Positions 1 through 30,582 of a stretch of DNA of 30,582 nucleotides are shown here, in pieces. The notes under the pieces are model-generated. The model was not told the DNA's origin. It made no database searches and saw only the letters and a program-made list of their open reading frames with translations. The stretch is from positions 1 through 30,582 of the IMG/VR virus record IMGVR_UViG_3300027608_002012. One strand, given 5' to 3'. How positions within the stretch are numbered: the first letter of the stretch is position 1; each line of letters begins with the position of its first letter. Both the position numbers and the translations under genes were made by a program. The stretch is from a virus.

Positions 1-1245
1 CAAGGTGTGGTAGAAAGTGTCAATGACTATCTATGGCACGGGTCTAGGTATAGAAATGAGGTACTAGTACCGCGTCAGGCTAATGATACCGGTGGTAAAG
101 AAGAAAGTAATAAAAATGCTATATATGCTACTCCTAGTGCAAAAGTTGCTATAGCAATGGGGCTAACTACTCCTGGATCAGATACCGGAATGTTTCCAAA
201 CGATCCACAAATGGTACTATTCAAAGGCGGTATTAGAAAAGGTGAAATGGTTTACTTGCACAAGGTACCTAAAGATTTATTCATAAAACACAACAGCAGA
301 GAATGGTATAGTAAACCCGATGTAAAAGAAATTACACCTATAGAAGTAGTAACAGTTCCTGTAGACAAATGGTTAAGTTTGATTAGAACTGCTACCCCTA
401 AAGATTTAGAATTACAGAAAAAAAACATGAAGAAGCAAGGTGTAGCGGAAGGCTTAGATGATAATAGAGTTAGTTTCAAGGTACAAAAAGGTAAAAACAA
501 ATTTGCAACTACTTTAAGTGTTGGTGGCGACCCAGTAGGAGTATACCAATATGATGCTGATACAGGTCGTAGCATAGCCGAGATTTATCCAGAATTCAAA
601 GGCAAAGGATTAGGTAAATTATTGGTTTTACATGCTATCTATACCGCGGCTAATTTGGGATTAGATTTCCAAGAAGATGAATCAAGAACCTCAGAGTATG
701 ATAATGTATTAGATAGTTTGAGTAGTAACGGTTATATTGTAGATGACGATGGATATTGGTATGTAACCGGTCAAGGTGAACAATATCTACAACAATCATT
801 AAAACAAGGTGTGGCGGAAGGTGATGACAAATTAAAAGATCCAATAGCAAATGCAATATTAGATTTCTATCAACATGCCGGACATATTAGCAAAGACCCA
901 ATTGATAACTATGTTGGTACTGCAAAAGAATTGCTAAGTCAGGTCAGTGATCCTACAGTCAAATCAAAGATACTAGATATTTTCAAACAAGCAAAACAAA
1001 GCCCATATGTTCAAGGTGGAGTTGTTACAACTATTGGTGCATTACTTGCCGGTGGAGTATTAAGTTCAGCACAGAAAATGGGATTGAGTCCAGCGCAAAC
1101 TAACTTAGTGTTACAAGCGATACTAAATACAGTTATACCTACTGTGGTGTCCAGGATCAATGGAAAGAGTTGGAGTGACACAGTTAAGTACACACTAGCA
1201 AGTGCAGGCATTGGTACTGGCATTGCTGGTATGATGGAGGAATAA
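1..1245 (+). CDS. Multidomain phage protein, 5' end outside window (ART-like + GNAT-like + hydrophobic tail)
   Basis: The frame is open from base 1, so the gene starts upstream. Numbering from the GTG at 7: residues 8-120 (YLWHGS, then NAIYAT and AKVAIAM) resemble an ADP-ribosyltransferase-type fold. Residues 150-262 contain PEFKGKGLGKLLVLHA, a GNAT acetyltransferase motif A. Residues 275-412 end in a Gly/Ala-rich hydrophobic stretch that could be membrane-active. The domains are separated by the linker QGVAEG (residues 144-149 and 267-272), and a variant QGVVES is encoded at bases 1-18. The stop overlaps the glutaredoxin start (TAATG). Domain assignments are by motif only and the function is unknown. 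The linkers may be protease sites or recombination seams (inference). Confidence 0.75.
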   Translation, partial: QGVVESVNDYLWHGSRYRNEVLVPRQANDTGGKEESNKNAIYATPSAKVAIAMGLTTPGSDTGMFPNDPQMVLFKGGIRKGEMVYLHKVPKDLFIKHNSREWYSKPDVKEITPIEVVTVPVDKWLSLIRTATPKDLELQKKNMKKQGVAEGLDDNRVSFKVQKGKNKFATTLSVGGDPVGVYQYDADTGRSIAEIYPEFKGKGLGKLLVLHAIYTAANLGLDFQEDESRTSEYDNVLDSLSSNGYIVDDDGYWYVTGQGEQYLQQSLKQGVAEGDDKLKDPIANAILDFYQHAGHISKDPIDNYVGTAKELLSQVSDPTVKSKILDIFKQAKQSPYVQGGVVTTIGALLAGGVLSSAQKMGLSPAQTNLVLQAILNTVIPTVVSRINGKSWSDTVKYTLASAGIGTGIAGMMEE

Positions 1246-1273
1246 TGGCATATTCAGAAAAAGTAATTGACCA
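1245..1273 (+). repeat. 29-bp direct repeat, copy 1 (grxD 5' end)
   Basis: A perfect 29-bp match to 1572-1600, beginning with ATGGCATATTCAGAAAAAG. The copies lie 327 bp apart and both follow a GGAG ribosome-binding site. Recombination between them would remove grxD. Confidence 0.97.
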
Positions 1274-1568
1274 AATAGTAAAAGAACACAATGTTGTGTT
1301 GTTTATGAAGGGGACCGCACAATTTCCCATGTGTGGATTTTCGGGCAAAGCTATACAACTGCTGAATGAATGCGATTCAGACTTTGATGTATTCACTGTA
1401 AATGTGCTTGATGATAATGACATTCGACAAAGTATCAAAGAATACAGTAATTGGCCGACCATTCCTCAATTGTATGTCAATGGTGAGTTCATCGGCGGAT
1501 CTGACATCTTGATCGAAATGCACGAATCAGGTGAATTACAACAATTATTAAAAAACAAGGAGTCATAA
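1245..1568 (+). CDS. grxD: Monothiol glutaredoxin (Grx4/GrxD type, CGFS)
   Basis: A 107-aa protein with the CGFS active site (C30), the lysine of MKG (K22), the cis-proline segment WPTIPQ and GG-S-D, all glutathione/[2Fe-2S]-binding features of CGFS glutaredoxins. This family holds a bridging [2Fe-2S] cluster and passes it between scaffold and carrier proteins, which fits iscU, iscA and erpA just downstream. GGAGG precedes ATG by 4 nt, and the start overlaps the upstream stop. Oddity: the first nine residues (MAYSEKVID) match the canonical IscU N-terminus, not Grx4, and their DNA is identical to the iscU relic at 1572. Confidence 0.96.
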   Translation: MAYSEKVIDQIVKEHNVVLFMKGTAQFPMCGFSGKAIQLLNECDSDFDVFTVNVLDDNDIRQSIKEYSNWPTIPQLYVNGEFIGGSDILIEMHESGELQQLLKNKES

Positions 1569-1571
1569 TTT

Positions 1572-1622
1572 ATGGCATATTCAGAAAAAGTAATTGACCA
1601 CTACGCAGTTATGATAGAATAA
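1572..1622 (+). pseudogene. Relic of the iscU 5' end (MAYSEKVIDHY), interrupted
   Basis: This 16-codon frame reads MAYSEKVIDHY and then AVMIE-stop. The first 11 residues equal the standard proteobacterial IscU start. It has its own GGAG (1559-1562) inside the end of grxD. Homology stops at 1604, ahead of the HNH gene. The intact iscU at 2250 has a differently coded start (MYSAKVLDHY). Most likely the HNH gene was inserted after codon 11 of the original iscU and the downstream part acquired a new start. The first 29 nt are copy 2 of the repeat shared with grxD. Confidence 0.8.
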
Positions 1623-1648
1623 TAATGCACACAACCGGGTGCACCTAG

Positions 1649-1657
1649 ATAAATACT
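1649..1657 (+). promoter_or_regulatory. Late-promoter-like motif ATAAATACT
   Basis: Matches the T4 late -10 element (TATAAATA). It lies 3 nt before the ATG of the HNH gene, which has no Shine-Dalgarno, so the mRNA would start at or near the start codon. Confidence 0.55.
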
Positions 1658-1660
1658 TGT

Positions 1661-2257
1661 ATGAAAAACAAATATGGTCTAAGTAAGGTGTGCTTTTTTT
1701 GTGAATCTAGTTTTATAACTAAACCTAGATTTATAGATTACTGTTCACAAAAATGTAAAAATCCTCTTAACAGGGGAGAATATGATCCCTGGAATAAAGG
1801 TATCAAACTTACAGATGAACAAAAAGCAAAACAAAATACAGACGGGCTCAAAAAAGGATGGGGATGGAACAAGGGCGGAACTAATGAAGCGGCACGCCAG
1901 CGTATGCTAGTCAATAATCCAAATAAAGATGGAAGGTTAAACAATCTTAGACCAAAAAATCCAATTACAGAACCCCTTAAAATATATCGTAGTAAGGTTA
2001 GGTACCATACATATAGAACTCTTAAAGAAATGAGAGCAAACGGTGAGTGGGTTCCAAAAACTGGTAAGTATAAAGACAGTTGGCAAATTGACCATATTAT
2101 TCCACACAAACAAGGTTTTGAATTAAGAATAGATCCTTCAGTACTTGGTGGAAAAAAGAATATACAATTTATTAAAGGCGAAGAAAACAGAAAAAAATGG
2201 GATAGTTATCAACCCATTGAAATAGTAGAGTCTATTACAGGAGGTAATTATGTATAG
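1661..2257 (+). CDS. HNH homing endonuclease
   Basis: A 198-aa protein with an N-terminal zinc-ribbon-like CFFC...CSQKC segment (residues 11-32), a WNKG motif typical of phage homing-endonuclease DNA-binding modules, and a C-terminal HNH core (IDHIIPHK, then NIQFI and ENRKKWD). No ribosome-binding site is seen; the late motif sits 3 nt before ATG. Its 3' end overlaps the iscU start by 8 nt and supplies the AGGAGG that iscU uses. It separates the iscU relic (1572) from the active iscU, as expected of a mobile endonuclease gene that has invaded iscU. The cleavage target is probably the iscU 5' region (inference). Confidence 0.9.
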   Translation: MKNKYGLSKVCFFCESSFITKPRFIDYCSQKCKNPLNRGEYDPWNKGIKLTDEQKAKQNTDGLKKGWGWNKGGTNEAARQRMLVNNPNKDGRLNNLRPKNPITEPLKIYRSKVRYHTYRTLKEMRANGEWVPKTGKYKDSWQIDHIIPHKQGFELRIDPSVLGGKKNIQFIKGEENRKKWDSYQPIEIVESITGGNYV

Positions 2258-2633
2258 TGCAAAAGTGTTAGATCATTATGAGAACCCTAGGAACGCAGGA
2301 AGTTTTTCCAAAGATGAAGAAAATATAGGTACGGGATTAGTAGGAGCCCCGGCGTGTGGTGACCTAATGAAACTACAAATAAGAGTAGAGAATGGCATTA
2401 TTACAGATGCACGTTTTAAAACGTATGGATGTGGATCGGCAATTGCAAGTAGTTCTCTAGTCACAGAGTGGGTTAAAGGCAAGACATTAGACGAGGCAGC
2501 AACTATTAAAAATTCAGAAATTGCTGAGGAACTTGCATTACCCCCAGTTAAGATACATTGTAGTATCTTAGCAGAAGATGCTATCAAAGCCGCAGTAGAA
2601 GATTATAAAAAGAAACATGATATCATTATCTGA
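2250..2633 (+). CDS. iscU: Fe-S cluster assembly scaffold IscU
   Basis: A 127-aa full-length IscU. It has the three cluster cysteines C36 (APACGD, with D38), C61 (YGCGSA) and C104 (KIHCS, with H103), plus LPPVK at 97-101, the site bound by the chaperone HscA. In the family, IscU accepts sulfur from the desulfurase IscS and builds [2Fe-2S] clusters. No iscS or hscA/B is in the window, so host partners are implied. A strong AGGAGG lies before the ATG. The end overlaps iscA by 17 nt. The N-terminus (MYSAKVLDHY) is coded quite differently from the relic at 1572. Confidence 0.97.
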   Translation: MYSAKVLDHYENPRNAGSFSKDEENIGTGLVGAPACGDLMKLQIRVENGIITDARFKTYGCGSAIASSSLVTEWVKGKTLDEAATIKNSEIAEELALPPVKIHCSILAEDAIKAAVEDYKKKHDIII

Positions 2634-2940
2634 CAAAGCAAAAACAAAAATAGAAACTCTATTAAAGAGTTCTCAACATGTTGGGATTCGTATAGGGGTG
2701 AAAACAACTGGTTGTAGTGGATTAGCATATGTATTAGAATATGTAAAAGAATATGTTAGTGATCCTACTACTATCAATTACGCTCAACCTAACTTTTGTG
2801 TATTAGTAGATAAAAAGCATAATGTATATTTAGAAGGTCTTACGATGGATTATGTCCGTAATGGACTAAATGAGGGGTTTGAGTTTAGCAACCCGAATGA
2901 ACGTGACCGCTGTGGATGCGGAGAAAGTTTTAGAGTATGA
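2617..2940 (+). CDS. iscA: A-type Fe-S carrier IscA
   Basis: A 107-aa protein matching IscA along its whole length. It has the three metal/cluster cysteines C33 (TGCSG), C99 and C101 (CGCGES), and the IscA-type stretches GLAYVLE and [13 protein letters not shown]-type carriers take clusters from IscU/Grx and deliver them to apo-targets. Translation is coupled: it starts inside iscU and ends with ATGA overlap into erpA. The family assignment is very safe; the exact targets are unknown. Confidence 0.96.
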
Positions 2941-3260
2941 TAACAATTACAGAATCAGCAAGTATCAAAATAGCAGATATTATTGCGGAAGAAAACAACC
3001 CTGACTTAAAGTTACGTATGTTTGTCCAGGGCGGGGGATGCTCAGGATTCAGCTATGGATTTACGTTAGAGGAGATAAAAAATGAAGATGACTTTGAATT
3101 TGAAGCTGGTGCCACAAGTGTCCTGGTCGATGCAATGTCGGCTCAATATCTTCAAGGGGCTGAGGTTGATTACGTAGAAGACTTAATGGGGGCAGAATTC
3201 AAGATAAAGAACCCCACAGCTACTAGTACTTGCGGATGCGGGAGTTCCTTTTCGGTTTAA
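2937..3260 (+). CDS. erpA: A-type Fe-S carrier ErpA
   Basis: A 107-aa second A-type carrier with C35 (GGGCSGF), C99 and C101 (CGCGSSFS). NPDLKLR, YGFT and [10 protein letters not shown] are ErpA-like rather than IscA-like. Having IscA and ErpA paralogues side by side suggests that the phage encodes both a general carrier and a [4Fe-4S] deliverer. It starts within the iscA stop (ATGA). The next late motif begins 2 nt after its stop. Confidence 0.95.
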
Positions 3261-3261
3261 G

Positions 3262-3270
3262 ATAAATACT
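3262..3270 (+). promoter_or_regulatory. Late-promoter-like motif ATAAATACT
   Basis: Same nonamer as at 1649, 24447 and 28801. Here it sits 14 nt before the ATG at 3285, with AAGGA between, so this transcript would have a short leader. Confidence 0.6.
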
Positions 3271-3284
3271 AGACAAGGATTATC

Positions 3285-5333
3285 ATGGCAATTTTAGGAC
3301 AAGCAAACATATTAGTAGGAGTAGAAAATCAAGCTACTGGTAGTGATAGCATCTACACCGCATTCAATAAAGTAGTTGACAACTTTGACACGTTATTCAC
3401 CTATTCCAGCCCGTTCAATACATTTAATAGTGGTAACGGGATCACAGCAACCCCATTTAGTAGCAACGGATCAGTATTCTTTGAAAACACAGGAGTAACT
3501 AGTTTAATTGCCGGTACTGGAATCACTATATCATCTCAAACAGGAGAAATTGTTATTTCTTCTGCCGGTGGGGAGGGAATGTCAGGTGTCACTAGTGTTG
3601 GAATATCAAGTATTTCGTTAGATGTAAGTGATTCTCCTATCGTCAGTTCAGGATTAATTAGAGTAGAATTACCTACAATTGAAACAGGCCTTGGATTTGA
3701 ACCGGGTGACTATATTACACCCGCACTTACCGTAGATGCATACGGTCGTATTACTAGTATTTCTAATACCTCTACGTCAGGTACAGTAACCAGCATAGCA
3801 CTAGATACAGTTGGTGATGGCATTGGCATAACCGGAGGTCCGATAACAGATAATGGAACGATTGTTATTACTAACACAGGCGTTACCAGAATAAATGCAG
3901 GAAATGGAATTGAATTAAGCGGTAGTACCGGAAACGTGACTATCAATTCTACACTTAGAGGTGTTGGTGTTGTTAGTAGAGTAGATGTTGATAGTACTAC
4001 ACTGACAGTACTGAACAGTCCAATAACATCATCAGGAACAATTACAGTTGATATTCCAGATGACATCTCGTTAGCTGGAAATCTTATTGCAAATACTATC
4101 ACTAGCAACTCCACAGCAACAATTACAGGTAATATTACTGTGGGTAATATTACCTCTACTGGTACAATTACTTCATTAGGTGGAAATATTTTATTAGGAG
4201 CTAATCTAGTAATTACTACCTTAAGTGGCACGGGCGGACCATCTAATATTCTTACTATTGGGTTTACTACTCAACCAAGAATACCGTTTGTACCAGGTGC
4301 TATCATTACCATTACCGGAACAACACCAACTACTTACAATGGATCTTACACAGTAATCACAGGTACTACAAGTGCAGTAACTGTGACTAGTTCAGTATCA
4401 ACAGCAGTAGTTACAAAAGGTAGAATCATAGGCGGCGGAGATATAATTAGTAATGGATTTGTTACGGTATCTGCTAACATTACTAGTGCAAACGTGATAG
4501 CTACTACAGCATTGCAGGCACCCAAAGTTAATATTACAGGTAATGTATCATCCTCTGCATGGGGTACAAGTGGAATAGGTTTAGTTGTGTCAGCAAATAC
4601 ATATACTGATGCCTCTACTGCAGGTTCAGGCACAGTCGCAAGTGCTTCAATCAACGTGATAAATATACCAACTATTACAGCAAGTAATCTTGCAGTAACC
4701 GTCACTAAAGCATCGTCATTATATATTGCAGGTGCACCTGCTGCCGGTGCTAATATTACATTAACCAATTCATATGCATTGCAAGTGGCTGCCGGGCCTG
4801 TACAGATTGATACATCTACTGCCGCAACATCAGCCACGACCGGCGCACTAAGAGTTGCCGGTGGTGTAGGTATCAGTGGTGCTTTATATGCAGGAGGCGG
4901 AATAGCTAGTGCAAACACTACATCCGGTTCTCTAGTGGTTACCGGTGGACTAGGTGTTAGTGGTGATACATATCACGGTGGTAGTGTCCTTATTTCAGGA
5001 ACAGGCGGGCTAGGGTACGGAACTGGATCTGGTGGAACAGTTACGCAAGCTACAAGCCGAACAACCGGTGTAACTATTAATAAAACAAACGGTGCTATTG
5101 TTCTTATTTCCGGAGCAGGTTCTACCGGGTGGCAATCATTCACCGTGACTAATAGTACAGTGGTAGCTACTGATGTAGTTCATGTTTCTCAAAAATCAGG
5201 TACGGATCTTTATCAAATATTTGTTACTGCTATAGCAGCCGGTAGCTTTCGAATAACATATGCAACTACTGCAGGCTCAACTACTGAGCAACCGGTATTT
5301 AATTTCGCTGTCGTAAAAGCAGTAACAGCATAA
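3285..5333 (+). CDS. Tail-fibre-like / virion surface protein
   Basis: A 682-aa protein rich in Ser, Thr, Gly, Val and Ile, with many short beta-type repeats (GITI, GTIT, NITSxG, GGVGISG), typical of trimeric phage fibres and whiskers. Cysteines are absent. The N-terminal 60 residues (MAILGQANILVG...FNKVVDNFDTLF) look like a conserved attachment module. The tail region TGALRVAGGVGISGALYAGG recalls fibre and peptide-chaperone proximal repeats. AAGGA lies before the ATG, with a late motif upstream and a strong terminator straight after the stop. The exact particle location is not determined. Confidence 0.8.
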   Translation: MAILGQANILVGVENQATGSDSIYTAFNKVVDNFDTLFTYSSPFNTFNSGNGITATPFSSNGSVFFENTGVTSLIAGTGITISSQTGEIVISSAGGEGMSGVTSVGISSISLDVSDSPIVSSGLIRVELPTIETGLGFEPGDYITPALTVDAYGRITSISNTSTSGTVTSIALDTVGDGIGITGGPITDNGTIVITNTGVTRINAGNGIELSGSTGNVTINSTLRGVGVVSRVDVDSTTLTVLNSPITSSGTITVDIPDDISLAGNLIANTITSNSTATITGNITVGNITSTGTITSLGGNILLGANLVITTLSGTGGPSNILTIGFTTQPRIPFVPGAIITITGTTPTTYNGSYTVITGTTSAVTVTSSVSTAVVTKGRIIGGGDIISNGFVTVSANITSANVIATTALQAPKVNITGNVSSSAWGTSGIGLVVSANTYTDASTAGSGTVASASINVINIPTITASNLAVTVTKASSLYIAGAPAAGANITLTNSYALQVAAGPVQIDTSTAATSATTGALRVAGGVGISGALYAGGGIASANTTSGSLVVTGGLGVSGDTYHGGSVLISGTGGLGYGTGSGGTVTQATSRTTGVTINKTNGAIVLISGAGSTGWQSFTVTNSTVVATDVVHVSQKSGTDLYQIFVTAIAAGSFRITYATTAGSTTEQPVFNFAVVKAVTA

Positions 5334-5358
5334 AAAAAGCCCCTTAAGGGGCTTTTTT
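5332..5358. terminator. Bidirectional rho-independent terminator
   Basis: Seven A's, then GCCCC, TTAA loop, GGGGC and six T's, a perfect stem. It ends the plus-strand fibre transcript and the minus-strand early transcript that meet here. Confidence 0.95.
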
Positions 5359-5359
5359 G

Positions 5360-5593
5360 TTATATAAAATTCTTTATATCTAGCTTGGATAGCATGTGGT
5401 CTGTGTATTTTGAATGACACATTGTAATGATATCTTCATAGGGCCATTCTAAATAAAACGGACATCCGGTTCGCCACTTGCTATTTGTTCTAAAATAAGC
5501 CAACTCATACAAGTCTGCTTTATTTGAAGGATCAAACTTACGGCGCTTAAGTGATATCTCACTTAATGTTGTCCAATTATCGTATGCTGGCAT
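5360..5593 (-). CDS. Hypothetical protein, 77 aa
   Basis: Last gene of a minus-strand early operon, ending against the bidirectional terminator. Aromatic-rich and charged (DNWTTL, PFYLEWPYED), with no motif recognised. It has no clear ribosome-binding site and starts 3 nt after the preceding gene's stop, so translation is probably coupled. Confidence 0.7.
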   Translation of the reverse strand: MPAYDNWTTLSEISLKRRKFDPSNKADLYELAYFRTNSKWRTGCPFYLEWPYEDIITMCHSKYTDHMLSKLDIKNFI

Positions 5594-5596
5594 TTA

Positions 5597-5785
5597 TCAA
5601 TCACGTTCCATTTTGCTGGCTTCTACTATGACTGCATTTACTTCTTCCAAAGTAGGGCACATAATCTTAGCAGATTTCCAATCATCATCATGGTCACGAC
5701 CGGACACTTCAACCATGTAGCCGTTATCATAAAAATAAACAGTTACACTGTCACCGGCTTTTTTCAATTTATCACTTAACTTCAT
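5597..5785 (-). CDS. Hypothetical protein, 62 aa
   Basis: A small acidic protein with an alternating pattern (VTVYFYDNGYMVEVSGRD) suggesting a beta-sheet core, then a short helix. AAGGAAAC precedes the ATG. Function unknown. Confidence 0.75.
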   Translation of the reverse strand: MKLSDKLKKAGDSVTVYFYDNGYMVEVSGRDHDDDWKSAKIMCPTLEEVNAVIVEASKMERD

Positions 5786-5811
5786 TTTGTTTCCTTATTG
5801 TAAATGGGTAT

Positions 5812-5827
5812 AGGCGCCGTAGCGCCT
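5812..5827 (-). other. Intergenic UACG hairpin
   Basis: AGGCGC-CGTA-GCGCCT; on the transcribed minus strand the loop is UACG, an unusually stable tetraloop. No U-tract follows on the minus strand, so it is more likely an RNA-stability or processing element between 5835-6218 and 5597-5785 than a terminator. Confidence 0.5.
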
Positions 5828-5834
5828 TTTGTTA

Positions 5835-6218
5835 TTAAACGGTTGCGACACCGACTTCTGCCAACAGTTGTTCAGCAGACACTTCTTTCTTACCACGAGC
5901 CTTGATAGAATCAAGACTAGGCTTTGCGGCTTTAGTAGTACGCACTTTAACAGTGCCCTTGCTTGCCTCTTTAACACGATCTGCCAGCGCATCACTAATA
6001 GTTGCCTGATCACCAGCAGATTGGAAATCTGCATGAGAAGCCAAATAATTGAGTGCCTCGACCTTAGTCATCTCAGAGGGCAACTCAATCAGGTCAATGC
6101 GAGTGGCACCGCCCTTAGAGAATTGTTTGACGCGGCGAACCATGTCATCAGTGAAACGGACCTTAGCATTGCTGTTATGAACAGTGATACCTGCGACTTT
6201 GAAAGTTTGATTAGCCAT
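5835..6218 (-). CDS. Hypothetical protein, 127 aa
   Basis: Starts at ATG 6218 (MANQTFKVAG) with AAAGGAA upstream; the longer frame to 6305 runs through the promoter and was rejected. It has an N-terminal beta-like stretch, then amphipathic helices, then a Lys-rich segment (VKVRTTKAAK). No family recognised; the basic C-terminus may bind nucleic acid (inference). Promoter at 6277-6305. Confidence 0.8.
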   Translation of the reverse strand: MANQTFKVAGITVHNSNAKVRFTDDMVRRVKQFSKGGATRIDLIELPSEMTKVEALNYLASHADFQSAGDQATISDALADRVKEASKGTVKVRTTKAAKPSLDSIKARGKKEVSAEQLLAEVGVATV

Positions 6219-6276
6219 TTGTATTCCTTTAAAAAATATAGCTAGTTGAAAAAATATGCTTTTCAGCACAGTTATA

Positions 6277-6305
6277 ATGATAACACAAAGGGTTATTAAT
6301 GTCAA
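6277..6305 (-). promoter_or_regulatory. Sigma70-type early promoter
   Basis: TTGACA (6300-6305), 17-nt spacer, TATCAT (6277-6282). It lies about 60 nt before the ATG at 6218. Confidence 0.8.
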
Positions 6306-6329
6306 CCATTTGTGTTACCAAAATCTTGT

Positions 6330-6692
6330 TTAGGCAGCTTTGAGGATGCCCTTTTTAGGATCAAAACCATCAGGGACTGCATTAGGAAAGCACAAACGTC
6401 CGCCTTGAAATTTTCCTGCTTTGTCAATGTAATCAAATACATAAACACGACCAATCAATGGAGCAATTGCTCTCATAATCGGTGTAGTTAAAATTCCAAC
6501 ACCGGCAATAGACCTATTTTGACTTTCTTTAATAGCTACCCAAGTATCACTAGTATCCATTCTCCAAATAGGATCACTAGAGGCTTCATGTTGTTCTAAA
6601 ATTATAGAGGCAGTAGTCAAATCTCGGTGAGATTTGATAAGACCTGCTTGATGTAATTTATTTACAATTTCCACTGCTTTGTTTGCGTTCAT
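6330..6692 (-). CDS. Hypothetical protein, 120 aa
   Basis: Starts at 6692 with AAAAAGGAAATC upstream. N-terminal helices (MNANKAVEIVNKLHQAGLI), then a beta-rich domain (IGRVYVFDYIDKAGKFQGGR). No catalytic motif seen. It follows 6717-7127 by 24 nt and is probably co-transcribed from 7161-7189. Confidence 0.78.
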   Translation of the reverse strand: MNANKAVEIVNKLHQAGLIKSHRDLTTASIILEQHEASSDPIWRMDTSDTWVAIKESQNRSIAGVGILTTPIMRAIAPLIGRVYVFDYIDKAGKFQGGRLCFPNAVPDGFDPKKGILKAA

Positions 6693-6716
6693 TTTGATTT
6701 CCTTTTTGATTTAAAA

Positions 6717-7127
6717 TTAACCCACAATATAGGGCTTGTTCCATTTGCCGATGTTAACATCAACATACCAACCCACGTCAAAGTAGTCGGATTGAATGTC
6801 GCTACGGTCATGATTACCGTTGTTCATTGCTTCCATTACTTCGGTAAGGAATGCCTTAGCATCGCCGTCGTAGTGTTCATGAAACCAGTAGGGGTTGATA
6901 GAGTCATAATTGCTTGTATTGGGTTTGAAACCTTTTGCAACCTGATAAAAATCGTTACCGCACACACGATTGGAGTTTGCAATAAAGTCAATTTTACCTG
7001 ACTTCAAGGTCAATGACAATGTAGAATGATTACGGACACTCAGTGAGCCCTTGATACCATACTTATTAAGAATGGATTTAACTTTAGGGGCGATTTCTGA
7101 TTTGCGTTCCTGAGACATATAAGCCAT
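6717..7127 (-). CDS. Conserved phage hypothetical, 136 aa
   Basis: CAAGGAG precedes ATG 7127. The sequence has the shape of a recurrent phage/plasmid family: APKVKSILNKYGIKGSLSVR, then LTLKSGKIDFI and a C-terminal YFDVGWYVDVNIG. It is possibly a large-polyvalent-protein-associated domain found alone; I do not know its role. First gene after promoter 7161-7189. Confidence 0.82.
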   Translation of the reverse strand: MAYMSQERKSEIAPKVKSILNKYGIKGSLSVRNHSTLSLTLKSGKIDFIANSNRVCGNDFYQVAKGFKPNTSNYDSINPYWFHEHYDGDAKAFLTEVMEAMNNGNHDRSDIQSDYFDVGWYVDVNIGKWNKPYIVG

Positions 7128-7160
7128 TTGTTACTCCTTGTTTCGACTGTTTAAGATTCT

Positions 7161-7189
7161 ATTATATACCCGAATCCATTTATTGTCAA
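7161..7189 (-). promoter_or_regulatory. Early promoter, family consensus
   Basis: TTGACA (7184-7189), 17-nt spacer, TATAAT (7161-7166). The spacer begins ATAAAT and ends CGGGTA, as in several other promoters of this window. The start codon is 33 nt downstream. Confidence 0.95.
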
Positions 7190-7210
7190 CCATTGGATAA
7201 TTTCTTTTTA

Positions 7211-7264
7211 GTGTGTCAGAGTTCTAGGCCTATATCAGAATTGGTCCTAGAGCACCTGACACAC
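7211..7264. other. Two-tier inverted repeat
   Basis: Outer arms GTGTGTCAG (7211-7219) and CTGACACAC (7256-7264) are a perfect 9 bp. The inner arms contain CTAGG and CCTAG. It lies between the AAA+ gene end and the next promoter, with no U-tract on the minus side. A weaker GAATAC-TTTC-GTATTC hairpin follows at 7269-7284. Possible mRNA 3'-end structure or small RNA. 7190-7344 otherwise holds nothing recognised. Confidence 0.5.
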
Positions 7265-7344
7265 AACTGAATACTTTCGTATTCATTTTTATTAAGAAAT
7301 TACATGTACAAAAACCCTGCAAGGTTAATACTTTTCTTTTAGTT

Positions 7345-8409
7345 TCAAAAAGCATCGTACATGCGGTACATGGTCTTTTCAACTCTTGTCAGTACAACAG
7401 TGGTTCCGTTGTCTTTGAAAGTGAATTCACCTTTACGACCATCGACATGAATCAATGCATCAGGCTTGAAAGTCTTCCAAATGTATTCGCTGTTATCATC
7501 ATCAGGATCACTGTCAAATTCAATAACAACACCTTTTGGTTGCAGTGGATTACCTTCAAACTTATCTCGGCGGGGCTCTTTAATTTCCTTACCGTTGTGT
7601 ACAATTTTAACGTTATACTCAGTACCACTATCAAATTCAGGCTTAGCGTTAAGCATTTCTAGTGCCTCTTGCGGAGATTCGTTATAGCGGTTCATTTCTT
7701 CAACAATTGCCTTCAACATATCAAAATTGAACTCAGCAAACAAGCTACCGATATTTACCATGCTGTCAACATTTTTAAGGCTTGGGTCCTTAAGATTATC
7801 ATAACAGTATTCACGTATAAATCCTTCATCCAATCCTTTGAAATCTAGCATATAGTAGATACGACCTGGACGATTACGCATGTGACTATCAACACGCCAC
7901 TTATCGTTACAGGTAATCATAAACAACTTTTTAGTTGGAAAGACACCATCCAACAATGTTAGAATTGATTCTTGTTGGTCTTTATCATACGTCTTTTCAA
8001 ACTCATCAAATAGAATAGCACAAGGCTGTTCAATGTTTTGAATGAATGTATTAAACTTATCACCGCACCAAGGCTGATTGATAACGATTGTAGGGATTCC
8101 TTGCTTAGCCAATTGAATAGCAACATTCTTAGTAAGCAATGTTTTACCACTACCTTTTTCACCAGTCATCATTACACCGGTTGCGTTATCACGATCCATA
8201 AAGGTACGGATAATCTTGTCAGTGTTCTTAAGACAATTTCCGTAGATTTTACCTGGAATAGCAAAGCCATCAATATGTTCTAGGTACAACTCACCTGACA
8301 TTTCATTAATTTTAACAACATAATTACCTGCAGGCAACATACGATGAATGTCCATCGCCTCATCACTGGCTACACGGTAGGTATTACCAGTCTTCAAAAA
8401 ATAACTCAT
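7345..8409 (-). CDS. AAA+ ATPase
   Basis: A 354-aa protein with Walker A GEKGSGKT (83-90), Walker B AILFDEFEKT (131-140), sensor-1 asparagine in ITCND (168) and an arginine-rich RNRPGR (178-183) as a candidate finger, the full single AAA+ set. The N-terminal 75 residues look like a small beta domain. The C-terminal 100 residues are acidic and beta-rich (DSDPDDDNSEY), probably substrate-binding. AAAGGATT lies upstream. Last gene of the operon from promoter 9427. It could remodel nucleic-acid or protein complexes; the target is unknown. Confidence 0.92.
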   Translation of the reverse strand: MSYFLKTGNTYRVASDEAMDIHRMLPAGNYVVKINEMSGELYLEHIDGFAIPGKIYGNCLKNTDKIIRTFMDRDNATGVMMTGEKGSGKTLLTKNVAIQLAKQGIPTIVINQPWCGDKFNTFIQNIEQPCAILFDEFEKTYDKDQQESILTLLDGVFPTKKLFMITCNDKWRVDSHMRNRPGRIYYMLDFKGLDEGFIREYCYDNLKDPSLKNVDSMVNIGSLFAEFNFDMLKAIVEEMNRYNESPQEALEMLNAKPEFDSGTEYNVKIVHNGKEIKEPRRDKFEGNPLQPKGVVIEFDSDPDDDNSEYIWKTFKPDALIHVDGRKGEFTFKDNGTTVVLTRVEKTMYRMYDAF

Positions 8410-8418
8410 TTCAATCCT

Positions 8419-8565
8419 TTAAAAAAATTGTTCTAGATTTGTTAACACTGACATTGTATTCAATACAAAACATACTCCGGCTGCATACCAGGAAAAGGAA
8501 TATTTTTCAGAATCAATAATCCACTTAGCCGCCCAAATTGCAAATAGTAGATTAAGTATTATCAT
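8419..8565 (-). CDS. Small membrane protein, 48 aa
   Basis: Starts MIILNLLFAIWAAKWIID, then a charged turn and a second hydrophobic stretch (WYAAGVCFVLNTMSVL), so probably two membrane helices. It sits tightly between 8567-8740 and the AAA+ gene. Confidence 0.6.
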   Translation of the reverse strand: MIILNLLFAIWAAKWIIDSEKYSFSWYAAGVCFVLNTMSVLTNLEQFF

Positions 8566-8566
8566 A

Positions 8567-8740
8567 TTATGAATTCAGTGTAGCAAAAGGACTCATATCT
8601 TCTTCATTCGGTTCCATCTGCTCAAGTGTATCATACACCCACACGATAGGGATATCAAGAATTTTGGCAATTGTCATAGGATGAACACCATCCTCGATCA
8701 TCATTTCAATATCCAGCATTACATTAGTCATTTTGCTCAT
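8567..8740 (-). CDS. Small HTH-like protein, 57 aa
   Basis: Reads MSKMTNVMLDIEMMIEDGVH, then PMTIAKILDIPIVWVYDTL, resembling a helix-turn-helix (I-A-K-x-L-x-I-P-x-x-x-V-Y). An acidic tail follows. GAGGAG lies upstream, and the gene overlaps 8724-8903 by 17 nt. Similar in design to the 45-aa protein at 14013-14150. Confidence 0.65.
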   Translation of the reverse strand: MSKMTNVMLDIEMMIEDGVHPMTIAKILDIPIVWVYDTLEQMEPNEEDMSPFATLNS

Positions 8741-8903
8741 TTTCTAACTCCTCAAGTCTATACTCTGCTAATTCATCAATCATGGTATCAATTAACACAA
8801 GGTGATCTTGTACAAAATCTAAATCACCCAATGTATCAATCATTAGTTCTTTGGCTTCTTCTAATCTTTCGATTGCCAATTTCATTTTTTCTGCATTAGT
8901 CAT
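8724..8903 (-). CDS. Small coiled-coil protein, 59 aa
   Basis: Almost entirely helical and acidic (AIERLEEAKELMIDTL, IDELAEYRLEELENEQND), with heptad-like spacing. It overlaps the upstream membrane-protein gene by 4 nt (ATGA) and the downstream gene by 17 nt. Function unknown. Confidence 0.65.
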   Translation of the reverse strand: MTNAEKMKLAIERLEEAKELMIDTLGDLDFVQDHLVLIDTMIDELAEYRLEELENEQND

Positions 8904-9115
8904 TTTGAATTACTCACTGTAGTTTTAAACAAAAATCCAAACAACACCGTAATGCCCCACGCCTGCAGCCAGGACACTTCACTAACTCCTGCAACGGCTC
9001 CAACCAAGCAACCATTCCAAAGCATGTACACCGGCCAACTTAGTAAGAAACTAAGTAACAATAGTCCTGCAATAGCAATGACAATTGCCCCAATCATAAC
9101 AGCAATTTTTTCCAT
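8900..9115 (-). CDS. Phage membrane protein, 71 aa
   Basis: Two predicted membrane helices (residues 5-34 and 47-65) around a WPVYMLWN turn and an aromatic QAWGI motif. This architecture recurs in small early membrane proteins of large phages. Function unknown. Confidence 0.78.
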   Translation of the reverse strand: MEKIAVMIGAIVIAIAGLLLLSFLLSWPVYMLWNGCLVGAVAGVSEVSWLQAWGITVLFGFLFKTTVSNSK

Positions 9116-9120
9116 GATTA

Positions 9121-9393
9121 TTACTCCGAAAATTCGTACATGTATTGAGCAACGCTAGGATCCAACTTGATGAGGTCTTTAGCGGCACCAGTCAATGCAC
9201 GATAGCGGGCTTGCACTTGACTGCGGGGCAGTTCACCGTCACAGGAAAGATTCTCAGGGCTCAATGCAGAGTCAATACTTTGTGCAACACGTTTGCGACC
9301 CTCAGCCGTTTTAACTTCGTAGACCACAACGTTACCGCTGAACAATGAATTCCAACTGTTTTGCTGGGAGATGTATGCGTTAAGTGCTTTCAT
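9121..9393 (-). CDS. Hypothetical protein, 90 aa
   Basis: First gene after promoter 9427-9455, with AAGGAATC before the ATG. N-terminal beta stretch (NVVVYEVKTAEGRKRV), then helical (QVQARYRALTGAAKDLIKL). No family recognised. Confidence 0.78.
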   Translation of the reverse strand: MKALNAYISQQNSWNSLFSGNVVVYEVKTAEGRKRVAQSIDSALSPENLSCDGELPRSQVQARYRALTGAAKDLIKLDPSVAQYMYEFSE

Positions 9394-9426
9394 TTTTGAT
9401 TCCTTTAATCAACTGTTTAAGATTAT

Positions 9427-9455
9427 ATTATATACCCGAATTGATTTATTGTCAA
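9427..9455 (-). promoter_or_regulatory. Early promoter, family consensus
   Basis: TTGACA (9450-9455), 17 nt, TATAAT (9427-9432). The -35 overlaps the stop of the upstream gene 9452-9718. Likely drives the run 9393 down to the AAA+ gene. Confidence 0.95.
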
Positions 9456-9718
9456 GCCTGGTATGTAAAATAACTACGGATTTTGCTTTGACGATTAGTG
9501 TGGCTTTCGTTGAATTTTACTTCATAGCCACGCTCACGTAGAGCAGTCATCAACACTGACAAGTCACAGTCCTCTTCCAGGAATGCATTCTCACCTTTTT
9601 GATAACTGTATGTAGAGATTTTGTCGGCGATACCAAGTGACACCAACTTGGACTTTGCAATACGTGCCCAAGCATGACCGGGGTCTGCAAAAACTTTAAT
9701 GGAGATTTTCTTAGTCAT
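9452..9718 (-). CDS. Hypothetical protein, 88 aa
   Basis: Starts at ATG 9718 (MTKKISIKVFADPGHAWARI) with GAAGGAATC upstream. A compact alpha/beta pattern resembling single-domain phage proteins that begin with a strand and the motif DPGHAW. Function unknown. Its 3' end carries the -35 of the next promoter. Confidence 0.78.
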   Translation of the reverse strand: MTKKISIKVFADPGHAWARIAKSKLVSLGIADKISTYSYQKGENAFLEEDCDLSVLMTALRERGYEVKFNESHTNRQSKIRSYFTYQA

Positions 9719-9750
9719 TTTGATTCCTTCAATCAACTGTTTAAGATTCT

Positions 9751-9779
9751 ATTATATACCCAAATCCATTTATTGTCAA
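9751..9779 (-). promoter_or_regulatory. Early promoter, family consensus
   Basis: TTGACA (9774-9779), 17 nt, TATAAT (9751-9756); identical to 7161-7189 except one spacer base. Confidence 0.95.
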
Positions 9780-9947
9780 GCCGATAACGGCTCGGCTTTC
9801 GCCTCCCACTGCTTACAACTGCTTCCCAATTTATCGTCCATCAGCACATGTGGTCATGCAATGATGCTCATCGGCCCTAGGTTCTAGCCTAGGTGATCCT
9901 TGGGATAGGACTGCTGGGCCTTGACCTGCCCAGCATCAGGTTGTGTG
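9780..9947. other. Noncoding stretch with hairpins
   Basis: No convincing gene. It contains CCTAGG-TTCTAG-CCTAGG (9876-9893) and an 8-bp stem TGCTGGGC/GCCCAGCA (9912-9919/9928-9935). It could be the structured 3' UTR of 9948-10160 or a small RNA. Confidence 0.45.
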
Positions 9948-10160
9948 TCAATAGTTTTGGTGACTATGACCTACACGATATACCACAGTGCCTGCGGGCA
10001 CATCGGCTTCGTCGGAGTCCATGGTGTATACTTCGGGTAAGCATACACTGGCCAATTCACTGTAAGAGTAATAACCGCTTTCAGTCATTACCAAACGTGC
10101 GTCCGGAGGCAATGCGCTCAATGCCGCCATCATGTCTGCTACAGTTACAAAATTCTCCAT
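9948..10160 (-). CDS. Hypothetical protein, 70 aa
   Basis: Start chosen at ATG 10160 (MENFVTVADMMAALSALPPD) because GAGGAG lies 6 nt upstream. The motif PPDARLVM...YSELASV and the C-terminal VYRVGH recall small phage proteins of unknown function. It follows 10171-10413 by 10 nt. Confidence 0.75.
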   Translation of the reverse strand: MENFVTVADMMAALSALPPDARLVMTESGYYSYSELASVCLPEVYTMDSDEADVPAGTVVYRVGHSHQNY

Positions 10161-10170
10161 CTTACTCTCC

Positions 10171-10413
10171 TCAAATATAAAAACACTCACCGCGCTTGTC
10201 GGCACCGATAGCATCGTAGACACATTCACGAACCATAGTGTCCATTGCCTCACCAAACATGTCAGGATTAGAATCAGCCAAGTCACGCAATGCCTTGAAA
10301 GTCTGTTTCCATGACAGATTTTGACTTTTGGCAGTTGTCACAATACCGTGAACAGCCATGTTACCTTCGTCAGAGAACATGCCATAAGAGATATCAAGTG
10401 TGATTGTAGTCAT
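10171..10413 (-). CDS. Hypothetical protein, 80 aa
   Basis: First gene after promoter 10446-10474, with GGAAACGA upstream. N-terminal strand, then helices (WKQTFKALRDLADSN). No motif recognised. Confidence 0.75.
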   Translation of the reverse strand: MTTITLDISYGMFSDEGNMAVHGIVTTAKSQNLSWKQTFKALRDLADSNPDMFGEAMDTMVRECVYDAIGADKRGECFYI

Positions 10414-10445
10414 TTCGTTTCCTTTTCTTTACTGTCTAAGATGTT

Positions 10446-10474
10446 ATTATATACCCAAACTGATTTATTGTCAA
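10446..10474 (-). promoter_or_regulatory. Early promoter, family consensus
   Basis: TTGACA (10469-10474), 17 nt, TATAAT (10446-10451); spacer ATAAAT...GGGTA. Confidence 0.95.
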
Positions 10475-10491
10475 ATTTGGGTATGTTGTTT

Positions 10492-10794
10492 TTACGCAAC
10501 TTCCAACATGCTAGCTGGGACTCTCCAGGTCGTGCCAATCAAGCTACTTGACTTTTGCTCACTCACCAGGATGTACTTTTGATTTACTTTTTTCACAGTA
10601 CCGGTCACAATCATACCATTGCGACTATTTTTGAATTTGACAACAGTACCAACGTTCATGGCACGTTTGTTCTGCTTTGCAATGTTAGCACGGGCAAACT
10701 TGATGGCATCACCAATGCTATTCAGTTCATCATTGGTAAAGTTACCGAACATGATAGCAGAATTAACTTGCTGAATTGCTGAGAATTTTTCCAT
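10492..10794 (-). CDS. Small SH3/KOW-like phage protein, 100 aa
   Basis: Starts at ATG 10794 (MEKFSAIQQV) with AAAGGAAA upstream. Helical N-terminus, then a beta-barrel-like half (VGTVVKFKNSRNGMIVTGTV, then KYILVSE), which resembles KOW/SH3 RNA- or protein-binding folds. Function unknown. Confidence 0.78.
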   Translation of the reverse strand: MEKFSAIQQVNSAIMFGNFTNDELNSIGDAIKFARANIAKQNKRAMNVGTVVKFKNSRNGMIVTGTVKKVNQKYILVSEQKSSSLIGTTWRVPASMLEVA

Positions 10795-10829
10795 TTGTCT
10801 TTCCTTTGAGTTAATCAATCAATACACGT

Positions 10830-10858
10830 AGTATATCAAACTTTGGATTTATTGTCAA
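10830..10858 (-). promoter_or_regulatory. Early promoter
   Basis: TTGACA (10853-10858), 17 nt, TATACT (10830-10835). It is embedded in the last codons of the upstream gene 10836-10973. Confidence 0.88.
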
Positions 10859-10973
10859 CCAAAACTTGGTCTGTGACAATGATTCCACCGTAAGCATTTT
10901 GATAAGTTTCCGCAACTGCACGGATGAAGAAAGTGAGTACTTTACCGTTACCTGCAATCAAAGTGAATTTCAT
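10836..10973 (-). CDS. Hypothetical protein, 45 aa
   Basis: Reads MKFTLIAGNGKVLTFFIRAV, then AETYQNAYGGIIVTDQVLVD. AAGGAATCG lies before ATG 10973, and a consensus promoter is placed 27 nt upstream. The residues VDNK are encoded by the -35 region of the next promoter. Confidence 0.62.
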   Translation of the reverse strand: MKFTLIAGNGKVLTFFIRAVAETYQNAYGGIIVTDQVLVDNKSKV

Positions 10974-10999
10974 ATCGATTCCTTACTGTTGATACAAGT

Positions 11000-11028
11000 A
11001 TTATATACCCGAAATGATTTACTGTCAA
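11000..11028 (-). promoter_or_regulatory. Early promoter, family consensus
   Basis: TTGACA (11023-11028), 17 nt, TATAAT (11000-11005); spacer GTAAAT...CGGGTA. Confidence 0.93.
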
Positions 11029-11049
11029 CTGAAAAATGAATACTTTATG

Positions 11050-11283
11050 TTACTCTTTGGTAGTATAGTTTCTAGCAGATATCCCGCACTTTTCGCCGTA
11101 CATGCGTGATTGTTCACAGGTCTTCAAATAACTGGTCCTAGAGCGGCCTAGTACGTAATCGGGGGTTGGTTCTGTCAAAGAATCTGGATGTGTGCAAGTA
11201 TGCTCATAATCATTTCGTATTACTTTGTTAAGTAACGGGATTTGACTGATAAACTTACAATCCTTACAAAGCAGGACTTCCAT
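11050..11283 (-). CDS. Cysteine-rich zinc-ribbon-like protein, 77 aa
   Basis: Start at ATG 11283 (MEVLLCKDCKF). Cysteines at 6, 9, 30, 56 and 66 plus HP at 32-33 fit the small family CxxCxxF...CxHP...C...CG-x-A-x-x-Y seen in phages and their hosts, likely zinc-binding. The start overlaps nothing and follows 11285-11437 closely. Function unknown. Confidence 0.78.
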   Translation of the reverse strand: MEVLLCKDCKFISQIPLLNKVIRNDYEHTCTHPDSLTEPTPDYVLGRSRTSYLKTCEQSRMYGEKCGISARNYTTKE

Positions 11284-11284
11284 G

Positions 11285-11437
11285 TTAGTACTCACTCTTT
11301 TTATGTTTTGGTGTGCGGCGATATGCAATTTTGCTTTGCACAACCTTGGGTTTGAACGGTGTATTTTCTTGAAACAATACACGATGGGCCCTGTGTTTGG
11401 GCTGTTCAATTTTGAAAGATAAGAGTTCTTTTTTCAT
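11285..11437 (-). CDS. Small basic protein, 50 aa, probably leaderless
   Basis: Reads MKKELLSFKIEQPKHRAHRV, then LFQENTPFKPKVVQSK and a Lys/Arg-rich end; no fold recognised. The ATG lies 7 nt past the -10 box of promoter 11445-11473, so transcription should begin at about the start codon. Confidence 0.62.
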   Translation of the reverse strand: MKKELLSFKIEQPKHRAHRVLFQENTPFKPKVVQSKIAYRRTPKHKKSEY

Positions 11438-11444
11438 AGCCTTT

Positions 11445-11473
11445 AGTATAGCAGAACCCTTATTTATTGTCAA
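11445..11473 (-). promoter_or_regulatory. Early promoter abutting a start codon
   Basis: TTGACA (11468-11473), 17 nt, TATACT (11445-11450). It overlaps the stop of 11470-11706. Confidence 0.88.
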
Positions 11474-11706
11474 CCAGAGCGGCCTGTACTGTAGTGTGTA
11501 CCTTTTGGTCCTTTCGAAACAAAAGTTCTACCATACAATTCACCCTGATATTCATCACTATTAGCAGAGTATTTCAGTATCACTTTGATACTTTTATTCA
11601 GGCTAATGCTTAACAGTACTTGAGGTTTGAATTCAAGTACATCGGCCGTTACCGTTTGTCCATTGTCTACGCATTTGACCTGTGCAGTTTCATCATACCG
11701 AATCAT
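11470..11706 (-). CDS. Hypothetical protein, 78 aa
   Basis: ATG 11706 (MIRYDETAQV) is preferred to the in-frame TTG at 11718, because TTGGAGTC then serves as ribosome-binding site. Mostly beta (VLLSISLNKSIKVILKYSA), with a basic tail. Overlaps nothing; end of the long operon from 15621 or 13980. Confidence 0.75.
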   Translation of the reverse strand: MIRYDETAQVKCVDNGQTVTADVLEFKPQVLLSISLNKSIKVILKYSANSDEYQGELYGRTFVSKGPKGTHYSTGRSG

Positions 11707-11707
11707 C

Positions 11708-12001
11708 TTAGACTCCAAGAGTAATGTTTATTTGTTTGATAGATTTGGTAGTAAAACTGCGCCACTCTTTAATGTCTGTATCAAACACACGCACTGTAGT
11801 TTCTGACTGTTTCCTAGGTGTTGCACCTTCTTTGATTTCAATTTTAGGAACAACGTCAGGATTGGTTGTGCAATTCATTACACGTTCAGTACCATCCTTT
11901 TTAGTGAAGGTAACTGTAACTGTATCAGTACCCAACATACCACGCAACCAAGATTCAAACTCAATCCAGTCTTCTTCTTTCCAATCAATTGTCGGATTCA
12001 T
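11708..12001 (-). CDS. Phage SH3-fold protein (DUF2693/WYL_2-like)
   Basis: A 97-aa protein. VTVTFTKKDGTERVMNCTTN in the centre and TTVRVFDTDIKEWRSFTTKS near the end are the typical halves of the widespread phage SH3 beta-barrel family formerly called DUF2693. Role unknown. It overlaps the upstream AbrB-like gene by 17 nt. Confidence 0.82.
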   Translation of the reverse strand: MNPTIDWKEEDWIEFESWLRGMLGTDTVTVTFTKKDGTERVMNCTTNPDVVPKIEIKEGATPRKQSETTVRVFDTDIKEWRSFTTKSIKQINITLGV

Positions 12002-12467
12002 CTTCTTGTTCTTCCCAGGTTGTGAAAAAGTTTTTGATTTTTAATTCTTCATCCCAAGAACTACAATAGTCATTGTCAACATCACACAATGTCAATGCTT
12101 CCTCTTTAGACACAATACGATGACTAACAATCTGTTCACCAATATGCTCTTGACTAAACTCTTTTGCCTCGTTCATTGTAACAGTATCTAATGCCCAATC
12201 AGTTTTGTTCTTCCCGTACTTATCAATACCAACAGGAACTTCAACCATATAACGTTCACGGAATGTACTGACACATTCAACAAGAACCCATTGTGTATCT
12301 TTCTTTTCTTTCTTAGTCAAGGTAAAACTCCCGTCTTTGTGTGTTTTAAATTTAAGTGTATCACCGATCTCCCAACCTAATTCATCACAAAATCCCTCCG
12401 GGAACGGAAGAATCAAGTCACCTGTATCAGGATCTTCTTGTAGGTATACTGTGTGTTTCTTTGACAT
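11985..12467 (-). CDS. AbrB/SpoVT-like DNA-binding protein with extra domain
   Basis: A 160-aa protein. Residues 1-55 (EDPDTGDLILPFPEGFCDEL, then GWEIGDTLKF and GSFTL) match the swapped-hairpin AbrB/MazE fold common in cyanophages and T4-like phages. Residues 60-130 (WVLVECVSTFRERYMVEVPV) form a second alpha/beta domain, and the tail is very acidic. It may be an early transcription regulator (inference). AAGGAAAA precedes the ATG. Confidence 0.82.
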   Translation of the reverse strand: MSKKHTVYLQEDPDTGDLILPFPEGFCDELGWEIGDTLKFKTHKDGSFTLTKKEKKDTQWVLVECVSTFRERYMVEVPVGIDKYGKNKTDWALDTVTMNEAKEFSQEHIGEQIVSHRIVSKEEALTLCDVDNDYCSSWDEELKIKNFFTTWEEQEDESDN

Positions 12468-12476
12468 TTTTTTTCC

Positions 12477-12764
12477 TTATGTTAACATGCGAATTAAACC
12501 AATTGAATCTATCGTTGTGAGCAAGAGGTAGTTCCCAAGCATACCAAACGATCGGCGAGTATAACTAGCCCAAGCGTACATAGCACACCCTGTAATCCAA
12601 ACAGGATAAAGTGCCAGTAAAGGTGGATTTGGAACTGTTGCAGCCATTGTGATAGCACACCCAATGCTAATACCCCAAGCAACAACTTCAACACAGAATC
12701 TAAATTTGTTAGTTTTGTAATCACTTTTTATCCAATCAAAGGTATCATGTAAAAAATTAATCAT
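12477..12764 (-). CDS. Phage membrane protein, 95 aa
   Basis: Three hydrophobic helices (about 26-46, 50-66, 74-92) with the conserved turns VPNPPLLALYPVWITG and SFGMLGNY. The pattern recalls phage PnuC-like or DUF-type small membrane proteins, but it is too short for a full transporter. It overlaps 12757-13272. Confidence 0.78.
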   Translation of the reverse strand: MINFLHDTFDWIKSDYKTNKFRFCVEVVAWGISIGCAITMAATVPNPPLLALYPVWITGCAMYAWASYTRRSFGMLGNYLLLTTIDSIGLIRMLT

Positions 12765-13272
12765 GTGTTTTTATTACTTCAAGTAATACTTTCTCAACCA
12801 TTTTGTTAAGTGTAATATCATGTTTATGTGCTTCCATGCACAATTGTAACATAACATCATCTTCCAATTCAATAGGAACTTGAACACGCTTGTCATATGT
12901 TTCACCATTGAAAATTGCTTTGGCTTTTTCTAGGAAATCTTCCTCAACTTCTAAATCAATCCACTTAACATCGTCCCAAGCCTTACGCCATTTGACTTTG
13001 CGTGTCTTAGCCTCAGATATCATAGCATCTTTGAATTTAGGATTCAACCAACGATAAGGTCTCATCTCTTTATCTTCATCAAACCAATTATCTACTTTGA
13101 CGGACACATCTGCCTCATAGATTTCCTGTGTCTCAGTACTGTAAAGCACAGACACATAGGCAAACTCACTTTCGTAACTTAAATATCTTGCGTCAGGATA
13201 ACAGCTCCAACCATATTCACTACCTTCAGTAATACGGTGATTTGTTAGTTCATTTATTTGACTTAAGTGCAT
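12757..13272 (-). CDS. Hypothetical with C-terminal ribbon-helix-helix-like segment, 171 aa
   Basis: Start at ATG 13272 (MHLSQINELTNHRI). The C-terminal 45 residues (VQVPIELEDDVMLQLCMEAH, then KHDITLNKMVEKVLLEVI) fit a ribbon-helix-helix DNA-binding motif. The N-terminal 120 residues are unknown and Trp-rich. It may be an autoregulator of this early operon (inference). AAAGGACAAG lies upstream. Confidence 0.75.
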   Translation of the reverse strand: MHLSQINELTNHRITEGSEYGWSCYPDARYLSYESEFAYVSVLYSTETQEIYEADVSVKVDNWFDEDKEMRPYRWLNPKFKDAMISEAKTRKVKWRKAWDDVKWIDLEVEEDFLEKAKAIFNGETYDKRVQVPIELEDDVMLQLCMEAHKHDITLNKMVEKVLLEVIKTHD

Positions 13273-13468
13273 TTTCTTGTCCTTTGTAGTGTTCAATAAT
13301 AGGTTCGATGTTGTTATTGTATATCTGTTCCATTGTTTTGTAAAGCATTTTGGCATCCTGCTCAGTTATACCTGCTGTCCAATTTGGTTCGCCATCTTCT
13401 TTACGCAACCCATAATCATGCCTATATGTATAACACATGTCAGTGATAATTTGTTCTTTATCTTTCAT
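13250..13468 (-). CDS. Conserved small phage protein, 72 aa
   Basis: Start at ATG 13468 (MKDKEQIITDMCYTYRHDYG). The pattern MCYTxRHDYG...W...E.x.xMxQIxxNxI is familiar from T4-like phages, function unknown. It overlaps both neighbours. Confidence 0.8.
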   Translation of the reverse strand: MKDKEQIITDMCYTYRHDYGLRKEDGEPNWTAGITEQDAKMLYKTMEQIYNNNIEPIIEHYKGQENALKSNK

Positions 13469-13685
13469 ATAATTTTTTACACTCCACAATTACAAAAGTG
13501 GGATAGTTTTCTTTCATTGATAAAACAGTCGGGCAATGAAATTCAACTACAATAGTTTCACTATCATAGTAGTCATTGGTTATCAACCCCCAAACAAATC
13601 GTCCAATAAATATTACACCCAATAATACAACGATAGGTAATATCAAACTACTTGTTCTGTTGGGTCCTGGAAAACTATACATCAT
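13458..13685 (-). CDS. Single-pass membrane protein, 75 aa
   Basis: One membrane helix (LILPIVVLLGVIFIGRFVWG) followed by a soluble acidic part with two cysteines. AAGGATAC precedes two adjacent ATGs (13685 and 13682); either could be used. Confidence 0.72.
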   Translation of the reverse strand: MMYSFPGPNRTSSLILPIVVLLGVIFIGRFVWGLITNDYYDSETIVVEFHCPTVLSMKENYPTFVIVECKKLYER

Positions 13686-13694
13686 GTATCCTTG

Positions 13695-13973
13695 TCAACA
13701 TTCAATCCAGCAATTGTTTGCATAATCCCAATGTCTATTATCATATAAAGAAAACATGATTTCATATCCAAACAAACCTAATTCTAGTCTAACACCTGCA
13801 TGGTCACATTTTCTGCGCCAATCAAATTTAAAATGAAATAGATTTTCACAGTCTTGAAATACTTCAAATTCAAAATATTTGTGTTTGAAGGGCGTACCAC
13901 AAACGTAATTAAAAATATGATTGAATGACGTACTAGTGAAGGGATAATCAATTGAAAAGTTTAGTTTAATCAT
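13695..13973 (-). CDS. Conserved phage hypothetical, 92 aa, probably leaderless
   Basis: Aromatic- and Cys-containing; the segment FKFDWRRKCDHAGVRLELGL, then FGYEIMFSLYDNRHW, is a recurrent phage family without known role. There is no Shine-Dalgarno. The ATG lies 6 nt after the -10 box of promoter 13980-14008. Confidence 0.75.
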   Translation of the reverse strand: MIKLNFSIDYPFTSTSFNHIFNYVCGTPFKHKYFEFEVFQDCENLFHFKFDWRRKCDHAGVRLELGLFGYEIMFSLYDNRHWDYANNCWIEC

Positions 13974-13979
13974 ATTATG

Positions 13980-14008
13980 ATGATAACATGAAACCTAATT
14001 AAAGTCAA
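13980..14008 (-). promoter_or_regulatory. Early promoter abutting a start codon
   Basis: TTGACT (14003-14008), 17 nt, TATCAT (13980-13985). Same -10 as the promoter at 6277. Confidence 0.72.
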
Positions 14009-14012
14009 TTAT

Positions 14013-14150
14013 TTAGGTTAACATGTTGTTGATGAGTTTTAGGGCACTTTTTACTACTGATACATCTACGTGCATTCTTTGGGCAATTTCATGCATATTG
14101 AGATTTCGTTCTACCATTTCTTTTACTTGCATGATTATTTCACGGGACAT
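14013..14150 (-). CDS. Small HTH-like protein, 45 aa
   Basis: Reads MSREIIMQVKEMVERNLNMH, then EIAQRMHVDVSVVKSALKLI, a compact helix-turn-helix. TAAGGAG lies 6 nt before ATG 14150. Comparable to 8567-8740; both may be small regulators or anti-host factors. Confidence 0.68.
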   Translation of the reverse strand: MSREIIMQVKEMVERNLNMHEIAQRMHVDVSVVKSALKLINNMLT

Positions 14151-14205
14151 GTTAAACTCCTTAGGGGGTACATATATAACGTCTCGGGATCCAGTTCCGT
14201 TGACA

Positions 14206-14541
14206 TTACAATTTCAACATTGCCCACATTGCAGTCTTTTCCAAATCAGTTTGAAAGTTTGGGTATACCTCATCCAATCTTGATTTAGGAATATTCACAT
14301 ATCCTTTATTTTCTTTTTTGCGAAACATATCTTCTGCTTCCCAAATTGATGCACTAAACATCTTTGTCTGTAATTTGGCACCACGCCGGCCCCAAAATGA
14401 TAGGTATTCATTGTATGCAGGTTTATAGTTTGGAAAAGGATGAAATTTAAGATGTGAGGCCTCATGTTCACGCAACAGAATGATGCCCCATACTTTATCA
14501 TGGTTCTCTTGGTTACACCAACCAATATATGCGTAGTTCAT
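14206..14541 (-). CDS. WGR-like domain protein, 111 aa
   Basis: The central FWGRRGAKLQTK recalls the WGR motif, and the C-terminal KGYVNIPKSRLDEVYPNF fits family members in large phages. WGR domains occur in PARPs and molybdate regulators and bind nucleic acid; the phage role is unknown. The start overlaps the upstream gene by 4 nt. 14151-14205 holds a ribosome-binding site and little else. Confidence 0.75.
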   Translation of the reverse strand: MNYAYIGWCNQENHDKVWGIILLREHEASHLKFHPFPNYKPAYNEYLSFWGRRGAKLQTKMFSASIWEAEDMFRKKENKGYVNIPKSRLDEVYPNFQTDLEKTAMWAMLKL

Positions 14542-14816
14542 TCTTCAATTTCCTCTACAGGTTTATCAGGGATATTTTCTGTATCATTGTCTTGTGCAAA
14601 CACAAAGCCCATATCTAACATTGTGTCCATTTCAGCAGGTGTACAGTGAGCACGAAACACAAACAGTCGGCAAGTAAGATTGTCCTTGCTATAGTAGATC
14701 CTATAACTCACCCGTTCCACATTCAATGCTTTGGCAAGGTCGTCTAAAGAAAAACTTTCAGGCCAGTCATCATCAACGATATTACGTGTCTTTTCAAAAT
14801 AAAAATCTTGCATCAT
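14538..14816 (-). CDS. Hypothetical protein, 92 aa
   Basis: Acidic at both ends, with a middle alpha/beta section (VSYRIYYSKDNLTCRLFVFR). Ends EEIEE with an ATGA overlap into 14206-14541. No family recognised. Confidence 0.72.
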   Translation of the reverse strand: MMQDFYFEKTRNIVDDDWPESFSLDDLAKALNVERVSYRIYYSKDNLTCRLFVFRAHCTPAEMDTMLDMGFVFAQDNDTENIPDKPVEEIEE

Positions 14817-14827
14817 TTTTAATTCCT

Positions 14828-15085
14828 TCAGCTAAAAACAAATATCCAGGCATTGATAATAAACCAAACTGTTGCACAAGACATAATAACAATCAATGCA
14901 TCCAGTGCAATGATTTCGGGTCCAGGGGGCTTAGGTCCAAATTCTTTTAACCAAGAATTTTGGTCAACCTTTTTAACTTCTGCTGTACCTAAATGCAAAT
15001 CAACAGGTTTTATTGCCTTAAACTCATTCATTATTTCATCGGTCATTTCCGGCATGTCATCAAAGTCATCAAGTGGTTTATTCAT
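14828..15085 (-). CDS. C-tail-anchored membrane protein, 85 aa
   Basis: An acidic soluble N-terminus, then PKPPGPE and one C-terminal membrane helix (IIALDALIVIMSCATVWFII). Topology suggests a cytoplasmic domain held at the inner membrane. Function unknown. Confidence 0.72.
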   Translation of the reverse strand: MNKPLDDFDDMPEMTDEIMNEFKAIKPVDLHLGTAEVKKVDQNSWLKEFGPKPPGPEIIALDALIVIMSCATVWFIINAWIFVFS

Positions 15086-15276
15086 TCTTCAAACTCCGCA
15101 TCAACGATACCGCAGGCCACAAACTCTAACTCAGACCATGCTTCCTCTAGTGTATCAAAACCCACAACATCATAGGAACCATCGTACATTTTAACATAGT
15201 AAGAACCGTTGCCAGGACTAGCTTCGGTGTCAATACCGACTTCTCCGTATGACGTTGATTTAATCATCATGTCCAT
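15082..15276 (-). CDS. Hypothetical protein, 64 aa
   Basis: An acidic, beta-rich small protein (GSYYVKMYDGSYDVVGFDTL), sharing ATGA-type overlaps with both neighbours. No family recognised. Confidence 0.72.
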   Translation of the reverse strand: MDMMIKSTSYGEVGIDTEASPGNGSYYVKMYDGSYDVVGFDTLEEAWSELEFVACGIVDAEFEE

Positions 15277-15614
15277 TATTTTACTCCAAATGTGTTCAAT
15301 GCTGGTTGCAATGTGTTAATCAATTCAGTCTCGCGGGCATGAGCAGGACGCTTGCCTCTCACAATCTCCACGACACCAAATACAAAACTTTCTGCACCTT
15401 GTTCACGCAAGGCACGTGACAAACCCCAATCTTTGTTCTCAGTCAAGGCACGTTGCATATGCTTTTGCATACGACGGCGTAATGTGCGAAATACATTACC
15501 CTTGAATGAAACAGCAGTCAGACCAATGTAATACTCAAGTGTTACAGTGTCTTGAATGTAGTAGATGACTTGATTGCGGTCTGTTCTACGTTTGCGGTTG
15601 ATTTTCGAGTTCAT
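15276..15614 (-). CDS. GIY-YIG endonuclease-like protein, probably leaderless
   Basis: A 112-aa protein. VIYYI (16-20) and EYYIGLT (27-33) form the GIY-YIG signature, followed by an Arg-rich helix (RTLRRRMQKH), a glutamate in ARETELI and an asparagine in ALNT, which together form a complete minimal catalytic set. It could be a homing or restriction-like nuclease. There is no Shine-Dalgarno; the ATG lies 6 nt past the -10 of 15621-15649. First gene of a long run reaching leftward to about 14200. Confidence 0.85.
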   Translation of the reverse strand: MNSKINRKRRTDRNQVIYYIQDTVTLEYYIGLTAVSFKGNVFRTLRRRMQKHMQRALTENKDWGLSRALREQGAESFVFGVVEIVRGKRPAHARETELINTLQPALNTFGVK

Positions 15615-15620
15615 GTAAGT

Positions 15621-15649
15621 ATTATATACCCAATGTGATTTATTGTCAA
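15621..15649 (-). promoter_or_regulatory. Early promoter abutting a start codon
   Basis: TTGACA (15644-15649), 17 nt, TATAAT (15621-15626); family spacer ATAAAT...GGGTA. Confidence 0.95.
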
Positions 15650-15672
15650 CTATTGAGTATACTACTTTCAGT

Positions 15673-15885
15673 TTACTTTACAAACCCAGCAAACATTTCA
15701 ATGTCATACCAAGCTACTGCTTTAGTATTCATTTCATAAACAAGCACAGGGAATGCTTGAGTATTAACTTTATCAAAGTTAACAAGTTTCTCAAAATTAG
15801 ATTGACACAGTTCTTCATCAGACTGGTCCTCAAAAGTCACAAATGCTTTGTTAGTGTTCACAAACTCATCAATGTTGTAAGACAT
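15673..15885 (-). CDS. Hypothetical protein, 70 aa
   Basis: Start at ATG 15885 (MSYNIDEFVNTNKAFVTFED) with AAAGGG upstream. Acidic alpha/beta protein; the pattern FPVLVYEMNTKAVAWYDIEM suggests a compact fold. Monocistronic, from promoter 15915-15943. Unknown function. Confidence 0.75.
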   Translation of the reverse strand: MSYNIDEFVNTNKAFVTFEDQSDEELCQSNFEKLVNFDKVNTQAFPVLVYEMNTKAVAWYDIEMFAGFVK

Positions 15886-15914
15886 AATAGGCCCTTTCAA
15901 ATGTTTAAGATGCT

Positions 15915-15943
15915 ATTGTATACCCAATTTGATTTATTGTCAA
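15915..15943 (-). promoter_or_regulatory. Early promoter, family consensus
   Basis: TTGACA (15938-15943), 17 nt, TACAAT (15915-15920). The -35 overlaps the stop of 15940-16380. Confidence 0.92.
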
Positions 15944-16380
15944 CTTGTTGTTGTAAGGATATCCAAAGCCTGTTGTAATACTTTTGACTGACGATGTTGT
16001 ACATCCAACTCCCATGGTAGGTTGGTGTATTCTTCATGTGTCATTTCGTCAGGGGGTTTGCTTGAATAGGGTATTCCTTGCCAATAGCACAATCCACTAG
16101 GTTTGATTTTCAATAGACCAAGATACTTTTGACTAACATGTATCAGTTCATGTACAAGAATTTTTAGTTGTGATTCTAGTGATAGGTTGATGTTCAATCC
16201 AATACGATTGACTCGGTTGATATCAATACCACCATAGACATTCTCCTCTAAGGGGCACAAGCATACCTCTACAGTGTCCGGCAACTCTATGATTTGAGAT
16301 ACTGCAATGGCTAACGAGGTCAATAAAGCCTCGTTATCTTTTTCATAGTTATTATTTTTATAGTAAAACTTAACTTCCAT
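15940..16380 (-). CDS. Zinc metallopeptidase-like protein (HExxH)
   Basis: A 146-aa protein with HELIH at 77-81 and a later E124 in PWELDVQ that could be the third ligand, as in SprT/gluzincin-type domains found in phages. There is no signal peptide, so it acts in the cytoplasm. It directly follows the secreted D,D-peptidase gene, overlapping by 1 nt. Substrate unknown. Confidence 0.8.
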   Translation of the reverse strand: MEVKFYYKNNNYEKDNEALLTSLAIAVSQIIELPDTVEVCLCPLEENVYGGIDINRVNRIGLNINLSLESQLKILVHELIHVSQKYLGLLKIKPSGLCYWQGIPYSSKPPDEMTHEEYTNLPWELDVQHRQSKVLQQALDILTTTS

Positions 16381-17186
16381 TATGCATTATGAATTTTGTC
16401 CATTGCCTTTTTAACTATCTTCTCACGTTCTTGTTTAGTTCTAGCACCTAATACTGTGATATTATATAATTGGTTATTTGTACTTACAAGCATTGTGATA
16501 CAGAATCCTGCCGCATTTGTAAACCCTGTCTTTATCGTAACTATTCCTTCTTTTCCAAAATAATGACTAGTTGAATTACTAATAATTGATTTGTTCCTTG
16601 GTTGTTTGATTCGCTTTTTAGATTTTTTACTCTTTTCAGATTTATTAGGTACCGCTGATTTAGTAACCACTCTTTGTGTTTGTGCGGCTTGTTGTACAAT
16701 AGGAAAATTACTAACTGCTTTAACTAGCATTACAATATCATTAACAGTACTGTAATTCATAGCACTCAATCCAGTGGGTTCGACAAATCCGGTATGCATC
16801 ATTCCAAGTTCTTTTGAATGAGTATTCATTTGACGAATAAAATGTGGTTGTCCACCGGGATAATTTTGCGATAAAGTAACTGCGGCTAAATTATCACTGC
16901 TTACTAATGACATGTTAACTAGTTCTTGTCTTGTCAGAATCATGCCCTTCCTTAGTTTAGTGTGATTGATTTTATTACTTATGACAGTTAGTTTTTCGTT
17001 AAGGTCTTGATTTGATTTCATGACCGTGTATATAGTCATTAGTTTGCTTATACTAGCAATACTAACTTCTTTTTCACTGAGAGAGCCTGAGATAACTCTA
17101 TCATGTGTTACGTTGTACACTACAGTGTTTGCCTCAGCAAATGAGAATAGTGGCAGAAATAATAATATGATTAAAATGTTTCGCAT
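16380..17186 (-). CDS. Secreted S11-family D-alanyl-D-alanine peptidase (PBP5/PBP7-like)
   Basis: A 268-aa protein with a signal peptide (MRNILIILLFLPLFSFAEA, cleavage near 19) and all three serine-peptidase motifs of penicillin-binding family S11: S45-I-S-K48, S97-D-N99 and K219-T-G221. Family members trim or cut peptidoglycan stem peptides in the periplasm. A Lys-rich insert lies at 183-199. Unlike lysins, it would be exported by the host Sec system, so it may remodel the wall during infection or block superinfection (inference). No Shine-Dalgarno is seen; the start is close to the -10 at 17196. Confidence 0.92.
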   Translation of the reverse strand: MRNILIILLFLPLFSFAEANTVVYNVTHDRVISGSLSEKEVSIASISKLMTIYTVMKSNQDLNEKLTVISNKINHTKLRKGMILTRQELVNMSLVSSDNLAAVTLSQNYPGGQPHFIRQMNTHSKELGMMHTGFVEPTGLSAMNYSTVNDIVMLVKAVSNFPIVQQAAQTQRVVTKSAVPNKSEKSKKSKKRIKQPRNKSIISNSTSHYFGKEGIVTIKTGFTNAAGFCITMLVSTNNQLYNITVLGARTKQEREKIVKKAMDKIHNA

Positions 17187-17195
17187 AGAATATTT

Positions 17196-17201
17196 AGTAT
17201 A
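17196..17201 (-). promoter_or_regulatory. Extended -10 promoter, weak -35
   Basis: TGA-TATACT reads as an extended -10, 9 nt before ATG 17186. The hexamer 17 nt upstream, TGTGAA, is a poor -35. Confidence 0.5.
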
Positions 17202-17248
17202 TCACGAAACCGTCACAATTCACAGCAACATGGACAACCTGTATAGCC

Positions 17249-17276
17249 AAAAAAATAGACCCCGAAGGGTCTATTT
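17249..17276 (-). terminator. Rho-independent terminator with UUCG loop
   Basis: On the minus strand: a 10-bp stem AAATAGACCC/GGGTCTATTT closed by a UUCG loop and followed by a T-run. It ends the phosphatase/metallophosphoesterase operon and overlaps the last codon region. Confidence 0.95.
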
Positions 17277-17877
17277 ACATTGTAGGACCATTTCCTGATT
17301 TGAATCCAACTTCTCCGCCTTCATCTTTTATGCGTTTGATAACATCTTCAAACAATATAGGTTTAAAGTCTGTTTGTTCTACGCATACGCAATGATATCG
17401 GACATCAACTTCATCACTGTACAACATAGTGCCGGTCTTAACATCATATCCACGGGGCTTTTTAACACGATTAGTGTGCAAGTGACCATGAATGTTGACG
17501 CCAAAACGACCCAAACTTTCTTCATGTACTGGGATATGACTCAATATCATACCGTTCATAACATGATAGGCACGTAATTCACGGAAGTGTTCACGATATT
17601 CCTCATCACGGAAAATGTCATGGTTGCCACGAATCAATACCTTATCACCGTTCAAACGATGCAAGGTCTTCATTGCCTTACGATTGATAACAACATCACC
17701 CAAGTGATAAACTTTATCGTTAGGCTTGACAGTCTCGTTCCACATCTTGACCATAGCCTCATCCATTTCATCTGGATCAGTCCATGGGCGAATCTTCGTC
17801 ACTCCGTCACTTTCCGTGAATCTACACACTCCGGCATGACCAAAATGTGTGTCACTGACTAAAAATACTGATGGCAT
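17275..17877 (-). CDS. Calcineurin-like metallophosphoesterase
   Basis: A 200-aa protein with the whole metal-binding set: D9-T-H11 (SDTHFGH), HLGD61, GN85H86D, SH114, and NIH130GH132LH. It resembles stand-alone phage phosphoesterases active on phosphomonoesters, cyclic nucleotides or RNA ends; the substrate cannot be read from sequence. TAAGGAG lies before the ATG. Last gene of the operon from 18987, with its own terminator. Confidence 0.94.
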   Translation of the reverse strand: MPSVFLVSDTHFGHAGVCRFTESDGVTKIRPWTDPDEMDEAMVKMWNETVKPNDKVYHLGDVVINRKAMKTLHRLNGDKVLIRGNHDIFRDEEYREHFRELRAYHVMNGMILSHIPVHEESLGRFGVNIHGHLHTNRVKKPRGYDVKTGTMLYSDEVDVRYHCVCVEQTDFKPILFEDVIKRIKDEGGEVGFKSGNGPTM

Positions 17878-17886
17878 AATAACTCC

Positions 17887-18102
17887 TTAAACTCGTTCTT
17901 TCTTTACTCGACCAATACGGCTAGCCTTGTTCCAATCGTAAGCAACACCGTCTGGGCACTTACCATCACTGACACTATCTACACCAAACACACCGCAAAC
18001 TTCAAACTCGTCTCCCTTGATGGTTACGAACACATTCAATGCCTTAGCATGTGCCATTGCCAAATCAAGTGTTGAAAATTCTTTTTCTTCTATTTTATAC
18101 AT
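17887..18102 (-). CDS. Conserved small phage protein, 71 aa
   Basis: The pattern VTIKGDEFEVCGVFGVDSVS, then DGKCPDG and YDWNKASR, is widespread in phage genomes without known role. AAAGGAAATG lies before the ATG. Operon partner of the phosphatases. Confidence 0.78.
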   Translation of the reverse strand: MYKIEEKEFSTLDLAMAHAKALNVFVTIKGDEFEVCGVFGVDSVSDGKCPDGVAYDWNKASRIGRVKKERV

Positions 18103-18111
18103 TCATTTCCT

Positions 18112-18471
18112 TTATGCTAACATCCATGATTCATCTTGGTCTTTATATTCTATTGATTCATTACCATCATATTCTGCTATTCTAAACATTCTACCTTCTT
18201 TAACCCATTCAACTTCTAAATCTTTTAAGCCACCTAGATATACATCAGGGTATTTCAATACCATAAAAGTTTCAAGTTCTTCAAATTTTCCTGCTGTTAC
18301 CATGTGAACTATTGCTGGATCAAAAACTAGTTCAGGATATTGACGATTCCAACTGTACCATCCAGCACCAAATCCAGGTGAGTACAACACCGCAACTGCA
18401 CCGGCAACAACTACTTTACCTGTGTAAAGTTCGTCTGCTACTTCAATCTGGTCTCTTAACATAACTTCCAT
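18112..18471 (-). CDS. Conserved phage hypothetical, 119 aa
   Basis: VVVAGAVAVLYSPGFGAGWY, then SWN and LVFDPAIV, followed by YPDVYLGGLKDLEVEWV and FRIAEYDGNESIE, a very conserved phage family. Function unknown. It overlaps the phosphatase stop by 1 nt. Confidence 0.82.
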   Translation of the reverse strand: MEVMLRDQIEVADELYTGKVVVAGAVAVLYSPGFGAGWYSWNRQYPELVFDPAIVHMVTAGKFEELETFMVLKYPDVYLGGLKDLEVEWVKEGRMFRIAEYDGNESIEYKDQDESWMLA

Positions 18472-18965
18472 TATACATCACCTTTATATTTTTTAGGTAT
18501 AATCAATCCACTGTCTAATGTCACGCCATTGATAGTATGAGGTTCATTCTCATCATACGTCAATCCTAACACACTCATCATTTTATGTTTCACTAACAAG
18601 TTTGGACTACGATAATCTTCTGTATCATCAAAGCCCATCATTATCCCAACCTCTGTTACTGCACCTGAACGACATACACCTGCGATACAATGCACAATTA
18701 CATTACTACGATTAAGCAATGCTTGCTTTAGTATGATAACCAAACTCTTGGCTTGTTCATCGGTTATTTTCATTTCAGGTTCAATACATTCATCCTCTTT
18801 TTCTAAATCTAAGAATTCAAATTGATGAACATTATTGAATTTGTATTTGGGTTTAGGGAATTCCATACCACAATCAACAATCTGAATCAACACATTGTTG
18901 ATACCTGGATCATAGTGTTTACCTTTTACGATATCACTCAGTGCTACATTTTGAATCCACGGCAT
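18471..18965 (-). CDS. Protein tyrosine / dual-specificity phosphatase
   Basis: A 164-aa protein; start at ATG 18965 because AAGGAG lies 8 nt upstream. The signature VHCIAGVCRSG gives C93 and R99 of the P-loop. A general-acid aspartate may lie in the DLEKEDE stretch. It could dephosphorylate host or phage proteins, or RNA 5' ends as some family members do. First gene after promoter 18987-19015. Confidence 0.92.
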   Translation of the reverse strand: MPWIQNVALSDIVKGKHYDPGINNVLIQIVDCGMEFPKPKYKFNNVHQFEFLDLEKEDECIEPEMKITDEQAKSLVIILKQALLNRSNVIVHCIAGVCRSGAVTEVGIMMGFDDTEDYRSPNLLVKHKMMSVLGLTYDENEPHTINGVTLDSGLIIPKKYKGDV

Positions 18966-18986
18966 GTTTTTCTCCTTCATTAGAGT

Positions 18987-19015
18987 ATTATATATGATTT
19001 GGGGATTATTGTCAA
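18987..19015 (-). promoter_or_regulatory. Early promoter
   Basis: TTGACA (19010-19015), 17 nt, TATAAT (18987-18992). Drives the four-gene operon that ends at terminator 17249-17276. Confidence 0.93.
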
Positions 19016-19025
19016 GCGCAGAAAG

Positions 19026-19417
19026 TAACACCCTAGGTGCGCTAAAAAGTATTAATATATAAAGAACATGGAGTTGTTAGTAAAAACTCATCCGTATATG
19101 CGGTGGTTTATCTAGGGTGTTTATATAAGCACACAATATCTCTTTCGCTTAGTAGAGCCTGTCTTATCGGGCAGGGTACTGACACAGTATACTTATATAA
19201 AATGTCTAGCTACTCACACCACATGAGCCCTAGACTGGTCAGTTACTACGTCCATAACATTTATTCTTCTGGATAGGTGTTATACCTCACCCTAGATTGT
19301 TTTCGGTATCCCATGTAAGCGGGACCGTAAGGTCAAGTTCTAGTGTACCCCCTCTCCTATCGTTCAAGGGACGCTCTTTTATAACGTAAAAGAGTAAACC
19401 GGGTATTACTATTTAGC
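19026..19417. ncRNA. Candidate structured noncoding RNA region next to the Ro-like gene
   Basis: About 390 nt without a gene on either strand. Pairing seen: AACACCCTAG (19027-19036) with CTAGGGTGTT (19112-19121); CCG/CGG at 19092-19103; GTCTAG/CTAGAC (19204-19209/19230-19235) enclosing CTCA/TGAG; GACC-GTAA-GGTC (19323-19334); CTCTTTTA/TAAAAGAG (19374-19394); ATTTAGC-TTAC-GCTAAAT (19411-19428) across the Ro stop. Strand and ends are unknown. Its position beside a Ro60-family gene suggests a Y-RNA-like partner (inference). Confidence 0.45.
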
Positions 19418-20845
19418 TTACGCTAAATCGTAACGATCCTTCATAACGGTCTTCAACATGATTGCTTCTGGTGAGAAGTCATCCATGTTACCAGAAAGAA
19501 TACCTTGTGCAACTGCTGGGCTAAATCCTGAGACTAGCGCAACACCTGCCTTGTTAAACTTAACTGGTGCATTACCGTATGCGGCATTCAAATTCCAGAA
19601 TACTACCTTAGGTAGTTCGTAACCTGCTGCCTCGTACTTACGTGCTATCATTTCGATTGCAGAGTCATCGTGATGAACACCTGCATCAAATTGCATGTCA
19701 CTGAAGATAACAATTGTACCCGGCATTTCTGCTTGAGGAACACTGTTATCAACTGCTGTCTTAAGCACCAAATCAAATGCCTTGTTCAAGTCGGTGTTAG
19801 CGACTTCACCAGTGTTCATTTGGTCAATCTTTTGATTGATGTTACCCTTTAGAGTAACCAGCTTTGGAGTACGACTGAAAGTCAAGAACGTGTCCTTGAA
19901 CTTACCAGTGTTCTTGTCTGCAAAGTACAATCCCAATGAGATTGCAACATCCAAACAAGACAAAGTACTCTTGCTACCATGACCACCAGCACTACAAGTC
20001 ATAGAACCTGAACTGTCAACCATTGGCAACACGTTAGCGTCACCGATATAGTTTGGCAGTGCGTCCCATTGGGCTTGCATTGCGTCCAATTCAGTCTTAG
20101 TCATTGCACTACGACTATAAGTTTGGATAGCACCCTTCAGTACATCGTAAGGGAACACTACACCAGCGTTAATCTTAACACCAGCCTCACCCTTAACCAA
20201 CTTAGTTACGTATTCTGCATAAGTTGTACCATGACGACCAAAAGCCTTCTTGTAACGTGCATGTGCCACTGAAGGAACATGGTTGTAGTTGATGTTATCC
20301 CAATCGTTAGAACACATTTGTGTTTCAACAACACTGGTTAGAGTAACAAGGCTCTTACGATATTGCTTTGGAGTCATACCAAAGAATTCACGTATTTCAC
20401 GTGCAACATCGCCCTTACGTGGAGTCCACTTTGCAGCCAATCCATTACGTGCCCGCAATGCATCACCCAACATAGTGTATGCTTGTTCCTTAAGAGTCTT
20501 AGTCTTAAACACAAGCAAGTCATCGTAACGACCCAATTCAGGAACCTTAACCAATAGACGGCTAGCATCTTCTGGGTTAGTCAATTCCAAGTGAATTAGA
20601 ACTTGACGAAACAATTCACGTTCGCCGGATCCACCACGTGCATCACGTGCCCATTGGACAATACGTAATGCTAGGTCAGAGTTTTCAACATAAGCCGCAG
20701 TGAATGCGGGTATAATGTTCTTACCACGGCTTGCACCGATGTTATAGAACAAATCAACGCAAGCATTTGCTGTTGACTTACGTGCCTTCATACCGTTAGC
20801 GGTACGAGCTTCTTGGTTTGCTACTGCTTCTACAAATGTTGACAT
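19418..20845 (-). CDS. Ro60-like protein (TROVE repeats + vWA domain)
   Basis: A 475-aa protein. The N-terminal helical repeats carry the Ro hallmark WARDARGGSGERELFR (65-80). The C-terminal von Willebrand A domain has the MIDAS motif DSSGSM (277-282). The family (Ro60, bacterial Rsr, DUF2828-type phage proteins) binds misfolded RNA ends and Y RNAs and can tether nucleases. GGAAGGAG lies before the ATG. The leader is about 90 nt with a paired stem, and the gene is monocistronic from 20941-20969. Noncoding structured DNA follows directly. A role in RNA quality control or host RNA turnover is inferred. Confidence 0.92.
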   Translation of the reverse strand: MSTFVEAVANQEARTANGMKARKSTANACVDLFYNIGASRGKNIIPAFTAAYVENSDLALRIVQWARDARGGSGERELFRQVLIHLELTNPEDASRLLVKVPELGRYDDLLVFKTKTLKEQAYTMLGDALRARNGLAAKWTPRKGDVAREIREFFGMTPKQYRKSLVTLTSVVETQMCSNDWDNINYNHVPSVAHARYKKAFGRHGTTYAEYVTKLVKGEAGVKINAGVVFPYDVLKGAIQTYSRSAMTKTELDAMQAQWDALPNYIGDANVLPMVDSSGSMTCSAGGHGSKSTLSCLDVAISLGLYFADKNTGKFKDTFLTFSRTPKLVTLKGNINQKIDQMNTGEVANTDLNKAFDLVLKTAVDNSVPQAEMPGTIVIFSDMQFDAGVHHDDSAIEMIARKYEAAGYELPKVVFWNLNAAYGNAPVKFNKAGVALVSGFSPAVAQGILSGNMDDFSPEAIMLKTVMKDRYDLA

Positions 20846-20877
20846 ATTGTATTCTCCTTCCGTGTGTGTTATGCAAC

Positions 20878-20932
20878 AGGATGCGCTTTGGTTTCATTTA
20901 TAGTTGAAATGTAAAGTTGCTGAAAGCATCCT
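20878..20932 (-). promoter_or_regulatory. Structured 5' leader of the Ro-like gene
   Basis: The transcript should begin near 20934. The first bases AGGATGC (20926-20932) pair with GCATCCT (20878-20884). Inside, TTTCA/TGAAA and CTTT/AAAG can pair. The motif GGAT-N5-CAGCAA (20916-20931) is shared with the rubrerythrin leader. Confidence 0.6.
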
Positions 20933-20940
20933 AAAAAAGA

Positions 20941-20969
20941 ATTATATCACTGATTGGATATAATGTAAA
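20941..20969 (-). promoter_or_regulatory. Promoter of the Ro-like gene
   Basis: TTTACA (20964-20969), 17 nt, TATAAT (20941-20946) with an extended -10 TGA. It does not carry the ATAAAT/GGGTA spacer of the other early promoters. Confidence 0.85.
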
Positions 20970-21198
20970 TGTGTTTTGGGTAAACGGGATGTTCGTGACA
21001 GTTAGTTTATTTTCTGGACCAACCAATTATGTCACTCGGTCCATATCAACAATTCATGTTGACTATCTAGTACTTGTGTCTGCTACTAGAAACATAGAAT
21101 GTCTTTCCAATCTGTCACCTATTCCTTCATGTCTTACGACTAACTTCAATAGTATTAGCTGTAGTTGTTTAAATTGCTGAAATCATCCCAGTAAAATT
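20970..21198. other. Noncoding stretch between rubredoxin and Ro-like promoter
   Basis: No credible gene (the plus-strand frame here has no ribosome-binding site and no family). Contains GGACC/GGTCC pairing (21017-21045) and, just past the rubredoxin stop, a third copy of the GGAT-N5-CAGCAA motif (21173-21189). No terminator recognised. Confidence 0.45.
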
Positions 21199-21333
21199 TT
21201 AAATTACTTCAAAATCTTCTTTGCCTACACCGCATTCGGGGCAGACATAAGTGTCTGGAAGTTCATTCCATGCACCTTCTAGTTCTTCATCGTGTACGTG
21301 ACCGCATACGATACATACATGTTCTTCACTCAT
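21199..21333 (-). CDS. Rubredoxin
   Basis: A 44-aa protein: VCIVCGHVHDEE, then AWNELPDTYVCPECGVGKED. The two CxxC pairs (C7/C10 and C31/C34) bind one iron, and the rubredoxin signature LPD-x-x-x-CPxCG is intact, though the protein is shorter than the usual 52 aa. ATGA overlap with the rubrerythrin gene. It is the natural electron donor to rubrerythrin, here as a separate protein rather than a fused C-terminal domain. Confidence 0.94.
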   Translation of the reverse strand: MSEEHVCIVCGHVHDEELEGAWNELPDTYVCPECGVGKEDFEVI

Positions 21334-21797
21334 TCTAAACTCTCCAAAACTTGTTGATAGCCTTCAGCATGTCGTTTTTCAACTTTAGCCAATGCCGCAA
21401 ATCGTTTCTCTGCTTTTGCTAATACAGACTTAAACTGTTCAGCATGTGCAGAACTTTCAACAATCTGGGTTCTAAACTCGTTTAATGCAATTTGGTTATT
21501 TTCTGCCTTAGCATCTTCTTCAAATCCTGGATACATTGTAGTGAATTCATAGGTTTCACCTTCAATTGCTTTCATCAAGCATTCTTTAGTTGTTGGCTTA
21601 CCAATCAACAATTCTAAGTGACCCCACGCATGTAAAACTTCTTGAACAGCGGTGTGTTCAAAATGTCGTGCTACTTCTTCAAAGCCTTCTTCACGTGCAA
21701 TTTTTGCAAAGTAGCGATACTTGATATGAGCCATTGACTCACCGGCTAATGCCGACTCAAGGTTTTTTAGTGTGTTTGATATTTTATCAAATGGCAT
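21330..21797 (-). CDS. Rubrerythrin diiron protein (no rubredoxin domain)
   Basis: A 155-aa protein; start at ATG 21797 (AAAAGGAA upstream). The four-helix diiron ligands are present: E20, E53 with H56 (EVLH), E81xxE84 (ETYE), E114 with H118 (ESSAH). Rubrerythrins reduce hydrogen peroxide in the cytoplasm using electrons from rubredoxin. The C-terminal rubredoxin domain is missing and encoded by the next, overlapping gene. Long leader from 22013-22041. Protection of the infected cell or of phage Fe-S proteins is likely (inference). Confidence 0.95.
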   Translation of the reverse strand: MPFDKISNTLKNLESALAGESMAHIKYRYFAKIAREEGFEEVARHFEHTAVQEVLHAWGHLELLIGKPTTKECLMKAIEGETYEFTTMYPGFEEDAKAENNQIALNEFRTQIVESSAHAEQFKSVLAKAEKRFAALAKVEKRHAEGYQQVLESLE

Positions 21798-21824
21798 ATT
21801 TTTTTTCCTTTTAAAAATGATAGC

Positions 21825-21988
21825 AGGATCGTTGTTGACTGCTTGTTTAGCCAGGGCCATCACACCTGGTTCGTTAGTCTTGCTTCAATAATACCCTTCA
21901 ACGCTCGGTGTTTTTAAGCACTCTGCTCCAGTTACTACCGTAGTGTCTAACAGTCCATAGTTAATGAGTTTGTTGCTGTGCCGATCCT
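21825..21988 (-). promoter_or_regulatory. Long structured leader of the rubrerythrin transcript
   Basis: About 210 nt separate the promoter and ATG. AGGATCG (from 21988 leftward) near the 5' end pairs with CGATCCT (21825-21831) near the gene. The same layout, with a swapped GC/CG pair, occurs before the Ro-like gene, and GGAT-N5-CAGCAA is present (21972-21987). An in-frame extension (MMALAKQAV...) crosses this leader but has no ribosome-binding site. Confidence 0.55.
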
Positions 21989-22012
21989 AAAAATTAATCA
22001 TTCAATACGTAT

Positions 22013-22041
22013 ATTATATATGAGTTTGTCTTTACCGTCAA
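22013..22041 (-). promoter_or_regulatory. Promoter of the rubrerythrin-rubredoxin operon
   Basis: TTGACG (22036-22041), 17 nt, TATAAT (22013-22018). Confidence 0.85.
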
Positions 22042-22062
22042 TGACTTTTGGGCAAACTGTCT

Positions 22063-22150
22063 TGGCGGAAGCGGTGAGATTCGAACTCACGGAACCTTTC
22101 GATTCTCTAGTTTTCAAGACTAGCGCCATAGGCCACTCGACCACGCTTCC
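22063..22150 (-). tRNA. tRNA-Ser(UGA)
   Basis: Full cloverleaf with a long variable arm, loop CTTGAAA (anticodon TGA), GTTCGAATC T-loop, discriminator G and encoded CCA. Confidence 0.97.
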
Positions 22151-22159
22151 TTTTAATGA

Positions 22160-22372
22160 TTAACGCTCAACCTTTTTGATTCGTTTTAGATATTCACGAT
22201 TGATTAAACCTTCTTCAATCTCACGTAATGCGGTTACTGCATGACCATTTTTTGTTTTTACTTTCGGGCGATGACCTGCCGTTAATTCTCTAACACGTTG
22301 ACTTGCTATAAGAATTAAATCGTATCTATTGCCTACAGCATTCACTGCGGCTTCACTTGTTTGTCTTGGCAT
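22160..22372 (-). CDS. rpoZ: RNA polymerase omega subunit (RpoZ homologue)
   Basis: A 70-aa protein; start at ATG 22372 with AAGGACGATA upstream. The core omega elements align: AAVNAVGNRYDLILIASQRV (8-27) and ALREIEEGLI (48-57), the omega signature that folds around the beta-prime C-terminus. Bacterial omega is about 90 aa, so the phage form lacks the variable tail. It sits between tRNA-Ser and tRNA-Gly. It may replace or compete with host omega during infection (inference). Confidence 0.93.
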   Translation of the reverse strand: MPRQTSEAAVNAVGNRYDLILIASQRVRELTAGHRPKVKTKNGHAVTALREIEEGLINREYLKRIKKVER

Positions 22373-22390
22373 TATCGTCCTTGGGTTATT

Positions 22391-22465
22391 TGGAGCAGGA
22401 TATCGGGTTCGAACCGATGACATTTTCGTTGGCAACGAAACATTCTACCACTGAATTAATCCTGC
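22391..22465 (-). tRNA. tRNA-Gly(GCC)
   Basis: Acceptor GCAGGAT/ATCCTGC, anticodon loop TTGCCAA, GGTTCGAACC T-arm, encoded CCA. Confidence 0.97.
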
Positions 22466-22472
22466 ATTTTTT

Positions 22473-22547
22473 TGGTACATCCTGAGAGATTCGAACTCCC
22501 GACCTTCTCCGTGTAAAGGAGACATTCTACCACTGAAATAAGGATGC
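22473..22547 (-). tRNA. tRNA-Val(UAC)
   Basis: Acceptor GCATCCT/AGGATGT (first pair G-U), loop TTTACAC, encoded CCA. Confidence 0.96.
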
Positions 22548-22552
22548 ATATA

Positions 22553-22750
22553 TCATTTCTTTAATGTTCCGCCAGTACACGAAGCATCTTCAAAAAATTG
22601 TTGTTGAACTTTTTTCTGATAGTCCTCCATGACTGGATCCTTCTCATTAATATTTTCTTCTTTTAAATCACGCTGAAAAATAGCATCCCAACGAGTATCA
22701 TATTCTTGTTGAGATATGCTTATTGATCGTGGTGTACTACCTTTAGTCAT
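22553..22750 (-). CDS. Conserved small phage protein, 65 aa
   Basis: N-terminus MTKGSTPRSISISQQEYDTR with WDAIF, then helical and acidic; the pattern KGSxPRxxS...WDxIF is recurrent in phages. AAGGAAAA lies before the ATG. Unknown function. Confidence 0.8.
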   Translation of the reverse strand: MTKGSTPRSISISQQEYDTRWDAIFQRDLKEENINEKDPVMEDYQKKVQQQFFEDASCTGGTLKK

Positions 22751-22752
22751 AA

Positions 22753-22884
22753 TTATTTTCCTTGTCCTCTGTATGCTTTGAATGTCTTACGACGGCATTT
22801 GTTCATACTACTTGTTTTAGCTTTACCACCTTGACATGTTTTTTTAGTAATCACATGACCTTTTGTATTACGACCTTGTGCCAT
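22753..22884 (-). CDS. Small basic phage protein, 43 aa
   Basis: Reads MAQGRNTKGHVITKKTCQGG, then KAKTSSMNKCRRKTFKAYRG. Strongly basic, probably nucleic-acid- or ribosome-associated (inference). It starts in the stop of the PPIase gene (TAATG) with AAGGATTG upstream. Confidence 0.75.
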   Translation of the reverse strand: MAQGRNTKGHVITKKTCQGGKAKTSSMNKCRRKTFKAYRGQGK

Positions 22885-23156
22885 TATGCAATCCTTTGAA
22901 TCAAGTGATAGCCAAACTGTGTTTGAACAGGTTGACTTAAGCCGCCTACGTCTAATCCGTACGTAGCATCTTCAAAGGGCTTAACCATTTGACCACGACC
23001 GAATTGACCTAAGTCTCCGCCGTTCTGCCCGCTTGGACACTTGCTGTGCGTCTTTGCCAATGCACTAAAATCTTCACCATTGTTTTTAACTTTGATGTAT
23101 AGATCCATTGCATCACTAAGTGATTCTACTAAAATATGTTTTGCTCTTACTTGCAT
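22884..23156 (-). CDS. Parvulin-type peptidyl-prolyl isomerase
   Basis: A 90-aa single rotamase domain. KHILVES (6-12), CPSGQNGGDLGQFGRGQMVK (40-59), PFEDATYGL and TQFGYHLIQ match the PpiC/Par10 core from end to end. It has no signal peptide, so it is a cytoplasmic folding helper. Substrate unknown, perhaps virion proteins. The ribosome-binding site is weak (AGAAAG). Confidence 0.95.
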   Translation of the reverse strand: MQVRAKHILVESLSDAMDLYIKVKNNGEDFSALAKTHSKCPSGQNGGDLGQFGRGQMVKPFEDATYGLDVGGLSQPVQTQFGYHLIQRIA

Positions 23157-23179
23157 TAGTTTCTTTCTATAAAATTGGT

Positions 23180-23310
23180 AGAGAACATTTTTGAGGTATC
23201 TCTATTGAAGCAGATCACTGCTCACCTGTTACATCCCTCTTAGTACTGTTACCTGCCCTAAGGATTAGCTAGCTACCTTAGTGACTCATACTGGATAATG
23301 TAACTTATCC
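23180..23310 (-). ncRNA. Candidate RNA with four consecutive hairpins
   Basis: Between tRNA-Pro and the PPIase gene: AGAGA/TCTCT (23180-23184/23199-23203), AGCAG-ATCA-CTGCT (23209-23222), CTAAGG/CCTTAG (23258-23263/23276-23281), GGATAA/TTATCC (23293-23298/23305-23310). No open frame. Could be a leader of the PPIase gene or an independent RNA. Confidence 0.45.
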
Positions 23311-23318
23311 GCTGTTCT

Positions 23319-23395
23319 TGGTCGGAGTACAAGGATTCGAACCTTGGACCCCCTGGTCCCAAACCAGGTGCGCTACCAGACTGCGCCACACTCCG
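23319..23395 (-). tRNA. tRNA-Pro(UGG)
   Basis: Loop TTTGGGA, T-arm GGTTCGAATCC, discriminator A, encoded CCA. Its 5' end abuts the stop codon of 23396-23635. Confidence 0.97.
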
Positions 23396-23635
23396 TTATT
23401 TTTTCTTTCTTAAAATCATTCCAACATACGTGCCAAAAAATGCACCGATGCCTGCTGGAACTAATAACCAATAGTTAGTTGTATAGTTGATAACTGCTAC
23501 ACAAGCGGTTATGAATACAACTGTTGCCCACATACTGGCTTTTGTTACTTGGTCATCTTGTACAGCTTTCAAGTAGTAAGTATAAAAGATATCAGTAAAA
23601 AATACAGCAAAAAAGGTTATAATATATTCTAGCAT
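23396..23635 (-). CDS. Membrane protein, 79 aa
   Basis: Three membrane helices. FFTDIFYTYYLKAVQDDQVT, then ASMWATVVFITACVAVINYT and WLLVPAGIGAFFGTYVGM, a known pattern in phage and bacterial small membrane proteins. It fills exactly the space between two tRNA genes. No clear ribosome-binding site. Role unknown. Confidence 0.8.
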   Translation of the reverse strand: MLEYIITFFAVFFTDIFYTYYLKAVQDDQVTKASMWATVVFITACVAVINYTTNYWLLVPAGIGAFFGTYVGMILRKKK

Positions 23636-23648
23636 TTAAATGATTAGT

Positions 23649-23723
23649 TGGTTGCAGGGGACGGAATCGCACCGCCGATCTTTAGCTTATGAGACTAACG
23701 AGATACTACTTCTCCACCCCGCG
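23649..23723 (-). tRNA. Initiator-like tRNA-Met(CAU)
   Basis: Loop CTCATAA. Acceptor CGCGGGG/CCCTGCA leaves C1 opposite A72, the unpaired end that marks bacterial initiator tRNA; A11-U24 is also initiator-like. The anticodon stem, however, lacks the three G-C pairs. The T-loop reads TGCGATT instead of TTC. CCA is encoded. Confidence 0.78.
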
Positions 23724-23744
23724 ATATATTTATTTGTGTTTACG

Positions 23745-23819
23745 TGGTGCTTGATAAAAGATTTGAACTTTTGACCTCTTGCATGTCGAGCAAGCGTTCT
23801 TCCACTGAACTAATCAAGC
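23745..23819 (-). tRNA. tRNA-Val(GAC), with C at position 33
   Basis: Acceptor GCTTGAT/ATCAAGC, stem CTTGC/GCAAG, loop TCGACAT. The anticodon would be GAC, but the normally invariant U33 is C. Encoded CCA. Confidence 0.82.
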
Positions 23820-23820
23820 A

Positions 23821-24009
23821 TTATTCGTTGTCAGTACCTTCGACTTTTTCAAAACGCAATTTGATTCCTTGACTTAAATCAAATCCATTTAACAAACCAG
23901 AGTCTCTGTCGGCTTGTAATTCAGGCCAGATGAATGCAGGATCATACCTATCACCTAGTACTCTTACTGTTTTGTATAGTTTGTTGTTGATGTAAATTTT
24001 TAACTTCAT
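23821..24009 (-). CDS. Hypothetical protein, 62 aa
   Basis: Starts MKLKIYINNKLYKTVRVLGD, then an acidic part ending GTDNE. Probably beta-rich. AAGGAACAT lies before the ATG. Its stop lies 1 nt from the tRNA-Val 5' end. No family recognised. Confidence 0.75.
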   Translation of the reverse strand: MKLKIYINNKLYKTVRVLGDRYDPAFIWPELQADRDSGLLNGFDLSQGIKLRFEKVEGTDNE

Positions 24010-24043
24010 AGTATGTTCCTTGACATACTATATTTATGATTCT

Positions 24044-24119
24044 TGGTGGAGGATACCAGGATCGAACTGGTCACCTACTGCTTGCAAAGCAGCCGCTCTC
24101 CCAAATGAGCTAATCCCCC
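24044..24119 (-). tRNA. tRNA-Ala(UGC)
   Basis: Loop TTTGCAA, acceptor GGGGGAT/ATCCTCC with one G-U pair, encoded CCA. Confidence 0.97.
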
Positions 24120-24129
24120 ATTAAAACTT

Positions 24130-24212
24130 TGGTGCCCCAACTCGGACTCGAACCGAGATGCTCTCGCACTGGCTTCTAAGACCAGCGTGTCTACCAATTC
24201 CACCATCGGGGC
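24130..24212 (-). tRNA. tRNA-Leu(UAG)
   Basis: Long variable arm, loop CTTAGAA, perfect GCCCCGA-type acceptor, encoded CCA. Confidence 0.97.
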
Positions 24213-24221
24213 AAAAATTAT

Positions 24222-24306
24222 TGGTGCGAGTACCCGGAGTCGAACCGGGACGCCCGAAAGCGGCAGATTTTAAGTCTGCTACGTCTACCTATTCCGTCAT
24301 ACTCGC
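24222..24306 (-). tRNA. tRNA-Leu(UAA)
   Basis: Long variable arm, loop CTTAAAA, GCGAGTA/TACTCGC acceptor, encoded CCA. First tRNA after promoter 24319-24347. Confidence 0.97.
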
Positions 24307-24318
24307 AAAACAAAGTAT

Positions 24319-24347
24319 ATTATATACTATGTATCATTTATTGTCAA
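24319..24347 (-). promoter_or_regulatory. Early promoter for the tRNA array
   Basis: TTGACA (24342-24347), 17 nt, TATAAT (24319-24324); spacer starts ATAAAT like the family. Transcription would begin about 7 nt before tRNA-Leu(UAA). Confidence 0.93.
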
Positions 24348-24372
24348 CTTATTTATTGACCATTATCAATCT

Positions 24373-24446
24373 TGGAGCGGGGTAGGGGATTCGAACCCCT
24401 CTAGCTAGCTTGGAAGGCTAGAACACAACCACTATGCCAACCCCGC
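24373..24446 (-). tRNA. tRNA-Gly(UCC)
   Basis: Loop CTTCCAA, acceptor GCGGGGT/ACCCCGC, encoded CCA. Lies upstream of promoter 24319, so read from the radical SAM operon or its own signal. Confidence 0.96.
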
Positions 24447-24455
24447 ATAAATACT
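24447..24455 (+). promoter_or_regulatory. Late-promoter-like motif ATAAATACT
   Basis: Three nt before the ATG of the small plus-strand gene at 24459. Confidence 0.5.
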
Positions 24456-24458
24456 TCT

Positions 24459-24623
24459 ATGCATACGTATGACGCTATCACTGATTCAGGATTACACATC
24501 CATCTTTCAATGAGTAACGATTCCATCTGTTACATCATCGTGCATAATATTTACTCTCACAAAACTAGAATGAAATACTTTACTGATACTGAATCAGCTA
24601 TTTACTTCATACATTCATTATAA
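24459..24623 (+). CDS. Small plus-strand protein, 54 aa, probably leaderless
   Basis: Reads MHTYDAITDSGLHIHLSMSN, then DSICYIIVHNIYSHKTRMKY and a short tail, His- and Tyr-rich. It is one of only two plus-strand genes seen in the right half. It has no Shine-Dalgarno but a late motif 3 nt upstream. The 3' end overlaps the end of the radical SAM gene by 6 nt on the opposite strand. No family recognised. Confidence 0.55.
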   Translation: MHTYDAITDSGLHIHLSMSNDSICYIIVHNIYSHKTRMKYFTDTESAIYFIHSL

Positions 24624-25586
24624 TTTCCTTTTACTTATAATTATATCAGTAGAGCAATGACAATCCTTCTGTACGCATATTTCGGGTTCAGTAGGCCATT
24701 CTATTTGTTCTGGATAATTTATATTACCTATTATTCTAGTAGGTGTTCCTTGTTTACAATTGGCACGTTGTATGTCACCATCCCAATGTACAAACAAACT
24801 TTCTAATCCTATATCACACTGCCACCCATAAAAGTTATTAAGACCTGTGTTAATTATATCAATCTCCGGAACATTATATTCATTAGAATTGTCATCCCAG
24901 TAATACCGAGCTGACATTGCTACTCCCTTTTTTTGAATCAGTCTTGGATTCAGTAACCAATACATAAATCCTGAATTTTTTTGGGGATGATCTAATATCC
25001 ATTGATTTTGCTCAGGTGTATAATTTCTACCTAATGAATTACCAACACCCCAGTCTTGCAGTTGTACTGCCTCTACACCTACTCCAGTTGTTTTTGAATC
25101 AAAAGCATGATATGTTTCTACACACTTTTCCCAATATCTATTATCCATCATAACACGTACACTAGTGTGTGTATGTTTGATGGTTGCAAATACTTTCTCT
25201 TTGAAAGCAGGATCCTCAAAACTAGGATGAAAGCTAAAACACATACCATTGACATATTGAGCTATGTCCTCATAATATCTAGGTGTTCTTACCCCATTTG
25301 TAGTTATAGAAATAGTATGGCCGGCATTATAAAATATCTTAATCAATTCAGGTAGATGTGGACTCAATGTAGGCTCACCGCCGGCAATACTGAGATGTAT
25401 TTTTTCATGTCTACCTATCAATTCATAAACAAATCTTTTAGCATTTTCCCAATCATAGTGGTGATTTTTTCCATTATGCAATCCTTCAGGACAGTAACTA
25501 CATGCATTGGTACATATGTTATTGATTATCCAAGTTAATTGCATGACTTTAGGAGTTTGTGTAATAGCGATTAACTTGCGTGTCAT
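24618..25586 (-). CDS. Radical SAM enzyme
   Basis: A 322-aa protein; start at ATG 25586 with AAAGGATA upstream. C25-x3-C29-x2-C32 (CTNACSYC) binds the [4Fe-4S]-SAM cluster; GGEPTLSP is the SAM-binding GGE motif and SITTNG the next strand. C-terminal cysteines (WQCDIG, ANCKQG, ICVQKDCHC) suggest a SPASM/twitch-like auxiliary cluster, which is common in peptide-modifying enzymes. Last gene of a four-gene overlapping operon with a 2OG oxygenase. Substrate unknown. Its clusters could be served by the phage Fe-S genes. Confidence 0.93.
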   Translation of the reverse strand: MTRKLIAITQTPKVMQLTWIINNICTNACSYCPEGLHNGKNHHYDWENAKRFVYELIGRHEKIHLSIAGGEPTLSPHLPELIKIFYNAGHTISITTNGVRTPRYYEDIAQYVNGMCFSFHPSFEDPAFKEKVFATIKHTHTSVRVMMDNRYWEKCVETYHAFDSKTTGVGVEAVQLQDWGVGNSLGRNYTPEQNQWILDHPQKNSGFMYWLLNPRLIQKKGVAMSARYYWDDNSNEYNVPEIDIINTGLNNFYGWQCDIGLESLFVHWDGDIQRANCKQGTPTRIIGNINYPEQIEWPTEPEICVQKDCHCSTDIIISKRKL

Positions 25587-26938
25587 AGTATATCCTTTAC
25601 AGCTCCACATCGTTCTCTATTCCAAACATCATCAAGTGTTAATTGAATCTCTGGATTAATAATGTAAAGTTGCGCTAATATTTTCTGTTGTTGTGCGTGA
25701 CAAAAATCATGTCCAAATATCATTTGTCCTGCATCTGTGCTGAATATATTACTTAAATTCATCCAAACCTTATCATATTCTTGAATGATATCCAATAGAG
25801 GAATAGCGTCTTTGTAAAGATCAACTTGTAAGAATTTTACATGTCGTTGTTTAAAATCTTGCCAATAATGTATAAAGTTTTCTTCACTTCCAAAATGTCG
25901 AAATATTTCATTCATTCCATTTTGAAAACCCTGATCCTCTATATATTCTGAACTATGTCGTCCTATCCATGTAAAATGATTACGTTCAGGGAAGGCTCTA
26001 ATACAAGACAATATATCATTGTTAGTCCAAGTATACATGTGTTGATACCAACGTAATGCAATAGGATTAAAATCATACACCACTATCATTGCATCAGTAG
26101 TTAATCTTTGTGGGTGTTTGAACATATCAAACAACTTAAAACCACTCGCAGTATTAATAACTAAATCAAATATTCCCTTACTACGAATGTTCATTTCTTC
26201 TGAATTGAATAACCATATTTGATCTTTAACTGCAATGCTATCTTCAATCCATTTATTTTGATTCCAATTTTGTTCTAAGAATGGAGTCAATGTTTCAATA
26301 CTTTGTAAGAATTTGTCTGTGTTATCATCCGGATAAGTATAAAATTTACTCAGTCTTATTGTTTCTGATAATGCAATCACAGGCCAGTTGTTTTGCATCA
26401 ATGCTAAGGTTAATTTCCACCCTGGACTTAACTGCATCTGTTCTGAAAATATTCTAGTAGGTCTTACCCATAATGGAGTATAATCGTGATGAAAATTTTC
26501 TTCACTACGTTCAATCACCGGTAACAATTTAGGACCTCTTTCCCAATCTCCAAATTCAGGTCTACCAACTTCTACCCAGGCTTTAATATTTACAATAAAG
26601 AATTGATAGTGTAGCTCTAACCAGTGATTTGGATGACATAGAGGATGACCTGCAACACCAAATGTATTTTCAGAAATAAACTGATCAAGGTCATTGACAA
26701 AATTAAAATTACGTATTTGACAACCTGCGGCAACAACTACACAATAATCAAATTGTTCAATCGATGCTTGTTCTAATATTTCACGTATCTCATCCTTGCA
26801 AATAATTCTCAAGGGAGATGGTTGAACATTACTAAGTCTTTCAAGATAAAAAAGAGTTGCCCCTTTAGCCCTAAGATACATCTTAGTATTATTAATTTGT
26901 TTACGTTGGTTATAAACCCCATATATAATTCTATGCAT
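25583..26938 (-). CDS. Large unknown protein, 451 aa (possible GT-A-like and methyltransferase-like halves)
   Basis: Start at ATG 26938 (MHRIIYGVYNQRKQ). Residues 60-165 (FDYCVVVAAGCQI; then AGHPLCHPNHWLELHYQFFI, VNIKAWVEVGRPEFG) weakly recall nucleotide-sugar transferases. Residues 265-320 (GIFDLVINTASGFKLFDMF, MIVVYDFNPIALRWY) weakly recall a Rossmann methyltransferase. Neither assignment is proven. It overlaps the oxygenase gene by 8 nt and the radical SAM gene by 4 nt, so it acts in the same process. Confidence 0.72.
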   Translation of the reverse strand: MHRIIYGVYNQRKQINNTKMYLRAKGATLFYLERLSNVQPSPLRIICKDEIREILEQASIEQFDYCVVVAAGCQIRNFNFVNDLDQFISENTFGVAGHPLCHPNHWLELHYQFFIVNIKAWVEVGRPEFGDWERGPKLLPVIERSEENFHHDYTPLWVRPTRIFSEQMQLSPGWKLTLALMQNNWPVIALSETIRLSKFYTYPDDNTDKFLQSIETLTPFLEQNWNQNKWIEDSIAVKDQIWLFNSEEMNIRSKGIFDLVINTASGFKLFDMFKHPQRLTTDAMIVVYDFNPIALRWYQHMYTWTNNDILSCIRAFPERNHFTWIGRHSSEYIEDQGFQNGMNEIFRHFGSEENFIHYWQDFKQRHVKFLQVDLYKDAIPLLDIIQEYDKVWMNLSNIFSTDAGQMIFGHDFCHAQQQKILAQLYIINPEIQLTLDDVWNRERCGAVKDIL

Positions 26939-27608
26939 GGTTAAACCTTTCAATTGCCTGACGCTTTAATCTTTCTTCACCTGATCCATGTACAATGAAA
27001 TGGTATCGATGTTCATCTGATTGATTCCAGACCATGTGTTCATTTCCTATATCTAGCATAAAGCCATGACCTTGTTTAAAAGGTACATGACCCCATTTAC
27101 GAAAATAAAACTCACAATTGTCAGGATTATTAATAGCGATGTTCAATGGTCCAAACATTCTTCCAACGCCATCATTATGTGGCATTATATACCCACTCGC
27201 ATGTAATTTCATAATGCGTACACGCTCATATGTTTGATAACCCAGAGACTTAAGAAATTCAGTGCATGTAGGGAAGTACTCACATGCGTCTGTCCAATGA
27301 TAATTAGCTTCTTCTACAGTTTTATAACCATATTGTTCATAATTTTCTGTAGCTGTTGGATTAATTCCATGCAATGTAATTGCCGCCCAACCCTCATGAT
27401 TGTAACTATACTGGCGATCCTTTTGTCTATGCCCCACAAACATGTGGTCATTGTCAATACATTCTTTATGCATTTTTTTAAAATCTGCCGAGAATGTTAT
27501 AGGAAACCACGGCCAATCTGACCTGTCTAAACTAGTCGGCGCAGGTATTGTAGGTTGCCATTGGTTTGTTAAACTTTCTTTAATGAATTCGTTTAAAATT
27601 TCTTTCAT
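26931..27608 (-). CDS. 2-oxoglutarate/Fe(II) oxygenase (aspartyl/prolyl hydroxylase-like)
   Basis: A 225-aa protein. The facial triad H144-x-D146 (MPHNDG) and H191 (NEHMVWN), with R201 after it as 2OG anchor, fit the aspartyl/asparaginyl beta-hydroxylase-like cupin family. Such enzymes hydroxylate protein or peptide side chains with O2. Overlaps on both sides place it in the radical SAM operon. Confidence 0.87.
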   Translation of the reverse strand: MKEILNEFIKESLTNQWQPTIPAPTSLDRSDWPWFPITFSADFKKMHKECIDNDHMFVGHRQKDRQYSYNHEGWAAITLHGINPTATENYEQYGYKTVEEANYHWTDACEYFPTCTEFLKSLGYQTYERVRIMKLHASGYIMPHNDGVGRMFGPLNIAINNPDNCEFYFRKWGHVPFKQGHGFMLDIGNEHMVWNQSDEHRYHFIVHGSGEERLKRQAIERFNHA

Positions 27609-28543
27609 ATTATTTCTATATCAATAGCACGTTTAATCTTAGAAAATACTTCCAGATTCCAAGATTTTCTAAGTTCGCTGTGGGGGACTAACCAATCTTC
27701 CTTATTAGGATGAAAATTTAAAAATGTCTCATCAAGGGCTATTACACCTAAATAATATCTACCTAAAGCTAATTCTAATAAATTATCTATTGGTATCTTA
27801 GATTGTAATTCGGATGATTGCTTAATGTACCATTTCCAAAACTGTCTTTCTGTACTTTTATGAGCATTACCAGATGAGTCGCCGAAATTCAACCAGGCTT
27901 CAGAACAGAATGTTTCTTGAACCTTAATCATATTATTAGTAATTACTCTTGTGTCATCATCTTCCATGACATGTTGCCAATCTTTACCTAAAGTATTATA
28001 TCCTAAGTATAACTGACCCCAAGTAAAATCTGTATCTAAAAATAACTTGTCAGTGGGTGTTACTGGCTCTCCCCTTTCAAAGGGTTCATATTGAACCAAA
28101 CAACTAAACTGAGGGAAGGGACCAGTGTCAATAGCTGTTTCTAAAATATGTATGTACTCATTCAATTTTAGCCATGTATGATGAAATTCTTCTCCGGGAA
28201 ATAGATTAGAGTCTTTTCCCTGACGTTCGCCATATAATTCAAATTCTTCATGCAAATGATTCAAAGTGTTTGCGTTTATTTCAGCAGTGCTAGTGTAAAT
28301 CGGTAATTGCTTGTCATAATAACTATTAATCTTATCAATTATTTCATTAATAATTGACATCAATAATTCTAGATCCGTTAAAGTTTTGTTACTAATCTTT
28401 AACTCTAACGAATCATTTGTAGCCTTACGGCGGTCTACAATTGATATCCATCTGTCTAATAAACTAGTATAAGGTAGATGATACTGTAATTTTAAATGTT
28501 CACCACTTTCCAATTCAAAATGAAATATTGCAATTCTATTCAT
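27605..28543 (-). CDS. Unknown protein, 312 aa, first gene of the radical SAM operon
   Basis: Mostly helical and acidic with Trp-rich patches (DTDFTWGQLYLGYNTLGKDW, FWKWYIKQSSEL). No catalytic motif recognised. GGGAAGTG lies before ATG 28543. Its conserved neighbourhood suggests a substrate-binding or scaffolding partner (inference). Transcribed with the tRNA at 28585 from promoter 28670-28698. Confidence 0.78.
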   Translation of the reverse strand: MNRIAIFHFELESGEHLKLQYHLPYTSLLDRWISIVDRRKATNDSLELKISNKTLTDLELLMSIINEIIDKINSYYDKQLPIYTSTAEINANTLNHLHEEFELYGERQGKDSNLFPGEEFHHTWLKLNEYIHILETAIDTGPFPQFSCLVQYEPFERGEPVTPTDKLFLDTDFTWGQLYLGYNTLGKDWQHVMEDDDTRVITNNMIKVQETFCSEAWLNFGDSSGNAHKSTERQFWKWYIKQSSELQSKIPIDNLLELALGRYYLGVIALDETFLNFHPNKEDWLVPHSELRKSWNLEVFSKIKRAIDIEII

Positions 28544-28584
28544 ATAGTCACTTCCCGCTAATATAAATCCATAATTTTAAAATT

Positions 28585-28661
28585 TGGTACGCCGAGTAGG
28601 ACTTGAACCTACGACCAATGGATTATGAGTCCACTGCTCTGACCAACTGAGCTATCAGCGT
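28585..28661 (-). tRNA. tRNA with CAU anticodon, likely tRNA-Ile2 (or elongator Met)
   Basis: Loop CTCATAA, acceptor ACGCTGA/TCGGCGT, encoded CCA. The anticodon-to-T-arm section (GACTCATAATCC, TTGGTCG, GGTTCAAGTCC) resembles bacterial tRNA-Ile2, whose C34 becomes lysidine to read AUA, more than elongator Met. Confidence 0.85.
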
Positions 28662-28669
28662 ATGTACAT

Positions 28670-28698
28670 AGTATATAGCACTTGCTACATAGTGTCAA
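28670..28698 (-). promoter_or_regulatory. Early promoter for tRNA and radical SAM operon
   Basis: TTGACA (28693-28698), 17 nt, TATACT (28670-28675). Transcription would start 1-2 nt before the tRNA. Confidence 0.88.
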
Positions 28699-28704
28699 AC
28701 TATT

Positions 28705-28796
28705 TGGTACCCCCGATGAGAATCGAACTCATGTGAACCAATTATCTGTTGCTTACGGGATATAAATCCGCCGTTTTACCATTAAACTACAGGGGC
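28705..28796 (-). tRNA. Unusual tRNA: UAU anticodon with a long variable arm
   Basis: Acceptor GCCCCTG/CGGGGGT, D-stem GTTT/AAAC, loop TTTATAT (anticodon TAT, Ile AUA), T-arm ATGAG-TTCGATT-CTCAT, encoded CCA. The variable region is about 22 nt, as in Ser/Leu/Tyr tRNAs, which is not normal for Ile, and A31/C39 is mismatched. Confidence 0.72.
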
Positions 28797-28800
28797 ATTA

Positions 28801-28809
28801 ATAAATACT
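28801..28809 (+). promoter_or_regulatory. Late-promoter-like motif ATAAATACT
   Basis: Two nt before the ATG at 28812; no Shine-Dalgarno between. Confidence 0.55.
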
Positions 28810-28811
28810 AT

Positions 28812-29054
28812 ATGATTCCATTTGAACATAGACAAACAGTAGAAATCTTTTACAAATTATTCAGTAAAGATCCATATGATCCTAAACTGTCTTGGGTGCT
28901 TCCTAATGACTTTGTACTAGATCCAGTGTTACAAGTAACGCCTAAAACAGAATCAATAGTAAAAGTTCATATAGAAAACAAAGAATTCATACCTAATTAC
29001 ATTGTAGAAGAAAAGCCTTTCATTCTATCAGGTACTGAATTCAATAACTTATAA
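28812..29054 (+). CDS. Plus-strand hypothetical protein, 80 aa, probably leaderless
   Basis: Reads MIPFEHRQTVEIFYKLFSKD and continues with a Pro-rich middle (WVLPNDFVLDPVLQVTPKTE). A longer frame from 28749 crosses the tRNA and was rejected. Flanked by minus-strand tRNAs on both sides. No family recognised; the late motif suggests a virion or late role (inference). Confidence 0.68.
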   Translation: MIPFEHRQTVEIFYKLFSKDPYDPKLSWVLPNDFVLDPVLQVTPKTESIVKVHIENKEFIPNYIVEEKPFILSGTEFNNL

Positions 29055-29055
29055 T

Positions 29056-29129
29056 TGGCGACCCACCAGGGACTTGAACCCCGACCAACGGTTTTGGAGA
29101 CCGCTATGCTGCCATTACACCAGCGAGCC
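29056..29129 (-). tRNA. tRNA-Trp(CCA)
   Basis: Loop CTCCAAA, acceptor GGCTCGC/GTGGGTC with three G-U pairs, discriminator G, encoded CCA. Confidence 0.95.
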
Positions 29130-29374
29130 ATTAATTGAATTTGTAAGCCTACGCCGCTTTTATCGTAGATTTATTCAGGACTTACCGGCCGCCTAGCCTG
29201 ACCTCGCTCGCTGCGCTCACGATGGATATCACTTGGGATCCATCCAGCGTAGTCTCCTTTACAGACCCTTGCAGTTCCCCGCAGGGTGGGAGTTGAACCC
29301 ATTTGCCTTTTACTGTTTTGGTCCTTCGAAGAAACCTAGACAGCGTGACTTCACTTGCTGACGCTTACAAAACT
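29130..29374 (-). other. GC-rich noncoding stretch with hairpins and a tRNA-like fragment
   Basis: No gene. Contains GATGGAT/ATCCATC (29221-29227/29238-29244). On the minus strand it also has a T-arm-like TGGG-TTCAACT-CCCA (about 29287-29301) and an anticodon-arm-like GGTTT-CTTCGAA-GGACC (about 29320-29336). A matching acceptor stem was not found. Possible decayed tRNA or structured RNA. Confidence 0.4.
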
Positions 29375-29458
29375 TGGTGGAGACGGTTGGACTTGAACCA
29401 ACAGTGCCGAAGCGGCGGATTTACAGTCCACTGGGGTTACCAATTTTCCTACATCTCC
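29375..29458 (-). tRNA. tRNA-Tyr(GUA)
   Basis: Loop CTGTAAA, long variable arm with a CGCTTCGGC-type hairpin, T-arm GGTTCAAGTCC, encoded CCA. Confidence 0.96.
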
Positions 29459-29592
29459 AAAATTTTTATACCATATAGAAACATTTTTGATATCAGTCTA
29501 ATGCTGGCACATCAGGCCTTTCGCCCCTGCCAGGGGACCGAACAGAGCACCGCGAGTTGGCGATGATGCCCGTCAAAAATGCTTTTATATAG
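29459..29592 (-). ncRNA. Candidate structured RNA segment
   Basis: Noncoding. A 9-bp pair CATTTTTGA/TCAAAAATG (29482-29490/29573-29581) encloses CCCCT-GCC-AGGGG (29524-29536) and other GC-rich stems. Ends unknown. Confidence 0.4.
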
Positions 29593-29736
29593 CTACCATA
29601 TAAAAACACACTGCCGATCATGGCACCGTTGTCCGTGCCTTACTCTAGCCATATACTATCCTGTTAAGCTATTAAGATAATACCAGTAATTGAGGCTTCA
29701 ATCAATACAACTAAACAGTGTGTTTTTATATGGTAG
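29593..29736. repeat. 21-bp perfect inverted repeat around 102 nt
   Basis: Arms 29593-29613 and 29716-29736 are exact reverse complements. The right arm includes the CCA end of tRNA-Lys(UUU). An RNA copy would form a long hairpin tied to the tRNA 3' end. The loop is noncoding and contains TGGCAC/GTGCCA-type pairing (29620-29640). Confidence 0.85.
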
Positions 29737-29804
29737 GGGCACAGAGAATCGAACTCTGATTGACCGGTTAAAAGCCGGATATTCTACCTTTGAATTATAC
29801 CCCC
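29731..29804 (-). tRNA. tRNA-Lys(UUU)
   Basis: Loop CTTTTAA, acceptor GGGGGTA/TGCCCCT, T-arm AGTTCGATTCT, encoded CCA that overlaps the inverted repeat. Confidence 0.95.
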
Positions 29805-29807
29805 ATA

Positions 29808-29882
29808 TGGTCCCTCCACTCAGATTTGAACTGAGACTTCTCGGATTAAGAGTCCGGTATGCTACCGTAACATCTTGAAGGG
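29808..29882 (-). tRNA. tRNA-Lys(CUU)
   Basis: Acceptor CCCTTCA/TGGAGGG, loop CTCTTAA (anticodon CTT), D-stem ATGT/GCAT, encoded CCA. The first pair of the anticodon stem (C27/A43) is mismatched. Confidence 0.85.
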
Positions 29883-29916
29883 ATGGATCGTAAATATTTT
29901 CTTTTACGTGCCATCC
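29881..29916. other. Strong hairpin between tRNA-Lys and small gene
   Basis: GGATGG (29881-29886) pairs with CCATCC, enclosing CGTAAA/TTTACG. It overlaps the tRNA-Lys 5' end by 2 nt. 29917-29965 holds only the start of a leader and no gene. Confidence 0.5.
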
Positions 29917-29965
29917 AGGACCATACGGGGGTCTAGGATGACACTAGAGTTTACCTCGTTTCATG

Positions 29966-30094
29966 TCATTCTCCTTTATTAACATTTCTCTTTTGTGCTT
30001 GTCGTTCTGATTTCCAGAACACTCTCTTCCAATCTCTAAGGTGTTTCCACCATTGAGGACTACGTGTTAGAATACCTTGTTGCTTGTGTGCCAC
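29966..30094 (-). CDS. Small basic phage protein, 42 aa, GTG start
   Basis: GTG 30094 is chosen because AAAGGAG lies 7 nt upstream, while the longer ATG frame runs through tRNA-Cys. Reads MAHKQQGILTRSPQWWKHLR, then DWKRVFWKSERQAQKR. The QGILTxSPQWWKHLR core recurs in phages; unknown function, perhaps nucleic-acid-binding. Confidence 0.72.
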   Translation of the reverse strand: MAHKQQGILTRSPQWWKHLRDWKRVFWKSERQAQKRNVNKGE

Positions 30095-30114
30095 AACGTT
30101 CTCCTTTAAAAACT

Positions 30115-30192
30115 TGGAAGTGCGGGTGAGATTTGAACTCACGGTTTTGCGGATTTGCAATCCACTGCATTGGGCCACTCTGCCACCGCACT
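30115..30192 (-). tRNA. tRNA-Cys(GCA)
   Basis: Loop TTGCAAA, acceptor AGTGCGG/CCGCACT, discriminator U as expected for Cys, encoded CCA. The variable arm is slightly long. Confidence 0.93.
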
Positions 30193-30465
30193 ATAAATTA
30201 ATTGCTCTGCATCCCTCGGCGGTAATTATAGTGCATCAGACCTTTGGAGTCATCACACGCACCCTCCACCCGCTTCCCGACAGGGACCGTTCTCGCATTG
30301 CTAGCGCCACTTCGGTAAGAGTGGTACCACCCTTGAGAGTCACCTCACTTCTCATCCTGCGGGTCACAGTATCCGCGAACTAAGCGGAACGTTTGGGAGA
30401 GAGACAAGTTGCAGGATCTAGTGCCTCTTGCGAGGGAAGTATCCAGGCGATATGTCTCTCAAACT
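30193..30465. ncRNA. Candidate structured RNA region
   Basis: 273 nt without a gene. Pairing seen: CCAC/GTGG (about 30308-30325), CCGC-GAACTAA-GCGG (about 30373-30387), TCCTGC/GCAGGA enclosing the last, GGAT/ATCC enclosing CCTC-TTGC-GAGG (about 30413-30444), and GTTTG...AGAGAC with GTCTCTCAAAC near the right end. Strand and limits are not known. Confidence 0.45.
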
Positions 30466-30557
30466 TGGCGTTGAGTGTGGGATTTGAACCCACGGTCCAT
30501 ATTACTACAGACGACACCTTAGCAGGGTGTTGATTTAAGCCACTCATCCAACTCAAC
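30466..30557 (-). tRNA. tRNA-Ser(GCU)
   Basis: Long variable arm, loop CTGCTAA, acceptor GTTGAGT/ACTCAAC, discriminator G, encoded CCA. Confidence 0.96.
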
Positions 30558-30562
30558 ATATT

Positions 30563-30582
30563 TGGCGCACCGCACGGGATTC
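30563..30582 (-). tRNA. 3' end of a further tRNA, cut by the window
   Basis: The minus strand reads the end of a T-arm (GAATCCCGT), GCGGTGC, discriminator G and CCA. Identity cannot be read. Confidence 0.75.

Follow-up and report, generated by a model that had tools for sequence, protein, structure and literature searches.

A viral homologue of the RNA polymerase omega subunit encoded within tRNA arrays of large phages

The DNA analysed here, referred to as the window, is the whole 30,582-base virus record IMGVR_UViG_3300027608_002012. Its minus strand carries an open reading frame (translation: MPRQTSEAAVNAVGNRYDLILIASQRVRELTAGHRPKVKTKNGHAVTALREIEEGLINREYLKRIKKVER) for a homologue of the omega subunit of bacterial RNA polymerase (RNAP), preceded by a Shine-Dalgarno-like AAGGA 5′ of the ATG and enclosed by tRNA genes, 18 of which were called in the window with ARAGORN. 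The positions of the omega gene, its neighbours, the putative promoters and some more distant genes are collected in Table 1.

Table 1. Genes and putative promoters in the window.
Feature	Position	Strand	Remark
Viral rpoZ homologue (RNAP omega subunit), 70 aa	22160..22372	-	ATG at 22372
tRNA-Gly(gcc)	22391..22465	-	18 nt upstream of omega; ARAGORN
tRNA-Ser(tga)	22063..22150	-	10 nt downstream of omega; ARAGORN
Remaining local tRNA array	22473..24446	-	Val, Pro, Met, Val, Ala, Leu, Leu, Gly; small ORFs interspersed
PpiC-type prolyl isomerase	22884..23156	-	recurrent omega neighbour, 6/27 clusters
Calcineurin-like metallophosphoesterase	17275..17877	-	homologue within 6 kb of omega in 21/27 clusters
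Dual-specificity/tyrosine phosphatase-like protein	18471..19031	-	HCxAGVCRSG motif; below Pfam's cut-off; homologue within 6 kb of omega in 14/27 clusters
Sigma-70 consensus promoter, putative	24319..24347	-	TTGACA-17-TATAAT, perfect consensus match (12/12)
Sigma-70-like promoter (11/12), putative	22013..22041	-	past tRNA-Ser, reads into the next gene block
Rubredoxin and rubrerythrin genes, adjacent	21199-21863	-	directly past the omega/tRNA-Ser segment
DUF2828/DUF7788 protein, 475 aa	19418-20845	-	appears TROVE/Ro60-like
D-alanyl-D-alanine carboxypeptidase (Peptidase_S11)	16380-17186	-	
Radical SAM and Asp/Asn beta-hydroxylase-like proteins	24618-27608	-	between two tRNA blocks
Fe-S cluster gene block	1245-3260	+	glutaredoxin, IscU/NifU_N-type scaffold, two IscA-type (Fe-S_biosyn) proteins

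The assignment of the 70-aa protein was obtained from profile and structure searches. It matches PF01192 (Pfam) with E = 1.1e-12 and 48.2 bits (cut-off 26), and the NCBIfam rpoZ equivalog TIGR00690 with 40.2 bits (cut-off 23.6); with a second omega model, NF001579, it scores below the cut-off. Omega chains in the PDB were matched at 5e-12. A single-chain AF2 model was of modest confidence (pLDDT 78.7), and a Foldseek search with it returned E. coli omega chains as the top PDB matches (TM 0.80). The omega chain of a gp45-dependent activation complex (7d7d) was also seen in this search. Pairwise dN/dS between the window omega and its relatives lies at 0.03-0.17 in most pairs with usable dS and at 0.30 for one more distant pair, some other pairs being saturated. 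These values are far below 1, which means that the gene is maintained as a protein under purifying selection. The open reading frame is a real omega gene, and the proposal of an earlier note that a phage-encoded omega lies between two tRNA genes was borne out by PF01192, TIGR00690, Foldseek and ARAGORN.

Comparison of alignment columns from 91 viral and 117 bacterial sequences revealed the conserved omega core motifs in the window protein. The ALREIEEGLI stretch singled out in the earlier note is indeed present, but it is ordinary omega core and the enterobacterial omegas have the same. Similarly, the lack of a C-terminal tail is true only in comparison with the roughly 90-aa omegas of the E. 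coli type and is uninformative, because tailless omegas of 66-67 aa are found in a Comamonadaceae genome and in genomes like it, and the DnaK of a near relative of the window points to such a host. Truncation of the tail as a phage trait was dismissed on the same bacterial omegas; the viral ones are 66-92 aa long. The near relative (L008, 171 kb) encodes an omega 94% identical to that of the window, and its DnaK shares 72-76% identity with most tested short-omega genomes, including the Comamonadaceae genome, as against 64-67% with the tested gammaproteobacteria. This hints at a betaproteobacterial host, a transferred gene being weak evidence of the host. In the same record (L166-L174), DnaK is accompanied by ClpX, ClpS-like, Hsp20-like and MazG-like proteins, all except DnaK recognized by reading of the sequence only.

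The spread of such an omega among phages, which the earlier note had proposed to survey, turned out to be considerable. A first scan of IMG/VR gave 85 omega loci; two further scans enlarged the set to 169, which encode 91 distinct proteins with identities to the window omega between 99% and about 48%. The best bacterial identity, among 398 Pseudomonadota genomes and a genome collection, was only 44-58%. In a quick maximum-likelihood tree (unrooted, 75 columns, with a bacterial side of Pseudomonadota only), one branch with SH-aLRT 98 separates 92 viral rows, the window included, from 64 bacterial ones. A single origin of the viral omegas is likely, though not proven. Several positions distinguish the 91 viral from the 117 bacterial sequences: S6 is found in 91% of the viral omegas where 96% of the bacterial ones have V6, and E29 occurs in 100% of the viral and 1% of the bacterial sequences, 88% of the latter having Q29. 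T47 and Y61 are each present in 93% of the viral omegas. The family is absent from PHROGs, and no convincing relative was found among the sequenced phage isolates in INPHARED, one short faecal record being left aside; it is therefore easy to overlook.

Residence in a tRNA array, as described for this one locus in the earlier note, proved to be general across the family. A tRNA gene lies within 1.5 kb in 79 of the 91 distinct viral omegas and within 0.5 kb in 66 of them, whereas only 4-8% of the sequence is as close as 1.5 kb to a tRNA in a baseline of four large phage genomes. The majority of members are near a tRNA in 21 of 27 clusters formed at 75% identity, although such clusters are not independent. 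Most omegas of the nearest clade likewise adjoin tRNA-Gly(gcc), but the flanking tRNA pairs vary between clades, which suggests that the location of omega is kept while its neighbours change. This residence may be partly inherited and not independently selected each time. All tRNAs within 3 kb of the viral omegas (747/747) are on the omega strand, a co-orientation which is partly trivial in an early region transcribed from one strand.

The perfect sigma-70 consensus site of the window immediately precedes tRNA-Leu(taa) and is oriented toward omega; in L008 a 12/12 site is likewise found ahead of tRNA-Leu(taa). Counting matches of 11/12 or better over the 5 kb upstream of each of the 91 viral omegas gave 130 on the omega strand, compared with 8 on the opposite strand and 8 in simple shuffles. 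An early region transcribed in one direction would be expected to show such a strand bias, which alone does not single out omega. The −35 box begins 40-59 bp ahead of the omega start codon in 13 loci, which belong to 6 clusters and include two omegas without an adjoining tRNA (L050 and L053). The T4-type late promoter TATAAATA was found 0 times in the window against 3.6 expected. Early expression of omega by the host RNAP is the natural inference from the near-consensus sigma-70 promoters.

The polymerase, capsid and sigma genes of the omega-bearing phages were also searched for. The beta′ subunit (PF00623) was found in 0 of 20 omega-bearing virus records, some of which are fragments, with 14 of 14 controls positive; a multisubunit RNAP of their own, as in phiKZ-like phages, was rejected on this basis, though a very divergent beta′ could escape detection. 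A major capsid protein of the T4 gp23 type was identified in 10 of 20 records, 9 of which score over the cut-off. Of 25 records, 11 have a late sigma of the gp55 type, among them all eight that are larger than 220 kb. Neither gp23 nor gp55 was detected in the 171 kb of L008, a record that is most likely incomplete; T4-type machinery is accordingly documented in relatives of the window virus but not in that virus itself. A neck-like protein of L008 is 30-34% identical to its counterparts in jumbo myoviruses, among them Atu_ph07 and PA5oct. For the large freshwater phages of a paper on moraphages, whose hosts were predicted to be Bacteroidota, no homologues of RNAP were reported (PMC12619734).

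No description of a phage-encoded omega was found in a search of published papers, few of them behind subscription. With bacterial RpoZ (PF01192, TIGR00690) the viral proteins have in common the fold and the core NR[YF]DLxLxA and ALREIEEG, and in part the M-x-R-x-T N-terminus; they differ in being virus-encoded, in lying in tRNA arrays, in S6 and E29, and in an identity of at most about 58% to the sampled bacterial omegas. Two UniProt entries from uncultured Caudovirales phages, A0A6J5T227 and A0A6J7WH19, named ‘DNA-directed RNA polymerase’, have an omega-like fold (TM 0.87 for A0A6J5T227); these are database annotations, and no analysis of their context or function was found. The viral omega resembles T4 gp55 in being a small phage protein that would redirect the host RNAP. 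Further T4 host-takeover factors that bind RNAP are gp33, AsiA and RpbA. Unlike the viral omega, the T4 factors lack homology to a core subunit. The multisubunit RNAPs of phiKZ-like jumbo phages are likewise phage-encoded parts of a cellular-type RNAP, yet they form separate enzymes. Giant eukaryotic viruses have omega/Rpb6 homologues of the same superfamily (weak matches), which belong to a complete viral RNAP, whereas the partner of the viral omega would be the host enzyme.

Known phage strategies towards the host RNAP are to bind, modify or replace it; to supply a single ordinary core subunit would be a different one. Taken together, we consider it quite probable, and the best explanation of the data, that the gene encodes a functional omega of a virus-specific lineage of large T4-related phages, which is expressed early and joins and retunes the host RNAP. 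Host sigma-70 RNAP would transcribe omega early together with the tRNAs; the product would bind host beta′ via the conserved omega core, take the place of the host omega within the core enzyme or supplement it, and stabilize and retune RNAP for the phage programme before a gp55-type late sigma takes over. What we infer is the incorporation into host RNAP and any action on the enzyme; the gene family itself is unusual, well supported and found in a new setting. In bacteria, deletion of the host omega is usually tolerated (PMC9638019), and so the benefit of an omega to a phage is not obvious. RNAP distribution over prophages is altered in E. coli without omega (PMC5811629). A broader idea, which we hold tentatively and at less than even weight, is that large phages using the host RNAP evolved an interchangeable core subunit, an early and virus-specific omega retained in tRNA arrays, which replaces its counterpart in the host RNAP and reshapes the response to ppGpp or the affinity for a phage sigma.

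The alternatives differ in what the viral omega would add to the polymerase. It might simply add to the dose of ordinary omega, aiding assembly or stability of RNAP while early transcription is fast, and bring no new regulation. The conserved core and the largely retained ppGpp motif are what such a gene would be expected to show, and L008 encodes DnaK together with ClpX, ClpS and Hsp20-like proteins (the last three assigned from their sequences); the long separate evolution with fixed virus-specific residues, on the other hand, suggests more than a copy of a host protein, and we regard this reading as unlikely, though to be taken seriously.

A second alternative concerns the N-terminus. In E. 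coli RNAP, the phosphates of ppGpp at site 1 are held by omega residues 2-5 together with beta′ R417 and K615, and the effect of ppGpp at site 2 (DksA) is larger than that at site 1 (PMC7676912). The viral omega could alter sensing at site 1 such that the stringent response affects RNAP in infected cells less, or in a different way. A2, R3 and T5 are invariant in the 117 bacterial omegas and variable in the viral ones, 35 of 91 of which deviate from M[APSG]R.[TSC][ST], several having replaced or extended N-termini. The window omega begins with MPRQT, in which A2 is replaced by P and V4 by Q but R3 and T5 are kept, and across the 91 members of the family R3 is retained in 83% and position 5 is T or S in 88%. 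Moreover, the beta′ half of site 1 and the DksA site remain those of the host. The ‘stringent-response-blind’ polymerase envisaged in the earlier note gains no support from the window omega, in which M-x-R-x-T is largely kept, and RNAP containing this protein would most likely still sense ppGpp at site 1. For those other lineages with off-motif N-termini, altered sensing is a fair hypothesis; as the general explanation it seems improbable to us.

Equally improbable is that the viral omega acts as a docking platform, offering a viral surface on the host RNAP to phage activators or a phage sigma. Such a role could account for the near-invariance of the virus-specific residues S6, E29, T47 and Y61 and would suit the many omega-bearing phages with a gp55-type sigma; a precedent is found in GafA, a phage-derived activator of a gene transfer agent (GTA), which acts through the host omega (PMC9638019). 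However, the same residues may instead serve beta′ contact or stability. In itself, the family offers a ready set to probe omega, the least understood RNAP subunit, since there are at least 91 viral omegas and a segment invariant in the sampled bacteria is variable in them.

That omega is a functionless passenger or host contamination is very improbable, for although many small accessory ORFs occur in tRNA arrays, dN/dS is far below 1, there are 91 distinct viral members with one viral/bacterial split, and no sampled bacterial relative exceeds about 58% identity. Recent capture from a host was rejected on the same split and identity.

Matches among INPHARED records were also rejected as relatives from phage isolates, as they look like misfiled or contaminating bacterial rpoZ, and some of the rpoZ-bearing records are bacterial contigs named as phages. 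Two ‘Campylobacter phage’ records match at an identity and span equal to those of Salmonella rpoZ. MG065691, MG065686, CAKLQH020000003, CAKLQF020000004, AFYI01000003 and AGRM01000003, all filed as phages, seem to carry bacterial chromosomal rpoZ, which is likely due to contamination or misfiling.

What the first reader, a model, noticed from the sequence alone, without database searches (positions are those of the whole stretch)
24618..28698. Four-gene radical SAM / 2OG oxygenase operon behind a tRNA
Unknown 312 aa, 2OG-Fe(II) oxygenase, unknown 451 aa and radical SAM overlap by 4-8 nt and share one early promoter with tRNA-CAU. The combination of two iron enzymes with a possible transferase suggests modification of a protein, peptide or sugar, and may be a user of the phage Fe-S machinery. 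I know of no named system with this layout.
Basis: partly seen in the sequence, partly recalled or inferred. Interest (0 to 1): 0.78.

Follow-up and report, generated by a model that had tools for sequence, protein, structure and literature searches.

The report
Phage oxygenase-transferase-radical-SAM gene module
A tight block of four phage genes makes two iron enzymes, a predicted transferase and a partner protein of unknown fold; the block recurs across several virus lineages, so it is a real chemical-modification unit, but what it modifies is not yet known.

Summary
The operon is real: A (312 aa), B (225, 2OG oxygenase), C (451), D (322, radical SAM), overlapping by 4, 8 and 4 nt, 41 nt after tRNA-CAU. 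All four recur together in other phages. Of 51 A loci, 43 have B/C next door, 20 have D/E-type radical SAMs, 12 both, none neither; B and C are fused in 32. A has no relative in 84,980 prokaryote genomes and no solved fold match. C is modelled as a GT-A-like plus a methyltransferase-like domain, but its DxD is lost. Catalytic residues of B and D are conserved; dN/dS is about 0.07-0.12. The operon is a satellite of a ~26-kb island in the same phage with nine radical SAMs, more oxygenases and a second B/C pair. Best reading: B hydroxylates a substrate, C (docked or fused) modifies it, A is the obligatory partner, D adds an optional radical step. Substrate unknown, most likely protein or peptide. 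Radical-SAM-rich phages with Fe-S genes are already published; this module and families A and C were not found in the libraries searched. New variant of a known kind.

The parts
27605..28543 (-). gene A, 312 aa: hub/partner protein of a phage-only family; conserved WG.L.LGY.TLGKD loop and N95/H98, N128/H132/E135 on two helices
   Evidence: no Pfam/PHROG/NCBIfam family above cut-off; 58 viral loci, no relative in prokaryote genomes; AlphaFold pLDDT 92.7; no PDB fold below E 0.001; ten uncharacterised phage proteins in BFVD
26931..27608 (-). gene B, 225 aa: 2-oxoglutarate/Fe(II) oxygenase, aspartyl/asparaginyl hydroxylase family; H144, D146, H191 and R201 invariant
   Evidence: PF05118 E 7e-11; alignment of 21 homologues; nearest solved relative L-proline cis-4-hydroxylase 4p7w, E 0.027
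25583..26938 (-). gene C, 451 aa: predicted two-domain transferase (GT-A-like N part, class I SAM-methyltransferase-like C part); DxD replaced by AxG
   Evidence: AlphaFold pLDDT 92.6; Foldseek COLGALT1 4e-5, LH3 6e-5, NNMT 2e-4; alignment of 25 homologues; fused to B in 32 loci
24618..25586 (-). gene D, 322 aa: radical SAM enzyme, C25-C29-C32 plus C257, C277, C304, C309, C311 (auxiliary Fe-S cluster type)
   Evidence: PF04055 E 5e-14; radical SAM cysteines invariant in 19 homologues, auxiliary cysteines kept in most
28585..28661 (-). tRNA with CAU anticodon upstream of the operon
   Evidence: ARAGORN
28670..28698 (-). candidate sigma-70-type promoter TTGACA-17-TATACT for tRNA and operon
   Evidence: 11/12 match; not tested
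2250..3260 (+). phage Fe-S assembly genes: IscU (NifU_N) 2250-2633, two A-type carriers 2617-2940 and 2937-3260; possible suppliers of clusters to D (context, not part of the operon)
   Evidence: PF01592 1e-52, PF01521 1e-16 and 4e-18

Best explanation
The operon encodes one oxidative tailoring module. B, an Asp_Arg_Hydrox-type 2OG oxygenase, hydroxylates the substrate. C, translated together with B and in most relatives covalently fused to it, acts on the same substrate as a transferase (glycosyl-type or methyl-type). A is the dedicated partner needed whichever chemistry is used, because it accompanies either B/C or the radical SAM pair; I read it as the substrate-recognition or scaffold subunit. 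D is an optional radical step that needs [4Fe-4S] clusters, perhaps helped in this phage by its own IscU/IscA genes. The substrate is most likely a protein or peptide in the infected cell (virion or host protein). Shown: co-occurrence, fusion, conserved catalytic residues of B and D, purifying selection, predicted folds. Inferred: the order of steps, the role of A, the chemistry of C, the substrate.
For: 51 of 51 A loci carry B/C (43) and/or D/E (20); A overlaps the next gene by a few nt in nearly all; B and C fused in 32. Same A-B-C-D order in L015/L033 and L016/L071. B (21 seqs) and D (19 seqs) catalytic residues kept. dN/dS about 0.07-0.12. C resembles a GT-A plus a SAM-MTase domain; a hydroxylase joined to a GT-A domain is the layout of lysyl hydroxylase LH3 (established knowledge). 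Nearest solved relative of B is a proline hydroxylase, though weak. A distant structural match of A (AUZ94948, Agrobacterium phage Atu_ph07, Foldseek E 7.5e-10) sits in an operon with SPASM-type radical SAMs, a cupin-type protein and a virion-like protein with a conserved C-terminal Cys/His tail.
Against: No substrate or precursor peptide was found in or beside the operon; no Cys-rich tail protein in the A-BC phage G003. C has lost DxD and its SAM motif I is altered, so activity is unproven. The Atu_ph07 link to A rests on Foldseek alone (TM 0.47; profile-profile probability 0.5%). A could itself be the substrate or a further enzyme. The 51 loci are not independent: 30 are one architecture at one genomic site.
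Confidence: 0.4

Rival explanations
1. Cell-surface glycan tailoring: the module hydroxylates and decorates a sugar or lipid of the host envelope (LPS O-chain type), for example to exclude competing phages.
For: E/D radical SAM pairs lie with glycosyltransferase-like, SGNH-like and nucleotide-sugar-enzyme-like genes beside tail genes (L023, L040, L106; names by eye from sequence); this is how published pelagimyophage host-recognition clusters are read (PMC7029224); PF05118 also includes the lipid A hydroxylase LpxO (own knowledge).
Against: In the largest lineage A-BC lies in a replication block with helicase, gp46/47, late sigma, a CobT-like peptidase and CobS-like/gp45/gp44 genes, not with surface genes. 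In the window it stands among tRNAs.
Confidence: 0.25
2. Small-molecule or nucleotide pathway: the module and the ~26-kb island make a modified amino acid, cofactor or DNA-base precursor.
For: The island holds PP-loop, APS-kinase/nucleotidyltransferase-like, sulfotransferase and an HMPTM-type radical SAM gene, and relative L071 an AMP-binding gene; the nearest solved relative of B acts on free proline.
Against: A-BC exists without the island enzymes next to it in 30 loci. Known DNA hypermodification gene sets were not searched for.
Confidence: 0.15
3. A itself is the substrate: a phage protein whose conserved LGYNTLGKD loop or His/Asn residues are hydroxylated by B and altered by D, so that A and its modifiers travel together.
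For: A is the only constant member, is phage-specific and has an unusually conserved loop.
Against: N183 of the loop is G in several jumbo-phage homologues; polar invariants on paired helices look as much like an active or ligand site.
Confidence: 0.12
4. Four unrelated cargo genes that merely share a promoter.
For: tRNA arrays are gene-exchange sites in phages (own knowledge); the promoter count is at chance level.
Against: Fusion, repeated adjacency at different genomic sites, purifying selection.
Confidence: 0.04

Closest known systems
T4-like environmental viral genomes with Fe-S carrier plus many radical SAM genes (TARA_ERS488813_N000010: A-type carrier, 12 radical SAMs, grx; PMC5332604)
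   Same: Large T4-like phage, Fe-S assembly gene, glutaredoxin, about ten radical SAM genes
   Different: The passages read do not describe the A-B-C(-D) module, the B-C fusion, or families A and C
Campylobacter phages CP220/CPt10 (11-12 radical SAM genes, exchangeable five-gene cassette; PMC2853527)
   Same: Exchangeable radical-SAM cassettes in a cultured phage
   Different: No 2OG oxygenase or A/C-type gene mentioned in the passages read; a glycine amidinotransferase instead
Pelagimyophage radical-SAM cassettes and core Asp/Asn beta-hydroxylase (PMC7029224)
   Same: Asp/Asn-hydroxylase-type gene plus radical SAM cassettes in T4-like phages
   Different: No partner A or transferase C described; B+C of the A-BC lineage has no match in the phage collection
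Collagen lysyl hydroxylase/glycosyltransferase (LH3, COLGALT1)
   Same: 2OG hydroxylase joined to a GT-A-like domain
   Different: B is an Asp_Arg_Hydrox-family enzyme; DxD lost in C; extra methyltransferase-like domain; no sequence match to any solved structure
NF033640 N-twitch radical SAM family (gene E of relatives) and viperin/MoaA/QueE/STM4011 radical SAMs
   Same: D matches their radical SAM core at low score
   Different: All these curated cut-offs are missed by a wide margin

Membership tests
Radical SAM superfamily (D) | CxxxCxxC binding one [4Fe-4S] and PF04055 core | tested here: met
   PF04055 53.2 bits vs cut-off 29.5; C25, C29, C32 and GGE invariant
Radical SAM superfamily (D) | SAM cleavage activity with an intact cluster | not testable with these tools
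   needs an enzyme assay
Viperin, MoaA, QueE, STM4011, NF033640 subfamilies (D) | curated NCBIfam cut-off | tested here: not met
   viperin 44 vs 180; MoaA 31 vs 231; QueE 31 vs 260; STM4011 27 vs 200; N_Twi 21 vs 170 bits
Asp_Arg_Hydrox 2OG oxygenases (B) | PF05118 above cut-off with HxD...H Fe site and Arg for 2OG | tested here: met
   42.6 vs 22.6 bits; H144/D146/H191/R201 invariant in 21 sequences
Asp_Arg_Hydrox 2OG oxygenases (B) | hydroxylation of Asp/Asn residues or another known substrate | not testable with these tools
   substrate unknown
GT-A glycosyltransferases of the COLGALT/LH3 type (C) | GT-A fold | tested here: inconclusive
   Foldseek E 4e-5 but TM 0.27, alignment runs across domains
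GT-A glycosyltransferases of the COLGALT/LH3 type (C) | DxD metal/nucleotide-sugar motif | tested here: not met
   the position, placed by sequence, reads AxG, SxG or similar in the aligned homologues; G72 invariant
Class I SAM methyltransferases (C) | Rossmann fold with glycine-rich motif I and acidic motif II | tested here: inconclusive
   NNMT match E 2e-4; invariant GFK of the loop and D289, but motif I acid not kept
RiPP-type peptide modification system | precursor peptide or substrate tail encoded with the enzymes | tested here: not met
   no Cys- or HxS-rich protein tail beside A in the loci held, apart from Atu_ph07; none in G003; precursors of other composition not excluded
RiPP-type peptide modification system | RiPP recognition element | not tested
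   no RRE-specific search; no significant Pfam hit in A or C

The most novel reading that the evidence does not exclude
Phages carry their own system for post-translational tailoring of virion proteins, in which A-fold proteins present a conserved terminal tail of a virion-like protein (CNCDCW in the window's phage, CHxSCHxSCHxxRxRR in cultured jumbo phages) to phage-encoded radical SAM, 2OG and transferase enzymes; the window operon is one module of it.
Probability: 0.1. Interest if true: 0.88.

Novelty: new variant of a known kind. Interest (0 to 1): 0.58.

Why it matters
It singles out, from phage islands rich in radical SAM and oxygenase genes that have been noted since 2010 without a function, a minimal conserved unit (A-B-C, with D optional) and two protein families with no name. 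The B-C fusion and the constant partner A tell an experimenter which proteins to express together, and related clusters in cultured phages offer testable cases, so the old question of why phages carry many radical SAM enzymes becomes approachable.

Tried and rejected
Named phages: tblastn with C, D, L051 B+C and an A homologue found nothing in 50,697 records. Prokaryote origin of A: none in GTDB contigs. Vibrio phage K566 has E-type radical SAMs but no A, B or C. PDB sequence hits to the A profile are helical-bundle matches of marginal score; the weak cyclophilin-like fold hits for A (E about 1-3) were not accepted. Cys-rich tails as a general partner of A: absent in the A-BC phage G003. L084, where A, B and C are broken, was tested for a recoded stop codon; the breaks look like frame shifts in the assembly, not recoding, so it was left out. 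Promoter scanning gives no support beyond the single good site.

Full report
OBSERVATION. On the minus strand, 28543 down to 24618, there are four ORFs of 312 (A), 225 (B), 451 (C) and 322 (D) codons that overlap by 4, 8 and 4 nt. They lie inside an 18-tRNA array, 41 nt after a tRNA with a CAU anticodon. One promoter-like site (TTGACA-17-TATACT, 11 of 12) precedes the tRNA and no terminator-like site follows on that strand, but the number of promoter-like sites in the region is what shuffles give. Family scans name B (PF05118 Asp_Arg_Hydrox, E 7e-11) and D (PF04055 radical SAM, E 5e-14); A and C match nothing significant in Pfam, PHROGs or NCBIfam.

CONSERVATION. The window is a 30.6-kb viral record. 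Six IMG/VR contigs carry the same operon at 100% best-segment identity, two of them 70-80 kb long. Beyond them, L015/L033 and L016/L071 hold A-B-C-D in the same order at 62-79% amino-acid identity; L008/L035 holds E-D-A-(B+C fused); L025/L079 holds E-A-D. With profiles, 58 viral loci encode A and 31 encode C, while A has no relative in 84,980 prokaryote genomes. In 51 loci with a full-length or nearly full-length A, 43 have B/C beside it, 20 have D or E (E is a radical SAM with an N-terminal twitch/SPASM-like domain), 12 have both and none has neither; B and C are one protein in 32. These loci are not independent: 30 of them are A-(B+C) without D/E, and those checked lie at one site of a T4-like lineage, between a CobT-like peptidase gene and a CobS-like gene, with gp46/47-, late-sigma-, gp45- and gp44-type genes around them. 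Between the window and its two close relatives dN/dS is about 0.07-0.12 where dS is not saturated.

THE PROTEINS. B keeps the H144-x-D146...H191...R201 site in all 21 homologues; its only solved relative by profile is L-proline cis-4-hydroxylase, weakly (E 0.027). D keeps C25-C29-C32 and GGE, and cysteines 257, 277, 304, 309 and 311 in most, which fits an auxiliary Fe-S cluster; it fails every subfamily cut-off tried. C is modelled with high confidence (pLDDT 92.6): Foldseek finds GT-A-type (COLGALT1, LH3) and class I methyltransferase-type (NNMT) matches at E 1e-5 to 1e-4, with low TM-scores because the alignments cross domains. Its DxD position reads AxG, SxG or similar and motif I of the methyltransferase part is altered, so neither activity is shown. 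A is modelled with pLDDT 92.7 and has no solved fold match below E 0.001; its ten structural matches are uncharacterised phage proteins. Invariant N/H/E residues sit on two helices, and the loop LGYNTLGKD is strongly conserved.

WIDER CONTEXT. The longer contig of the same phage (G002) carries a ~26-kb island at 23.8-49.6 kb with three E-type, three D-type and three other radical SAM genes, a second B-type and C-type pair, further PF05118 and TauD-like oxygenases, a sulfotransferase, PP-loop, APS-kinase-like and other enzymes. The four genes of the finding are a satellite of this island. The window also holds IscU, two IscA-type genes, glutaredoxin and rubrerythrin. IscA-type genes were found in 6 of 6 searched contigs with A, B, C and D/E in the window's arrangement families, in 0 of 3 A-BC-only contigs, and in only some others.

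MECHANISM. The fusion and the overlaps suggest that B and C meet the same substrate. The constant presence of A beside either B/C or the radical SAM pair suggests that A serves both, most simply as recognition or scaffold subunit. D would add an optional radical step. I put 0.4 on this with a protein or peptide substrate, 0.25 on a surface glycan or lipid, 0.15 on a small molecule or nucleotide precursor, 0.12 on A being the substrate. What is shown is co-occurrence, fusion, conserved residues, selection and predicted folds; the order of steps, the chemistry of C and the substrate are inference.

LEADS BEYOND THE OPERON. A structural match of A in Agrobacterium phage Atu_ph07 (AUZ94948) sits in an operon with SPASM-type radical SAM genes, a cupin-type gene and a virion-like protein ending CHSSCHASCHNSRSRR. 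The homologue in Sinorhizobium phage Phosso is 38% identical overall, yet its tail is almost the same. Burkholderia phages FLC6 and SURPRISE13 and Pseudomonas phage pPa_SNUABM_DT01 have other proteins with this tail beside a related radical SAM gene. In the window's phage a 688-aa protein encoded just before the island ends in CNCDCW plus a few residues; nearly all complete homologues end likewise, and 12 of 19 of their contigs searched carry E-type radical SAM genes. This suggests terminal tails as substrates but is not tied to A-B-C: the A-BC phage G003 has no such protein, and the link from Atu_ph07 to A is by fold only.

KNOWN OR NEW. Phages with Fe-S carriers and about a dozen radical SAM genes were reported (PMC5332604; PMC2853527), and pelagimyophages with radical-SAM cassettes and a core Asp/Asn hydroxylase (PMC7029224). 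The A-B-C(-D) unit, the B-C fusion and families A and C were not found in any library or paper searched here; literature coverage was limited to open-access papers and few searches. I file it as a new variant of a known kind.

Noticed in passing
G002:20601-22667 (L112:2601-4667), same phage as the window: 688-aa virion-like protein after a PAAR-like gene ends CNCDCWDLLTN; the CNCDCW end is kept in nearly all complete homologues although the residues before it vary.
   Followed up: partly
L114:21119-22009, L120:6415-7335, L193:7060-7620, L194:7025-7561, L195:7060-7620: Cultured jumbo phages (Atu_ph07, Phosso, SURPRISE13, pPa_SNUABM_DT01, FLC6) encode otherwise different proteins that share a C-terminal CHxSCHxSCHxxRxRR tail next to SPASM-type radical SAM and cupin genes, like a RiPP precursor.
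   Followed up: partly
L112:5800-20000 and L113:1-11700 (G002:23.8-49.6 kb): 26-kb island with nine radical SAM genes, many oxygenases and a second B/C pair, beyond the tRNA array of the window.
   Followed up: partly
L071:1-8600: Relative of the operon preceded by another B/C pair, a double PF05118 protein, a tryptophan halogenase (PF04820, 1e-87), an AMP-binding protein and an SGNH-like protein.
   Followed up: no
L108 (Vibrio phage K566, 161-168 kb): Vibrio phage with four E-type radical SAM genes and glycosyltransferase-like genes, without A, B or C.
   Followed up: partly
window 28705-28796: ARAGORN calls a 92-nt tRNA-Ile(UAU), long for that isotype; may be a tRNA with an insert or a miscall.
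   Followed up: no
L084:10262-12421: A, B and C broken into pieces in one 121-kb contig; frame changes rather than stop recoding, probably assembly errors.
   Followed up: yes
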